Assembly (NCBI GenBank): GCA_947176605.1
Contig: CAMWRH010000018.1
Location: 1 to 47,926 of the forward strand
DNA: 47,926 nt
Direction of reading: 5' to 3'
Origin: an uncultured Porphyromonadaceae bacterium
Lineage (GTDB): Bacteria; Bacteroidota; Bacteroidia; Bacteroidales; Muribaculaceae
Position 1 is the stretch's first letter. Each line of letters begins with the position of its first letter. The notes under the pieces are model-generated. The model was not told the origin of the DNA. It did not search any database and was given only the letters and a program-made list of their open reading frames with translations. Below are positions 1 through 47,926 of the stretch, piece after piece. The translations under genes and the position numbers were made by a program.

Positions 1-111
1 CCTCTCCTCCGCCACCCATCCTCCGCCCTCAGGCAAAAACCGCTGATAGTGGCTCGGCGCATATTGAAATCCCGCAATCTTTTGCCATCCGGGGTCTAAA
101 GGAGAAGTCAT
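1..111 (-). CDS. Possible 5' end of a reverse-strand gene cut by the window edge
   Basis: An ATG at 111-109 on the reverse strand opens a frame of 37 codons that runs off the left edge without a stop. The peptide starts MTSPLDPGWQKIAGF and has a protein-like composition (aromatic, Gly and Pro rich). I do not recognise the family. It would be divergent from dtd. A forward frame is also open from base 3 to a stop at 180-182, so the strand is uncertain. Confidence 0.35.
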   Translation of the reverse strand, partial: MTSPLDPGWQKIAGFQYAPSHYQRFLPEGGGWVAEER

Positions 112-151
112 TTCTTTATTCTGTCGGTGTAGAAATCTCAGGATTTTTATC

Positions 152-159
152 TATATTTG
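152..159 (+). promoter_or_regulatory. Candidate -7 box for dtd
   Basis: TATATTTG at 152-159 matches the Bacteroidota -7 consensus TAnnTTTG. Transcription would begin near 165, about 20 bases before the ATG at 184. A TTG at 157 could in principle start translation nine codons earlier, but it lies inside this box, which argues for the ATG. No good -33 TTTG is visible at the expected distance. Confidence 0.5.
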
Positions 160-183
160 CAGGAAAAGCAGATACTGTCTGAA

Positions 184-636
184 ATGAGATTAGTGATACA
201 ACGCGTGGCAGAAGCCTCTGTCACTATCGAAGGCACGGTGCACAGCCGCATAGGCCGCGGCCTGATGATTCTTGTGGGTGTGGCCCGGGGCGATACGGAA
301 GAAGATGTGGAATGGCTCGCCGCCAAAACCGCCTCAATGCGCATATTCCCCGATGAGGCCGGAGTAATGAACCGCTCGCTGCTTGATATCGGCGGCGAAG
401 CCCTGGCCGTGAGCCAGTTCACCCTCACCGCCTCCACACGCAAAGGGAATCGCCCCAGCTACATCCACGCCGCCGGCCACGACCTGGCCATCCCCCTCTA
501 CGAAATGTATTGCCGGCGCCTTTCGGAAATCCTCGGACGCGAAACAGCCCAAGGCATATTCGGCGCCGACATGCAGGTGGCCCTCGTCAACGACGGCCCC
601 GTCACCATCATCATCGACTCCCGCCTCCGCGAATAG
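184..636 (+). CDS. dtd: D-aminoacyl-tRNA deacylase
   Basis: Dtd removes D-amino acids (and mischarged glycine) from tRNA in the cytoplasm as a homodimer, acting as a chiral proofreader. The protein from the ATG at 184 starts MRLVIQRV and is 150 residues, the usual family length. Both catalytic signatures are present: the SQFTL motif near residue 80 and the NDGPVT motif near residue 137, which together line the active site of the dimer. The start was chosen because it begins exactly at the conserved MRxVIQRV strand and lies just after a -7 box. The gene converges on pfkA, with hairpins between them. Identification is firm. Confidence 0.95.
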   Translation: MRLVIQRVAEASVTIEGTVHSRIGRGLMILVGVARGDTEEDVEWLAAKTASMRIFPDEAGVMNRSLLDIGGEALAVSQFTLTASTRKGNRPSYIHAAGHDLAIPLYEMYCRRLSEILGRETAQGIFGADMQVALVNDGPVTIIIDSRLRE

Positions 637-651
637 CCCCCTCCGGGGGCT
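635..651 (+). terminator. Short GC hairpin at the dtd stop codon
   Basis: AGCCCCC (635-641) pairs with GGGGGCT (645-651) across a 3-base loop, starting inside the dtd stop codon. There is no T-run after it, so terminator function is only inferred from position. Confidence 0.4.
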
Positions 652-731
652 TACCGGCACCTGCCTCACACAATACACAGTCCGGGTTCATGATCCACAG
701 AGTGGTCATGCACCCGGCCTAACACAAAACA

Positions 732-773
732 CATTCCGCCTCATGACCACGCAGTGAATCATAAGGCGGAATG
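732..773. terminator. Bidirectional hairpin between convergent dtd and pfkA
   Basis: CATTCCGCCT (732-741) pairs perfectly with AGGCGGAATG (764-773). After one mismatch four further pairs form (743-746 with 759-762), leaving a loop of about 12 bases. Its place between two convergent genes suggests it ends both transcripts. A classical T-run is missing. Confidence 0.6.
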
Positions 774-879
774 CATTGGTTTATATCAGTAAGCCGGGAA
801 TCCGGCTATGTTGACGTATCAGGCTGATTGCCACGCAGGCGCCACACTGTCAAGGGGGATCAGCTGCGCCACAGAAGCA

Positions 880-1860
880 TCAGATGGAGAGACGGCGAAG
901 GGTGCCGAGCAACTCCTGATTGATGGGCTTGTCGTTCTTAATGGCCTTCGTGAAGGGGACGTAGACGATTTCATCGTTCTTGATGCCGATCATCACGTTG
1001 CGCTGGTCGTCCTGAAGAGCGTCGATGGCCGCCGCACCCATGCGCGAGGCAAGTATGCGGTCGTGGGCCGTCGGGCTTCCGCCACGCTGCAGGTGTCCCA
1101 GGATCGACACGCGCACATCGTAGCCCGGATACTCCTGCTCCACACGCTGTGCCAGACCCATCGCTCCTCCGGTGATCGGGCTTTCGGCCACGAGCACGAT
1201 CGAAGAGTTCTTCGACTTGCGGAATCCGTTCTGAATAAGCTCGGCAAGCTGGTCGACCTGTGTCGAGATCTCCGGGATAATCGCAGCCTCGGCTCCAGAA
1301 GCGATCGCACCGTTAAGGGCCAGGAATCCGGCATCACGACCCATTACCTCGATAAAGAACAGGCGCTCGTGCGAAGTGGCCGTATCGCGTATCTTGTCGA
1401 CGCAGTCCATGATGGTGTTAAGCGCCGTGTCGTAGCCTATGGTGGCGTCGGTGCCGTAAAGGTCATTGTCGATAGTGCCCGGCAGACCGATAATCGGGAA
1501 ATTGAACTCATTGGCGAATATGCGGGCACCGGTCAGCGATCCGTCGCCTCCTATCACCACCAGCGCGTCGATCTCATGACGCTTCAGCACGTCATAGGCG
1601 CACTGACGCCCCTCCGGAGTCTGAAACTCCTTGCAGCGTGCAGTCTTAAGGATCGTGCCGCCACGCTGTATGATATTGCTGACATTCTGGGTAGAAAATT
1701 CCTGAATCTCATCGGTGATAAGTCCGCGGTAGCCACGATAAATGCCATACACACGGTAGCCGGCGAAGATACCGGCACGCGTCACGGCGCGGATTGCCGC
1801 ATTCATGCCCGGGGCATCGCCTCCGGAGGTAAGGATGCCTATCGATTTAATCTTTTCCAT
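880..1860 (-). CDS. pfkA: ATP-dependent 6-phosphofructokinase
   Basis: PfkA phosphorylates fructose 6-phosphate to fructose 1,6-bisphosphate, the committed step of glycolysis, in the cytoplasm. The 326-residue protein has the family motifs in order: the N-terminal [17 protein letters not shown] loop near residue 8, the GGDGS nucleotide-binding motif near residue 104, and PGTIDND near residue 128, whose Asp is the catalytic base. GGDGS, with Gly in the position that separates ATP from pyrophosphate enzymes, points to an ATP-dependent enzyme. The gene is transcribed alone from a consensus promoter at 2002-2032, which gives a leader of about 135 bases. Identification is firm. Confidence 0.96.
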
Positions 1861-2001
1861 AGCACTCTGATATTTTATTTCCTTTAGTTCGTTGTCAATC
1901 CCCCTCTACCTATCCATTTCCGGCTTTCAGGCACGCCTTTGCAGAGCAAAACGTCATATTTCAATAACGCTCCACTCCCCAAAACGCACGCAACATAGCT
2001 A

Positions 2002-2032
2002 CAAAGTTAACCTTTTATGCCGAAATCACAAA
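2002..2032 (-). promoter_or_regulatory. Consensus Bacteroidota promoter for pfkA
   Basis: On the reverse strand TTTG (2032-2029) lies 19 bases before TAACTTTG (2009-2002). Both boxes and the spacing match the Bacteroidota sigma-ABfr consensus. Transcription should begin near 1996. This is one of the best promoter matches in the window. Confidence 0.8.
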
Positions 2033-2041
2033 AAAAATTGC

Positions 2042-2049
2042 TAATTTTG
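2042..2049 (+). promoter_or_regulatory. Candidate -7 box for the HAD-ribF-upp-recF run
   Basis: TAATTTTG at 2042-2049 fits TAnnTTTG and would start transcription near 2056, back to back with the pfkA promoter. No -33 TTTG is seen. If used, it rules out the far upstream ATG at 2017 as the start of the next gene. Confidence 0.45.
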
Positions 2050-2070
2050 GAGATGGAAAATATCATCCAT

Positions 2071-2763
2071 ATGGACAATCAAATGAATATAACCCCCGGG
2101 GAGCACACGCCAGCCCCCGCCACCCCGGATGGCATACGCAACATAGTGTTCGATCTGGGGGGCGTGGTAATCGACCTTTGCCGCGAAAATGCCGTGGCCG
2201 CACTCCGGGCCTTAGGGCTGAAGGAGGCTGATCAGATGCTTGGCCTTTACCGTCAGGAAGAGCCTTTCCTCGGCCTTGAGACCGGCCGCATCACCGCCGG
2301 CGAGTTCTTCGAGACCATACGCCGCTCATGCCCCGGAGCCTCCGACACACAGATCACGGAGGCCTTCAACGCCTTTCTCGTATCGCTCCCCATAGAGCGC
2401 CTGGAGCGCCTGCGCCTGCTGCGCCGGGAAGGATACCGCGTCTTTGCCCTTTCAAATACGAATCCGGTGATGTTCCACAGCTGGATCGCCCGGGCATTCC
2501 GTCAGGAAGGGATGCAGGTCAACGACTATTTCGACGGAATCGTGGCATCGTTTGAGGAACTGTGCTGCAAGCCGGACCCGGCGATTTTCCGCACGGTGCT
2601 GCGAAGATACTCCCTCGACCCGGCACAAACCCTTATGCTCGATGACTCGGAGAAGAACTGCCAGGCCGCCCGCGACTGCGGAATGCACGCCATCCGCGTA
2701 GGACTCACCCCGACCGACGACATGCTCGCCATAACCCATAACCTCCTGCAGACCGCAAAGTAA
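2071..2763 (+). CDS. HAD-superfamily phosphatase (subfamily IA, YihX-like)
   Basis: This is a cytoplasmic haloacid-dehalogenase-type hydrolase, probably acting on a small phosphorylated metabolite; the substrate cannot be read from sequence. The four HAD motifs are present: VFDLGGVV with the nucleophilic Asp, ALSNTN (motif II), a Lys in CCKPDP (motif III), and LMLDDS (motif IV, metal ligands), with a helical cap between motifs I and II. The first Asp is followed by LGGV instead of the DxD pattern, as in the YihX/glucose-1-phosphatase branch. The frame is open from an ATG at 2017, but that lies before the -7 box, so 2071 or 2083 is preferred. Its stop overlaps the ribF start (TAATG). Confidence 0.85.
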   Translation: MDNQMNITPGEHTPAPATPDGIRNIVFDLGGVVIDLCRENAVAALRALGLKEADQMLGLYRQEEPFLGLETGRITAGEFFETIRRSCPGASDTQITEAFNAFLVSLPIERLERLRLLRREGYRVFALSNTNPVMFHSWIARAFRQEGMQVNDYFDGIVASFEELCCKPDPAIFRTVLRRYSLDPAQTLMLDDSEKNCQAARDCGMHAIRVGLTPTDDMLAITHNLLQTAK

Positions 2764-3782
2764 TGCCCCGACAACAGGTGATACCCCAACAGCAAGCCGC
2801 AGACCCCACGGTCAATCAGCCGACCCTTGCCGATAGCCACGCCACGACACTGCGTGCCGCTACGGTAGGCACTTTCGATGGTGTACACCGGGGGCACATG
2901 GAGGTGATACGCATTCTGCGCAGCGAGGCCGCACGGCGCGGACTCTCCCCCTCCATAATCACCTTCGACCGCCACCCGCTCGAAGTAATCGCTCCGCCAC
3001 GCGCCCCCCTCACCCTACTCCCCACTGATGAGAAACGCGCACGCCTGCTGGAGGAGGATATGGAAGTCATCATACTCCCCTTCGACAACGCGATGATGCA
3101 CATGACTGCCCGCGACTGGATGCGCCACATGCGCCGCGACCTCGGTGTGCGGCTTCTGGTAATGGGCTACGACAATACATTCGGCAGCGACGGCCGCCAT
3201 CTTTCCGCTGCCGACTATCAGGCTCTTGCCCAAGACGAAGGACTTGAACTCATCATAGCCCCGGCCATAGAAGGATGCTCCAGTTCGCTGGCACGCAAGG
3301 CCGTGGCACGCGGCGACATGCCTGAGGCCACCCGAATACTCGGCCACCTCTACACTCTGACCGGCACCGTCGTGGAGGGCGACCGCCTCGGACGCACCAT
3401 CGGCTACCCTACGGCCAACCTGGACCTGCACGGAGCCTCCCGCCGTCTGCTTCCACCCTACGGAGTCTACCTCACCAGGGCCACACTCCAGGACGGACGC
3501 CAATTCGCCGCCGTCACCAATATCGGGGTGCGCCCCTCGGTCACGTCTTCCCGGGAACTGCGCATCGAGACTCACCTCCTCGACTTCGATGAAGACATCT
3601 ACGGCACCCGCCTCAGCATCGGGCTGCTGCGACAGCTGCGCCCGGAACGCCGGTTTGCCGGACTCCACGAACTGCGGGAAGCCATCGCCGCCGATGAGCG
3701 TGAGGCCCGGCGCCTGTACCCTGAATCTGAAAGCCAACTGAAACCAAATCATATTTCTACAAATGGAAATCATCAACTTTGA
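2763..3782 (+). CDS. ribF: Bifunctional riboflavin kinase / FAD synthetase
   Basis: RibF phosphorylates riboflavin to FMN and adenylylates FMN to FAD. The 339-residue protein has the N-terminal nucleotidyltransferase domain with GTFDGVHRGH near residue 36 and the SSSLARKAV segment near residue 172. It ends with the C-terminal flavokinase domain, including the GRTIGYPTANL motif near residue 216. About 30 extra residues precede the first strand, and the last 18 residues overlap upp. The start overlaps the preceding stop by one base (TAATG), a sign of coupled translation. With ribH later in the same run it links this operon to flavin supply. Confidence 0.95.
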   Translation: MPRQQVIPQQQAADPTVNQPTLADSHATTLRAATVGTFDGVHRGHMEVIRILRSEAARRGLSPSIITFDRHPLEVIAPPRAPLTLLPTDEKRARLLEEDMEVIILPFDNAMMHMTARDWMRHMRRDLGVRLLVMGYDNTFGSDGRHLSAADYQALAQDEGLELIIAPAIEGCSSSLARKAVARGDMPEATRILGHLYTLTGTVVEGDRLGRTIGYPTANLDLHGASRRLLPPYGVYLTRATLQDGRQFAAVTNIGVRPSVTSSRELRIETHLLDFDEDIYGTRLSIGLLRQLRPERRFAGLHELREAIAADEREARRLYPESESQLKPNHISTNGNHQL

Positions 3783-4416
3783 CCTGACTCCCTCGCTGAT
3801 GAGCCAGTATATGAGGGAATTGCGCGATACCACCATCCAGCACGACCCGCTGAGATTCCGCACCAACCTCGACCGCATAGGCCAGATCATGGCCTACGAG
3901 ATATCACGCACGCTGCAATATGAGGATGTGGCCATCACCACCCCGCTCGGTCCCTGCACATGCCGCCAGACCTCCGACCGCGTGGTGCTTGCCACCATCC
4001 TGCGCGCCGGACTCCCGTTCCACCACGGTTTCCTCAGCTTCTTCGACCGCGCCGAGAACGCCTTCGTAAGCGCCTACCGCCGCTACAAGGAGAAGGGGGA
4101 CAGCTTCGATGTGCTCATTGAGTATCTGGCATCACCCTCGATCGAAGGGAAGACTCTGGTGATCGTCGACCCGATGCTCGCCACCGGCTCAAGCATGGAA
4201 CTGGCCTACAAGGCTCTGCTCTCAAAGGGGACTCCGGCCAAAATCCACATAGCATCCGTCATCGCATCCCAATTGAGCGTTGATTATATAGAATCCCATT
4301 TCCCGGCCGACACGACCCTGTGGGTCGGTGCGATCGATGAGGAGGTAAATGCCCATTCCTACATCGTGCCCGGTCTGGGCGATGCCGGCGACCTCGCCTT
4401 CGGCGTGAAGGACTGA
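3763..4416 (+). CDS. upp: Uracil phosphoribosyltransferase
   Basis: This enzyme makes UMP from uracil and PRPP in pyrimidine salvage. The protein is 217 residues, close to the family norm. It has the PRPP-binding loop VDPMLATGSSM near residues 130-140 and the C-terminal uracil-binding segment PGLGDAGDLAFG near residues 203-214. The first 20 bases lie inside the 3' end of ribF in another frame, so the two genes are tightly linked and probably translationally coupled. Confidence 0.93.
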   Translation: MEIINFDLTPSLMSQYMRELRDTTIQHDPLRFRTNLDRIGQIMAYEISRTLQYEDVAITTPLGPCTCRQTSDRVVLATILRAGLPFHHGFLSFFDRAENAFVSAYRRYKEKGDSFDVLIEYLASPSIEGKTLVIVDPMLATGSSMELAYKALLSKGTPAKIHIASVIASQLSVDYIESHFPADTTLWVGAIDEEVNAHSYIVPGLGDAGDLAFGVKD

Positions 4417-4474
4417 ACCAGACTCCTCCCCGCTCCCTACCCTCACGTTTTCACCAATACATGCCGATCTGATC

Positions 4475-5575
4475 ATGGTACTCAACCGTATCGAAATACT
4501 TGATTTCAAGAACATTCCCGAGGCCCGCCTCGACTTCTCACCCGGCGTCAACTGCCTCGTGGGCCTCAACGGAATGGGTAAAAGCAATATGCTCGAAGCC
4601 ATACACATGATGTGTCTGGCCCGGGCAATGTCATCGATACCCGAAAGCGCCCTGATAAGGCACGGCGCAGATATGCTTGCCATAAAGGGTGATTTCACGT
4701 CAGATGCCGGCACGGAGGAGCGAGTGGCCGTAGGAATCGTCAGGGGCAAGGGGAAGTCGCTCAAGCGCAACGGCAAGGAGTACGAACGCATATCGGCCCA
4801 TATCGGAGCTTTCCCCCTGGTGAGCGTCACCCCGGCCGATTCGATGCTGGTGAGCGGCAGCGCCGAGGAGCGCCGCCGGCTCACCGACATGGTGATATCG
4901 CAGGCCGACCCGGTATACCTCTCACACCTCATACGCTACAACCGCTCGCTCGAAAGCCGCAACCGCATGCTCCGGGCCGGCGTGCGCGACGACCTGCTCT
5001 ATGAGTCGGTGGAAGCGGCCATGAACATCGCCGCGACCGAAATCCATGCCGCACGCACCCGATGGGTGGCCGACATCGCACCGCGCCTGTCGGAATATTA
5101 CTCCCTCATCGCCGGAAACTCCGAATCGGCATCGATCGAATACCGAAGTGTGCTCAATGACGCCACTCTCCCCGATGTGCTCGCCGCTTCACGAGCCAAG
5201 GACATAGCATTGGGTTACACCTCAAAGGGTGTGCACCGCGACGACCTCGCCACATCCCTTGGCGACTATTCCATGCGACGCCTCGGAAGCCAGGGGCAGG
5301 TGAAATCATTCATCCTCGCCCTGCGGCTGGCAATATTCGACTTCCTGAAGGCCTCCGGAGGAAAGACCCCCATTCTGCTCCTTGACGATATCTTCGACAA
5401 GCTCGATGCCTCACGGGTGGAGCACATCCTGAAAATGGTCAGCTCCGGCGAGAATTTCGGTCAGATATTCATCACCGACACCAACCGGAGCCATATCGAC
5501 TCGATCCTGACCGGACTCGAAGGCGACACGAAGCTCTTCGAAGTGACCGACGGGGCATTTACAGAAAACACTTAG
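4475..5575 (+). CDS. recF: DNA replication/repair protein RecF
   Basis: RecF helps load RecA at single-stranded gaps and stalled forks. The 366-residue protein is an SMC-like ABC ATPase: Walker A GLNGMGKS at residues 30-37, a helical insertion, an SQGQ signature near residue 268, and Walker B PILLLDDIFDKLD near residues 295-307. It is followed after 14 bases by a DUF721/DciA-type gene, a usual arrangement because DciA-like proteins work with replication. Unlike many bacteria the gene is not beside dnaA or dnaN here. Confidence 0.95.
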   Translation: MVLNRIEILDFKNIPEARLDFSPGVNCLVGLNGMGKSNMLEAIHMMCLARAMSSIPESALIRHGADMLAIKGDFTSDAGTEERVAVGIVRGKGKSLKRNGKEYERISAHIGAFPLVSVTPADSMLVSGSAEERRRLTDMVISQADPVYLSHLIRYNRSLESRNRMLRAGVRDDLLYESVEAAMNIAATEIHAARTRWVADIAPRLSEYYSLIAGNSESASIEYRSVLNDATLPDVLAASRAKDIALGYTSKGVHRDDLATSLGDYSMRRLGSQGQVKSFILALRLAIFDFLKASGGKTPILLLDDIFDKLDASRVEHILKMVSSGENFGQIFITDTNRSHIDSILTGLEGDTKLFEVTDGAFTENT

Positions 5576-5589
5576 CTTTTTTTCAAATC

Positions 5590-5883
5590 ATGCAAAGGAA
5601 AGATATCTGCTCTGTCGGCGATGTGCTGCGTCAGGCCATCGAAGAGAACAACATGTCGGGACGCATGGCCGAAATCGAAGCGGCCGCCGCATGGCCCTCT
5701 ATCGTAGGTGCGCACGTGGCTTCCATGACACTGCGCCCCTACGTGAAGCAAGGAGCCATGACCATCCGCGTGCCCGATGCCGGACTGCGGCAGGAACTGA
5801 TGATGAACCGCTCGGCCCTCATACGCGAATTCAACCGCATCGTAGGGCAAGACGTCATAAAGTCGCTCCGCTTCACCTCCTGA
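5590..5883 (+). CDS. DUF721 (DciA-like) protein, putative replicative helicase loader
   Basis: The 97-residue protein fits the short DUF721 family: an N-terminal helix (VGDVLRQAIEENN), the conserved WPSIVGAHVASMT core near residues 35-47, and the VPDAGLRQELMMNR segment leading to a C-terminal helix. DciA proteins help place the replicative helicase DnaB in bacteria that lack DnaC. The position directly after recF fits this. The helicase-loader role is from the family and has not been shown for this short form. Confidence 0.82.
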   Translation: MQRKDICSVGDVLRQAIEENNMSGRMAEIEAAAAWPSIVGAHVASMTLRPYVKQGAMTIRVPDAGLRQELMMNRSALIREFNRIVGQDVIKSLRFTS

Positions 5884-5935
5884 CCCTCTCCGGGCCCCGG
5901 CCCGGAGGAATAATAACCCGATATACCGTAAAATC

Positions 5936-6376
5936 ATGCCACCAGCAATCCCCGACCTGTCGCTGTTTCACCACGTGCAGCCCGTGCAGCTGCGATTCAA
6001 CGACATCGATATCCTCGGACACCTCAACAATATCGTCTACCTCTCACTCTACGATCTGGCAAAGGCCGCATTCCTGCGCCGCCTCAAAAAAGGGCAGATC
6101 GACTGGAAGAAAGTGGAATGCGTAATAGCCAACATCAACTGCAGCTACATACGCCCCATCTTCTTCGGCGAGGAAATCGAGGTGCTTACGCGATGCATAC
6201 GCATCGGCGAACGCAGTTTCACACTGCAGCAATGCCTCGTGGAAAGCGCCACACGCGATGTGCGCTCCGTCTGCGAGACTGTAATGGTATGCTTCGATCC
6301 CGCCACCGGGCAGTCGGCCCCTATGAGCGAATCGCTCCGCGCCGCACTGACCCACGACGAAGAGTCAGCCCGCTGA
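5936..6376 (+). CDS. Hotdog-fold acyl-CoA thioesterase
   Basis: This 146-residue protein has the 4-hydroxybenzoyl-CoA thioesterase/YbgC-type hotdog fold. The N-terminal segment RFNDIDILGHLNNIVYL carries the conserved Asp near residue 22 and the GHLNN turn that starts the hot-dog helix. It probably hydrolyses an acyl-CoA thioester in the cytoplasm; the acyl group is unknown. It sits in the forward housekeeping run, 52 bases after the DciA-like gene. An independent promoter was not seen. Confidence 0.82.
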   Translation: MPPAIPDLSLFHHVQPVQLRFNDIDILGHLNNIVYLSLYDLAKAAFLRRLKKGQIDWKKVECVIANINCSYIRPIFFGEEIEVLTRCIRIGERSFTLQQCLVESATRDVRSVCETVMVCFDPATGQSAPMSESLRAALTHDEESAR

Positions 6377-6573
6377 ACCGTGCGCGGCATCCGCTTGTTA
6401 TACACAACGGAATAAAGCGTCAGCGCCTCTATCGGCCGCCCCCCTCCTATCTCTCCGTTACTGATACGCATATAACCCTAATGCCGCTACCGCGCCGGAT
6501 TCTCCGATGTGCTTCAGGCACATCCACTCTCCCGACCGGGCTTGAGCGGCATCAAACAAAATATTACCGCGAA

Positions 6574-7776
6574 ATGATAAATCTCCCCCTCAACCTCGAC
6601 AGCATCGACCGCAAAAGCGATGACTACCGCATACTCAGCGAGGCCGAACACAGCCGCGCCACAATCGCCTCCCTAATGGAGGAAGAACGCTATATGGATG
6701 CTCTGGAGCGCACGGTCAACATCATGCGCGACCTGCGCGACTTCTCCGACTTCAACCATCCGGAGTTCCGCGCCCTCTTCGCATCCATCCTCTTCGGTCT
6801 GGCAGAGATACACTACTGCCTCAAGGATTACAAGCAGAGTGAGAAGGAACTGGAAACTCTCTTCAAGGTGCTCGGCCGTCTTGCCAAGGAAGACCCCGAA
6901 CGCTACGGCGAATTCCATATCCTCGCCATGGAACTTGCAGCCCGCATCATCCGCTCGCGCAAGAAGACGATCGAGATGCTCGTAAAGCAGCAGATCATGA
7001 CCGACGCCCTCTACGAGAAGGTCAACGCCGGAGTGGCCTCGGCCACCGAGCGTCTGGCCGAGTCTCTGCGCAAGGTGGGCGAACTGATGGCCGCCTCCGG
7101 AGCCTACAAGGAGGCCCTGAAGTTCTATTCCGAAGCCATACGCTTCTCCAAGAAGCGCTCCGGACGCGTGGGTCGCAAGGAAATCAAGATGACCATCGAG
7201 ATGGCCGAAGTGATGAGCCGCGTCAAGAACATGCGCCAGCGCGCCAAGCGCCTCCTCGCTGCCGTGCTTCCCCACGCCATCGCCCTTGAGACCATCGAGC
7301 TCGAAGAGGATATAGTGGCCCTTATCGAGATGATCGATAAGTTTGAAGACCAGCCCTCTCGCTGGAAAGCCTTCATCCAGACCATCTCCCAGCTTGGACG
7401 CAATGCCGACCGCCAGCACGAGAAAGAGCAGCGACGCGCCGAAAAGGAAGCTGAAAAGGCTGCCCGCGAAGAGGAAAAGAAGGCTGAAAAGGAGCAGCGT
7501 CAGGCCGAAAAGGAGGCCCGCAAGGCTGAAAAGGAATCGCGCAAAGCTGCCAAGGAGCAGCGACGTGCCGAGAAGGAAGCCCGCAAGGCTGAAAAGAAGC
7601 AGCAGAAGGCCGAAAAGAAAGCCCGCGAAGCCGAAGAGAGCAGCAATGTGGCCTCTGACAAGGCCCGCGAAGCCGAAAAAATCAGCAGTGAGGCCACTGA
7701 CAGAGCCAACGACGCTGCCGACCGCAGTGAAGCTGCAGCCAAGGCTGCCGACCGGAAGGAGGCCGGAGAAAAATAA
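6574..7776 (+). CDS. Alpha-helical protein with a long Lys/Glu/Ala coiled-coil tail, function unknown
   Basis: I do not recognise a named family. The 400-residue protein has a helical, TPR-like body (residues 1-275, for example the AYKEALKFYSEAI repeat near 177-189). A continuous charged tail follows (about 281-355) made of imperfect KAEKEARKAEKE-type heptads, then an Ala/Asp/Ser-rich end. The tail should form a long single helix or coiled coil. There is no signal peptide or membrane segment. The frame is open from 6118, but the first 152 codons overlap the thioesterase gene in another frame and a gene-free gap, so the ATG at 6574 is the real start. The stop overlaps the ribH start (TAATG). 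Confidence 0.75.
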   Translation: MINLPLNLDSIDRKSDDYRILSEAEHSRATIASLMEEERYMDALERTVNIMRDLRDFSDFNHPEFRALFASILFGLAEIHYCLKDYKQSEKELETLFKVLGRLAKEDPERYGEFHILAMELAARIIRSRKKTIEMLVKQQIMTDALYEKVNAGVASATERLAESLRKVGELMAASGAYKEALKFYSEAIRFSKKRSGRVGRKEIKMTIEMAEVMSRVKNMRQRAKRLLAAVLPHAIALETIELEEDIVALIEMIDKFEDQPSRWKAFIQTISQLGRNADRQHEKEQRRAEKEAEKAAREEEKKAEKEQRQAEKEARKAEKESRKAAKEQRRAEKEARKAEKKQQKAEKKAREAEESSNVASDKAREAEKISSEATDRANDAADRSEAAAKAADRKEAGEK

Positions 7777-8267
7777 TGTCGACCATACTCAACACCAACG
7801 GGACATCACTTCAGATACCCGAACCCTACTCCAAGGCAAATTTTACGGTAGATATCGTCACTGCCGAATGGAACTCCGAAATCACCCACGCCCTGCGTGA
7901 CGGAGCCGTCGACACGCTGCTGAAAGCCGGGGTCAAGGAAGAGCACATACACTGCCACGACGTGCCCGGCACCGTAGAACTCATCAACGCCGCCGGCGTA
8001 CTGATGCGCCGCCGCCCCGATGCTGTCATAATAATCGGATGCGTCATCCGCGGCGATACCCCCCACTTCGACTACGTCTGCCAGCAGGCTGCCATGGGAG
8101 CCGCTATCCTCAACGCCCGCGGCGAGACACCGCTCATCTTCGGTGTGCTCACCGTCGACACCCTCCCCCAGGCACAGGAACGAGCCGGCGGAGCCCTCGG
8201 CAACAAAGGGGCCGAAGCAGCCGTTGCAGCCATCGAAATGGCCAATTTCCACGCCTCTATCTGTTAA
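7776..8267 (+). CDS. ribH: 6,7-dimethyl-8-ribityllumazine synthase
   Basis: RibH condenses 5-amino-6-ribitylamino-uracil with 3,4-dihydroxy-2-butanone 4-phosphate, the next-to-last step of riboflavin synthesis, usually in large icosahedral or pentameric assemblies. The 163-residue protein has the substrate-binding AEWN (near residue 30), the VPGTVEL loop (near 66), GCVIRGDTPHFDYV with the catalytic His (near 88-101), and the C-terminal GVLTVDTLPQAQERAGG segment. It starts one base inside the stop of the preceding gene. It is the last gene of the forward run; ribF lies earlier in the same run. Confidence 0.95.
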   Translation: MSTILNTNGTSLQIPEPYSKANFTVDIVTAEWNSEITHALRDGAVDTLLKAGVKEEHIHCHDVPGTVELINAAGVLMRRRPDAVIIIGCVIRGDTPHFDYVCQQAAMGAAILNARGETPLIFGVLTVDTLPQAQERAGGALGNKGAEAAVAAIEMANFHASIC

Positions 8268-8337
8268 CAGACGTTAAATTTGACTACTGAAACTCATTTT
8301 TCTCCCCTCCGTACATGGAAATTTGGAAAATAAGCAG

Positions 8338-8345
8338 TAACTTCG
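8338..8345 (+). promoter_or_regulatory. Candidate -7 box for the small lipoprotein gene
   Basis: TAACTTCG at 8338-8345 differs from TAnnTTTG at one base. It lies in an AT-rich stretch unlike the flanking genes and would give a leader of about 48 bases. No -33 box is visible at the right spacing. Confidence 0.4.
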
Positions 8346-8397
8346 CATCGTTTTTGATAGCAAAAGAAACTGTTTTATTATTTTAAATTTTACGGAC

Positions 8398-8601
8398 ATG
8401 AAAAAAGTAGTTCTCGCTCTCGCTGTTGTATTCAGCGTAGCTCTCGTGTCTTGCTCTTCTAAGGAGAACAAGGCTGAAGATTCTCTGGCTGTTGACTCTA
8501 CTGAGGCAGTAGAGGCTCCCGCAACTGACTCAGTTGCTGTTGACTCTCCCGCAGCTGACACTAACGCAGCTGACACTGCTAACGCTCCTGTAGCAGAGTA
8601 A
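8398..8601 (+). CDS. Small low-complexity lipoprotein
   Basis: The 67-residue product has a lipoprotein signal: MKK, a hydrophobic core, and a lipobox ending at Cys19 (VALVSC). The mature part, about 49 residues, is almost only Ala, Asp, Glu, Ser, Thr, Val and Pro, with repeated AVDS and AADT units, so it is acidic and probably unfolded. Ala is coded by GCT or GCA with hardly any GCC, whereas neighbouring genes prefer GCC; this codon shift is typical of very highly expressed genes. It has its own AT-rich leader and a strong terminator, so it is a single-gene transcript. The function is unknown; an abundant outer-membrane lipoprotein is a guess. Confidence 0.8.
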   Translation: MKKVVLALAVVFSVALVSCSSKENKAEDSLAVDSTEAVEAPATDSVAVDSPAADTNAADTANAPVAE

Positions 8602-8632
8602 TCAACTCCAACGCGAGAGGATAAAAATCCAG

Positions 8633-8672
8633 TCGGTGCGGTTCCCCACAGGGGAATCGCACCGATCTCTTT
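8633..8672 (+). terminator. Terminator of the small lipoprotein gene
   Basis: A 15-base-pair stem (8633-8647 with 8651-8665, one G-T pair) with an ACA loop is followed by TCTCTTTT. It starts about 30 bases after the stop codon at 8599-8601. Confidence 0.8.
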
Positions 8673-8760
8673 TCATACCCTTTCATACCCCTTATACCCC
8701 TTCATACCCTCTCATACCCTCTCATACCCCTTATACCCCTCTCATACCCTTTCATACTCT
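8671..8760. repeat. Nine-unit degenerate decamer array (YTCATACCC)
   Basis: Nine tandem units of TTTCATACCC, TCTCATACCC or CTTATACCC follow each other without gaps, at spacings of 9, 10 or 11 bases and mostly 10. The array is strongly strand-biased (pyrimidines on +). It starts right after the lipoprotein terminator and ends just before a 17-base-pair hairpin. No coding frame is plausible. Confidence 0.8.
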
Positions 8761-8770
8761 CTCAATGCAT

Positions 8771-8857
8771 ATCGGCCGCATAAGCCTGTCAAAAGGCTTA
8801 TGCGGCCGATTACGGTATCTGTGCCGTCCTGCGGGGCGCGGAAGCGCTCTGCGCCCC
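8771..8857. terminator. Two strong hairpins between convergent genes
   Basis: ATCGGCCGCATAAGCCT (8771-8787) pairs perfectly over 17 bases with 8794-8810 around a 6-base loop. A second GC-rich hairpin follows (8833-8842 with 8848-8857, one G-T pair). They probably end the reverse-strand transcript coming from 8884. The first can also act on forward transcripts. Neither has a long T-run. Confidence 0.6.
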
Positions 8858-8883
8858 TTAGGGGAATCACTTCATGTCGACAA

Positions 8884-9798
8884 TCACTTCATGTTGAAAT
8901 TACGGGATGCCAGACGGTTGCCGTCGCAGAATATCTCTACGAGATAATCGCCGGGAGTAAGCGTGGTATTGGTCTGCCAATATACGCTCACATGCTGCTC
9001 ATTATTGTCATACTGGATATCGCGTGAGGCACTTGAGGCCACCGACTTGCCGTCGTAGCTGAACGACGGACCGCCCGAAAGCACCTGCCCGTCGGGCGAT
9101 ACGATGCGCAGATACACCGTCTTGGTGCCTGCGGCAGCCGTATTGTTGGGATTGATGGTGAATGAGGCGCCAAGCGATTTGGCTTTCTTCACTTTCTTCT
9201 CCACCTTACCCTTATTATTATAGGCCTGGAACGAAAGTCCGGTGATGCTCAGCTTCTTGGCCTGCGCCACCGTCTGCGAAAGCTGCTCATTGTCGCGTTT
9301 CACACTCGCGGCCGTGGAGGCAAGTTGCTCATTGCGCTGGTTGACCTGCTGGATTTCGCGGCGCAACCCTTCGTTCTCCTCGCCCAGACGCTTAATCTCT
9401 TCAAGATAATGGCGCACGATCTTCTTCAACGATGCGATTTCACCCTCAAGCTGCTTGATGCGGGCACGGTTCTGCGAATTTGACGCCTTCTCGGCCGAGA
9501 GTTCGCGCAGCAGCCCCTCTACCTTCATGCGTGCCGCATTATACTGCTGCACAAGGGAGTCATTCTTAAGATACACCTGCTGGTCTTCATACTGCGAGAA
9601 ATCGGCATTCAGCTGATTAAACTCGCTTGTAAGCTGCAGGCGGTCGTTGGCCAGAGCCAGAGAGTCCACCCTGGCCATGGCATCGTTAGCCACACTGTTG
9701 CTTCGCGCATTGCTGTAGATGAGAATCCCCACCATAGCCACGAGAGCGGCGAATACCGCCACCCCACCGTAGAGCACAATCTTCTGGTTCTTATTCAT
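8884..9798 (-). CDS. Membrane-anchored coiled-coil protein with a C-terminal beta domain, function unknown
   Basis: The 304-residue protein starts with a short cytoplasmic end and one transmembrane helix (about residues 7-27). A long coiled coil (about 40-185) with regular Leu/Ile/Glu heptads follows, and a C-terminal Ig-like beta domain (about 190-304) that includes a YLRIVSPDGQVL strand pair. It is the last gene of the parAB-DUF5683-mltD run and starts 15 bases after mltD ends, so it is probably co-transcribed. The periplasmic side is the likely place of the coiled coil. I do not know a function; a cell-envelope spacer or scaffold is inference. The stop codon region is duplicated just downstream. 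Confidence 0.75.
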   Translation of the reverse strand: MNKNQKIVLYGGVAVFAALVAMVGILIYSNARSNSVANDAMARVDSLALANDRLQLTSEFNQLNADFSQYEDQQVYLKNDSLVQQYNAARMKVEGLLRELSAEKASNSQNRARIKQLEGEIASLKKIVRHYLEEIKRLGEENEGLRREIQQVNQRNEQLASTAASVKRDNEQLSQTVAQAKKLSITGLSFQAYNNKGKVEKKVKKAKSLGASFTINPNNTAAAGTKTVYLRIVSPDGQVLSGGPSFSYDGKSVASSASRDIQYDNNEQHVSVYWQTNTTLTPGDYLVEIFCDGNRLASRNFNMK

Positions 9799-9813
9799 AA
9801 CTCAGCCTTATCA

Positions 9814-11592
9814 TTATCTCTTTTTGGATGCTTTCTTTTTGGTAGAGCTCTTCTTTTTGGATGAAGTAGCCTTGGATTTAGAGCCGGAGGATGCTGCAGC
9901 CCCCTTGGCGGGTATCTTAAGTGTCTTTCCGGCGCGTATCGCATCTCCGGTCATTCCGTTGGCCTTGCGCAGCGCATCTACGGTGACACCGTATTTCTTG
10001 GCGATTGTGGTGAGCGACTCGCCGTTCTTGATGGTGTGGGTCACGGGTTTTGCCGCTGCGGCTTTCGTGGCAGTGGTCTTGGCCGGCGCTTTAGTGGTGG
10101 TCTTGGCCGGTGTCTTAGCCGTGGTCTTGGTCGGAGTGGCATTCGCACTGCCGGGTTTCTGCGTCTTGGCGGGCGCCGCCTGCTGCGCGGCATTGGCCAC
10201 GGAAGTCTCTATGCGGAGCTTCTGGCCGGTGCGCACGGCATTGCGACGCAGCGAGTTCCATGCGCGTATATCGCTTACGCGCACCTCATAGCGGGCGGCG
10301 ATGTCGCTGATCGTCTCACCGCTTGCCACGGTGTGGGTGATTGTGCGCCGTTTTGGCGTGATGCCGTTAGCCTGCACCGGCCCGGCATTCGGAGCCGCTT
10401 CATCATCGTCTTCCACTGCGGCGCGAGTTGCCACGAGCAGCTCCTCATCCACATCATCCAGTGCCGGCACGGAATCTTCCGGCATATCACCCGGTTCGGC
10501 CTCCACACGGCGTGCATACTTCGCGGCATCATAGGCCATGATCTCATCCTCGCTCATTATGTAGGCCTGTATCTGCTGCGTAGGGAGTATGAGCATATAC
10601 TGGCGCGAGGGGCTGCCGGGGATTATGTCGGCGCGGAACTGCGGATTGAGTATCCTCAGTTCCTCCTTCGGGATATCAAGCACCTTCGAGATCTGGTCGA
10701 AATGCACGCGCGAGGAGATCCCCACGGTGTCGGTCACGAGCGGGCGCGTAGGAAGCACCGGAGAGATATTGTGCTCCTTATAATAATTCATCACATAGTT
10801 GGCTGCGATAAACATCGGCACATATCCGCGCGTCTCGGGCGACAGATACTCGTAGATGCTCCAGAAGTCATGTTTCTTCGGGTCGCCACCGGCGCGGCGC
10901 AGGGCCTTGTTGACAGCGCCGGGGCCGCAGTTGTAGGCCGCTATTGCAAGGCTCCAGTCGCCGTAGGTGTCATATAGGTCGTGGAGCATCCGGGCGGCCT
11001 TCTGCGAGGAGCGGTAAGGGTCGCGCCGCTCGTCGACGAGCGATGATATCTCCAGGTCGTACCCCTTTGCGGCTGCGGGCATGAACTGCCACAGGCCACC
11101 GGCACCCGAGCGCGACACGGCATTCGGATCGAGAGCCGACTCGATTACCGGAAGATATTTCAGCTCCAGCGGGAGCTGTTCGGCTTCGAGTGCCTGCTCG
11201 AATATGGGCATATAGTATGTGCCGAGACCCAGCAGCGAGGCCACCAAGGGGCGTCCGCGCTCCATGTAGCGGTCGATGTAGCTGCGCACTATCTGGTTGA
11301 AGGGCATGTCGATTACGGTCGGCAGGTCGGCAAGACGCTGGCGTATCACGGCATCGGTCGTGGCAGGATTTCCGGATGTGCGGTAGCGGTCGTCGGTATC
11401 GGTATAATTCTTCATATACCATGATTCGAGCAGCTTGCGGGCATCGGTCTCAAAGCTCTCGGGATATATGATGGCATCGTCGGTGATCGATTCTTTCAGA
11501 TTGAGCACATTGTTCCCCTTCGGCGCGGCGTGCAGTGCCGAGGGTGCGAGCGATGCGAGGATAAGGGTCAGGGTCAGTAAACTGCGTTTCAT
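9814..11592 (-). CDS. mltD: LysM-containing lytic transglycosylase (MltD type)
   Basis: The enzyme cleaves the glycan strands of peptidoglycan to leave 1,6-anhydro ends. The 592-residue protein has a signal peptide (MKRSLLTLTLILASLAPSALHA). The SLT catalytic domain (about residues 115-270) has the catalytic Glu in LPVIESALDP, the GAGGLWQFMP motif and AYNCGPGAV. Two LysM modules follow (THTVASGETISDIAARY and THTIKNGESLTTIAKKY), separated by an Ala/Thr/Lys-rich linker, and the tail is very basic (SKKKSSTKKKASKKR). The gene order after parB and DUF5683 is conserved in Bacteroidota. Confidence 0.93.
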   Translation of the reverse strand: MKRSLLTLTLILASLAPSALHAAPKGNNVLNLKESITDDAIIYPESFETDARKLLESWYMKNYTDTDDRYRTSGNPATTDAVIRQRLADLPTVIDMPFNQIVRSYIDRYMERGRPLVASLLGLGTYYMPIFEQALEAEQLPLELKYLPVIESALDPNAVSRSGAGGLWQFMPAAAKGYDLEISSLVDERRDPYRSSQKAARMLHDLYDTYGDWSLAIAAYNCGPGAVNKALRRAGGDPKKHDFWSIYEYLSPETRGYVPMFIAANYVMNYYKEHNISPVLPTRPLVTDTVGISSRVHFDQISKVLDIPKEELRILNPQFRADIIPGSPSRQYMLILPTQQIQAYIMSEDEIMAYDAAKYARRVEAEPGDMPEDSVPALDDVDEELLVATRAAVEDDDEAAPNAGPVQANGITPKRRTITHTVASGETISDIAARYEVRVSDIRAWNSLRRNAVRTGQKLRIETSVANAAQQAAPAKTQKPGSANATPTKTTAKTPAKTTTKAPAKTTATKAAAAKPVTHTIKNGESLTTIAKKYGVTVDALRKANGMTGDAIRAGKTLKIPAKGAAASSGSKSKATSSKKKSSTKKKASKKR

Positions 11593-11620
11593 ATACGTGT
11601 ATACAGGGGGGAGATAAGAG

Positions 11621-12388
11621 TCAGAAGGTGAAGGCCCAGTTGAGCCCTAAGGTGGGGCGCCGGTATCCGGGATTGACTATTACGGCGGGAGCCACATCCA
11701 TCGATATGTCAGGCGATATGTCGAAATGCGACAGCTGGGCATCTACGTATGCGTCGAGCATACAGAGCAGATATACTCCCACACAGGCTATTATGCAGAG
11801 GTCGCGGTTACGGCGGTAATAGTCCTTGCGCGACTTAAGGGTCTGCGACAGCCACGACTTGTCAAGGCTCGACTCATCCACCGTAGGGGGGAAGAAGTCG
11901 AGATATGATTTCGTGTCGGGGTCATCGTCCATTATGTCGGAGTATGCAAGCTGATAGTCCTGGTACATGCGGGCGTTCCAGCTCGTGCCGTAGGCCAGAC
12001 CCATGTATCCGGCCACGATGATCGGCAGCTTCCAGTAACGCCGGTTATAGACCTGCCCCAGACCGGGGAAAAGCGCGCTCATCCATACGGCTTTTGTCGG
12101 GTCGGGATTGAATTCCCTCTTACCGTTGAGCCCGTAGGGTGAATAATCCTTCGAGGTCACCACGTTGAGTGGTTCCTCCTCATCAGGGAGGGTCGCAGAG
12201 GCTTCCCGGTCTTCAGGATTCTCCACGAGGGCTTCCACATCAAGATATACGGCCTTGCCGGCAGCCAGACTGTCCGCCGGAGCAGCTGAAGCGGGCGTGG
12301 CATCCTGCACCTCCTCCGCGTGGAGGGGGGAGTTGGCCGCCATAAGGGCCACCGTCAGGATTATGAGCAGACAGTATATGCGTTTCAT
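11621..12388 (-). CDS. DUF5683 membrane protein
   Basis: The 255-residue protein has a signal peptide (residues 1-24) and a proline- and acid-rich stretch. The DUF5683 core has PTKAVWMSALFPGLGQVYNRRYWKLPIIVAGYMGLAYG around residues 93-132, which holds short membrane-associated helices, and another hydrophobic helix (IIACVGVYLLCMLDAYVDAQL) near 200-220. The family is found between parB and a lytic transglycosylase in Bacteroidota; its role is unknown. The start overlaps the parB stop by four bases (ATGA), so translation is probably coupled. Confidence 0.85.
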   Translation of the reverse strand: MKRIYCLLIILTVALMAANSPLHAEEVQDATPASAAPADSLAAGKAVYLDVEALVENPEDREASATLPDEEEPLNVVTSKDYSPYGLNGKREFNPDPTKAVWMSALFPGLGQVYNRRYWKLPIIVAGYMGLAYGTSWNARMYQDYQLAYSDIMDDDPDTKSYLDFFPPTVDESSLDKSWLSQTLKSRKDYYRRNRDLCIIACVGVYLLCMLDAYVDAQLSHFDISPDISMDVAPAVIVNPGYRRPTLGLNWAFTF

Positions 12389-13275
12389 TTAAGTTTCTCA
12401 AACAGTTGCATCAGCTGATGCAGCTGTTCATCGGAGTCGAATTTCAAAGTGATGCTTCCCTTGCCGTCGTCGCCTCGCCGGAATTTCACGGTGGCCGGCA
12501 TCACCTGCGTCATCTCTTCTGTAAAGAATCGGCATTCGGGCGACTTGTCGGGCTCGGCAGGCTTTTTGACCGGGGTCAGGTCGGGAGTCTCGCCACGCTG
12601 TATGGCGATGTTGATTTCACGGGCCATCTCCTCTACGCGTCGCACACTGAGGCCCTCCTTGAGGATGAGATTGTAGAGGCGCAGCTGCTGTTTGGGGTTC
12701 TCCACCGACAGGAGCGCACGGGCGTGCCCCATGTCGAGCCGGCGGTCGCGCAGGCCGATCTGGATTTCGGCGGGGAGTTTGAGGAGGCGGAGATGGTTGG
12801 CTATTGTGGCGCGTTTCTTGCCCAGGCGCACAGAGAGTCTCTCCTGGGTGAGGCTGTAGGTATCGATAAGTTTGCGGAAAGTCAGCGCCACCTCTATGGC
12901 GTTGAGGTCTTCGCGCTGGATGTTTTCGATGAGCGCCATTTCGGTCATTTCCGAGTCGCTGACCGTACGCACGTAAGCCGGCACTGTGGTCAGGCCGGCC
13001 ATCTGGGCGGCGCGCCAGCGGCGCTCGCCTGCTATTATCTGGTATCGTCCGTCGTCCTTCATCCGGAGCGACAGGGGCTGTATTATGCCGAGCTCGCGAA
13101 TGGAGTCGGCCAGCTCCTGGAGTGTCTCTTCATCGAAGGTGGAGCGGGGCTGTTCGGGGTTGGCATCGATTCGGGCCAGTTCGATTTCATTGATGGCCGA
13201 GCCGGTATCGGCCGGCATGTCGCCCATTGATATCAGCGAGTCGAGGCCGCGCCCCAGAGCGTTTCGTTTCTGCAT
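12385..13275 (-). CDS. parB: Chromosome partitioning protein ParB
   Basis: ParB binds parS sites, loads as a CTP-dependent clamp and spreads, and works with ParA in origin segregation. The 296-residue protein has the N-terminal RGLDSLI peptide that contacts ParA, the CTP-binding GERRWRAA motif near residue 85, ENIQREDLNAIE near 115, the helix-turn-helix with KKRATIANHLRLLKLP near 150-165, and a C-terminal dimerisation segment. The frame extends two codons upstream to a TTG, but the ATG at 13275 is preferred. No clear parS palindrome was seen in this window. The gap to parA is 85 bases. Confidence 0.95.
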   Translation of the reverse strand: MQKRNALGRGLDSLISMGDMPADTGSAINEIELARIDANPEQPRSTFDEETLQELADSIRELGIIQPLSLRMKDDGRYQIIAGERRWRAAQMAGLTTVPAYVRTVSDSEMTEMALIENIQREDLNAIEVALTFRKLIDTYSLTQERLSVRLGKKRATIANHLRLLKLPAEIQIGLRDRRLDMGHARALLSVENPKQQLRLYNLILKEGLSVRRVEEMAREINIAIQRGETPDLTPVKKPAEPDKSPECRFFTEEMTQVMPATVKFRRGDDGKGSITLKFDSDEQLHQLMQLFEKLK

Positions 13276-13360
13276 TTTCAAATGTAAGGTAATCTGTAGG
13301 TTTCAACACGCCGTGCATGCGGGCAGTAGTCCGCTTTTCCGGAAGGAGGGAGGGGTGTGC

Positions 13361-14149
13361 TTATCCGGCATCGGCCGAGGCGCGGCGGCGCTGACGCTGT
13401 ATCAGCTCCCGGGCCAGCTGGATATAGGCTATGGCGCCGCGGCTGTCAGGGTCGTAGAGCAGCACGGGCAGTCCGTGGCTCGGCGACTCGGAGAGCTTGA
13501 TGTTGCGCGGTATCACCGTCTTGAACACCATATCGCCGAAATGCCCCTTAAGCTCCTCGTAAATCTGATTGGCAAGACGCAGGCGGGCGTCATACATGGT
13601 CAGCAGGAATCCTTCAATCTCAAGACTCGGTTTGAGACGGGCCTTGATGATGCGTATCGTATTCAGCAGCTGCGATATCCCTTCGAGAGCGAAGTATTCC
13701 GCCTGCACCGGTATTATCACTGAGTCGGCGGCCGTCAGGGCGTTGACGGTAATCACGCCGAGCGACGGGCTGCAGTCGATCAGCACATAATCGTACTCCT
13801 CCTTCAGCGGAGTGAGCACCCGTTGCAGCACGCGGTCGCGGTCCTGACGGTTCATGAGGGCCACCTCGGCGCCTACCAGATCTATGCGGGAGGGTATGAT
13901 GTAGAGATTGTCGATACATGTCGGGGCACACGCCTCGGCGGCTCCCCGGCCATCCACCAGGCAGTCGTACAGGCTCAGCTCACACCCCGACGGGTCTACG
14001 CCGATGCCGCTTGTGGCATTGGCCTGCGGGTCGGCATCCACGATGAGCACTTTCTTACCTTCGCGAGCCAGACATGAGCCAAGATTGAAAGCTGTAGTGG
14101 TCTTCCCCACTCCACCTTTCTGGTTGGCTATAGCTAAGATTTTTCCCAT
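13361..14149 (-). CDS. parA: Chromosome partitioning ATPase ParA (Soj)
   Basis: ParA is a deviant Walker ATPase that binds DNA and drives ParB-parS segregation. The 262-residue protein starts MGKILAIANQKGGVGKTTTAF, with the deviant Walker A motif KGGVGKTT at residues 11-18, DADPQ near 41, and DCSPSLG (Walker B) near 124. The frame extends five codons to a TTG at 14164, but the ATG at 14149 starts the conserved sequence. The promoter's -7 box ends four bases before this ATG, so the transcript may be leaderless. The last residues are basic (QRQRRRASADAG). Confidence 0.95.
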   Translation of the reverse strand: MGKILAIANQKGGVGKTTTAFNLGSCLAREGKKVLIVDADPQANATSGIGVDPSGCELSLYDCLVDGRGAAEACAPTCIDNLYIIPSRIDLVGAEVALMNRQDRDRVLQRVLTPLKEEYDYVLIDCSPSLGVITVNALTAADSVIIPVQAEYFALEGISQLLNTIRIIKARLKPSLEIEGFLLTMYDARLRLANQIYEELKGHFGDMVFKTVIPRNIKLSESPSHGLPVLLYDPDSRGAIAYIQLARELIQRQRRRASADAG

Positions 14150-14153
14150 ACTG

Positions 14154-14184
14154 CAAAATAACAAAGTTTCGATGACTTATCAAA
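14154..14184 (-). promoter_or_regulatory. Promoter for parA, placed right at the start codon
   Basis: On the reverse strand TTTG (14184-14181) is 19 bases before TTATTTTG (14161-14154), one mismatch from TAnnTTTG. The box ends only four bases before the ATG at 14149, so transcription would start at or beside the first codon. Confidence 0.55.
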
Positions 14185-14248
14185 CCAGCAATCCTTAAAT
14201 TCTCTTAAAATCGGCCATATCGGCGTGTTATTGCACCATCCGGCCGGT

Positions 14249-15688
14249 TTATTCCGCATTTTTCTGTGCTTTTATCCTCTCTCCATCCTCTGCAGGTGCG
14301 GGCTGACGCTCAAGCCATGCCACGGCACGCCGGTAACTCTGCCAGAGCAGCACGGCGGCCACTATCAGGGCGATGCTGAAGCTGTAGTATACCCCGACGT
14401 TGTGCATATCCAGACCCTTGGCAAACCAAAGTATCACCGGGCATCCCACCACGATATAGGCCAGCAGGGCCACCCAAAGCAGGGGCTTTACGCGGGCCGT
14501 ACCGCGCAGGGCGTTGGCGTAGGTGAGCTGCACGGCGTCGCCGTACTGGTAGAGTATCAGCGGCAGCAGCAGCGGCACTGTGGCCAGCTGCACGGCCCGG
14601 TCCGGAGTGAAGAGGCTCACCATCGGATGGAAGCAGAGCCAGAACAGGAGCGAGGCGCCGGTGGCCAACAGCAATATGAGGTGAAGTCCGGCGGTGGTGA
14701 TGCGGCGCACTCCGGTGAAGTCTCTGACTCCCACCAGATTGGCCACGCGTATTGATGTGGCCACGCCAAGCCCCATGTATATCATGAAGCCAAGCTGCGC
14801 TATGGTATTCACCACCTGGTAGGAGGCCAGCTGCACCTTGCCGAACCATCCGCTCACCACTCCGCCGAAGCTCCACAGGAAGCATTCTATGCCGCTCTGT
14901 ATCATCACCGGATATGATGTGACCCACACTTCGCGGCATCTCTCCCTATGGCCCGATCCTCCGGCCTGACGCCACCCCTCCATATAGGGTCGGCGGCTGC
15001 GCGTGAGCAGGTAGATGAGGAGTATTCCGGCCATGGCCGCCACGCGGGCTATGAGAGTGGAGAGGCCCGCTCCGGAGAGGCCGAGGCGGGGCATTCCGAG
15101 CTCGCCTCCGATGAGCACCCAGTTGCCGAAGATGTTGAGGGCGTTGGATCCGATGATCAGCCACATCGGAGTGGCCGTGTCGGTGCAGCCGTTGGATGTC
15201 TGCTGGAAGGAATTGAATATGGCCATCGGTATCAGGGTGCAGAGCATGATCAGGTAGTACGGGCGCACCAGCGGCATCAGATCGGGCGACTGCCCCATCC
15301 TGTCGACAAAGAAGTAGATCACTCCCAGTATCAGCGTAAAGGCGGCCGATACGGCGAGATTAGTGTAGAAGCCGGCTTTGAGCATGGCGCCTACCCCGGC
15401 TTTGTCGCCACGGCTGAACAGGGCGCCTACGAGCGGCGTCAGTCCGGCCGCAAAGCCGAACTGCATCACTATGGCCACCATGAAAATGGAGTTGACGAAT
15501 GCGGCGGAGGCAAGTTCGGCAGTGCCGCAGCGTGCCACCATCATCGTGTCGGCAAACGACACGACAATAATCCCGAGCTGAGTGATCACCACCGGCAGCC
15601 CGAGACGTGCAAGATTCTTATATTCAGCCTTATATTGTGATGCGCCGCGCATTGCCGCACCCAGACGGCCGATTCCTCTGAACAACAT
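14249..15688 (-). CDS. MATE family multidrug/sodium exporter
   Basis: The 479-residue protein is a polytopic inner-membrane protein with about 12 transmembrane helices in two six-helix halves. It fits the NorM/MATE length, and the N-terminal helix GLPVVITQLGIIVVSFADTMMVARCG carries the family's conserved sequence. The second half starts near residue 240 (SYPVMIQSGIECFLWSFGGVVSGW). MATE proteins export cationic drugs or metabolites in exchange for Na+ or H+; the substrate here is unknown. The gene lies 99 bases upstream of parA on the same strand and has its own promoter. The C-terminus is cytoplasmic and polar. Confidence 0.93.
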   Translation of the reverse strand: MLFRGIGRLGAAMRGASQYKAEYKNLARLGLPVVITQLGIIVVSFADTMMVARCGTAELASAAFVNSIFMVAIVMQFGFAAGLTPLVGALFSRGDKAGVGAMLKAGFYTNLAVSAAFTLILGVIYFFVDRMGQSPDLMPLVRPYYLIMLCTLIPMAIFNSFQQTSNGCTDTATPMWLIIGSNALNIFGNWVLIGGELGMPRLGLSGAGLSTLIARVAAMAGILLIYLLTRSRRPYMEGWRQAGGSGHRERCREVWVTSYPVMIQSGIECFLWSFGGVVSGWFGKVQLASYQVVNTIAQLGFMIYMGLGVATSIRVANLVGVRDFTGVRRITTAGLHLILLLATGASLLFWLCFHPMVSLFTPDRAVQLATVPLLLPLILYQYGDAVQLTYANALRGTARVKPLLWVALLAYIVVGCPVILWFAKGLDMHNVGVYYSFSIALIVAAVLLWQSYRRAVAWLERQPAPAEDGERIKAQKNAE

Positions 15689-15716
15689 AAAGATTCACCG
15701 TTAAGGATTCCGGCTG

Positions 15717-15748
15717 CAAAGTTCGCAATTTATCCGCAATCTACCAAA
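15717..15748 (-). promoter_or_regulatory. Promoter for the MATE gene
   Basis: On the reverse strand TTTG (15748-15745) is 20 bases before GAACTTTG (15724-15717), one mismatch from TAnnTTTG. Transcription would start near 15711, about 23 bases before the ATG at 15688. Confidence 0.65.
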
Positions 15749-15796
15749 TCTCACCCTCGCGACATAATCCCTGCCACACCGGAGGGGGGCAAAATC

Positions 15797-15830
15797 AATC
15801 CCCCGTGCCGAGGATACGGCACAGGGGATT
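15797..15830 (-). terminator. Terminator downstream of the large adhesin-like gene
   Basis: On the reverse strand a 13-pair stem with one mismatch (15830-15817 with 15810-15797) and a 6-base loop is followed by GATTTTG. It lies about 80 bases after the stop of the 1517-residue gene. Confidence 0.65.
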
Positions 15831-15865
15831 TTCTGTCAATTTTCTTGTAATTTTCTGTCAATTTT
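15829..15865. repeat. Direct repeat of 15 bases, period 22
   Basis: TTTTCTGTCAATTTT occurs at 15829-15843 and again at 15851-15865, separated by CTTGTAA. It lies between the stop of the large secreted protein and the hairpin, so it is transcribed as part of the 3' tail. Confidence 0.75.
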
Positions 15866-15910
15866 ATTGTATATGCGCCCTCTGAGAGGAGCACCATAGA
15901 GGCCGGGAGA

Positions 15911-18900
15911 TCAGCGCACTGTCAGTTTGGCCGTGCGGCCACCCACGGTGACTGCCACCACTCCGGCAGGCACTTCGACTGCGAAGCGGTCGGTCTCTAC
16001 ACGCCCCGACGCGATGACGCGTCCCGACATGTCGGATATGCTGTATGACGCGCCGTCGGCTCCGCCGATGAGCACACGCCCATGACCTGCACCCACATAG
16101 AGCGCACCGTCCACGTATTCCACACCCGAACCGTCGACCGAAGCCGGGTTCGACAGGGCTCCGCGGAACAGGGTGCCGTTGTCGTCGACGTTTACGGCCA
16201 CGTAGTAGGTGCCTCTGTAAGGCGCATCCTCAGAGGTCCAGCTCAGACCGTCTACCCCGGATTTCACTGTGCGCAGCTCCCCTTCGTCAGGACAGAAGAG
16301 CACATCGTAGGAATCCACCGCACGTGCCACACTCTGTGCCGGACTGTATTCCACATCATCTATCATTGCCGCGAAATCGCCGTACGACGCATATACGAAG
16401 GCAAAATAGCGGGCATCGGCCGGGAGGGCGGCCTCGCAGTATTCCCAGGTCTCTTCTCCGGATTTGGTGAAGTTGCGGAGTTTCACGAAGTCGCCGCATT
16501 CGGTCATCTGGCCGTTGGCATCGCGCTTGGCGTTGTCGAAATCAAGGGCGGTGCCTGTGGTGGAGTACCATATCTGCACCGTCTCGGGATACTGGTCGGA
16601 GATGCAGTTCATCCAGAATCCCACTTTCGAGCCGCCGATGACTTCGGGCGAGATGAGCCAGTCGGAGTTCTGCGTGGGCTGCTCGTCGTCGGCATACTGG
16701 CAGGAGCGGGCTATGAGCATCTGCGTGCCGCTGCGCGGCGAGAGGCGGTCGTTGTACATTGTGCCCTGTTCGCGGGCATCATATACGGTCCATGCACAGG
16801 GCTGGTCGTCGTTGTACCATCGGGCTCCATCGATGCTGAACGGCACCTTGCCGTCGAGGTCTACATTCTGCCAGACTCCGATGCGGTCAGTCAGCACGAA
16901 CGGGGTGATGGCCTCGAAACTTTCCGGAAGGCCTTCGGCTGCCACCGGCTGACTCCATTCGAGTGTCACGCTGCTGCCGTTGCGGCGTGCGGTGAGATCA
17001 TGCACGGAGGGTATCACGTTGTCGTAGACGATGAATTCCACCGTGGCCTCGTCGTTGTCAGGATTCTGATCGGTCGTGGCCTGTGTGCGGACCCGGAATT
17101 CCATCTTCCGGCACTGCCAGTATTTCTCCGTAATATCGAAGCTGACGATATGTTCATACGTATCTCCGGCAGCCACATTGCCTATGGCGGTCTCGATTCT
17201 GTCCGCTACCGTGCCGTCGGCGAGCAGCTCCATGCTGAGGCGTCCGGCAGAAGGGAGTGATCCGGCATTGGCCACAGTCACCGTAAACTCGGCCTGACTC
17301 CCTATGATGGCGCTATAGGGGGCTTTGACCGCTGCTATCGAGAAGTCCTGTGATATATCCTGAAGTATGCGGTAATTGTCGATCAGCACAAACTGCGATG
17401 CGTCGAGCAGAGCGCGGATGTTGACCTGAATCCACCCCTGTCCGATAAAGTCGTCGGGGAGCGGAGTCTCCCATTCCTTCCATTCGGCATCCTTGGCTTC
17501 GGGGGTAAGTTCGGCAAGCTTGCGGTATTCCTGGTCGGAGGCGGTGCGTCCCCAGAGTTCCATATGCGCGGCGCCGGGATAATCCCAGTAGCGTATGGCC
17601 ACTTTGGCGGCCTTTACTCCGGTAGTGGTGGCCTTTGGAGCCACGCATTCACCCCATACCTGTTCGGCTGATTCGGTGGCCACTTTCAGCCCCCCTCCTA
17701 CTCCGAACAACGGGTTGCCGTAAGGCTCGCCGGTAGAGGATGTGGCATGAGTCCATTCCACGTGATTGAAGGGCTCGGCCAGGTTGAATGTCCATTTCTG
17801 GCAATTGAACTGCTGGGTGCCGAATTCCTCCTGCATCGGCACCGTATAGGGGGTGCCGAGATAGTCGTTGAAGAACATGCCGTCGGTGCTGTTGCCGGTG
17901 GCATTGACGGCTACCGGACCGATATTTATGGCCGACTGAAGCGCCGGAGCGGGCAGACGGTAGGTGAATTCTGTGGCTGACGTGCCCTTGGCGATAAGGG
18001 TAGTGCCGGTGGTGAGATGCGAGTAGATGTCGTATGTCACTCCGGCCGGGTCCACATACCCACCGTTGACACCTACGGTGCCTATGGGGTCCCATGTGAG
18101 GATCACTCCGAGATTGTCGTCGGTGATGACACCCTTCACTCCTGTAGGTGCGAGGGGCACGTCGATACCGGCGAATACATTGCCGGTCAGCGTCTTGCCC
18201 TGTCCATCGGCCGACATGGCCGATACATAGGCCACATATTTGCCCGATCTCGACACCGGCACACTGAGACTTACCTTGTCGCCCGGCTTGCCGTCGGCGC
18301 TCACACGGGTGCCGTCGATGGTAGCCGTGAGGCTTATCTCCGATGATGCCGGGAGTGTGCTCCCGTCGAGTGCTGTGAGCGGCAGTGTGGCGGTCACGTC
18401 TACGCCGAGCGCACCCTCCGGAGCGCCGGCCAACTTAATATCTGACGGGGCGGCAGGCGCTTTCGACGATCCCTCGGCCTTGCTGAGGGAGAAGTCGCTC
18501 AGATGCACGCCACGGTAGGTAGTCGCGCCGCCCGGACGTGAATGGAATCCGATATAGTATGTGCCCGGCTCGGCCACTGCGAAGTTACCTTCTATGCGGG
18601 TATACTCCGTCTGGCACCGCTCCGAGTGCGAGTATATCATTTCCTGCATGGCTCCGGGGAGCGGATCGCGTCCGATATAGACGTCGAGATTGTCGGTATG
18701 CAGCGCGTTGGCCGTGGCGTTGCGGTAGGTAAAGGCGAGGGCATACAGAGATTCGGCTGAATCAAGGTATACCGGAGGCATAAACAGCCAGTCGTCGGGC
18801 GCCACGTTATGGTCAGTCGTATATACACGGAACACCGGGACTCCGGCATACTCCATATACTGGAATTCATATGCGTCGCCCGTCACGTTGCACGTGTCGA

Positions 18901-20464
18901 AAAGCTCTGCGTCGGTGGCCGTGGGTAGATACGATACCGGGAGCGAGGCTCCGCGACCGGTCACGCGGCTGAGGGGATCCGACAGTTCGGAAGTGGTGTC
19001 GTGCGCCGTGGCGCTTACGCGTATCTCATGACGTGCGGCCGACTCGTCTATACTGAAGGGTATCGAGGTGCCGCTCACGGGGGAGTCATTGTATTTCACA
19101 CCATCCACGAATACATCATATGTCAGGTCCGACATATCGATATTGCCGCCGTAGACTCCGGTGGCAGCCGGCGCCTCCCACGACAGTATTCCCCCTTCCA
19201 GTGAGAGTCCTGTCGGTGGGAGCGGACAGTCGTAGCCTGCATAGAATTCGCGGCGCACCGTCGGGCCATCCTGCCGCGTATCGGAAACGTAGGCGGCAAA
19301 CTGATGTAACCCCTGGCTCACCTGCAGCTTTCCGGTGACGCTGGCGCCGGGCTGCACACTCTCGGAGTGTACCTCATCGCCGTCGATGAGGATATGGAGC
19401 GTCAATGAACCTGACAGGGTCTGTCCGCCGAAGGTCACCGACGGGATGGTCAGGCTGTAGGTGCCGTGGAGCGCGTCACCTTCAAACTCCACTCCCGCCA
19501 CGCTTACGCGGTCAGGAGCGTCATCCGGGGCATACGGATCGGCGCAGTAGAGAGTGGTGACATAGCCGAGGGGATAGATTTCCGACATCTCCATCGTCTC
19601 GTAGCTCTCTGCATCAATGCTGATCAGGCGGAATTTCTCCTCATTCGAATCCGAATATATGTAAAGATAGCTCTTATCATAAGGGCTGTAGCATATCGGC
19701 ACACTGACATGCGACATAGGGAAGCAGTAGTATTCGTTGAGGTCGTCAAACTGCATCACCTTATAGGAATTCCCCTTCACGGGGTCTACTTCATAGAATG
19801 CTCCGTTGTCCTTGATGCCGTAGAGTTTTCGTTCGGCAGGATTGAACACGATGTTGCACATGAAGTCGCCCACCGTTCCGCCGAGATTTCCGATAAGTTC
19901 GGGGCGCCAGCGGTCGGCTGCCGTGCAGTCCACCTTTACGAGCTGACCGCCGTTGCCGGTCTGCAGATCAAGCGACAGCCCGTAGAAACAGTCATTCACC
20001 TCATCGTAGGTCATGCTGTAGAAGTACATCTTCAGGGCTTCCTGACCGGTGCCGTATACGAGCGGCTCCATCTCACGCCCGTAAAGCAGGTCATAACGTT
20101 TCCAGCGGATGGTATACTCTCCGGTCACCATCCCGTCTTCATCATAATAGAAATCGGGGATATAAAGGATATTTCCGCGCACGGTTCCGGTCTGGGCATA
20201 ATACTCATCGCCATTAGTGAACAGCGCGCTCTGATAGATTGGGGAGAGGAGTCCGGTAGTGGGATCAAGTCGGCCGAAATAAGCCTTGTCATAGCTGGTG
20301 AGCGCCTGATGGCTCGGCACTACTGCATAGACCTCCGCACCCGGGCGCGAGGCCGAACGAAACGGATTGTCAGGCCGTGACGCAATATCGGTCAGTGCAG
20401 CGTAAGCGGAACCCGCCGAAGCCACCGACATCACAGCAGCCACAAAGAGTGATAATCGATTCAT
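15911..20464 (-). CDS. Large secreted protein with Fn3-like modules, a cleaved-adhesin domain and a type IX sorting domain
   Basis: The 1517-residue protein has a signal peptide (MNRLSLFVAAVMSVASAGSAYA). The N-terminal part (about 25-320) resembles a beta-propeller fold that reads as a set of YDEVNDCFYGL-type blades. Repeated Fn3-like modules follow: two share an FAGxDxPLxPTG start and a GxNGGxxDxxxxTYD core. A choice-of-anchor J/cleaved-adhesin domain (about 1180-1375) contains NSDWLISPEV and MIDDVEYS. The last 75 residues (YSISDMSGRVIASGRV ... AVTVGGRTAKLTVR) fit a type A sorting domain of the type IX secretion system, so the protein should be exported across the outer membrane and attached to the surface. 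The ligand is unknown. It is monocistronic. Confidence 0.85.
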   Translation of the reverse strand: MNRLSLFVAAVMSVASAGSAYAALTDIASRPDNPFRSASRPGAEVYAVVPSHQALTSYDKAYFGRLDPTTGLLSPIYQSALFTNGDEYYAQTGTVRGNILYIPDFYYDEDGMVTGEYTIRWKRYDLLYGREMEPLVYGTGQEALKMYFYSMTYDEVNDCFYGLSLDLQTGNGGQLVKVDCTAADRWRPELIGNLGGTVGDFMCNIVFNPAERKLYGIKDNGAFYEVDPVKGNSYKVMQFDDLNEYYCFPMSHVSVPICYSPYDKSYLYIYSDSNEEKFRLISIDAESYETMEMSEIYPLGYVTTLYCADPYAPDDAPDRVSVAGVEFEGDALHGTYSLTIPSVTFGGQTLSGSLTLHILIDGDEVHSESVQPGASVTGKLQVSQGLHQFAAYVSDTRQDGPTVRREFYAGYDCPLPPTGLSLEGGILSWEAPAATGVYGGNIDMSDLTYDVFVDGVKYNDSPVSGTSIPFSIDESAARHEIRVSATAHDTTSELSDPLSRVTGRGASLPVSYLPTATDAELFDTCNVTGDAYEFQYMEYAGVPVFRVYTTDHNVAPDDWLFMPPVYLDSAESLYALAFTYRNATANALHTDNLDVYIGRDPLPGAMQEMIYSHSERCQTEYTRIEGNFAVAEPGTYYIGFHSRPGGATTYRGVHLSDFSLSKAEGSSKAPAAPSDIKLAGAPEGALGVDVTATLPLTALDGSTLPASSEISLTATIDGTRVSADGKPGDKVSLSVPVSRSGKYVAYVSAMSADGQGKTLTGNVFAGIDVPLAPTGVKGVITDDNLGVILTWDPIGTVGVNGGYVDPAGVTYDIYSHLTTGTTLIAKGTSATEFTYRLPAPALQSAINIGPVAVNATGNSTDGMFFNDYLGTPYTVPMQEEFGTQQFNCQKWTFNLAEPFNHVEWTHATSSTGEPYGNPLFGVGGGLKVATESAEQVWGECVAPKATTTGVKAAKVAIRYWDYPGAAHMELWGRTASDQEYRKLAELTPEAKDAEWKEWETPLPDDFIGQGWIQVNIRALLDASQFVLIDNYRILQDISQDFSIAAVKAPYSAIIGSQAEFTVTVANAGSLPSAGRLSMELLADGTVADRIETAIGNVAAGDTYEHIVSFDITEKYWQCRKMEFRVRTQATTDQNPDNDEATVEFIVYDNVIPSVHDLTARRNGSSVTLEWSQPVAAEGLPESFEAITPFVLTDRIGVWQNVDLDGKVPFSIDGARWYNDDQPCAWTVYDAREQGTMYNDRLSPRSGTQMLIARSCQYADDEQPTQNSDWLISPEVIGGSKVGFWMNCISDQYPETVQIWYSTTGTALDFDNAKRDANGQMTECGDFVKLRNFTKSGEETWEYCEAALPADARYFAFVYASYGDFAAMIDDVEYSPAQSVARAVDSYDVLFCPDEGELRTVKSGVDGLSWTSEDAPYRGTYYVAVNVDDNGTLFRGALSNPASVDGSGVEYVDGALYVGAGHGRVLIGGADGASYSISDMSGRVIASGRVETDRFAVEVPAGVVAVTVGGRTAKLTVR

Positions 20465-20591
20465 ACAGGTGTATAAATATTAAATTAAAAAAATGGTTAG
20501 TACATAAGTGTGTTTACAGGAGGAGTGTATATTCATTTCAATTTTATGGTTTAGAGTGGAATAGACTACTTTTCCGGCAAACTTACAGCCA

Positions 20592-20599
20592 CAAATATA
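20592..20599 (-). promoter_or_regulatory. Candidate -7 box for the large secreted protein
   Basis: TATATTTG on the reverse strand (20599-20592) matches TAnnTTTG and would give an AT-rich leader of about 120 bases. The -33 position is not TTTG. The region 20465-20744 otherwise shows no gene. Confidence 0.5.
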
Positions 20600-20744
20600 C
20601 AAAATATTTCCATTTCCGCATCATCCCGCATTCCCCGCATTCAATTAATTAATTCAATTCAACTGTCAATATTCTCAGAGCATTCCGACTGTTGGAATCT
20701 GATCAAAAATTTACGGCTCCATATCCGGAAGCCGGGCTGTGGGG

Positions 20745-21623
20745 TCAGCGGGAGCGTTTCCAGCGGTTGTGGCTCCAGAGCCAGTAGGGGGGATTGCGGC
20801 GGATGGTGCGCTCGAGTTCGCGGAGGTAGGCGCATGTGTAGGGGTTTTCGGCATCGGCTACTGGATGGAGCGGGCGGAATTCAAGGCGGTAACGGCCTCG
20901 GGCCACAGGGAGCATCTCGACGTAGACGTAGGCCGCTCCGGTGCGGGCACCTATCACTTCGCCGCCGTTGACGTAGGGGGTGTCGATACCCATGAAGTCG
21001 GTCCAGTGTTTGAGCTCGGGGGTGAAGGGGCGCTGGTCGGCTATGAAGCCGCATACGAATCGCCCTCCGCTGCGGTCAATCTCCAGCAGACGGCGCACGG
21101 CCCGCGACATAGGGATGTTCTCGGTGCCAAACCGGCTGCGGAGCGTGAGCATCACACGGTCCATCACCTTGTTGCTCAACGGATGATAGATTTCACACAT
21201 CACCGCCTCCGGGAGGAAATGCCGGGCACTGTAGGTCACCCATTCCCAGTTGCCGTAATGGCCAAGATAGAGTATGACGGATTTTCCCGATTTCAGGGCA
21301 TCATTGACCACACCGGCGCCGCGCACTTCCACGCGCCGCGCCATTTCGGCATCGCTGATGCGGGCAAGCCGGGCCGTCTCCACAAATACGTCGCAGAGAT
21401 AGGAATAGAATTTCCGCTCCCACTCCTGCCGCTGCTCATCGGAAGCATCGGGGAAGGCACGGCGCAGATTGTCGGCCACCATCCGGCGGCGGTATCCGGC
21501 CACATCGCGCATGATCCATGCGGCGAAGTCGCTCACGGCGTAAAGCGCTCCCGCCGGCAGACTCCCTGCGAGGCGCAGACTCCCCTTTACCACACGGCAG
21601 AGCAGCCTCTGGCTGCGGGTCAT
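20745..21623 (-). CDS. Lipid A-type acyltransferase (LpxL/HtrB family)
   Basis: This inner-membrane enzyme transfers an acyl chain to lipid A or a related glycolipid. The 292-residue protein has an N-terminal hydrophobic segment (LRLAGSLPAGALYAVSDFAAWIM). The HX4E catalytic motif is GHYGNWEW, with His122 and Glu127, and the ADQRP segment near residue 195 is the second conserved block. The frame is open from 21707, but the ATG at 21623 overlaps the stop of the Stealth gene by ATGA and gives the usual length, so it is preferred. The three reverse genes here form one operon. Which acyl position it serves cannot be told. Confidence 0.9.
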   Translation of the reverse strand: MTRSQRLLCRVVKGSLRLAGSLPAGALYAVSDFAAWIMRDVAGYRRRMVADNLRRAFPDASDEQRQEWERKFYSYLCDVFVETARLARISDAEMARRVEVRGAGVVNDALKSGKSVILYLGHYGNWEWVTYSARHFLPEAVMCEIYHPLSNKVMDRVMLTLRSRFGTENIPMSRAVRRLLEIDRSGGRFVCGFIADQRPFTPELKHWTDFMGIDTPYVNGGEVIGARTGAAYVYVEMLPVARGRYRLEFRPLHPVADAENPYTCAYLRELERTIRRNPPYWLWSHNRWKRSR

Positions 21624-22588
21624 AGACTTATCTGAAGGCGACGGCATATCCATTGTTCGAATTCTTTCTGTTGGGCAGGTGAGGCCTTGTCGAGCGAACT
21701 TATGCACCCCAGACGCAGGTCAGTCCGGCGGTCGGCACGCGCAAGGCGCACTGTAAGATAGTCCGGTCGCGAGGCTACGGGCTTAAGGAAGAGGTTGATG
21801 TCGGAGCGCTCGATGCGCAGCAGTCCGGCACGCTCGGCGAGCAGATTGCATAGCGAATGGGGGGAGAACTGTGAGCGCTCGCGGAATTTCGGCAATGCGT
21901 TGCGGCGCGGCAGCTCGGGATGCTCGCGGAAGAAATCTTCAAGCAGACGCCGGTTCTGAGCCGTAGGGGTATGGTAATAATAGAGCAGATGGCTGGCGCC
22001 TACGGTGCGCGCGGCGGCTATCATCGGGGTCTTGAAACCGAGTATGTTCCTCCCCCCGCTCATACGGAGGCGATCGAGCAGAGCAGCCCACCAGAGGGGC
22101 ATCCGATGGCCATGGAGTATCATTTTCTCGCCGTCAAACCAATCCGATGGCGCCATCGGAGCCATTACGAAAGTATCATCGTTGAAGTAGAGGTAATGGT
22201 CGCTCAGTCCGGGGATGCGCCAGAGCATCGTCTCGATTGAATTGCAATTGAACACCGGCAAGATATCCTCCATGCCGCGGAAGATGGTGCGGTGGTCCAC
22301 CACCTCGACCGGAATGGGATTCTCGAAGTTGCGGCGCGTGAGTTCAAGTTCACGCGAGGGGTCCTGTCCGTCGGTCACTATGTAGATGCGGCGCACCCAG
22401 GGCATAAAGCGGTTGACCGAGGCCACGGACCATGCCAGTTCGCCAAGATTCGAATAGCGTGTGGCGCCGCCGGTATCATCGCGCATCTCTTCGGTGTCAT
22501 GGCCTGAATATTTGCGCCGCAGGGCATTGAGCCGGGGGTCATTGCCGTCGACCCATGTGTATACTATATCTATAGGTGGATGATTCAT
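21620..22588 (-). CDS. Stealth-family glycan phosphotransferase
   Basis: Stealth proteins transfer sugar-1-phosphates to build phosphodiester-linked surface glycans; the family also includes eukaryotic GlcNAc-1-phosphotransferase. The 322-residue protein has the CR1 signature IDIVYTWVDGNDP at residues 6-18. CR2-type blocks RYSNLGELAWSV (44-55), IYIVTDGQ (68-75) and FNCNSIET (113-120) follow, then the YFNDDTFV block (134-141). The frame is open to 22969, but those codons overlap the upstream gene in another frame; the ATG at 22588 overlaps that gene's stop by ATGA. A role in capsule or lipopolysaccharide decoration follows from family and neighbours. Confidence 0.9.
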   Translation of the reverse strand: MNHPPIDIVYTWVDGNDPRLNALRRKYSGHDTEEMRDDTGGATRYSNLGELAWSVASVNRFMPWVRRIYIVTDGQDPSRELELTRRNFENPIPVEVVDHRTIFRGMEDILPVFNCNSIETMLWRIPGLSDHYLYFNDDTFVMAPMAPSDWFDGEKMILHGHRMPLWWAALLDRLRMSGGRNILGFKTPMIAAARTVGASHLLYYYHTPTAQNRRLLEDFFREHPELPRRNALPKFRERSQFSPHSLCNLLAERAGLLRIERSDINLFLKPVASRPDYLTVRLARADRRTDLRLGCISSLDKASPAQQKEFEQWICRRLQISL

Positions 22589-23427
22589 ACTGTATGACTG
22601 AAGCGTTCGGGAATACGGGCCACGATTCGCAGCCCGTAGGTGGAGGGTTTGTTGAGGGCAAAGATGGGGCGGCATACGCTCTGGAGCAATCTTGCCAGGC
22701 GCACTCCCCTTTCCCAGCCGATGGCGCGGACGCGGCTGATGCGCTGCAGGGCACGCTGGCGCTTGAGCTGATGGCGCGTCCAGCCGTTGTCTACACGTGT
22801 GGCATCTGCCGAGATCTGGCGGAGGCTCTCCTGGTCGACACCGCCGAAATGAAAGAGGTAGAGGTGGCGGACGATATGGAAATCTGTCCCTTTCACGCGG
22901 TGATACCCCCCTCCCCACGTCAGCGGGCGGGTGATGACGGACGGTTTCGTATAGCGCGAGTAGAGCCACCCCCGGTGGCGCTGCGCCAGGAAGGGGCGTG
23001 AGAAATCTGCGGCGCCCTCGGTGGGGAGATGCTGCAATACATCCACTCCGAGACCCGAATAGCAGGGACGGTCAGGCTGACGCGAGAGGAACTCGGCAAG
23101 TCCGAGCCCCAGTGCCGGATCGGGCACGAGGAACTCATCGGCATCCGTGGCTATCACCATATCGGCCCCCTCATCGGCCATAAGCGCGGCTGCACGGGCC
23201 GACATGAAACGTGCCCGCTGACGGTCGGTGGCCACCACATCTCCCTGCATCTTGGGCAACACCTCGACCACCGCCCCGGCGCAGCATGGGGGAATCTCCT
23301 GATCCTCCCCATCAAAAAATATGCGCAGGTGCGACATGCCGAGCTGGCGGCCGTAATACTCCACCCATTTGGGGAGAAACCGGTCGTTGCGCACCATCGT
23401 CATGGCTATTATCTTCTTCAGTGGCAT
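22585..23427 (-). CDS. Glycosyltransferase (GT2/GT92-like)
   Basis: The 280-residue protein starts with KKIIAMTMVRNDRFLPKWVEYYGRQLG, the pattern of the glycosyltransferase family 2-type domain found in many envelope-glycan loci. A metal-binding DxD follows in IATDADEFL (Asp95-Asp97), and the C-terminal half has FHFGGVDQESLRQ. The frame extends to a TTG at 23460, but the ATG at 23427 starts the conserved sequence. It is the first gene of a three-gene operon with the Stealth and LpxL-type genes, all linked by ATGA overlaps. The donor sugar is unknown. Confidence 0.82.
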   Translation of the reverse strand: MPLKKIIAMTMVRNDRFLPKWVEYYGRQLGMSHLRIFFDGEDQEIPPCCAGAVVEVLPKMQGDVVATDRQRARFMSARAAALMADEGADMVIATDADEFLVPDPALGLGLAEFLSRQPDRPCYSGLGVDVLQHLPTEGAADFSRPFLAQRHRGWLYSRYTKPSVITRPLTWGGGYHRVKGTDFHIVRHLYLFHFGGVDQESLRQISADATRVDNGWTRHQLKRQRALQRISRVRAIGWERGVRLARLLQSVCRPIFALNKPSTYGLRIVARIPERFSHTV

Positions 23428-23470
23428 AGGATGTATCGTATTTTTTACGGTGCAGGTCAATTTGCTTCCA

Positions 23471-23478
23471 CAAATTTA
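23471..23478 (-). promoter_or_regulatory. Candidate -7 box for the GT-Stealth-acyltransferase operon
   Basis: TAAATTTG on the reverse strand (23478-23471) fits TAnnTTTG and would give a leader of about 38 bases. It is back to back with the forward box at 23502. No -33 match. Confidence 0.5.
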
Positions 23479-23501
23479 ATAAAAATTTTGACCGGAATTT
23501 A

Positions 23502-23509
23502 TAACTTTG
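23502..23509 (+). promoter_or_regulatory. Candidate -7 box for the GT2 gene
   Basis: TAACTTTG at 23502-23509 matches the consensus exactly and would start transcription near 23515, 38 bases before the ATG. It lies 23 bases from the divergent reverse box, so the two units may share control. Confidence 0.6.
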
Positions 23510-23552
23510 CACGGAAAACGCCCATTGGCGGGCGAAATACTCACATTAACCA

Positions 23553-24566
23553 ATGAATCAGAATCCCGAAATATCAATCATCGTGCCGGTCTATAAGGTG
23601 GAGCTCTATCTTCGGCAATGCCTTGATTCAATTGCGGCACAGACATTCAGCAACTGGGAGTGCATCCTGGTGGATGACGGTTCGCCGGACGGCTCGGGAG
23701 CCATCTGCGACGAATATGCAGCCCGCGACAGCCGCTTCCGGGTGATACATCAGAAGAACGGCGGACTCTCAGCCGCCCGCAACACCGGGATACGGGCTTC
23801 CCGGGCACCCTACATCGGATTTGTGGATTCCGACGACTGGACAGAACCTGAAATGTTCGCCACCCTGCATCAGCTGATCACCACACATGATACGGATGTG
23901 GCACAGATAAGCCTCATCAATGAATACCGCTCCTTCAGCCGCCCGAAACACATGGTGCACCACACTGTGCGTTACGACAGGGTGCAGGCGGTGCGCCACC
24001 TGTTCCTGGGCGATTCGATTCCTGATTACATGTGGATGAAGCTCTTCAGGCGCAAGGTGATTAACTCGCCATTCCCCGAAGGAAAAGTGTTTGAAGACAT
24101 CCATACCCTCAATTCATGGATAAAGGAGATTCATTCTATCGTAGCGTCACCGGCTCCTATGTACCATTACCGCCGCCGGCGTGGCAGCATTGTCAACTCC
24201 AGTTTCTCATCCCACCGATGCGATTATCTGGCCGCCTGCATAGCCCGCGTCAAGGCATTCCGCAATGTAGAGCCGGAGGCATTCACCGATGCAGAGGCCT
24301 CCGCATATCTATGGAAGACTGCCATAGGTGCCGCGAAGGCAATCGCCCGCTTCGAGCCCGATGATGAGGCACGCAGAGTGAGTGTAGGGCAAATCAGCGG
24401 TATCTCCCGGAAGTTTCCGGTGCCTCCGCTCTTCGGGCTCGGCCTTAAGAAATACTTCCGGGCGCGTCTGCTCAGTCTCCATCCGGCAGCCTTCATCCGG
24501 CTCATGCGGCTCGTCTATTCGGGCGACCTGCACAGCCACCACCGCCTGAAAGCATATTTCGACTGA
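23553..24566 (+). CDS. Family 2 glycosyltransferase
   Basis: The 337-residue protein has a GT-A fold: SIIVPVYKVELYLRQCLDSI at the N-terminus, LVDDGSPDGSG near residue 40, the KNGGLSAARNTGI segment near 68-80, and the metal-binding VDSDDW (DSD at 92-94). The C-terminal third is basic and has no membrane helix. It probably adds a sugar to a surface polysaccharide or lipopolysaccharide precursor on the cytoplasmic face. It diverges from the GT-Stealth operon, and the two probably act in the same glycan pathway. Confidence 0.88.
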   Translation: MNQNPEISIIVPVYKVELYLRQCLDSIAAQTFSNWECILVDDGSPDGSGAICDEYAARDSRFRVIHQKNGGLSAARNTGIRASRAPYIGFVDSDDWTEPEMFATLHQLITTHDTDVAQISLINEYRSFSRPKHMVHHTVRYDRVQAVRHLFLGDSIPDYMWMKLFRRKVINSPFPEGKVFEDIHTLNSWIKEIHSIVASPAPMYHYRRRRGSIVNSSFSSHRCDYLAACIARVKAFRNVEPEAFTDAEASAYLWKTAIGAAKAIARFEPDDEARRVSVGQISGISRKFPVPPLFGLGLKKYFRARLLSLHPAAFIRLMRLVYSGDLHSHHRLKAYFD

Positions 24567-24648
24567 TTCCCGGCCACCTAAGGCGCTCCCATGGGAATAT
24601 TCCTGCCGCCCGGCGGCATCGCGACATCCCTTTAAACAATAATTTCAG

Positions 24649-24656
24649 TATTTTTG
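24649..24656 (+). promoter_or_regulatory. Candidate -7 box for the TolC-HlyD-permease operon
   Basis: TATTTTTG at 24649-24656 fits TAnnTTTG. A transcript from about 24662 would reach the first ATG at 24718 or the second at 24736. No -33 TTTG at the expected distance. Confidence 0.5.
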
Positions 24657-24735
24657 TATTTATATATAAGGAGATACGCTGCGTACCCACGACTTACACA
24701 GACTCTCTCCACACATCATGACTGAAACACCACTT

Positions 24736-26175
24736 ATGGACAAGATCTTGAAATGCGCCCTGGCCTTCGGCCTGTCGCTGATAGCTCCGCTAAATTCTCT
24801 GGGAGCCGTCAGCCTTGACTCATGCCGCAATATGGCGCTCCGCAACAATAAGACGATCCGGCTGGCCGAGGAGGGTATCCGAAGCGCCGGATATGAGAAG
24901 AAAGCCGCTTTCGCCAACTATCTCCCCGGAATCGACTTCACAGGCGGATACATGTACAATCAGAACCAGATCGAACTCCTCAGCGAGGACGCCAAGCTCC
25001 CCACTATGAGTTTCGACCCGGCCACACAGACCTTCAAGTACAATATCCTCACCACCCCGGACGGCACTCCGGTCAAAGACCCCTCTACCGGAGGACTTAT
25101 CCCTACGGAAGTGGCCGTAATCCCGAAGGAGGCCATGGAGTTTGACACCCACAATGTGTTTGCCGGTGCCTTCACGCTCACCCAGCCTATCTTCATGGGC
25201 GGCATGATCAAGGCTATGAACGACATCACGAAATATGCCGAAAACGCTGCCGTGGCGATGAAGAACTCGGCGGTGCAGGATGTGGTGTTCGGTGTAGATC
25301 AGGCTTACTGGACTGTGGTGTCGCTCGGCGAGAAGAAGAAACTGGCCGAGAGCTTTGTGGCTCTCGTTGACTCGCTGCGACAGAATGTGCAGGCTCTTCT
25401 GGATGAGGGTATGGCCACACGCTCCGACCTGCTGACGGTGCAGGTGAGCCTCAACCAGGCTAAAATCGCGCAGACGAAGGTAGACAACGGTCTGTCGCTG
25501 GCCCGTATGGCTCTGGCGCAGATATGCGGTCTGCCCGTCAACTCCGACCTGCGCCTGGCCGACGAGGAAGGGCCGGTCACTGCCGAGGCCGCTCCGCAGG
25601 ATGTGAATATGACTGACGTCTACGCCCGCCGGCAGGATCTCGAACTGGTGCGCCAGACAATCAACATACTCGGCAGCCGCGAGAAACTCGCCCTCGGCAT
25701 GATGCTCCCCAAGGTGGCCGCCGTGGGTATGTACTCTTTCTCCAACCCCAACCTCAATCACGGTTTCGAGAAGAAATTCGGAGGAGGCTTCAGCGTAGGC
25801 GCCACCGTCACCATACCGCTCTGGCACTGGGGACGCGACTACAACCACTACCGCGCCACTAAAGCCACTACCAACGCGCAGCGCCTGATGCTTGAGGATC
25901 TTGAAGAGAAGGTGGAGCTGCAGGTCAATCAGGCCCGCTATAGCTTCAACGAGGCTCACAAGACCTATGAAATGACCCTCAGCAACATGGCGAGTGCCGA
26001 AGAGAATCTGCGATGCGCGCAGATCGGGTATCAGGAGGGTGTGCTCACCACTGATGATGTCATCGCTGCACAGACCGCATGGCTGGCCGCCAATTCTGAG
26101 AAAATCGACGCACAGATCGGCATACGCCTTTGCGAGGTATACCTCTCCAAGGTGCTCGGCACATTGGGCTACTGA
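24736..26175 (+). CDS. TolC-family outer-membrane efflux channel
   Basis: The protein, 479 residues from the ATG at 24736, has a signal peptide (MDKILKCALAFGLSLIAPLNSLGA) and two repeats of the outer-membrane efflux protein fold. Its long Ala/Gln/Glu-rich helices (VEQV-type coiled coils near 190-260 and 370-450) form the periplasmic tunnel. An ATG six codons upstream (24718) is also possible, but the hydrophobic signal fits best from 24736. It precedes an HlyD adaptor and two ABC-2 permeases on the same strand, which together make a tripartite exporter across both membranes. Confidence 0.9.
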   Translation: MDKILKCALAFGLSLIAPLNSLGAVSLDSCRNMALRNNKTIRLAEEGIRSAGYEKKAAFANYLPGIDFTGGYMYNQNQIELLSEDAKLPTMSFDPATQTFKYNILTTPDGTPVKDPSTGGLIPTEVAVIPKEAMEFDTHNVFAGAFTLTQPIFMGGMIKAMNDITKYAENAAVAMKNSAVQDVVFGVDQAYWTVVSLGEKKKLAESFVALVDSLRQNVQALLDEGMATRSDLLTVQVSLNQAKIAQTKVDNGLSLARMALAQICGLPVNSDLRLADEEGPVTAEAAPQDVNMTDVYARRQDLELVRQTINILGSREKLALGMMLPKVAAVGMYSFSNPNLNHGFEKKFGGGFSVGATVTIPLWHWGRDYNHYRATKATTNAQRLMLEDLEEKVELQVNQARYSFNEAHKTYEMTLSNMASAEENLRCAQIGYQEGVLTTDDVIAAQTAWLAANSEKIDAQIGIRLCEVYLSKVLGTLGY

Positions 26176-26297
26176 GGCTATCTCCTCTTAATAGAATCTC
26201 TCCTTATCGCTATCCGGTTCCCGGTGCGCGCTGCCCGCTGGGTCAAAGATACCGACATCCGAATTTCAACCCCGTTTAGAATCTACAAGACTCCGAC

Positions 26298-27314
26298 ATG
26301 AATAATCTCAACAACGATTCGCTTGAAGCCACCAAAAAGGATAAGCTTCTCATTCTCACCATAATCATCATCGTGCTGATCGTGGCGGCACTGGCCGTCA
26401 CGGGATTCCTCTTCATCAAGCAGGGGCCCGACACCGTGCAGGGACAGGCTGATGCCTCCGAAGTGCGCATCTCCGGCAAGCTGCCCGGACGCGTGGCCCA
26501 GCTCTATGTGGAGGAAGGGCAGAAGGTGAAGGCCGGCGACACTCTGGTGCGCATACACTCCACTCTGGTGGAGGCCCGCATGAACCAGGCCAAGGCGATG
26601 GAGGATGTGGCCGCTGCGGCCAACCGTAAGGTAGATGCCGGCACCCGCACCCAGATCATCTCGGCCGCCCACGACCTCTGGACCCAGGCCCAGGCTGCTT
26701 CCGGGATAACGGAAAAGACCTACCGCCGCGTGGAGAACCTCTACGCCAAAGGTGTTGTGAGCGAGCAGAAGCGCGATGAGGCGAAGGCCGCCTACGATGC
26801 CGCAAAGGCGGCCGAGGCTGCGGCCAAGAGCCAGTATGAGCTCGCCAAATCAGGCGCCCAGAAGGAAGACAAGGAGGCCGCCTCGGCCATGGTCACGGCG
26901 GCAAAAGGCTCTGTGGAGGAGGTCAACGCGATCCTTGAAGACCAGTACCTCACGGCTCCCTGCGACGGTGAGATCATAATCGTATACCCGGAGGTGAGCG
27001 AACTCGTGGCCACCGGCGCCCCGATCATGACCCTGCAGAAGGCCGACCACTGGGCCACTTTCAATGTGCGCGAGAATCTGCTCAAGGACATAGCCTTGGG
27101 CACGAAAATCAAGGTATATATCCCGGCTCTCGACCTGCATACCGACATGAAGGTATACTACATCAAGGATCTCGGCACATATGCCAACTGGCAGGCCACC
27201 AAATCCACCGGCGATTACGATGCCCGCACATTCCAGATCAAGGCTCGACCCGAGAAGCCGATCGAGAACTTCCGCCCCGGCATGTCGGTAATCTATGAAG
27301 GGACTGCGAAATGA
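26298..27314 (+). CDS. HlyD/EmrA-type periplasmic adaptor
   Basis: The 338-residue protein has one N-terminal transmembrane helix (about residues 17-41). A split biotinyl-lipoyl domain (VRISGKLPGRVAQLYVEEGQKVKAGDTLVRI near 56-86, continuing near 215-240) surrounds a long alpha-helical hairpin (about 90-205, rich in Ala, Lys and Glu). A beta-barrel end finishes it. It should bridge an inner-membrane pump to TolC. The stop overlaps the next start (ATGA at 27311-27314). Confidence 0.92.
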   Translation: MNNLNNDSLEATKKDKLLILTIIIIVLIVAALAVTGFLFIKQGPDTVQGQADASEVRISGKLPGRVAQLYVEEGQKVKAGDTLVRIHSTLVEARMNQAKAMEDVAAAANRKVDAGTRTQIISAAHDLWTQAQAASGITEKTYRRVENLYAKGVVSEQKRDEAKAAYDAAKAAEAAAKSQYELAKSGAQKEDKEAASAMVTAAKGSVEEVNAILEDQYLTAPCDGEIIIVYPEVSELVATGAPIMTLQKADHWATFNVRENLLKDIALGTKIKVYIPALDLHTDMKVYYIKDLGTYANWQATKSTGDYDARTFQIKARPEKPIENFRPGMSVIYEGTAK

Positions 27315-28468
27315 GCGCTTTCTGGCAGATATTCCGACGCAGCGTGCTGCAGCTTGTGCGCCGGCCCATCTATTGGGTCGGCATATTCCTGCTGCCGCTC
27401 TTCTGCTTCCTCCTTCTGGCCGACCTGATGTCTGAGGGGCTGCCGGTGAAGGCTCCTGCCGCCATAATCGACAACGATGGCTCGCCTCTGTCGCGCCAGG
27501 TCAGCCAGCAGCTCGCCGGGATGCAGATGGTGGATGTGGTGGCCACTCCCCACTCCTTCACCCAGGCCCGCCATCTGATGCAGGAGGGGAAGATCTACGG
27601 CTATTTCCTGATTCCGGAGAATTTCGAGGCCGACCTCCTCTCCGGACGCGCACCGGAAATCACCTTCTATACCAACATGACCTACTACGTGCCGGCATCG
27701 CTGCTCTATAAGACGTTCAAGACCACGGCTCTGTATACGAAGGCCGGCGTGGCCACAGACGTGATAAGCAGCGTGGGATTCACACAGAATCCCTCGGCCA
27801 TGCTGATGCCCGTCAATATCAATGTGCGCGGACTTGGCAATCCGGGGCTCAATTATGCCTATTACCTCTGTGTGAGCTTCATGCCGTGCGTGCTGCAGCT
27901 GATGATAGTGCTCGTCACCTGCTTCAGTCTGGGGCAGGAAATCAAGTACGGCAGTTCGCGCCGGCTGATGGAGCTGGCCCGGGGCTCGATTGTAAGGGCC
28001 GTGAGCGCCAAACTCCTGCCGCAGACCCTCATATGGTGGGTCATGGCACTCTTCCTGGAGTCGTGGATGTTTGGCTGGCAGGGATACCCGATGCATGGCT
28101 CATGGTGGTGGATCACGCTGTCGGAGCTGATGTTTGTACTTGCCTGTCAGGGATTCGGGCTGATGATCTACTCGGCGCTCCCCAACCTGCGGCTGTCGCT
28201 TTCGGTGGGTGCGCTGCTGGGGATACTGTCGTTCTCGATCGCGGCGTTCTCCTTCCCGGTGCAGAGCATGTATGGCGCCATCGCCATCACGAGCTACATC
28301 GTGCCTACGCGCTACAACTTCCTGATCTACATCGACCAGGCGCTCAACGGCATCGACATCTATTATTCGCGCTGGTGGTATGTGGCATATATCATCTTCA
28401 TGCTGGCTCCGCTGCCGCTGCTGCCGCGCCTGCGCAAGGCGATGATCAATCCGGTGTATGTGCCCTGA
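27311..28468 (+). CDS. ABC-2 type transport permease (first of two)
   Basis: The 385-residue protein has the ABC-2 membrane layout. One N-terminal helix (YWVGIFLLPLFCFLLLADLM) is followed by a large periplasmic domain (about 45-190) and then five hydrophobic helices in the C-terminal half ending with a PTRYNFLIYIDQALNG loop. It overlaps the adaptor stop by four bases. The locus has no gene for a separate ATPase, so energy coupling is unknown. It is similar in build to the next gene, and the pair probably form a heterodimer. Confidence 0.88.
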   Translation: MSAFWQIFRRSVLQLVRRPIYWVGIFLLPLFCFLLLADLMSEGLPVKAPAAIIDNDGSPLSRQVSQQLAGMQMVDVVATPHSFTQARHLMQEGKIYGYFLIPENFEADLLSGRAPEITFYTNMTYYVPASLLYKTFKTTALYTKAGVATDVISSVGFTQNPSAMLMPVNINVRGLGNPGLNYAYYLCVSFMPCVLQLMIVLVTCFSLGQEIKYGSSRRLMELARGSIVRAVSAKLLPQTLIWWVMALFLESWMFGWQGYPMHGSWWWITLSELMFVLACQGFGLMIYSALPNLRLSLSVGALLGILSFSIAAFSFPVQSMYGAIAITSYIVPTRYNFLIYIDQALNGIDIYYSRWWYVAYIIFMLAPLPLLPRLRKAMINPVYVP

Positions 28469-28551
28469 CGGGCACGCTGCATTGCGACTCGGCATCTTCG
28501 CCCCGCCACGCGCCATTACCCCTCATACTCCTCCCTTTAACACGTTGATTT

Positions 28552-29766
28552 ATGAAGAATTTCTTCCGACAATATTACCATGCGCTGATTCAGGAGTTCC
28601 GCCTCGTGAAGGGGGATGTCGGCGTGCTGATATTCATGCTGCTCCTGCCTCTGGCCTATCCGGTGGTATACTCGCTGATATACAATCCCGAACTTGTGAG
28701 GGACGTGCAGCTTGTAGTGGTCGACAATGACCGTACGCCGATGTCGCGCGAGCTGGTGCGCCGCATCGATGCCGCGCAGGGAGCATGGGTGATCGGGTAT
28801 GCGGCCAATCTCGGAGAGGCCAAACGCGCCATGCACGAGCATGAAGCCTACGGCATTCTGGAGATTCCCGAGGGATTCGAGCGCCGCATCGGGCTCAATG
28901 AGCAGGCGCAGGCTGTGATGTACTGCGAGATGTCGCTGCTGCTCCGCTACCGCGGACTGCTCGTGTCGGCCACCGACGTGATGCAGGATCTCGGAGCCAC
29001 CATCACCACCGAACGCATCGATGAGATAGCACCTCTGGCGGAGACCATAGCCACAGGCGACCTTATGCCCGTCAACAACATCCAGATGGGCAATATCGAA
29101 GGAGGGTTCGACTCATTCGTGATGCCCGGCATCCTGATGCTCATACTGCAGCAGTCGCTGCTGCTTGCCGTGTCGATGTGCGGCGGAGCCAAGCGTCAGG
29201 ATCCCCGCAAGGCCTCCTTCCGCCCCCTGCAGGGGCAACGCCCCTCGCTGCTGGCCACCATGGGGGGACAGACCACCGTATATATCATCATGATCCTCGT
29301 GCCGGTGATCTATATCGTGCACTATGTGCCGCTGATGTTCAAGTTTCCGATGGCCGGCGACACGCTGCAGGAATTCCTCTTTATCGTGCCTTTCGTGCTG
29401 TCGTCGATCGGTCTGGGATTCGTGCTGCAGGGTATTGTGCGCGAGCGCGAGAGCATCTTTGTGATATGGGTGGTGACATCGGTGATTTTCCTCTTCCTCT
29501 CCGGCCTGACCTGGCCCCGCTACGCCATCACGGGATTCTGGAGGGTACTGGCTGATGCCGTGCCCGGCACATGGGGAGTCGAAGGGTTTATCCGCATGAA
29601 CACCAACGGAGCCTCCCTGGCTCAGGTGCACGAGGAATACCGCAACCTCTGGATTCTGGCCGCCATCTACATGACGGCAGGATACCTGGTGCAGCGCTTC
29701 GTGCAGCGCCCCGACATTGAGGCTGCCGCCCTCGAAATGGAAAATGATACCGCCACAAAGGGGTGA
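28552..29766 (+). CDS. ABC-2 type transport permease (second of two)
   Basis: The 404-residue protein repeats the layout of its neighbour: an N-terminal helix (VLIFMLLLPLAYPVVYSLIY), a periplasmic domain (about 45-180), then five C-terminal helices including YIIMILVPVIYIVHYVPLMF. It lies 83 bases after the first permease. With TolC and HlyD it makes a four-gene exporter operon. The substrate is unknown; a drug, lipid or peptide are all possible. No Walker A motif is present in either permease. Confidence 0.88.
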   Translation: MKNFFRQYYHALIQEFRLVKGDVGVLIFMLLLPLAYPVVYSLIYNPELVRDVQLVVVDNDRTPMSRELVRRIDAAQGAWVIGYAANLGEAKRAMHEHEAYGILEIPEGFERRIGLNEQAQAVMYCEMSLLLRYRGLLVSATDVMQDLGATITTERIDEIAPLAETIATGDLMPVNNIQMGNIEGGFDSFVMPGILMLILQQSLLLAVSMCGGAKRQDPRKASFRPLQGQRPSLLATMGGQTTVYIIMILVPVIYIVHYVPLMFKFPMAGDTLQEFLFIVPFVLSSIGLGFVLQGIVRERESIFVIWVVTSVIFLFLSGLTWPRYAITGFWRVLADAVPGTWGVEGFIRMNTNGASLAQVHEEYRNLWILAAIYMTAGYLVQRFVQRPDIEAAALEMENDTATKG

Positions 29767-29781
29767 TTGACGTGAATATAG

Positions 29782-29812
29782 TTGATTGCTGACGAAAAAT
29801 TGCTTATATTTG
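29782..29812 (+). promoter_or_regulatory. Promoter for the MsbA-like exporter
   Basis: TTG (29782-29784, in GTTG) is 20 bases before TATATTTG (29805-29812), which matches TAnnTTTG exactly. Transcription would start near 29818, giving a leader of about 70 bases that begins with a hairpin. Confidence 0.7.
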
Positions 29813-29824
29813 CAATTTGAATCA

Positions 29825-29857
29825 GAAGCCGTCGGCAATTCTTTAACCGGCGGCTTC
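29825..29857 (+). promoter_or_regulatory. Leader hairpin before the MsbA-like gene
   Basis: GAAGCCGTCGG (29825-29835) pairs with CCGGCGGCTTC (29847-29857) over 11 bases with one G-T pair and an 11-base loop. It starts a few bases after the predicted transcription start. No T-run follows, so it is more likely a leader structure than a terminator of the permease operon, though either is possible. Confidence 0.5.
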
Positions 29858-29889
29858 CAAACATCATGTGACTCATATCTATATTCTAT

Positions 29890-31734
29890 ATGAAAGACCT
29901 GTGGATGTTCATTCGCCGGTTCGCCTGGCCATACAGGGGCACGCTCATGCTGAGTGTGCTCTTCAACATCATCACTGCCTTCTTCACGATATTCTCATTT
30001 GCCTTTCTGATTCCGATACTGCAGATGCTCTTCGGGCTCGATACCACTCATTATGATTTCATGCCGTGGGGAGAAGGGAATATCAAGGAGGTGGCCGTCA
30101 ACAACTTCTATTACTTTACCGACCGCCTTATCCTGGAGCACGGACAGTCGTACACGCTGGCCGTACTGGGCATAATACTGGTAGTGATGACGATTCTCAA
30201 GACCGGCACCTATTTCCTGTCAGATTATTTCATCATACCGCTGCGCAACGGCGTGGTGCGCGACATACGCGATGCCATGTATGCCAAAATCGTCAGTCTC
30301 CCGATCGGCTTCTTCACCATGGAACGTAAAGGCGACATCATGGCCCGCCTTTCGGGAGATGTGAGCGAGGTGGAGAACTCCGTGCTGGCCTCGATACTCT
30401 CGGTGATACGCTACCCGATTATGATTGTGGTCTGCCTCGCGGTGATGATATACATATCCTGGCAGCTCACGGTATTCGTACTCGTGCTGCTACCCATAGC
30501 CGGAAGCGTGATGGGGTATGCCGGAAAGAAACTGAAGGTGTCATCACGCCGCGCCCAGGATCTCTGGGGAATCATACTCTCCACTGCCGAGGAGACTATC
30601 GGCGGCCTACGGATCGTAAAGGCCTTCAACGCCGAAGGACAGATGCGCCGCCGCTTCGGCTCCGAGACGGGGGAATACCTGAGCATCAGCAATGCCGTGC
30701 AGCGGCGTGTGGCCCTTGCCCACCCCATGAGCGAGACGCTCGGCACGATTGCAATAGCCGCAGTGCTCTGGTTTGGCGGCAGTCTGATTCTGTCGGGGCA
30801 TTCGAGCATCGATGCCGCCGAATTCATCTATTACATGGTGATCTTCTACAGTATCATAAATCCCGCCAAGGAGCTGTCGAGAAGCTCGTATACAATACAG
30901 AAGGGTATGGCGGCACTGCAGCGCATCGATGTGATAATGAACGCCTCCAATCCCATTGCCGATCCGGAAAATCCCGAATCTCTCCCCGACAGCAGTGAAT
31001 ACGGCAGTGAGATCGAATTCCGCGACGTATGCTTCAGCTATGACGGATTGCGCCAGGTAATCGACCACGTGTCGCTGCATATAGCCCCGGGACAGACGGT
31101 GGCGATTGTGGGGCAGTCGGGGTCCGGAAAGTCTACACTCGTCGACCTCGTTCCCCGGTTCTGGGACGTGCAGCAGGGCGCTGTGCTCGTCGACGGTGTG
31201 GATGTGCGTCGGCTCCGGGTCTGCGACCTGCGCTCACTGATGGGCAACGTCAATCAGGATGCAATCCTTTTCAACGATACCTTCTTCAACAATATCGCTT
31301 TCGGATGTCCCGACGCCACACAGCAGGATGTGGAGCGCGCCGCACGCATCGCCAACGCTCATGATTTCATCATGGCCACCCCCGACGGCTATCAGACCGT
31401 GGTGGGCGACCGCGGCTCACGCCTCTCCGGTGGTCAGCGCCAACGCGTCAGCATAGCCCGCGCAATCCTTAAGAATCCTCCGGTGCTGATCCTCGATGAG
31501 GCCACTTCGGCCCTTGACACCGAGAGCGAACGCCTCGTGCAGGAAGCTCTGGAACGCCTTATGAAGGACCGCACCACCATCGTCATAGCCCATCGGCTCA
31601 GCACCATCACCAACGCCGACCGGATCTGCGTCATGCAGGAAGGACGGATCATCGAGGAAGGCACACACGAGCAGCTCATGGCTCTCGACGGCCACTACCG
31701 CAAGCTCATCCGCCTGCAGTCGGCCTCGGCGTAG
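29890..31734 (+). CDS. MsbA-like ABC exporter (fused permease and ATPase)
   Basis: The 614-residue protein has six transmembrane helices (residues about 20-320) and a C-terminal ATPase with Walker A GQSGSGKST, the LSGGQRQRVSIARAIL signature, Walker B VLILDEATSALD and the switch His in IVIAHRLSTI. In form it is a homodimeric half-transporter of the MsbA/lipid-flippase group. In Gram-negative bacteria such proteins flip lipid A-core or lipids across the inner membrane, but drug export is possible. It has its own promoter and is not obviously the missing ATPase of the preceding permeases, since its ATPase is covalently attached to its own membrane domain. Confidence 0.9.
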   Translation: MKDLWMFIRRFAWPYRGTLMLSVLFNIITAFFTIFSFAFLIPILQMLFGLDTTHYDFMPWGEGNIKEVAVNNFYYFTDRLILEHGQSYTLAVLGIILVVMTILKTGTYFLSDYFIIPLRNGVVRDIRDAMYAKIVSLPIGFFTMERKGDIMARLSGDVSEVENSVLASILSVIRYPIMIVVCLAVMIYISWQLTVFVLVLLPIAGSVMGYAGKKLKVSSRRAQDLWGIILSTAEETIGGLRIVKAFNAEGQMRRRFGSETGEYLSISNAVQRRVALAHPMSETLGTIAIAAVLWFGGSLILSGHSSIDAAEFIYYMVIFYSIINPAKELSRSSYTIQKGMAALQRIDVIMNASNPIADPENPESLPDSSEYGSEIEFRDVCFSYDGLRQVIDHVSLHIAPGQTVAIVGQSGSGKSTLVDLVPRFWDVQQGAVLVDGVDVRRLRVCDLRSLMGNVNQDAILFNDTFFNNIAFGCPDATQQDVERAARIANAHDFIMATPDGYQTVVGDRGSRLSGGQRQRVSIARAILKNPPVLILDEATSALDTESERLVQEALERLMKDRTTIVIAHRLSTITNADRICVMQEGRIIEEGTHEQLMALDGHYRKLIRLQSASA

Positions 31735-31786
31735 ATGCATCCGGCTTCCTGCGCCCTCCCCTACCCCTCCATAAAATCCTCTGAAT

Positions 31787-32923
31787 ATGAAAAAAATAGC
31801 AATCCTCTGCTCAGGCAACGGCACTAATGCCGAACACATATACGACTATTTCGCCCACGGCAACCGCGTAAAGGTGGAGCTCGTGATCTACGACCGCCCC
31901 GATGCCCCGGTGGCCGAGCGGATGCGCGCCCGCGATGTCGACACGCTCTTCCTCCCCCCGGAGGTATGGACCGACAGGCCGGATGAAATAGTGACCCTGC
32001 TGATGCAGCGCGGCATTGATCTGGTGGTGCTCGCCGGATTCCTGCGCCATGTGCCCGAAACGATTACCCGCGCCTTTACCGGACGGATGCTAAATATCCA
32101 TCCCTCGCTTCTACCGGCTTACTCGGGAAAGGGGATGTATGGCCGACGTGTGCACGAAGCTGTAATCGCAGCCGGCGATACACGCACGGGTGCCACGGTG
32201 CATTACGTCACCGACCGTCTTGATGCCGGCGAAATCCTGATGCAGGAGGAGGTGGAAGTGAGCCCCGACGACACTGCGGAATCGCTCGAGCAGAAGGTGC
32301 ACCAAGTGGAATACTCGCTCTATCCCCGCGCCATAATGGCCGCTTTGGGACGCCTCGACAATATTACAGCCGCGCCTCAACCCGCCGGTCAGTTTCCGGC
32401 GCCCCCCGCTCCCCCCGCTCCGCCGGCATCACCCGCGGAGCCCGGGCAGGCTCCCGGTCAGCAGGCTCAGGCAGAATCGCCGTCGGCTCAGCCCCGGGAA
32501 TCACTGACTCCGGGCGAGGAATGGGCCGACACGCTCGGAGTGGCCTACGACCCCACGAAGCTACCTCCGGAATATCCCGGTGCCGTACCCCCGCCCATCC
32601 CCGGCGGCCACGCAAAGGAGGCTCCCTCCCATCAGGCATCACACCCGGTGCCGGCCGGTGCTGCCGCTTCCGGACCGCAACCCGACGCACCGATGCCCCC
32701 GGCATACCTCGTATGGGCCGTGATCATGACGGTGCTCTGCTGTCTGCCGGCCGGAGTAGTGGCCATAATCTATTCCACACAGGTAAGCTCGAAGTATTAT
32801 GCGGGAGATATGGAAGGCGCACGCCGATGCTCGGAAAGGGCGCAGATCTGGATCATTGTCAGCTTCGTGATCGGAGTGCTCGTACAGTCGCTTTACCTCC
32901 CTGTGGCACTGCTCTTCAATTGA
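31787..32923 (+). CDS. purN: Phosphoribosylglycinamide formyltransferase (PurN) fused to a CD225/dispanin membrane domain
   Basis: The first 192 residues are a complete GAR transformylase, which makes formyl-GAR from GAR and 10-formyl-THF in purine synthesis: SGNGTN near residue 9, and the catalytic triad Asn103 and His105 in NIHPSLLP plus Asp146 in DAGEIL. A Pro/Ala/Gly-rich linker follows (about 193-303). The last 75 residues (304-378) match a CD225 (dispanin) domain: hydrophobic helix PAYLVWAVIMTVLCCLPAGVV with the paired Cys at 318-319, a loop with YYAGDMEGARRCSERAQ, and a second helix. PurN is normally a soluble protein of about 190-210 residues. The frame is continuous, so a real fusion is likely. 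Confidence 0.9.
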   Translation: MKKIAILCSGNGTNAEHIYDYFAHGNRVKVELVIYDRPDAPVAERMRARDVDTLFLPPEVWTDRPDEIVTLLMQRGIDLVVLAGFLRHVPETITRAFTGRMLNIHPSLLPAYSGKGMYGRRVHEAVIAAGDTRTGATVHYVTDRLDAGEILMQEEVEVSPDDTAESLEQKVHQVEYSLYPRAIMAALGRLDNITAAPQPAGQFPAPPAPPAPPASPAEPGQAPGQQAQAESPSAQPRESLTPGEEWADTLGVAYDPTKLPPEYPGAVPPPIPGGHAKEAPSHQASHPVPAGAAASGPQPDAPMPPAYLVWAVIMTVLCCLPAGVVAIIYSTQVSSKYYAGDMEGARRCSERAQIWIIVSFVIGVLVQSLYLPVALLFN

Positions 32924-33002
32924 GCAGGCACATACCTGTATCTCCTCCCACCGACACACAGAAGCCGCTTAGGCGGCTTCACAATCCCCGACGATTTACA
33001 AA

Positions 33003-34235
33003 GTGGTCTCTACAACTGAAAATTCACACATACCCCCGGAGGTGGAACGCGCCAAGCAGCGATTCTCCATCATAGGGAATTCTCCGGTACTCACCGATGC
33101 CATACTTCGCGCCATCAAGGTGGCACCGATTGATCTTTCGGTGCTCGTCATCGGCGAAAGCGGCACCGGCAAGGAGTTCTTCCCTCAGATTATCCACACC
33201 TCCGGAGCGCGTAAACATAAGAAATATATCGCCGTCAACTGCGGCGCCATACCGGAAGGCACCATCGACTCCGAACTTTTCGGCCACGAGAAAGGCTCCT
33301 TTACCGGTGCCGTGGCCACCCGGAAGGGGTATTTCGAAGAAGCCGACGGAGGCACCATATTCCTGGATGAAGTGGCCGAGCTCCCGCTCACCACCCAGGC
33401 CCGCCTGCTGCGTGTGCTGGAATCGGGTGAGTTCATGAAGGTGGGTTCATCCACGGTGCAGCGCACTAATGTGCGTATCGTGGCGGCCACTAATGTAGAC
33501 CTGATCAAGGCCGTAAGGAAAGGGAAATTCCGCGAGGACCTGTATTACCGTCTTTCGACGGTGCTCATCAATGTGCCGCCGCTGCACGAACGTGGCGACG
33601 ACGCGCTGATGCTGGCCCGGCGTTTCGCAGCCTCTTTTTCCGAACGCTATATGACGGAGCCGATACAGTTCTCCGACGAAGCCCGGCGCGCGATTCTGCT
33701 ATACCGCTGGCCCGGCAATGTGAGGCAGCTGAAGAATATAGTGGAGCAGCTGGCCCTCTTTCATGCGGGTGAGGAAATCTCACGGCGCACCCTCCTCGAA
33801 GCCCTTCCCGCCCCCGAACGCCCCGGGGAGCCTGAAAGCATCCCGGTGGCCGACATACATACCTATGAGCAAGAACGCGAGTTTCTCTGGCAGACCCTCT
33901 TCGCCCTGAAAAGCGAAATCGCAGAGCTACGCGCCATAATAGGAGTCGGCACTCATGGAGCCGCTGCCGAGCAGACACGCGCACTGTTGCCAAAGCTCCC
34001 TCCACGGGGCGCATCAGCCGACACAGGCACCTCCTCCACAGGCCACGGAATGCTCCACGAAGTGCTCGCCGAGAAGGAGACACCGCCCCTCTCGCTCGAA
34101 GACACCGAACGCGAAGCCATCGCCGAAGCCCTGCGCCGCAACGGCGGCGACAAGCGCCGCGCCGCCGAGCAGCTTGGCATCTCTCCACGCACCCTCTACC
34201 GCAAAATTCACGACTTCGGTCTGACCGACCTCTAA
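33003..34235 (+). CDS. Sigma-54-dependent transcriptional activator
   Basis: The 410-residue protein is an AAA+ enhancer-binding protein with almost no N-terminal sensor: the AAA+ domain starts near residue 20. Walker A is GESGTGKE (51-58), the sigma-54-contact loop reads GSFTGA (98-103) where GAFTGA is usual, Walker B is GGTIFLDE (116-123), and a Fis-type helix-turn-helix (RRAAEQLGISPRTLYRKI) ends the protein. The start is a GTG; no in-frame ATG precedes the AAA+ core. It is the first gene of a run with lptE and secG, conserved in Bacteroidota. What it senses and controls is unknown. Confidence 0.9.
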   Translation: MVSTTENSHIPPEVERAKQRFSIIGNSPVLTDAILRAIKVAPIDLSVLVIGESGTGKEFFPQIIHTSGARKHKKYIAVNCGAIPEGTIDSELFGHEKGSFTGAVATRKGYFEEADGGTIFLDEVAELPLTTQARLLRVLESGEFMKVGSSTVQRTNVRIVAATNVDLIKAVRKGKFREDLYYRLSTVLINVPPLHERGDDALMLARRFAASFSERYMTEPIQFSDEARRAILLYRWPGNVRQLKNIVEQLALFHAGEEISRRTLLEALPAPERPGEPESIPVADIHTYEQEREFLWQTLFALKSEIAELRAIIGVGTHGAAAEQTRALLPKLPPRGASADTGTSSTGHGMLHEVLAEKETPPLSLEDTEREAIAEALRRNGGDKRRAAEQLGISPRTLYRKIHDFGLTDL

Positions 34236-34258
34236 CTCTCCGTCATCCCCCCCTGCAG

Positions 34259-34789
34259 ATGAGACGCATATCCATTTCAATCCCTCTGCTTATCGCCATG
34301 GTAATCATGACGCTCGCATGTGGGCTCTCCTCATGCCGTATCAGCTATAAGCTGAATGGATCGGCTATAAATTATGACCTGTACAAGACGATACACGTAT
34401 CGGAATTCCCCATACGCGCGGCACTCGTATACCCCCCGCTACAGCAGGAGTTCCAGAATCAGCTGATGGATGCCATCACCCGCCAGACGCGCCTGCAGAT
34501 CATCGACGGCAACGCCGATGCCGAAATCACCGGCGAAATCACCGGCTACGCACTCTCGCCGCAAGCCGTGGGCGAGGATGCCTACGCCACCGAAACCCGA
34601 CTGACCATCACGGTGCACGTAAAGTATACCGACAATATCAATCCGGCCAACAACGTCGACCAGTCGTTCTCGGCCTATCGGCAGTTCAGTTCGTCGCTGC
34701 TGCTGATTGATGTGCAGGATGAACTCTGTCAGGAAATCTGCGACGAACTTGTAGACCTCATATTCAACGCGACTCTCGGCAACTGGTGA
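34259..34789 (+). CDS. lptE: LptE-family lipopolysaccharide assembly lipoprotein
   Basis: The 176-residue protein has a lipoprotein signal with the lipobox LSSC (Cys26). The mature part resembles the Bacteroidota LptE family: YKLNGSAINYDLYKTIHVSEF, a Leu/Gln-rich helix (LQQEFQNQLMDAI), and DAEITGEITGY. LptE plugs LptD and helps place lipopolysaccharide in the outer membrane. It starts 23 bases after the sigma-54 activator ends. The LPS-related genes at 20745-24566 fit the same envelope theme but are not linked by transcription. Confidence 0.85.
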   Translation: MRRISISIPLLIAMVIMTLACGLSSCRISYKLNGSAINYDLYKTIHVSEFPIRAALVYPPLQQEFQNQLMDAITRQTRLQIIDGNADAEITGEITGYALSPQAVGEDAYATETRLTITVHVKYTDNINPANNVDQSFSAYRQFSSSLLLIDVQDELCQEICDELVDLIFNATLGNW

Positions 34790-34830
34790 TTGCACAGGCC
34801 GCCGATCATCAACACGTATCACCATAACCC

Positions 34831-35322
34831 ATGCATCACGACATATCCTACCCGGAAGCCCTAAGACTGCTTGAAAAATACCCGTATTTCATATACGCGG
34901 CAATCATGGCGCTCCCCCTCGCTCCCGACGAGGAGGCACGTCAGCGCCTCCAGGCCGTCATAAGCCTCAATACTCCGGGCAAACAGCACGTAGCCACTAC
35001 CCATCAGGCACCTCCGAAAAAGCACCCCCTCACCACGGGCGATGCCATCGACGCTTTCCTGGCCGGTCATGACGCTCCGACAGCATCATCGACTGCCTAC
35101 GTACCGGGCGACGGACTCCCGGAAGCCCCGGCCGCCGCACCCCACACCCCTAAGAAAGAGACGGATCCGCTCCCTTCGCTCATAAAAAATCGCAAATATG
35201 CCGAGGCTTTGGCAATTATTGAGGAGTTAAATTTGAAAAATCCGGAAAAAAGTATTTACTTTGCAGACCAAATACGCTTCCTTAAGAAGCTTATTATAAA
35301 TCAAGAAAAAGCAAACTGTTAA
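34831..35322 (+). CDS. Hypothetical protein between lptE and secG
   Basis: The 163-residue protein has no signal peptide. The first 50 residues form helices (YPEALRLLEKYPYFIYAAIMALPLAPDEEARQRL). A Pro/Thr/Ala-rich middle follows (about 60-115), and the C-terminus (PSLIKNRKYAEALAIIEELNLKNPEKSIYFADQIRFLKKL) is a TPR-like helical pair. It lies in the lptE-secG run, four bases before secG. This small helical gene is seen in the same place in other Bacteroidota as far as I recall. No function is known to me. Confidence 0.75.
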   Translation: MHHDISYPEALRLLEKYPYFIYAAIMALPLAPDEEARQRLQAVISLNTPGKQHVATTHQAPPKKHPLTTGDAIDAFLAGHDAPTASSTAYVPGDGLPEAPAAAPHTPKKETDPLPSLIKNRKYAEALAIIEELNLKNPEKSIYFADQIRFLKKLIINQEKANC

Positions 35323-35325
35323 AAT

Positions 35326-35652
35326 ATGTACATTTTTCTCAGCATCCTAATCGTTCTGGCATGCGTGCTGCTCATCGCCGTAGTGCTCATCCAGAAGTCA
35401 AAAGGGGGCGGTCTGGCCTCCGATTATTCAAGCGGCAACCAGTATCTCGGCTACCGCAAGACCACCGATTTCATTGAAAAGGCCACATGGGGTCTGGGCA
35501 TCTTCATCTGCGTGGTGAGCATCCTCGCATCGTTCGCCATCAAGACACCCGTCACCCGCTCAGCCATCGAGACCAAAGCTCCGGCCACCACTCCGGCTGC
35601 CGCTCCGGCCTCTACTCCGGCTCCGGCCAACCAGGTGCCCGCAGCGAAATAA
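35326..35652 (+). CDS. secG: Protein-export membrane protein SecG
   Basis: SecG is the small third subunit of the SecYEG translocon. The 108-residue protein has two transmembrane helices (about residues 2-21 and 53-72) around the conserved loop QKSKGGGLASDYSSGNQYLGYRKTTDF. A Pro/Ala/Thr-rich C-terminal tail follows, as is common in Bacteroidota. It is the last gene of the run starting at 33003, and a very stable hairpin follows. Confidence 0.92.
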   Translation: MYIFLSILIVLACVLLIAVVLIQKSKGGGLASDYSSGNQYLGYRKTTDFIEKATWGLGIFICVVSILASFAIKTPVTRSAIETKAPATTPAAAPASTPAPANQVPAAK

Positions 35653-35697
35653 TCCGCCTCAAGATCAATCCGGCCTCCGGTCTCCGGATTCCGGATT

Positions 35698-35766
35698 CAT
35701 ACCGGCTCTCCGGCCATACGCACCCTTCCGCTTCGGAGGAGTGCGTATGGCCGGAGGGTCGGTATG
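35698..35766 (+). terminator. Long compound hairpin after secG
   Basis: A perfect 16-base-pair stem (35708-35723 with 35741-35756) carries a smaller CCTTCCG/CGGAGG stem in its loop. It is extended outside a 3-base internal loop by CATACCG (35698-35704) and CGGTATG (35760-35766). It probably ends or protects the secG transcript. There is no T-run right after it. Confidence 0.6.
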
Positions 35767-35897
35767 TGTATATACATCCGCATCCCCTCCAGGCAATCCG
35801 CGCCATGAAGTCCACGCGGCTGACCCTGTGCATGACCCGGCTGCCGACCCCTCAAATTGACGTCCCGAATCCTGACTGTGCTAAATTTTACACTCTT

Positions 35898-35931
35898 TTT
35901 GGTACAGACTCCATATTTTTCACTAATTTTG
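35898..35931 (+). promoter_or_regulatory. Candidate promoter of the steroid-reductase operon
   Basis: TTTG (35898-35901) precedes TAATTTTG (35924-35931) by 22 bases, slightly longer than the usual 19-21. Transcription would begin near 35937, about 63 bases before the ATG at 36000. Confidence 0.55.
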
Positions 35932-35999
35932 TATGTTAAGCTCAATCGGCCGCGACCAATCGGCCGACAGCCACCGACACTTTCTATATCCGACAGCAT

Positions 36000-36794
36000 A
36001 TGTTTGATACCGACATATATTATTCAGTGGTGATAGGCATGGTCATTCTGGCTGCCATCGTATTCATCGCACTGCAACGCGTCACTCCCGGATACGGCAT
36101 GACCTACGACCGCAAGTGGGGTCCGGCCATCAACAACCGTATAGGCTGGGTGCTGATGGAGGCTCCCGTATTCCTCACCATGCTCCTGATGTGGATCATG
36201 GCCCCCCCGGAGCGGCGCGATGCCGCCCCTACGGTAGTGATGACGCTGCTGTTTCTGCTGCATTATTTCCAAAGGTCGTTTGTGTTCCCGCTGATGATCA
36301 AGGGCACGAGCAAGATGCCCCTGTCGATAATCCTGTCGGGAGTAACATTCAATCTGCTAAATGCCTACATGATAGGAGGATGGTTCTTCTATCTCACTCC
36401 GCCGCCACATATCTTCGGCCACTCGGGATATCCGGCCGACTGGCTGTCATCGCCGATATTCATACTGGGCACCCTCGTCTTTGCAGCCGGCATGGGCATC
36501 AACCTGCATTCCGACCATATAATACGCAGCCTGCGCAAGCCGGGCGACACGAATCATTACATACCGCGCGGAGGGATGTTCCGCTACGTGACTTCGGCCA
36601 ATTACTTCGGCGAACTGCTCGAATGGTCGGGATTCGCACTGCTCACCTGGTCGCTGCCGGGGGTAGTGTTCGCCATATGGACATTCGCCAATCTCGCCCC
36701 CCGCGCCAAGGCCACCCATGGCCGCTATATCGAAAAATTCGGCGATAGCTATGCATCTCTCCGACGCCGATACATCATACCGTTCATCTATTGA
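36000..36794 (+). CDS. Steroid 5-alpha-reductase family protein (SRD5A1/2-like)
   Basis: The 264-residue protein is an integral membrane NADPH-dependent reductase expected to reduce the delta-4 double bond of 3-oxo steroids or bile acids to the 5-alpha form. The C-terminal third is strikingly like animal SRD5A: NLHSDHIIRSLRKPGD (168-183), PRGGMFRYVTSANYFGELLEW (189-209) and RRRYIIPFIY at the end. Glu54 (in LMEAPVF) and Tyr89 (in HYFQRSF) match by position the residues that hold the 3-keto group in SRD5A2. About six or seven hydrophobic helices are visible. It leads a five-gene unit with two more oxidoreductases. Lipid or other sterol substrates cannot be excluded. Confidence 0.88.
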   Translation: MFDTDIYYSVVIGMVILAAIVFIALQRVTPGYGMTYDRKWGPAINNRIGWVLMEAPVFLTMLLMWIMAPPERRDAAPTVVMTLLFLLHYFQRSFVFPLMIKGTSKMPLSIILSGVTFNLLNAYMIGGWFFYLTPPPHIFGHSGYPADWLSSPIFILGTLVFAAGMGINLHSDHIIRSLRKPGDTNHYIPRGGMFRYVTSANYFGELLEWSGFALLTWSLPGVVFAIWTFANLAPRAKATHGRYIEKFGDSYASLRRRYIIPFIY

Positions 36795-36818
36795 ACTCCC
36801 TCCTCCACTATACACACA

Positions 36819-38036
36819 ATGCTTTTCACACCTGCCAATATCGGTCCGGTGACTTTGCGTAACCGCACCATACGCTCCGCCGCCTTCGAAGGGATGGGGC
36901 GCGACAATAACCCTACGCCTCAGCTGCGCGACTACCACTGGAGTGTGGCCGACGGTGGCGTGGGGATGACCACCCTGGCCTATGCCGGAATATGCCGCTC
37001 GGCCCTTTCTTTCGATACCCAGCTGTGGCTTCGCCCGGAGATTGTCCCAAGTTTGCGGGAGATTACCGACGGCATTCACCAGCGCGGCGCGAAGGCCTCG
37101 ATACAGATAGGCCATTGCGGCAACATGACACATATCCGCACCGCCGGAGGTATCCCGGTAGCCCCGAATACGGGCTTCAACCTCTACTCACCCACCATTT
37201 GCCGCGGACTCCGCCACGATGAGCTCCGTCAGCTGGCTCGCGATTTCGGCAACGCCGTGCGCACCGCACGTGATGCCGGATTCGACTGTGTTGAGGTACA
37301 TGCCGGACACGGATACCTCATCTCCCAGTTCCTGTCGCCTTACACCAACCGCCGCCGCGACCGCTTCGGCGGGTCGCTCGACAACCGCATGACGTTCATG
37401 CACATGTGTCTTGATGAGGTCATGACGGCGGCCGGATCGGATATGGGCGTGCTCGTGAAGACCAATATGCGCGACGGCTTCAAAGGCGGACTCGATATCG
37501 ACGACTGCCTCACGGTGGCCCGCAATATCGAAAGCCACGGCGTGCATGCCCTCGTGCTCTCGGGTGGATTCGTAAGCAAGGCCCCGATGTATGTGATGCG
37601 CGGCGAAATGCCGATCTGGACCATGACCCACTACATGAAGCAGCTATGGCTGAAATACGGCGTGCGCATGGCCGGAAAGTTCATGATCCGCCCCGAGCAT
37701 TTCGAGCCACTGTATTTCCTCGAGGATGCCCGCCGCTTCCGCGCCGAGCTGAAGATGCCGCTGGTGTATGTGGGTGGAGTAATCGACCGTCCCGGTGCCG
37801 ACAAGGTGATGGCAGAGGGGTTTGAGTTCGTGCAGATGGGACGCGCCCTGCTCAATGAGCCCGATTTCGTCAACCGCATGAAGGCCGACTCGTCCCACCG
37901 CTGCGGATGCGACCACGTCAACTACTGCATCGCCCGCATGTATTCAAAGGAGATGGCATGCCATAAGCATCTTAAAGAGCAGCTTCCCCCGGCCATAATG
38001 CGCGAAATAAAGAAAATCAAGGAGCGCGACGTATGA
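36819..38036 (+). CDS. Old Yellow Enzyme-type flavin reductase (candidate 5-beta-reductase)
   Basis: The 405-residue protein is an FMN TIM-barrel of the NADH:flavin oxidoreductase family: the N-terminal LFTPANIGPVTLRNR, QIGHCGN (97-102), HAGHGYLISQF (161-171) and FGGSLDNR (183-190). It ends after the barrel and lacks the FAD/NAD(P) domain of BaiCD-like bile-acid reductases. Four cysteines near the end (362, 364, 370, 381) may hold an iron-sulfur cluster, though their spacing differs from the usual C-x2-C-x3-C-x11-C. In gut Bacteroidota such enzymes act as 5-beta-reductases on 3-oxo-delta-4 bile acids; the role here is inferred. It overlaps the next gene by ATGA. Confidence 0.85.
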   Translation: MLFTPANIGPVTLRNRTIRSAAFEGMGRDNNPTPQLRDYHWSVADGGVGMTTLAYAGICRSALSFDTQLWLRPEIVPSLREITDGIHQRGAKASIQIGHCGNMTHIRTAGGIPVAPNTGFNLYSPTICRGLRHDELRQLARDFGNAVRTARDAGFDCVEVHAGHGYLISQFLSPYTNRRRDRFGGSLDNRMTFMHMCLDEVMTAAGSDMGVLVKTNMRDGFKGGLDIDDCLTVARNIESHGVHALVLSGGFVSKAPMYVMRGEMPIWTMTHYMKQLWLKYGVRMAGKFMIRPEHFEPLYFLEDARRFRAELKMPLVYVGGVIDRPGADKVMAEGFEFVQMGRALLNEPDFVNRMKADSSHRCGCDHVNYCIARMYSKEMACHKHLKEQLPPAIMREIKKIKERDV

Positions 38037-38839
38037 AAAAAACTCTGAAGGGTAAGCTGGCCATTGTCACCGGCGCTTCCGGCGGAATAGGGCTGGAATT
38101 CTGCAAGACTCTGGCAGAGCGTGGCATGGTCCTGCTGATGATTTCGATTGACGACGAGCCCCTGCGCGAGGCGGCGGCGCTTGTGGCGGAGGTGTATGGC
38201 GTTGAGACACATCCCCTCACCCTCGACCTCTGCCGCGAGGATGCCCCCGACAGGATCTTCGGCTATCTGGAGAATCTTGACCTCGATCCGGTGATGCTTA
38301 TCAACAATGCCGGAATCTTCTCTTTCGCTCCTGCCACCGAAATCGCTGAAAGGAAGGTGCAGGCGTTCATCGATCTGCACGTACATGCCGCCACGATGCT
38401 GAGCATCCGCTTTGCCTCCTACTTCCGCCAGAGAGGAGGGGGATATATACTCAACATGAGTTCGATGTCGTGCTGGATGCCGATGCCCGGACTGTCGATG
38501 TATGCCGCCACAAAGGCCTATATCCGGGTGTTCAGCCGTGCGCTGCATTACGAGATGCGCGACTATGGGGTGAAGGTGATGGTGGCATGTCCCGGCGGAA
38601 TAGCCACCGACCTGTTCGGACTCCCCGACAATCTGAAGCGTCTCGCCCTGCGTCTGGGAGCCATCGCTCGCCCCGAGGTGTTCGCACGCCGGGCCGTGCG
38701 CCGGCTGCTGCGCGGACGCAAGCAGTATGTCAACGGTCTGACCAACCGCATGGCGATTCTCTTCATCGGATGCCTCCCCACCCGGGCCCGCATGATGGTA
38801 AAGCACCGCCTGCTCGACCGTGGAATCACCCGCCCCTGA
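38033..38839 (+). CDS. Short-chain dehydrogenase (candidate hydroxysteroid dehydrogenase)
   Basis: The 268-residue protein has a Rossmann fold with TGASGGIG (13-20) for cofactor binding, NNAG near residue 87, the catalytic Ser in NMSSMS (near 142) and YAATK (near 157), followed by the PGGIATDL loop. The C-terminal 60 residues are basic with a hydrophobic patch (RMAILFIGCLP), as in the 17-beta-HSD12-like branch of the family. In this gene setting a 3-beta-hydroxysteroid dehydrogenase is the best guess. The ATG overlaps the preceding stop by four bases, so the two enzymes are translationally coupled. Confidence 0.85.
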   Translation: MKKTLKGKLAIVTGASGGIGLEFCKTLAERGMVLLMISIDDEPLREAAALVAEVYGVETHPLTLDLCREDAPDRIFGYLENLDLDPVMLINNAGIFSFAPATEIAERKVQAFIDLHVHAATMLSIRFASYFRQRGGGYILNMSSMSCWMPMPGLSMYAATKAYIRVFSRALHYEMRDYGVKVMVACPGGIATDLFGLPDNLKRLALRLGAIARPEVFARRAVRRLLRGRKQYVNGLTNRMAILFIGCLPTRARMMVKHRLLDRGITRP

Positions 38840-38874
38840 GGCGCAGACGCAGCTCTGCAGATTTATGACTGGTT

Positions 38875-39240
38875 ATGGGCCGACGATTCGTTTTCTCTAC
38901 ATCCACCGAACTGGTGCGGGTGCCGCCGGAAACGCTGGTATACATCTCTGCCGACGGCAACTACTCCGTCGTAGTCACCGCCGATGGAGAGCGGCTTCTG
39001 CTCACCATGCAGCTCGGACAGATGGAACGCCGCATAGGCGACATGGCCGACAGCAGTGAGCATCGCTTTATCAGAATAGGTAAGAGTCTGATTGTCAACC
39101 GCGATTACATCGCCCTTATCAATCCCGTGCGGCAGCGGCTCATACTGTCTGACTGCCGCACATTCCGCCATGAAGTGTCGGCCTCAAAGGAGGCACTGAA
39201 GGCTTTGAAGGATCTCTTGGAAAAGGAGGCTATACAATGA
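38875..39240 (+). CDS. Stand-alone LytTR DNA-binding protein
   Basis: The 121-residue protein is almost only a LytTR domain: VYISADGNYSVVV near residues 22-34, FIRIGKSLIVNRDYIALINP near 65-84, and the C-terminal VSASKEALKALKDLL helix. There is no receiver, sensor or membrane domain, so it may bind a small ligand or partner protein. It starts 35 bases after the dehydrogenase, on the same strand, and its stop overlaps the next gene (ATGA). A local regulator of this operon is the simplest reading. Confidence 0.85.
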   Translation: MGRRFVFSTSTELVRVPPETLVYISADGNYSVVVTADGERLLLTMQLGQMERRIGDMADSSEHRFIRIGKSLIVNRDYIALINPVRQRLILSDCRTFRHEVSASKEALKALKDLLEKEAIQ

Positions 39241-40118
39241 AAGACCGACATAACGATATCAATGATGATGAAATACGCATCATCTCTACCGATGACCCCG
39301 TATCCCGTCCTGACCGCAAGCCCCGCAAACGGACAGTAGCCGTGCTCTGTGGCATCGTCTCGTTCGTGCTGCTGGCAGCAGTGGCCTTAATCCTCTTCCT
39401 TCCGAAGGTTACGGATCCGGAAGCCGGAACCCCTATCCCGGCGGCGGCAACCCTGAAAGCCGTCAATACGAATCCGGCTCCCGCCGAAATGGCTCCTACG
39501 GCACCCTCTCCGGCCTACACGCTGCGCTCAGACACAGCCGTCAACGGCATCCACCTCACGTTCCTTACTCCGGTCAATGCGACCCCGGTGCTTGAAGTAG
39601 GCAATGCCGTGATCAATGATTCCACCCCGGTACTGATCGCCCAGGCTGCCGACATACGGGGCGACAACGGCGAAATCGTAGGTGCGTTTATACTTAAGGG
39701 CAGACTGATCAGCAAAAGTGAGGCAAAGGCGGGTTTCTGCTCTATAATCAACGGGGAGGTGACGTTAGGTGTGGCTGATGCGACTCCGATGTTTGAACAG
39801 GCTCTTGTGGCTGATGGATATTTCTTCCGCCAGTACCCGCTTATCGCCGGTGGCCAGATGGTGGAGAACAAGCCCAAAGGGCGCTCCATACGCAAGGCCC
39901 TGGCGGAGACCGACGGCCGCCTCAGCGTAGTAATAAGCACCGAACGCGTCACATTCCACGACTTCTCCCAAGCCCTCGCGGAGGCAGGAGTGCGCAACGC
40001 CATCTATCTCACCGGAGGCTCTACCTACGGGCGCTACACCGATGCCGACGGCGCTGTATCTGTCTTCGGACACTACTGGAAAGACACCCCCAACGTCAAC
40101 TATATCGTCTGGCGCTGA
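39237..40118 (+). CDS. Membrane-anchored phosphodiester glycosidase (DUF2233/NAGPA-like)
   Basis: The 293-residue protein has a charged N-terminus, one transmembrane helix (about residues 34-56, VAVLCGIVSFVLLAAVALILFLP), a Pro/Ala-rich spacer, and a C-terminal domain of the NAGPA/DUF2233 type (about 95-293): KPKGRSIRKAL, an IYLTGGSTYGRY segment, and the final NVNYIVWR. Family members cleave phosphodiester-linked sugars or related bonds outside the cytoplasm. Coupled to the LytTR gene by ATGA. Its link to steroid metabolism is unknown, and it might belong to a separate function carried in the same transcript. Confidence 0.8.
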   Translation: MKDRHNDINDDEIRIISTDDPVSRPDRKPRKRTVAVLCGIVSFVLLAAVALILFLPKVTDPEAGTPIPAAATLKAVNTNPAPAEMAPTAPSPAYTLRSDTAVNGIHLTFLTPVNATPVLEVGNAVINDSTPVLIAQAADIRGDNGEIVGAFILKGRLISKSEAKAGFCSIINGEVTLGVADATPMFEQALVADGYFFRQYPLIAGGQMVENKPKGRSIRKALAETDGRLSVVISTERVTFHDFSQALAEAGVRNAIYLTGGSTYGRYTDADGAVSVFGHYWKDTPNVNYIVWR

Positions 40119-40216
40119 GTCGCTCCTCCCCTGTCATGCCCGGCCGGTGCATGCCATGCGTCCCCGGCCATCCCTACACAAGGCATTTCATACATCTCTG
40201 ACGGCACTTCATACAA

Positions 40217-40250
40217 ATCCGGCGCATCCTCTTCGCCGGATGATTTTTTT
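40217..40250 (+). terminator. Intrinsic terminator of the steroid-reductase operon
   Basis: ATCCGGCG (40217-40224) pairs with CGCCGGAT (40234-40241) and is followed by GA and seven Ts (40244-40250). It is a classical rho-independent terminator, about 100 bases after the last stop. Confidence 0.88.
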
Positions 40251-40394
40251 ATACGAAATTCGCAGCATGAAAATGTGAATCGACATTCACTACGCTTCCT
40301 TGCTCCCGGGCTCGCTGTCCCGGGCTCTTATATCGGTTACATCACTCAAAGTCACGCTACCCGTAAGTTGCCGCATAGGGATGCGGATATGGAA

Positions 40395-40426
40395 AGCCCC
40401 GGCTGAATCAGCAGTCAGCCGGGGTT
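40395..40426 (-). terminator. Hairpin downstream of purT
   Basis: CCCCGGCTGA (40397-40406) pairs with TCAGCCGGGG (40415-40424), extended outside by a G-T pair and one A-T pair, with an 8-base loop. On the reverse strand CTTTCC follows. It is about 50 bases after the purT stop. Confidence 0.65.
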
Positions 40427-40475
40427 GATTGTATCTGTGCCGCTGCCGAAGGCGGAGGCGCAGTGTCTGTCGGTC

Positions 40476-41660
40476 TTATTTGATGCGGGTCACGAGGCGT
40501 GCGTAGGCACGGTCGGCCTTGGCGCGGGCCTCTTCGACGGTATCGGCTGTGGCCAGGATTACGGCCATGCGGCGATGACCGTGCACCTCCGGCTTGCCGA
40601 AGATACGCATGTCGGTACCGGGCTCTGAGAGCACTTCCTCAAGGTTATCGAATTCCATCTCGCAGGTATCACCTTCCACCACTACTGCGCGCGATGCCGA
40701 GGGACCGTAGAAGCGTATTTCAGGCACCGGCAGCCCGAGCAGCGCACGGGCATGCAGGCCGAATTCGCTGCGGTCCTGCGAAATCATGGTCACCATTCCG
40801 GTGTCGTGGGGGCGCGGGGAGACTTCACTGAAGATCACGTCGTCACCCTTTATGAAGAGTTCCACACCGAATATGCCGTAGCCTCCAAGGGCATCCGTAA
40901 TCTTGCGGGCTATCTCTTTGGCACGCTCCAGAGCCACAGGGCTCATGGGCTGCGGCTGCCATGAATAACGGTAGTCGCCGCTTTCCTGGATGTGGCCTAC
41001 GGGTTCGCAATATACAGTGCCGCTGACAGAGCGAAGCGTCAGGAGCGTGATTTCATAGTCGAAATCCACAAATCCCTCTACGATCACACGTCCGGCCCCG
41101 GCGCGTCCACCCTCCTGGGCCTCACGCCATGAGGCATCGATATCGGCTTCTGAGCGCACCACGCTCTGGCCATGCCCAGAACTGCTCATCACGGGTTTCA
41201 CCACACAGGGCATCCCGATTTCCTCGATGGCACGGTCAAACTCCTCGCGTGTCGATGCAAAGCGGTAGGGCGAAGTGGGGAGTCCGAGTTCTTCGGCGGC
41301 CAGACGGCGTATACCTTCACGGTTCATGGTGAGCCATGCGGCATTGGCAGTGGGAGTCACGTTATACCCCTCCTTCTCGAGCTCCACAAGCACCGGAGTG
41401 GCGATTGCCTCGATTTCGGGGATGATATGGTCAGGCTTCTCAAGCTCTATGACGCGGCGCAATTCCGCCGGGTCGAGCATATTGAGCACATGGCTGCGAT
41501 GTGCCACCTGCATGGCCGGCGCGTTGGGATAGCGGTCGCAGGCGATTACCTCGACTCCGAGGCGCATCAGTTCGAGAGCCACCTCCTTGCCCAGCTCGCC
41601 GCTGCCGAGCAGCAGGGCCTTGCGGGCCGACGGGGTGAATACGGATCCGATCTTTGTCAT
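40476..41660 (-). CDS. purT: Formate-dependent phosphoribosylglycinamide formyltransferase
   Basis: PurT makes formyl-GAR from GAR, ATP and formate, the folate-independent form of the step PurN also performs. The 394-residue ATP-grasp protein has [19 protein letters not shown] near residue 16, EIEAIAT near 82, the ATP-grasp core with [14 protein letters not shown] near 155, and [13 protein letters not shown] near 278, all usual for the family, as is its length. It is transcribed alone. With the PurN fusion at 31787 the genome has both routes, so purine synthesis can run on formate or on 10-formyl-THF. Confidence 0.95.
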
Positions 41661-41690
41661 TCTGAAAAATTTGATTTATTGGTTATGCGG

Positions 41691-41777
41691 GATTTATCCC
41701 GATTCATCGGGTTCATCTCGATTTATCGGGTTTATCCCGATTTATCTCGATTCTCTTGATTTATCCCGATTTATTAA
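41691..41777. repeat. Nine-unit degenerate array (GATTTATCCC), spacings 9 and 10
   Basis: Nine tandem units of GATTTATCCC-like sequence (GATTCATCGG, GTTTATCCC, GATTTATCTC and similar) follow each other with unit lengths 10,10,9,10,9,10,9,10,10. The array fills the space between the terminator of the TPR lipoprotein gene and purT. It is partly self-complementary, since GGGAT and ATCCC both occur. Confidence 0.8.
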
Positions 41778-41783
41778 GAAGAA

Positions 41784-41818
41784 TCGGGATTTACCGGATT
41801 AATCCCGGTAAATCCCGA
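41784..41818 (-). terminator. Hairpin terminator of the TPR lipoprotein gene
   Basis: TCGGGATTTACCGG (41784-41797) pairs perfectly over 14 bases with 41805-41818 around a 7-base loop, 10 bases after the stop codon of the reverse gene. The stem uses the same ATCGGGATTTA words as the adjoining decamer array. Confidence 0.65.
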
Positions 41819-41827
41819 CTTTGTGAT

Positions 41828-43531
41828 TTAAAGATATGACAGGTTATACCCTGAGAATTCCAGGTCTTTCTTGGCGCGGTCGAGCAGTCGGCGGTCAAGC
41901 TTCACGGCCTGGCGCAGATTGCTCATCACCATGCTCTCGTTGTGGGTGCGGGCCCCGAGCACTGCCGTGAGGTAATATGTCGTGGCATCAGGCATCGGGA
42001 TAGACGCAAGTGTCTGGCGGGCCGCATTGTAATCCTTGGCGAGGATCTGGGCAAGGGCGGCATTGTTGGTCTTCGTGTCGCCGAAGGCAGTGCGCGCTTT
42101 GCTCACATCACCCTGAGTGAGATAGTACACGCCAAGCGCATCAGCATTCTCGGGCACACCGGCGGCGGCGCCAAGCTGCTCGTTGGCACGGGCGAAGTCC
42201 TTGTTGACCATTGAGATCAACCCCTGGTTCATCTCCACTTCCTTGGAGGCCGGGTTCATGCGGGCAGCACGGTTGAAGCTGGCTGCCGCACCCTCGTAGT
42301 CGCCTGCCACATACTGTGTCAGACCGAGGTTATTGACGGCGCGGTAATCATCCGGGTAAAGCTGCACGGCCTTTGAGTATACCGACATCTTGCGGGTATT
42401 GTCGTCGGTCAGCGTAGCCACATACAGTATCTCGTCGATTGAGAGCTTCTGGGGGTCGGTGTTGAAGAGTTCGATCAGCTCCTGGTCGCTCTTGCCGATT
42501 ACGTTGATGGTGGCCATCACGCGTGAATAGCGGAGCTGGGGCAGGATCTGGTCGGCCAGTTCGTTGAATACGGTGGCTATGTTGCGGATTTCGCGCTCGC
42601 GCTCTTCGGGATCCTTATAGAGCGAGAGCACGCTGAGGATAAGGTCTTTGTCCTGGATATTGCTCTTCTCCACGAGTGAGCGGAATCCCTCCCAGTCCTC
42701 GGGAGTGAAGGAAGAGGTCAGTTCGCCGAACTCTGTGATTTTATCCTTCTTCATCTGCCCTTCGACGTAGGTCTGGGTGTTTTTCTCACGCTTTTCGGCC
42801 AGTGAGGTGTTGAAGTCGAGCTTCCCTTCGGGAGATGCGTATGAATTGATTGTCACCCCGGCTATCTCCATATTGGGAGCCGCATGAGCCTCCATGAGTT
42901 TGCGGTTGAGGTCGATATAATCGGCCTTGGATGTCTCGGAGGCACGCACATTGGCCTGATTGACCAGGAAGTGGATATCGGCGCTGTACTGCTCCGAAAT
43001 CACACGCTGGAAACCGTCCTTTGCCACGGCGGGGGTCACCGTCTGGGCGCTGGCCAGAGTCGAAGTGGATACCACACCGTGTCCTACCTTTACGCGCGGG
43101 AGTGTATACAGCTTGCCGTTCTGGTCAACCTGGAAGTCAAGATAGAGGTCGCTCTGCGCCATCTCGGGCTGCCAGGGCATGGAGAAGGGTATATTGACTG
43201 TGCCGCCGTCGGCATAACTTACCACCTGGCCGTTGTCGCGCACATTCTCACCCTGGAAGAGCACCGGTGTAGCCGAGGCCTCACCCACGGTATTGTCGGC
43301 CGTATGCCACTGCAGCACCGGTGTGGCGCTTACTTTGGCATTGCGGAGCATGAATTTCGCCGGGAGTTTGGCAGTGACGGCACCCGGCACGTTCTGCCCT
43401 ACCGTCTCCAGCGGCTCGGGATTTGTAGAAAAGAAGTCAGACTGAAACTGATTCAGCTTCTTCGAACATCCCCCCGCCAGCAGCACGGCAGCCACTCCGA
43501 GAGAGATGTAGATAGCGTTAGATTTCATCAT
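41828..43531 (-). CDS. TPR lipoprotein with an OmpA-like segment, function unknown
   Basis: The 567-residue protein has a lipoprotein signal with the lipobox LAGGC (Cys22). A beta-rich N-terminal half (about 30-175) is followed by a segment with INSYASPEGKLDFNTSLAEKRE (about 225-250) that looks like the peptidoglycan-binding helix of OmpA-like domains. The C-terminal third (about 360-560) has TPR motifs such as YRAVNNLGLTQYVAGDYEGAAASFNRAARMNP. It is probably an outer-membrane lipoprotein facing the periplasm and tied to peptidoglycan. The family is common in Bacteroidota, without a known function to me. Confidence 0.8.
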   Translation of the reverse strand: MMKSNAIYISLGVAAVLLAGGCSKKLNQFQSDFFSTNPEPLETVGQNVPGAVTAKLPAKFMLRNAKVSATPVLQWHTADNTVGEASATPVLFQGENVRDNGQVVSYADGGTVNIPFSMPWQPEMAQSDLYLDFQVDQNGKLYTLPRVKVGHGVVSTSTLASAQTVTPAVAKDGFQRVISEQYSADIHFLVNQANVRASETSKADYIDLNRKLMEAHAAPNMEIAGVTINSYASPEGKLDFNTSLAEKREKNTQTYVEGQMKKDKITEFGELTSSFTPEDWEGFRSLVEKSNIQDKDLILSVLSLYKDPEEREREIRNIATVFNELADQILPQLRYSRVMATINVIGKSDQELIELFNTDPQKLSIDEILYVATLTDDNTRKMSVYSKAVQLYPDDYRAVNNLGLTQYVAGDYEGAAASFNRAARMNPASKEVEMNQGLISMVNKDFARANEQLGAAAGVPENADALGVYYLTQGDVSKARTAFGDTKTNNAALAQILAKDYNAARQTLASIPMPDATTYYLTAVLGARTHNESMVMSNLRQAVKLDRRLLDRAKKDLEFSGYNLSYL

Positions 43532-43719
43532 CGTAATATGATTGTTAGATTTTTCAACTCTGTGTGATCCGAATCCTCCTCAGAAGTCCCGACCGCAGAC
43601 CGCCCTTGCGACATGCTTTATCTCAGTCATTCACAGCAACTTAGCGAAAGAATCGAGATAAACGACACGCGTCTCGGACGATTTCGATTGTAAAATTAGA
43701 AAAAAAAGTTGAGAAAAAG

Positions 43720-43751
43720 TTTGCACAACTCGAAAAAACTTACTAACTTTG
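43720..43751 (+). promoter_or_regulatory. Consensus promoter of the tRNA-Lys gene
   Basis: TTTG (43720-43723) is 20 bases before TAACTTTG (43744-43751), a full match to the Bacteroidota consensus in both boxes and spacing. Transcription should start near 43757, about 60 bases before the tRNA. Confidence 0.85.
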
Positions 43752-43818
43752 CACTCGCAAACGGGAAACAACGAAGCTCACCGCGAGCAGCGCCACCTCC
43801 CCGAGCAATACCAACAAT

Positions 43819-43891
43819 GACTCCGTAGCTCAGTTGGTAGAGCAAATGACTCTTAATCATTGGGTCGTGAGTTCGAGCCTCACCGGGGTCA
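43819..43891 (+). tRNA. tRNA-Lys (anticodon CTT)
   Basis: The 73-base sequence folds as a standard tRNA. The acceptor stem is GACTCCG (43819-43825) with CGGGGTC (43884-43890). The D-arm is AGCTCAGTTGGTAGAGC. The anticodon arm AATGA-CTCTTAA-TCATT has anticodon CTT, and the T-arm has GTTCGAGCC. The 3' CCA is not encoded. The intrinsic terminator starts four bases later. Confidence 0.95.
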
Positions 43892-43895
43892 CCTC

Positions 43896-43928
43896 AAGAG
43901 CTGAAATCTTCATGATTTCGGCTCTTTT
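43896..43928 (+). terminator. Terminator of tRNA-Lys
   Basis: AAGAGCTGAAATC (43896-43908) pairs with GATTTCGGCTCTT over 13 bases with one G-T pair and a TTCAT loop, and ends in a T-run. Confidence 0.85.
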
Positions 43929-43940
43929 GTTGTTTTATCC

Positions 43941-44006
43941 GGTAGAGCAAATGACTCACCGTATCTTTTTGGCATTGGGTCGTGAGTTCGAGCCTCTCCG
44001 GGGTCA
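43941..44006 (+). pseudogene. Decayed tandem copy of tRNA-Lys
   Basis: From 43941 the sequence repeats the tRNA from its D-arm onward (GGTAGAGCAAATGACTC, then CATTGGGTCGTGAGTTCGAGCC), 105 bases after the first copy. The 5' acceptor strand and the start of the D-arm are missing. The anticodon loop is replaced by a 15-base insert (ACCGTATCTTTTTGG), and one T-stem base has changed. It cannot fold as a tRNA. The terminator is copied too. Confidence 0.85.
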
Positions 44007-44010
44007 CATC

Positions 44011-44044
44011 AAGAGCTGAAATCTTCATGATTTCGGCTCTTTTT
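44011..44044 (+). terminator. Second copy of the tRNA terminator
   Basis: An identical 13-pair stem (from AAGAGCTGAAATC at 44011) and a T-run follow the pseudo-tRNA. It is part of the 105-base tandem duplication. Confidence 0.8.
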
Positions 44045-44114
44045 CGTTATATCCGGTTGGTGAATGTTTGACTTTGAACTGTGGAGACAGGGATGCCTCC
44101 ACTCCGGGGTACCG

Positions 44115-44147
44115 AAAAAAGTGCGCATTCCTCGGAGGAATGCGCAC
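44115..44147 (-). terminator. Intrinsic terminator of the leucine-rich-repeat gene
   Basis: On the reverse strand GTGCGCATTCC (44147-44137) pairs with GGAATGCGCAC (44131-44121) and is followed by six Ts (44120-44115). It lies 30 bases after the stop. Confidence 0.85.
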
Positions 44148-44176
44148 CCTGACACATAGTGCGTGCGTAAGAAATC

Positions 44177-47110
44177 TTATTTTACGGTGATCTTGACAGT
44201 GGCGCCGGAGCGGGCACGGAGCACATAGAAGCCGGAGTTCGGACGGAAGGCATCGCGAGCCCCGGAATAGACGCATATGCCGGAAATGTCATAAGCATCG
44301 ACATATTCGTCGGCTGCTATGGTCACAGCTGCCACAGATGTATTGACATTGGAGACCATGCGGATTTCAAGGGCGCCGGCGGCATCGGCAGGCAGCAGCA
44401 GCGAATTGTTCTCGTCAAGAAGGTCGGTGATGTCATTGCCGTTGACCAGAATGGCCTCCAGCTCGTCTTCGGGCTTGAGATTGAGGAAGATGCGGTTGCC
44501 ACGGCCGGTGCCGGGAGTGTTGAGCGAAGCGCCGTTGAAGAGTGAGGCAAAGTACTTGCCGGTGCTCAAAGCGTTGCGGGAAGTGCGGACTGCGCGGGCC
44601 GCGCGGCGGCGTGCGGCGACAGGCTCGTCGGAGTCTTCATCCGCGGAATCCTCATCGTAGTCATCCTCGTCGAGACCTGGGGTGCTGTATTCCTCGGCCA
44701 GTTCGTCGAGGCGCTCTTCCTCCATAATTTCCTGATACTCCTCTTCGGGAAGCACAGTCACATCCACATCGTCGGGCATTGTCACATCGAGACTTACCTC
44801 AAGTTTGCCGAAGGCACCCCACTGGGGAGCGTTGAGGTAGCTGAAGAATCCGGCGGCAGGCACGGTGAGTGTGCACTTCTGAGTGAGTATGCCGTTGAAA
44901 GCGCCTGACGCTGTGGCGGGAGCCTCCGTGGCGCGACAGCTGATGGCGCTCACCTTCGGAGAATTGTTCAAGATATTGCTGCCTACGTTTTTGAGCGTGG
45001 AAGGGAAGCTGACCGACACCAGACGCGGACAGTTTTCCAGAGTGGATTCGTAAATCTCTGTCAGACCTTCGCCGAAGCTCACAGCACGGAGTCCGGTCTT
45101 GTAGAAAGCTTCTTCTTCGATCTTTCTCACAGCTCCGGGAAGCTCAAGTGTGCGTATCGGATTGATGGCAATTGCACGATAGTTGATTGTTTCTATTGTC
45201 GAAGGGAGCAGGAGTGTCTGCAGGTTGCAGATATAGAGAGCATTGGCTTTGAGTTGTGTGATTTTGGTGCGGCTGAGGTCGACATACTCGAGCAGGTCGC
45301 AAGAAGAGAAGGCAGCTTGTCCGAAATCCAAGAGATTCTCATATGCAATAATCTCCTTTATTGAGGTACATGAGGAAAATCCTTGATAACCGATAGTGCG
45401 CAGTGCGCGGGGGAGATGGCTTACTGTGATGGCATAGCAGTCTTTAAAGGCGTATTGTCCGATGGTTTCGATGCCGTCGGGAAGAGTTTCCAGTCGCATT
45501 GAGTTACAGCCCTGGAAGGCATAGTCGCCAATGGAGGTCAGGCCTTCGGGCAGTTTCATTACGGAGAGCAGAGTGAAGTTCTGGAATGTTTTGGCAGGAA
45601 TCACCGTGTTGTCAGTTCCGCTGATGTCGAGAGCTGTGAGCGAGAACATGTTCTGACGGATAATCTCGAAATCATCATCCGTGAGATGGCCGGTGACGGT
45701 GAGCGAAGTGACACGCGAAGGCAGAGTACCGCCCGACTGCAGATAGATTGCCGAGGCCAGCGGCATGCTGCCGTCGAGGTGTACGCTCACGGTGGAGGCC
45801 GACTCCTCGATAAGGTTGAAATTTTTCCAGCGTGGATGCTTTTCGTAGAGGTTTTTACAGCCGTCATCCACCACCACGGTTATCTGCTGCATCTGCATCT
45901 CGGTGAGAGGCACATCAGCCGACAGCGAAGGAGGGGTGGCGGCGTGGATGCGTATCATACGCAGATTGTCGAATGAGAAGGCGTTTATGTCGATATCCTT
46001 TAGGCCGCTGCCCAGTTCCACCATCTGAGGAATACCGAGGGAGTATGCGGGGAGGGATGTCACGTTGTCGCCCACCTTCACACTGATGATATAAGAGTCG
46101 ACGAAGGCGTTTGCGCTGAGTTCGGACAGCGCGGCCGGAAGCTCGAGGGCACTCATGTGACGCGAGGCATTACGGGCACAATAATCGAATGCGTGTGCTC
46201 CGATTCGCTTTATATTGTCCGGGAAGGATAGCTCTTTCAGCGAGTAGCAGTGCTCGAATGTATAATCCTGTATCTCCTCAAGCTGTGTGGCCTTATCCAT
46301 AAAGGCGGATACGAGCGGAGCAAAACGGAAAGCGTATTTGTCGAGGCTTTTGAGGGTGGAGGGGAATGTGACCGACTTTAGTCCACGGTCGTCAGCGGCG
46401 CTTCCTTCAAAGGCATAGCTGCCGATATGTTCGAGACCCTCGGGAAGGATTATGTCTTCAAGCGCATAGTCTTTGTAGAATGCGTGGTCAGCGATGGTTT
46501 TGACACCGAACGGAAGGTACACTTGCTCGAGTTGCGGGCATTCGGCAAAGGCGTAGGAGGGGATTTCTTCAATCCGGCTCTCGGCCATGACTACACGCTC
46601 CAGAGATGTCATGTAGGCGAACGCCTTTTCTCCGATTTCCTTTACCGAAGCCGGGAGTGTGAGCTTGGTGATGGCGTTGCAGGCTGAGAAGGCCAAGTTG
46701 CCGATGGTTTCCAGCGATTCGGGTAAGGAATCGACGGTGAGGATGGTGCAGTTCTGGAATGCCGACTCGCCTATGTCGGTAAGTGTCGGGGGGAAGGTGA
46801 CATAATAGAGCTCGGTGTTGGAAAGGAAGGCCTTGGGGTTGATCTGCACTACAGTGAATGGTTCGTTGGTGAACTCAAGCGACTGACCGAGATCGAAGAA
46901 TGTGCCGGTAACGGAGACTTCGGCGGGAATCATGGCGAAATCTTCGGAGACGGCAGCCGGGCCGGCGACAGCTGCAAGGCGGCTGTCGAGGTCGAGCAGT
47001 TCGTAGCGGAGTCCGTCCTGTTCTACATACTGCTTAAGTCCCTGACGGATTTCTGCTGATGCCGTAAGGGAGCTCGCGGCTATCAGTGAGATAAGTAGAT
47101 AACGGTTCAT
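44177..47110 (-). CDS. BspA-type leucine-rich-repeat surface protein with a type IX sorting domain
   Basis: The 977-residue protein has a signal peptide (MNRYLLISLIAASSLTASA). Two blocks of LRR_5 (BspA/TpLRR) repeats (about 90-385 and 475-715) have the IGxxAFxxCxxL pattern, for example IGDYAFQGCNSM. A very acidic stretch (EEEYQEIMEEERLDELAEEY, then DEDDYDEDSADEDSDE) is followed directly by an arginine cluster. The last 45 residues (YDISGICVYSG ... GFYVLRARSGATVKITVK) form a type A sorting domain. BspA-like proteins bind host or microbial surfaces. The open frame reaches 47254, but the signal peptide begins at the ATG at 47110. Confidence 0.88.
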   Translation of the reverse strand: MNRYLLISLIAASSLTASAEIRQGLKQYVEQDGLRYELLDLDSRLAAVAGPAAVSEDFAMIPAEVSVTGTFFDLGQSLEFTNEPFTVVQINPKAFLSNTELYYVTFPPTLTDIGESAFQNCTILTVDSLPESLETIGNLAFSACNAITKLTLPASVKEIGEKAFAYMTSLERVVMAESRIEEIPSYAFAECPQLEQVYLPFGVKTIADHAFYKDYALEDIILPEGLEHIGSYAFEGSAADDRGLKSVTFPSTLKSLDKYAFRFAPLVSAFMDKATQLEEIQDYTFEHCYSLKELSFPDNIKRIGAHAFDYCARNASRHMSALELPAALSELSANAFVDSYIISVKVGDNVTSLPAYSLGIPQMVELGSGLKDIDINAFSFDNLRMIRIHAATPPSLSADVPLTEMQMQQITVVVDDGCKNLYEKHPRWKNFNLIEESASTVSVHLDGSMPLASAIYLQSGGTLPSRVTSLTVTGHLTDDDFEIIRQNMFSLTALDISGTDNTVIPAKTFQNFTLLSVMKLPEGLTSIGDYAFQGCNSMRLETLPDGIETIGQYAFKDCYAITVSHLPRALRTIGYQGFSSCTSIKEIIAYENLLDFGQAAFSSCDLLEYVDLSRTKITQLKANALYICNLQTLLLPSTIETINYRAIAINPIRTLELPGAVRKIEEEAFYKTGLRAVSFGEGLTEIYESTLENCPRLVSVSFPSTLKNVGSNILNNSPKVSAISCRATEAPATASGAFNGILTQKCTLTVPAAGFFSYLNAPQWGAFGKLEVSLDVTMPDDVDVTVLPEEEYQEIMEEERLDELAEEYSTPGLDEDDYDEDSADEDSDEPVAARRRAARAVRTSRNALSTGKYFASLFNGASLNTPGTGRGNRIFLNLKPEDELEAILVNGNDITDLLDENNSLLLPADAAGALEIRMVSNVNTSVAAVTIAADEYVDAYDISGICVYSGARDAFRPNSGFYVLRARSGATVKITVK

Positions 47111-47339
47111 GATGATAATAATTGGATGTATATTTGGATGTATATTAAGTAAGTACGAGCGGTATGGAGTATGCCGCTTATGTCTGTGATGTCGAAACAG
47201 GATCTCTACCCGGGGTGCACGCATATGCACACGAAAGTTCCTCCGGCGGAGCATGTAACGCCGGAAACAGCAAATGGCTGCCGATACGATGTATGGCAGG
47301 CTGAACAGACAAATAGTTTATGTATAAGGGGGCAATTGG

Positions 47340-47407
47340 ATACAACATACCTGTAATTCTTTAATTATTAAAGGATTTCTGCAAGACGAATTGCAGATAT
47401 GTTGTAT
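47340..47407. repeat. Extended imperfect inverted repeat
   Basis: ATACAACATA (47340-47349) pairs with TATGTTGTAT (47398-47407). After one mismatch CTGTAATTC (47351-47359) pairs with GAATTGCAG (47388-47396), one G-T pair. Inside, TTTAATTATTAAA forms a small hairpin. The whole is a 68-base stem of about 19 pairs. Confidence 0.65.
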
Positions 47408-47539
47408 GGTTTTCGGCCGGAGCCGAGGGATGAAGCGCCGTCGTTCCACTTATTTTCCGTATTGCAGGAAAATATTGCCTTAGGTGGAGGAATCATCCCA
47501 TGACCTTGCTGCAGGAGCGTTTCAGGTCATTTCGCACTG

Positions 47540-47547
47540 CAAAGATA
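47540..47547 (-). promoter_or_regulatory. Possible -7 box for the leucine-rich-repeat gene
   Basis: TATCTTTG on the reverse strand (47547-47540) matches TAnnTTTG. It would give a long leader of about 425 bases that includes the inverted repeat. No -33 box was found. Confidence 0.3.
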
Positions 47548-47631
47548 GTGAAAAAATCAAAAAAACACAAGAGTGTGTTGATATTTTTTGAAGATGGAAT
47601 TAGGCGGTCAAAGTGGCAATCAGTAAAACTA

Positions 47632-47908
47632 ATGAAACGACCTGTAATATTTCCAGACTTCGATGGGGTGCTCAACGCTGAGCAGTATCAGACGCGGCTT
47701 GCCGTCGAGGGGAGCCACCTACATCTCACGCGGAGAGGATATTGAATTTTGGCTCGACGAGCACGGACACCCCGATTACGTGATCATCTATGACCTCGAC
47801 GACTTCTTCCCGGCTCAGCATGACTGTTTCATCGAGACAAATCCTATTGTCGGCATCACGGATGCCGACGCACAAAAGGCAATCGAAATACTAAACTATA
47901 AAGTATAA
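47632..47908 (+). pseudogene. HAD-family hydrolase remnant (internal deletion and frameshift)
   Basis: The first part, from the ATG at 47632, reads MKRPVIFPDFDGVLNAEQYQTR, the start of a HAD_18-type hydrolase with motif I DFDGVLN. This frame then runs into a stop at 47743-47745. A second frame continues the same family from about 47693: RGLPSRGATYISRGEDIEFW, LDEH, and YVIIYDLDDFFP, ending at 47908. Family members are about 150 residues; only some 90 codons remain. The central part with motif II (ISSSWR) is missing. The simplest reading is a deletion of roughly 50-60 codons that also shifted the frame, so the gene is dead. Confidence 0.75.
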
Positions 47909-47912
47909 TACA

Positions 47913-47926
47913 ATGAACAACGGAAT
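47913..47926 (+). CDS. Possible start of a gene cut by the right edge
   Basis: An ATG at 47913 follows the HAD remnant by four bases and reads MNNG before the window ends. Too short to identify. Confidence 0.25.

Follow-up and report, generated by a model that had tools for sequence, protein, structure and literature searches.

The window, a stretch of 47,926 nucleotides that forms one contig of a 145-contig assembly from an uncultured Muribaculaceae bacterium, carries five consecutive genes for a predicted steroid 5-alpha-reductase (5AR), an NADH:flavin oxidoreductase (OYE), a short-chain dehydrogenase (SDR), a LytTR protein and a NAGPA-like protein (Table 1). An earlier note had described five same-strand genes with small gaps or ATGA overlaps, and we recovered all five ORFs, ATGA overlaps at the OYE/SDR and LytTR/NAGPA junctions, and gaps of 24 bp between 5AR and OYE and 35 bp between SDR and LytTR. 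Between SecG and 5AR, an inverted repeat of 33 nt is likely to mark a border between transcription units. The promoter proposed at 35898-35931 was not among the scanned sigma-70-like sites, but the same stretch holds a candidate Bacteroidota -7 element. TTTG at the usual 19-nt spacing upstream of this element was absent in the window. Among relatives, TAnnTTTG was found within 130 nt upstream of 5AR in 45 of 63, versus 3.15 expected from mononucleotide shuffles. At the 3' end, the claimed terminator was recovered as a hairpin with a T-run, and the fold of 40186-40260 reached -13.4 kcal/mol (z -2.1); the terminator scan is weak when taken alone, because it returned 12 such sites in 10 kb versus 7.3 in shuffles. 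No plus-strand gene was found in the window ORF list between the terminator and PurT, which lies on the minus strand.

Table 1. Features of the five-gene region, in window positions.
Feature	Position	Strand	Remarks
Inverted repeat, 33-nt	35698-35766	none	between SecG and 5AR; fold -59 kcal/mol, z -10.4
Candidate Bacteroidota promoter -7 element TAATTTTG (TAnnTTTG)	35924-35931	+	76 nt upstream of 5AR ATG
5AR	36000-36794	+	264 aa; ORF list
OYE	36819-38036	+	405 aa; ORF list
SDR	38033-38839	+	268 aa; ORF list
LytTR gene	38875-39240	+	121 aa; ORF list
NAGPA gene	39237-40118	+	293 aa; ORF list
Tandem 9-bp repeat TTTCATACA-N12-CTTCATACA, candidate LytTR site	40186-40215	+	directly upstream of terminator; not seen in the earlier note
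Terminator-like hairpin with T-run	40217-40250	+	scan places site at 40225-40242

The first three products matched the Pfam families Steroid_dh (5AR, 6.7e-44), Oxidored_FMN (OYE, 1.1e-49) and adh_short (SDR, 8.7e-38). By its sequence, gene 1 encodes an SRD5A-family membrane steroid 5-alpha-reductase: its best PDB matches were the steroid 5-alpha-reductases 7c83 (PbSRD5A, 2.1e-50) and 7bw1 (human SRD5A2, 1.7e-42), with a very-long-chain enoyl-CoA reductase far behind in third place (2.8e-9). Passages of the SRD5A literature (PMC7815742) name a QEY signature, E57, Y91 and eight NADPH residues. Like the SRD5A enzymes described there (7c83, 7bw1), the window 5AR keeps both E57 and Y91, along with all but one of the eight named NADPH residues. 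The catalytic Glu and Tyr correspond to E54 and Y89 in the window and were kept in all 121 Bacteroidales rows of the alignment, as were the equivalents of N160, D164, R171, E197, R227 and Y235, while N193 was kept in 120 of the 121. Unlike the SRD5A enzymes, the Bacteroidales group has Met in place of Q56, the Gln of the QEY signature (M53 in the window), and T, I, L, S or V, never His, at the H231 position. Since Met stood at the former position in 121/121 rows, the missing Gln is a trait of the whole Bacteroidales group, and the two substitutions, found in every row, suggest that the mechanism or substrate of 5AR may differ from those of SRD5A2. From its sequence, OYE is a single-domain NADH:flavin oxidoreductase and a putative 5-beta-reductase; it has a C-terminal tail with conserved Cys/His and scored 178 bits against NCBIfam BaiCD, far under the 825-bit cut-off. 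SDR is a short-chain dehydrogenase and a putative 3-beta-HSDH.

In the window, 5AR, the flavin oxidoreductase and SDR are adjacent on one strand, and this arrangement recurs: 5AR lay upstream and SDR downstream of OYE in 29 of the 30 related loci that hold OYE (35 fetched), and the 5AR-OYE-SDR order was found in 52 of 80 loci of titled records. These 80 loci come from one scan of genome contigs and do not include the loci characterised in P. merdae, O. laneus and B. dorei. Under a tighter rule the trio was present in 49 of the 71 titled-record loci with room, or in 31/71 when an SDR at least 34% identical was required; in many Bacteroides/Phocaeicola loci the downstream SDR was just 20-27% alike. 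Published passages report that in Bacteroidota 5AR is clustered with a predicted 3beta-HSDH and a BaiCD/BaiH-like NADH:flavin oxidoreductase, and that P. merdae with a disrupted 5AR no longer forms alloLCA derivatives (PMC10382948). The same three families make up the 5AR/5BR/3beta-HSDH cluster of P. merdae and others, as far as it is described in those passages and in parts of PMC9645264, and the 5AR-OYE-SDR order is widespread in Bacteroidales; the window was compared with the published clusters by gene family and order. The claim that genes 1-3 form a reductive steroid/bile-acid cluster thus agrees with families, order and catalytic residues, the activity being predicted from sequence. Genes 1-3 look like this already published cluster, with a predicted substrate. 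The trio would reduce 3-oxo-delta-4 steroids or bile acids, as expected from the enzyme families and from what is published on relatives: 5AR would deliver hydride to C5 from the alpha face, OYE would act, in one direction or the other, on the beta side, and SDR would handle the C3 oxo/hydroxyl group.

The trio adds a genus of Muribaculaceae to the known range of this health-relevant cluster for steroid/bile-acid reduction. Muribaculaceae are abundant in mammal guts, and 5AR was present in 32 of 37 genomes of the window's genus, its own included, suggesting that this activity may be common in mouse models.

The linkage did not extend to genes 4 and 5. Among loci with at least 4 kb downstream of OYE, neither LytTR nor NAGPA was found near the trio in any of 25 related or 60 titled-record loci. 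Checking the five-gene linkage in related genomes, as the earlier note had proposed, therefore upheld it for genes 1-3 and not for genes 4-5, and its inclusion of LytTR and NAGPA in the cluster is not supported: among the loci read, they adjoin the trio in the window genome only and form an independent module elsewhere. The five-gene operon as a unit was rejected because linkage is missing in relatives. The closest relative, L280 (OYE 90%), has the trio and PurT with different genes in between, and since it shares both the trio and the PurT border, a chimeric contig behind the juxtaposition is unlikely. The five genes are two modules, 5AR-OYE-SDR and LytTR-NAGPA, and the place of the pair behind the trio looks like a chance rearrangement.

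The LytTR protein (Pfam LytTR, 4.2e-12), product of the first gene of the pair, is free-standing and belongs to a DNA-binding domain family. NAGPA adjoined LytTR in all 29 close homologues fetched, in 2 more members of the genus (L100, L101) and in 4 distant homologues; 19 of 20 loci in another fetched pair-locus set overlap the 29, and the remaining one, G289, matches less strongly. The NAGPA-like protein (Pfam NAGPA, 4.5e-7, 30.7 bits versus a 25-bit curated cut-off) is a single-pass membrane protein, with a hydrophobic stretch near residue 36 and an outer NAGPA-like domain. Its cytoplasmic tail carries DINDDEIRII; the motif [DE][IL]x[DE][DN][EQ]IR[IVF]I was found in 23/23 pair members and in none of 7 others (4 distant pair members and 3 unpaired). 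The LDGG Asp of NAGPA phosphodiester glycosidases is catalytic. The window protein has TGG where LDGG is expected, and V, T, P or I takes the Asp place in 23/23 close and 4/4 distant pair members; Slr0280 (5h3k) has LDGG where the pair profile reads LvGG, and of three unpaired homologues two keep the Asp and one has P. These residues suggest that the outer domain is probably inactive. A single-sequence search gave no PDB match for the window NAGPA up to E 1, its protein tree placed the window in no supported group, and 22 pattern matches on viral contigs included no relative of the pair. No title on a LytTR-NAGPA pair appeared among the literature matches listed, which are a small share of all matches and weak as a negative.

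Behind the pair lies a tandem repeat. The form TTTCATACA-N12-TTTCATACA was found downstream of NAGPA in 22 of 23 pair loci, the window and 21 of 22 relatives, with a spacer of 12 in 21 of them. At least 17 of 18 matches were reached in 17/23 pair loci, whereas 300 permuted words attained this level in none. With 14 matches, the best of the permuted words scored in 19/23 downstream of NAGPA (mean 0.56). In 19 of 21 relatives TTTG, as in Bacteroidota-like promoters, lay exactly 16 nt downstream of the repeat, and in 20/21 the best -7-like word lay 19 nt past TTTG, the full TAnnTTTG occupying that place in just 3 of 21 target promoters. Relatives have c2-c3, or else a gene for an alpha-2-macroglobulin, downstream of the pair. 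In the window the repeat stands at the operon end without target genes, the terminator overlaps the position of the relatives' target-gene promoter, and the -33 place reads TTCG. Upstream of the LytTR operon's own promoter the repeat was found in 4 of 22 relatives, and was absent in the window and 18/22; these four have no TTTG at the -33 place and barely exceed the best permuted word (5 at 14 matches, 4 at 15, 3 at 16).

The pair can be compared with LytTR Regulatory Systems (LRS), of which, according to PMC6193735, only S. mutans examples had been characterised as of 2018; repeats there lie upstream of the regulator operon's own promoter, and in LRS-like systems of Bacteroides the repeats are 11 bp long and an NfeD/DUF2154 protein is encoded upstream. 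Like the LRS described there, the window pair consists of a soluble LytTR gene followed by a membrane-protein gene (PMC6193735), and pair loci have two 9-bp direct repeats 12 bp apart (LRS spacer 11-13 bp) upstream of a promoter. Unlike them, the membrane partner is a single-pass NAGPA-like protein and the repeat usually stands ahead of the genes that follow the pair, not ahead of the LytTR operon promoter. In this comparison, LytTR-NAGPA resembles an LRS whose membrane partner is new, shows conservation of its cytoplasmic tail and lacks the LDGG Asp. The NAGPA-like protein may hold or control LytTR via the tail, with its outer domain sensing an envelope signal, and freed LytTR would bind the tandem repeat and switch on the promoter right behind it, that of c2-c3 or the alpha-2-macroglobulin gene in relatives. 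The pair offers a concrete candidate regulator for which a binding site, a promoter and a tether are predicted.

We consider it probable that the window holds two modules on one likely transcript, a reductive steroid trio and an LRS-like LytTR-NAGPA pair that would not control it. A true self-regulated operon of five genes, where 5AR-OYE-SDR would be under the control of a steroid- or glycan-sensing LytTR-NAGPA pair, would fit the shared strand, the two ATGA overlaps, the single terminator at the end and the 35-bp SDR-LytTR gap without a visible terminator. TAnnTTTG, present within 130 nt upstream of the listed LytTR start in 17/22 relatives, is absent in window positions 38500-38880, so co-transcription of trio and pair is likely. 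Such an operon is nevertheless very unlikely: linkage was 0/25 and 0/60 in loci with room, the pair occurs elsewhere without the trio, and no repeat was found near 5AR or near or upstream of LytTR in the window. The claim of self-regulation is not supported, as the sole candidate LytTR site near these genes is at the far 3' end. That the trio serves quinone, fatty-acid or own-lipid reduction instead of host steroids is suggested by the Q56 and H231 replacements in all 121 rows and by the low BaiCD score, but the PDB ranking of 5AR and, in the passages cited above, the P. merdae disruption (PMC10382948) make this improbable.

For the pair, the NAGPA-like protein might instead be a working phosphodiester glycosidase whose substrate is a glycan of the envelope or the diet, LytTR merely regulating that glycan operon; this would agree with the Pfam score above cut-off and with partner genes c2 and c3 that look exported by eye. 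Replacement of the LDGG Asp in 27/27 pair members and conservation of the tail leave it doubtful, if conceivable. Instead of being a promoter operator, the repeat might form part of the terminator at the 3' end, serving as a roadblock or an RNA element; in many relatives a hairpin with a T-run overlaps the repeat region (by eye), and no gene follows the repeat in the window. The constant spacing from the repeat to TTTG and to the -7-like word, kept even in L181 and L187, which have no evident hairpin by eye, makes this role quite unlikely. Under the preferred two-module reading, the window pair, without a recognisable promoter or target genes of its own, would probably be expressed by read-through from the steroid promoter. 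As a speculation that we rate as unlikely, LytTR-NAGPA may represent an undescribed class of LytTR switches linked to the membrane in Muribaculaceae, where a dead glycosidase would sense the envelope; the pair would control envelope genes via the TTTCATACA tandem site and would here have been captured by a steroid operon, so that host steroid/bile-acid exposure would set the dose of an envelope-stress switch.

Another contig of the same genome, C130, was considered as the site of the lost partner genes: it holds c2 (43%) and c3 (34%), but its upstream end is a poly-C stretch, where the contig stops short of the region that could carry the repeat. Among stand-alone c2 genes, G117 and G017 had no repeat close upstream, with weak 13-14/18 matches elsewhere in their loci, and G263 had the repeat upstream with 17/18 matches.

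The window, 47926 bases long, is the entire contig C18 of an assembly of 2.89 Mb in 145 contigs. The five ORFs described by the earlier note, together with their overlaps and terminator, are all present in it: a putative steroid/bile-acid reduction trio (5AR, OYE and SDR) is followed by a pair consisting of a LytTR gene and a gene for a NAGPA-like membrane protein. Upstream of the trio, SecG and 5AR are separated by a 33-nt hairpin (-59 kcal/mol), and a candidate Bacteroidota-type -7 element lies 76 nt upstream of 5AR. The proposal that LytTR and NAGPA extend the steroid operon is not supported: among loci with at least 4 kb downstream of OYE, tblastn placed LytTR/NAGPA close to the trio in none of 25 relative loci and none of 60 titled-record loci. 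The closest relative found is locus L280 (5AR 77%, OYE 90%, SDR 78%); behind its SDR come, as judged by eye, genes for a 213-aa protein that looks exported and a 430-aa protein resembling ATPases, then a peroxiredoxin-like gene, and after these PurT as in the window. A LytTR at 44% was all that turned up in the genome of L280, and a search of genomes G007, G017, G019 and G034 gave no match. The position of the pair beside the trio is a local juxtaposition that looks accidental.

Features of the window by position
Feature	Coordinates	Strand	Remark
Tandem array of TTTCATACCC-like 10-mers	8671-8757		8.8 copies; resembles the LytTR repeat without matching it
5AR	36000-36794	+	trio
OYE	36819-38036	+	trio
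SDR	38033-38839	+	trio
LytTR	38875-39240	+	pair
NAGPA-like membrane protein gene	39237-40118	+	pair
Tandem array of TTATCGGGATTTATCCCGAT-like units	41683-41774		between PurT and TPR gene
Long hairpin	41782-41820	called on both strands	beside the TTATCGGGATTTATCCCGAT-like array, between PurT and TPR gene

The steroid trio adds a new member to a cluster that is already known. 5AR was present in 36 of the 61 genomes searched and, within the genus, in 32/37, the window's own genome counted. OYE scored above the limit in 30 of 35 fetched relative loci, 29 of which had 5AR upstream (≤400 bp) and SDR downstream (≤2.5 kb). At the order level, 119/247 genomes gave an OYE match of any strength; among the best 29 loci (window's excluded), which had only 1.5 kb of flank and were tallied from the search output, 5AR lay upstream of OYE in 22 and an SDR with ≥34% identity downstream in 18. 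Among the best 80 of 495 titled-record loci, 5AR preceded and SDR followed OYE in 52; for the 71 of these with room on both sides the trio order was found in 49, or in 31 when at least 34% SDR identity was required. The SDR was often of another type in Bacteroides and Phocaeicola loci (20-27%). From these linkage counts and the differing SDR, we conclude that 5AR and OYE have long been linked, with a variable SDR partner.

We compared the Bacteroidales 5AR in 121 rows, not all independent since some genomes appear under two handles, with human SRD5A2, taking residue roles from PMC7815742. E57, Y91, N160, D164, R171, E197, R227 and Y235 were kept in 121/121 rows and the equivalent of N193 in 120/121, while in every row the H231 position was non-His and Q56, the Gln in the QEY signature of SRD5A, was replaced by Met. 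According to the same paper, the human variants Q56A and Q56L lose activity. Met at this position is probably compatible with 5AR activity, judging by analogy, because the 5AR of other Bacteroidota is reported in PMC10382948 to yield alloLCA derivatives. The single-domain OYE retains HxxH and Tyr (H161, H164, Y166), and its C-terminal tail, C364-x-H366-x-N368-Y369-C370-x10-C381, was invariant in 42/42 aligned sequences. Judging by its residues, this tail may bind a metal or an Fe-S cluster through an unusual combination of ligands. It may be akin to the Fe-S site of BaiCD-like enzymes, minus one Cys.

The proposed LytTR-NAGPA switch with its candidate tandem site, which emerged from following up the pair, is the more interesting part and a new form of an already known kind of system. 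A family search found some LytTR match in 112 of 297 genomes, and NAGPA adjoined LytTR in all 29 best-scoring loci (window's excluded; one cut by a contig end), weaker matches having been read only in part. Among more distant LytTR loci, NAGPA was present in four (L102-L105) and absent from six (L106-L110 and L112). In L106 (5274-7094; contig C9 of the window's own genome) a free-standing LytTR gene precedes an FHA-domain gene and a caspase-like (Peptidase_C14) gene, and in L110 (2589-3646) such a gene precedes an FHA-domain gene. The membrane protein has a hydrophobic stretch (Kyte-Doolittle mean ≥1.6 across 19 residues) behind its tail in 23/23 pair members; the tail motif begins with D in 18 and with D or E in all 23, and was found in 0/7 others (four distant pair members, three unpaired). 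The Asp position of LDGG is V, T, P or I in 23/23 close and 4/4 distant pair members; in the three unpaired homologues it is Asp twice and P once. The pair-family profile matched Slr0280 (5h3k; E 0.00028), which reads LDGG at the aligned motif; the profile's match to NAGPA itself reached only E 0.29.

Downstream of NAGPA, TTTCATACA-N12-TTTCATACA occurs within 200 bp of the stop codon in 22 of 23 pair loci, window included (9+8 matches), the exception being L176; the spacer is 12 in 21 loci and 11 in one. At ≥17/18 matches the repeat was found in 17/23 loci, against zero for 300 permuted words. At 14 matches permuted words reached a maximum of 19 (mean 0.56), and at 15 and 16 matches 18 and 17; these high maxima are taken to be one-base-shifted words of the same letters overlapping the same repeat. 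The window's genome contains this single strong site plus a second site at 3 mismatches; the reversed control pattern gave one. In LytTR Regulatory Systems, as described in PMC6193735, the gene behind LytTR encodes a membrane inhibitor, and the 9-bp repeats are mostly 12 bp apart. The pair matches these systems in gene order and repeat, whereas the repeat position deviates in most members read; it is therefore LRS-like, not an LRS member.

In all relatives but L182 and L189 (19/21), TTTG lies 16 nt past the repeat. The best -7-like word lies 19 nt beyond that place in 20/21, with a full TAnnTTTG in just 3. The window has TTCG at -33, seen in 0/21 others, and GAAATTCG at -7, whose TTCG ending is shared by L179, L183, L184 and L186. 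Four relatives (L178, L182, L184, L101) carry the repeat upstream of LytTR as well; there, TAnnTTTG sits at the 18- or 19-nt place and TTTG is missing from the -33 place. A count of four is hardly above the best permuted words before LytTR (5 at 14 matches, 4 at 15, 3 at 16). TAnnTTTG was found within 130 nt upstream of the listed LytTR start in 17/22 relatives (at +3 in L188), and none in the window at 38500-38880. The window's pair has neither a recognisable promoter element nor predicted target genes of its own, and read-through from the trio would be the simplest route to its expression there.

We read 22 relatives at length, 20 from the family LytTR matches (19 shared with the 29 best) plus L100 and L101. 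Behind the pair, c2 (~357 aa, lipoprotein-like by eye) was displayed in 15/22, c3 (~720 aa, exported by eye) in 15/22, and a gene clustering with an alpha-2-macroglobulin, an identity checked by Pfam for the L101 gene only, in 4/22. None of these genes lies behind the pair in the window, where the + strand carries no ORF of at least 80 aa from NAGPA to the PurT end. The c2 and c3 of L100 had no Pfam match at 0.001. In L101 (1-8834), LytTR-NAGPA is directly upstream of the alpha-2-macroglobulin gene and a penicillin-binding-protein gene, and L178, L182 and L192 hold genes of the same cluster as this macroglobulin. One contig end of L195 (G000:C130, from the window's own genome) carries ~51 C in a row upstream of c2, either an assembly artefact or a homopolymer.
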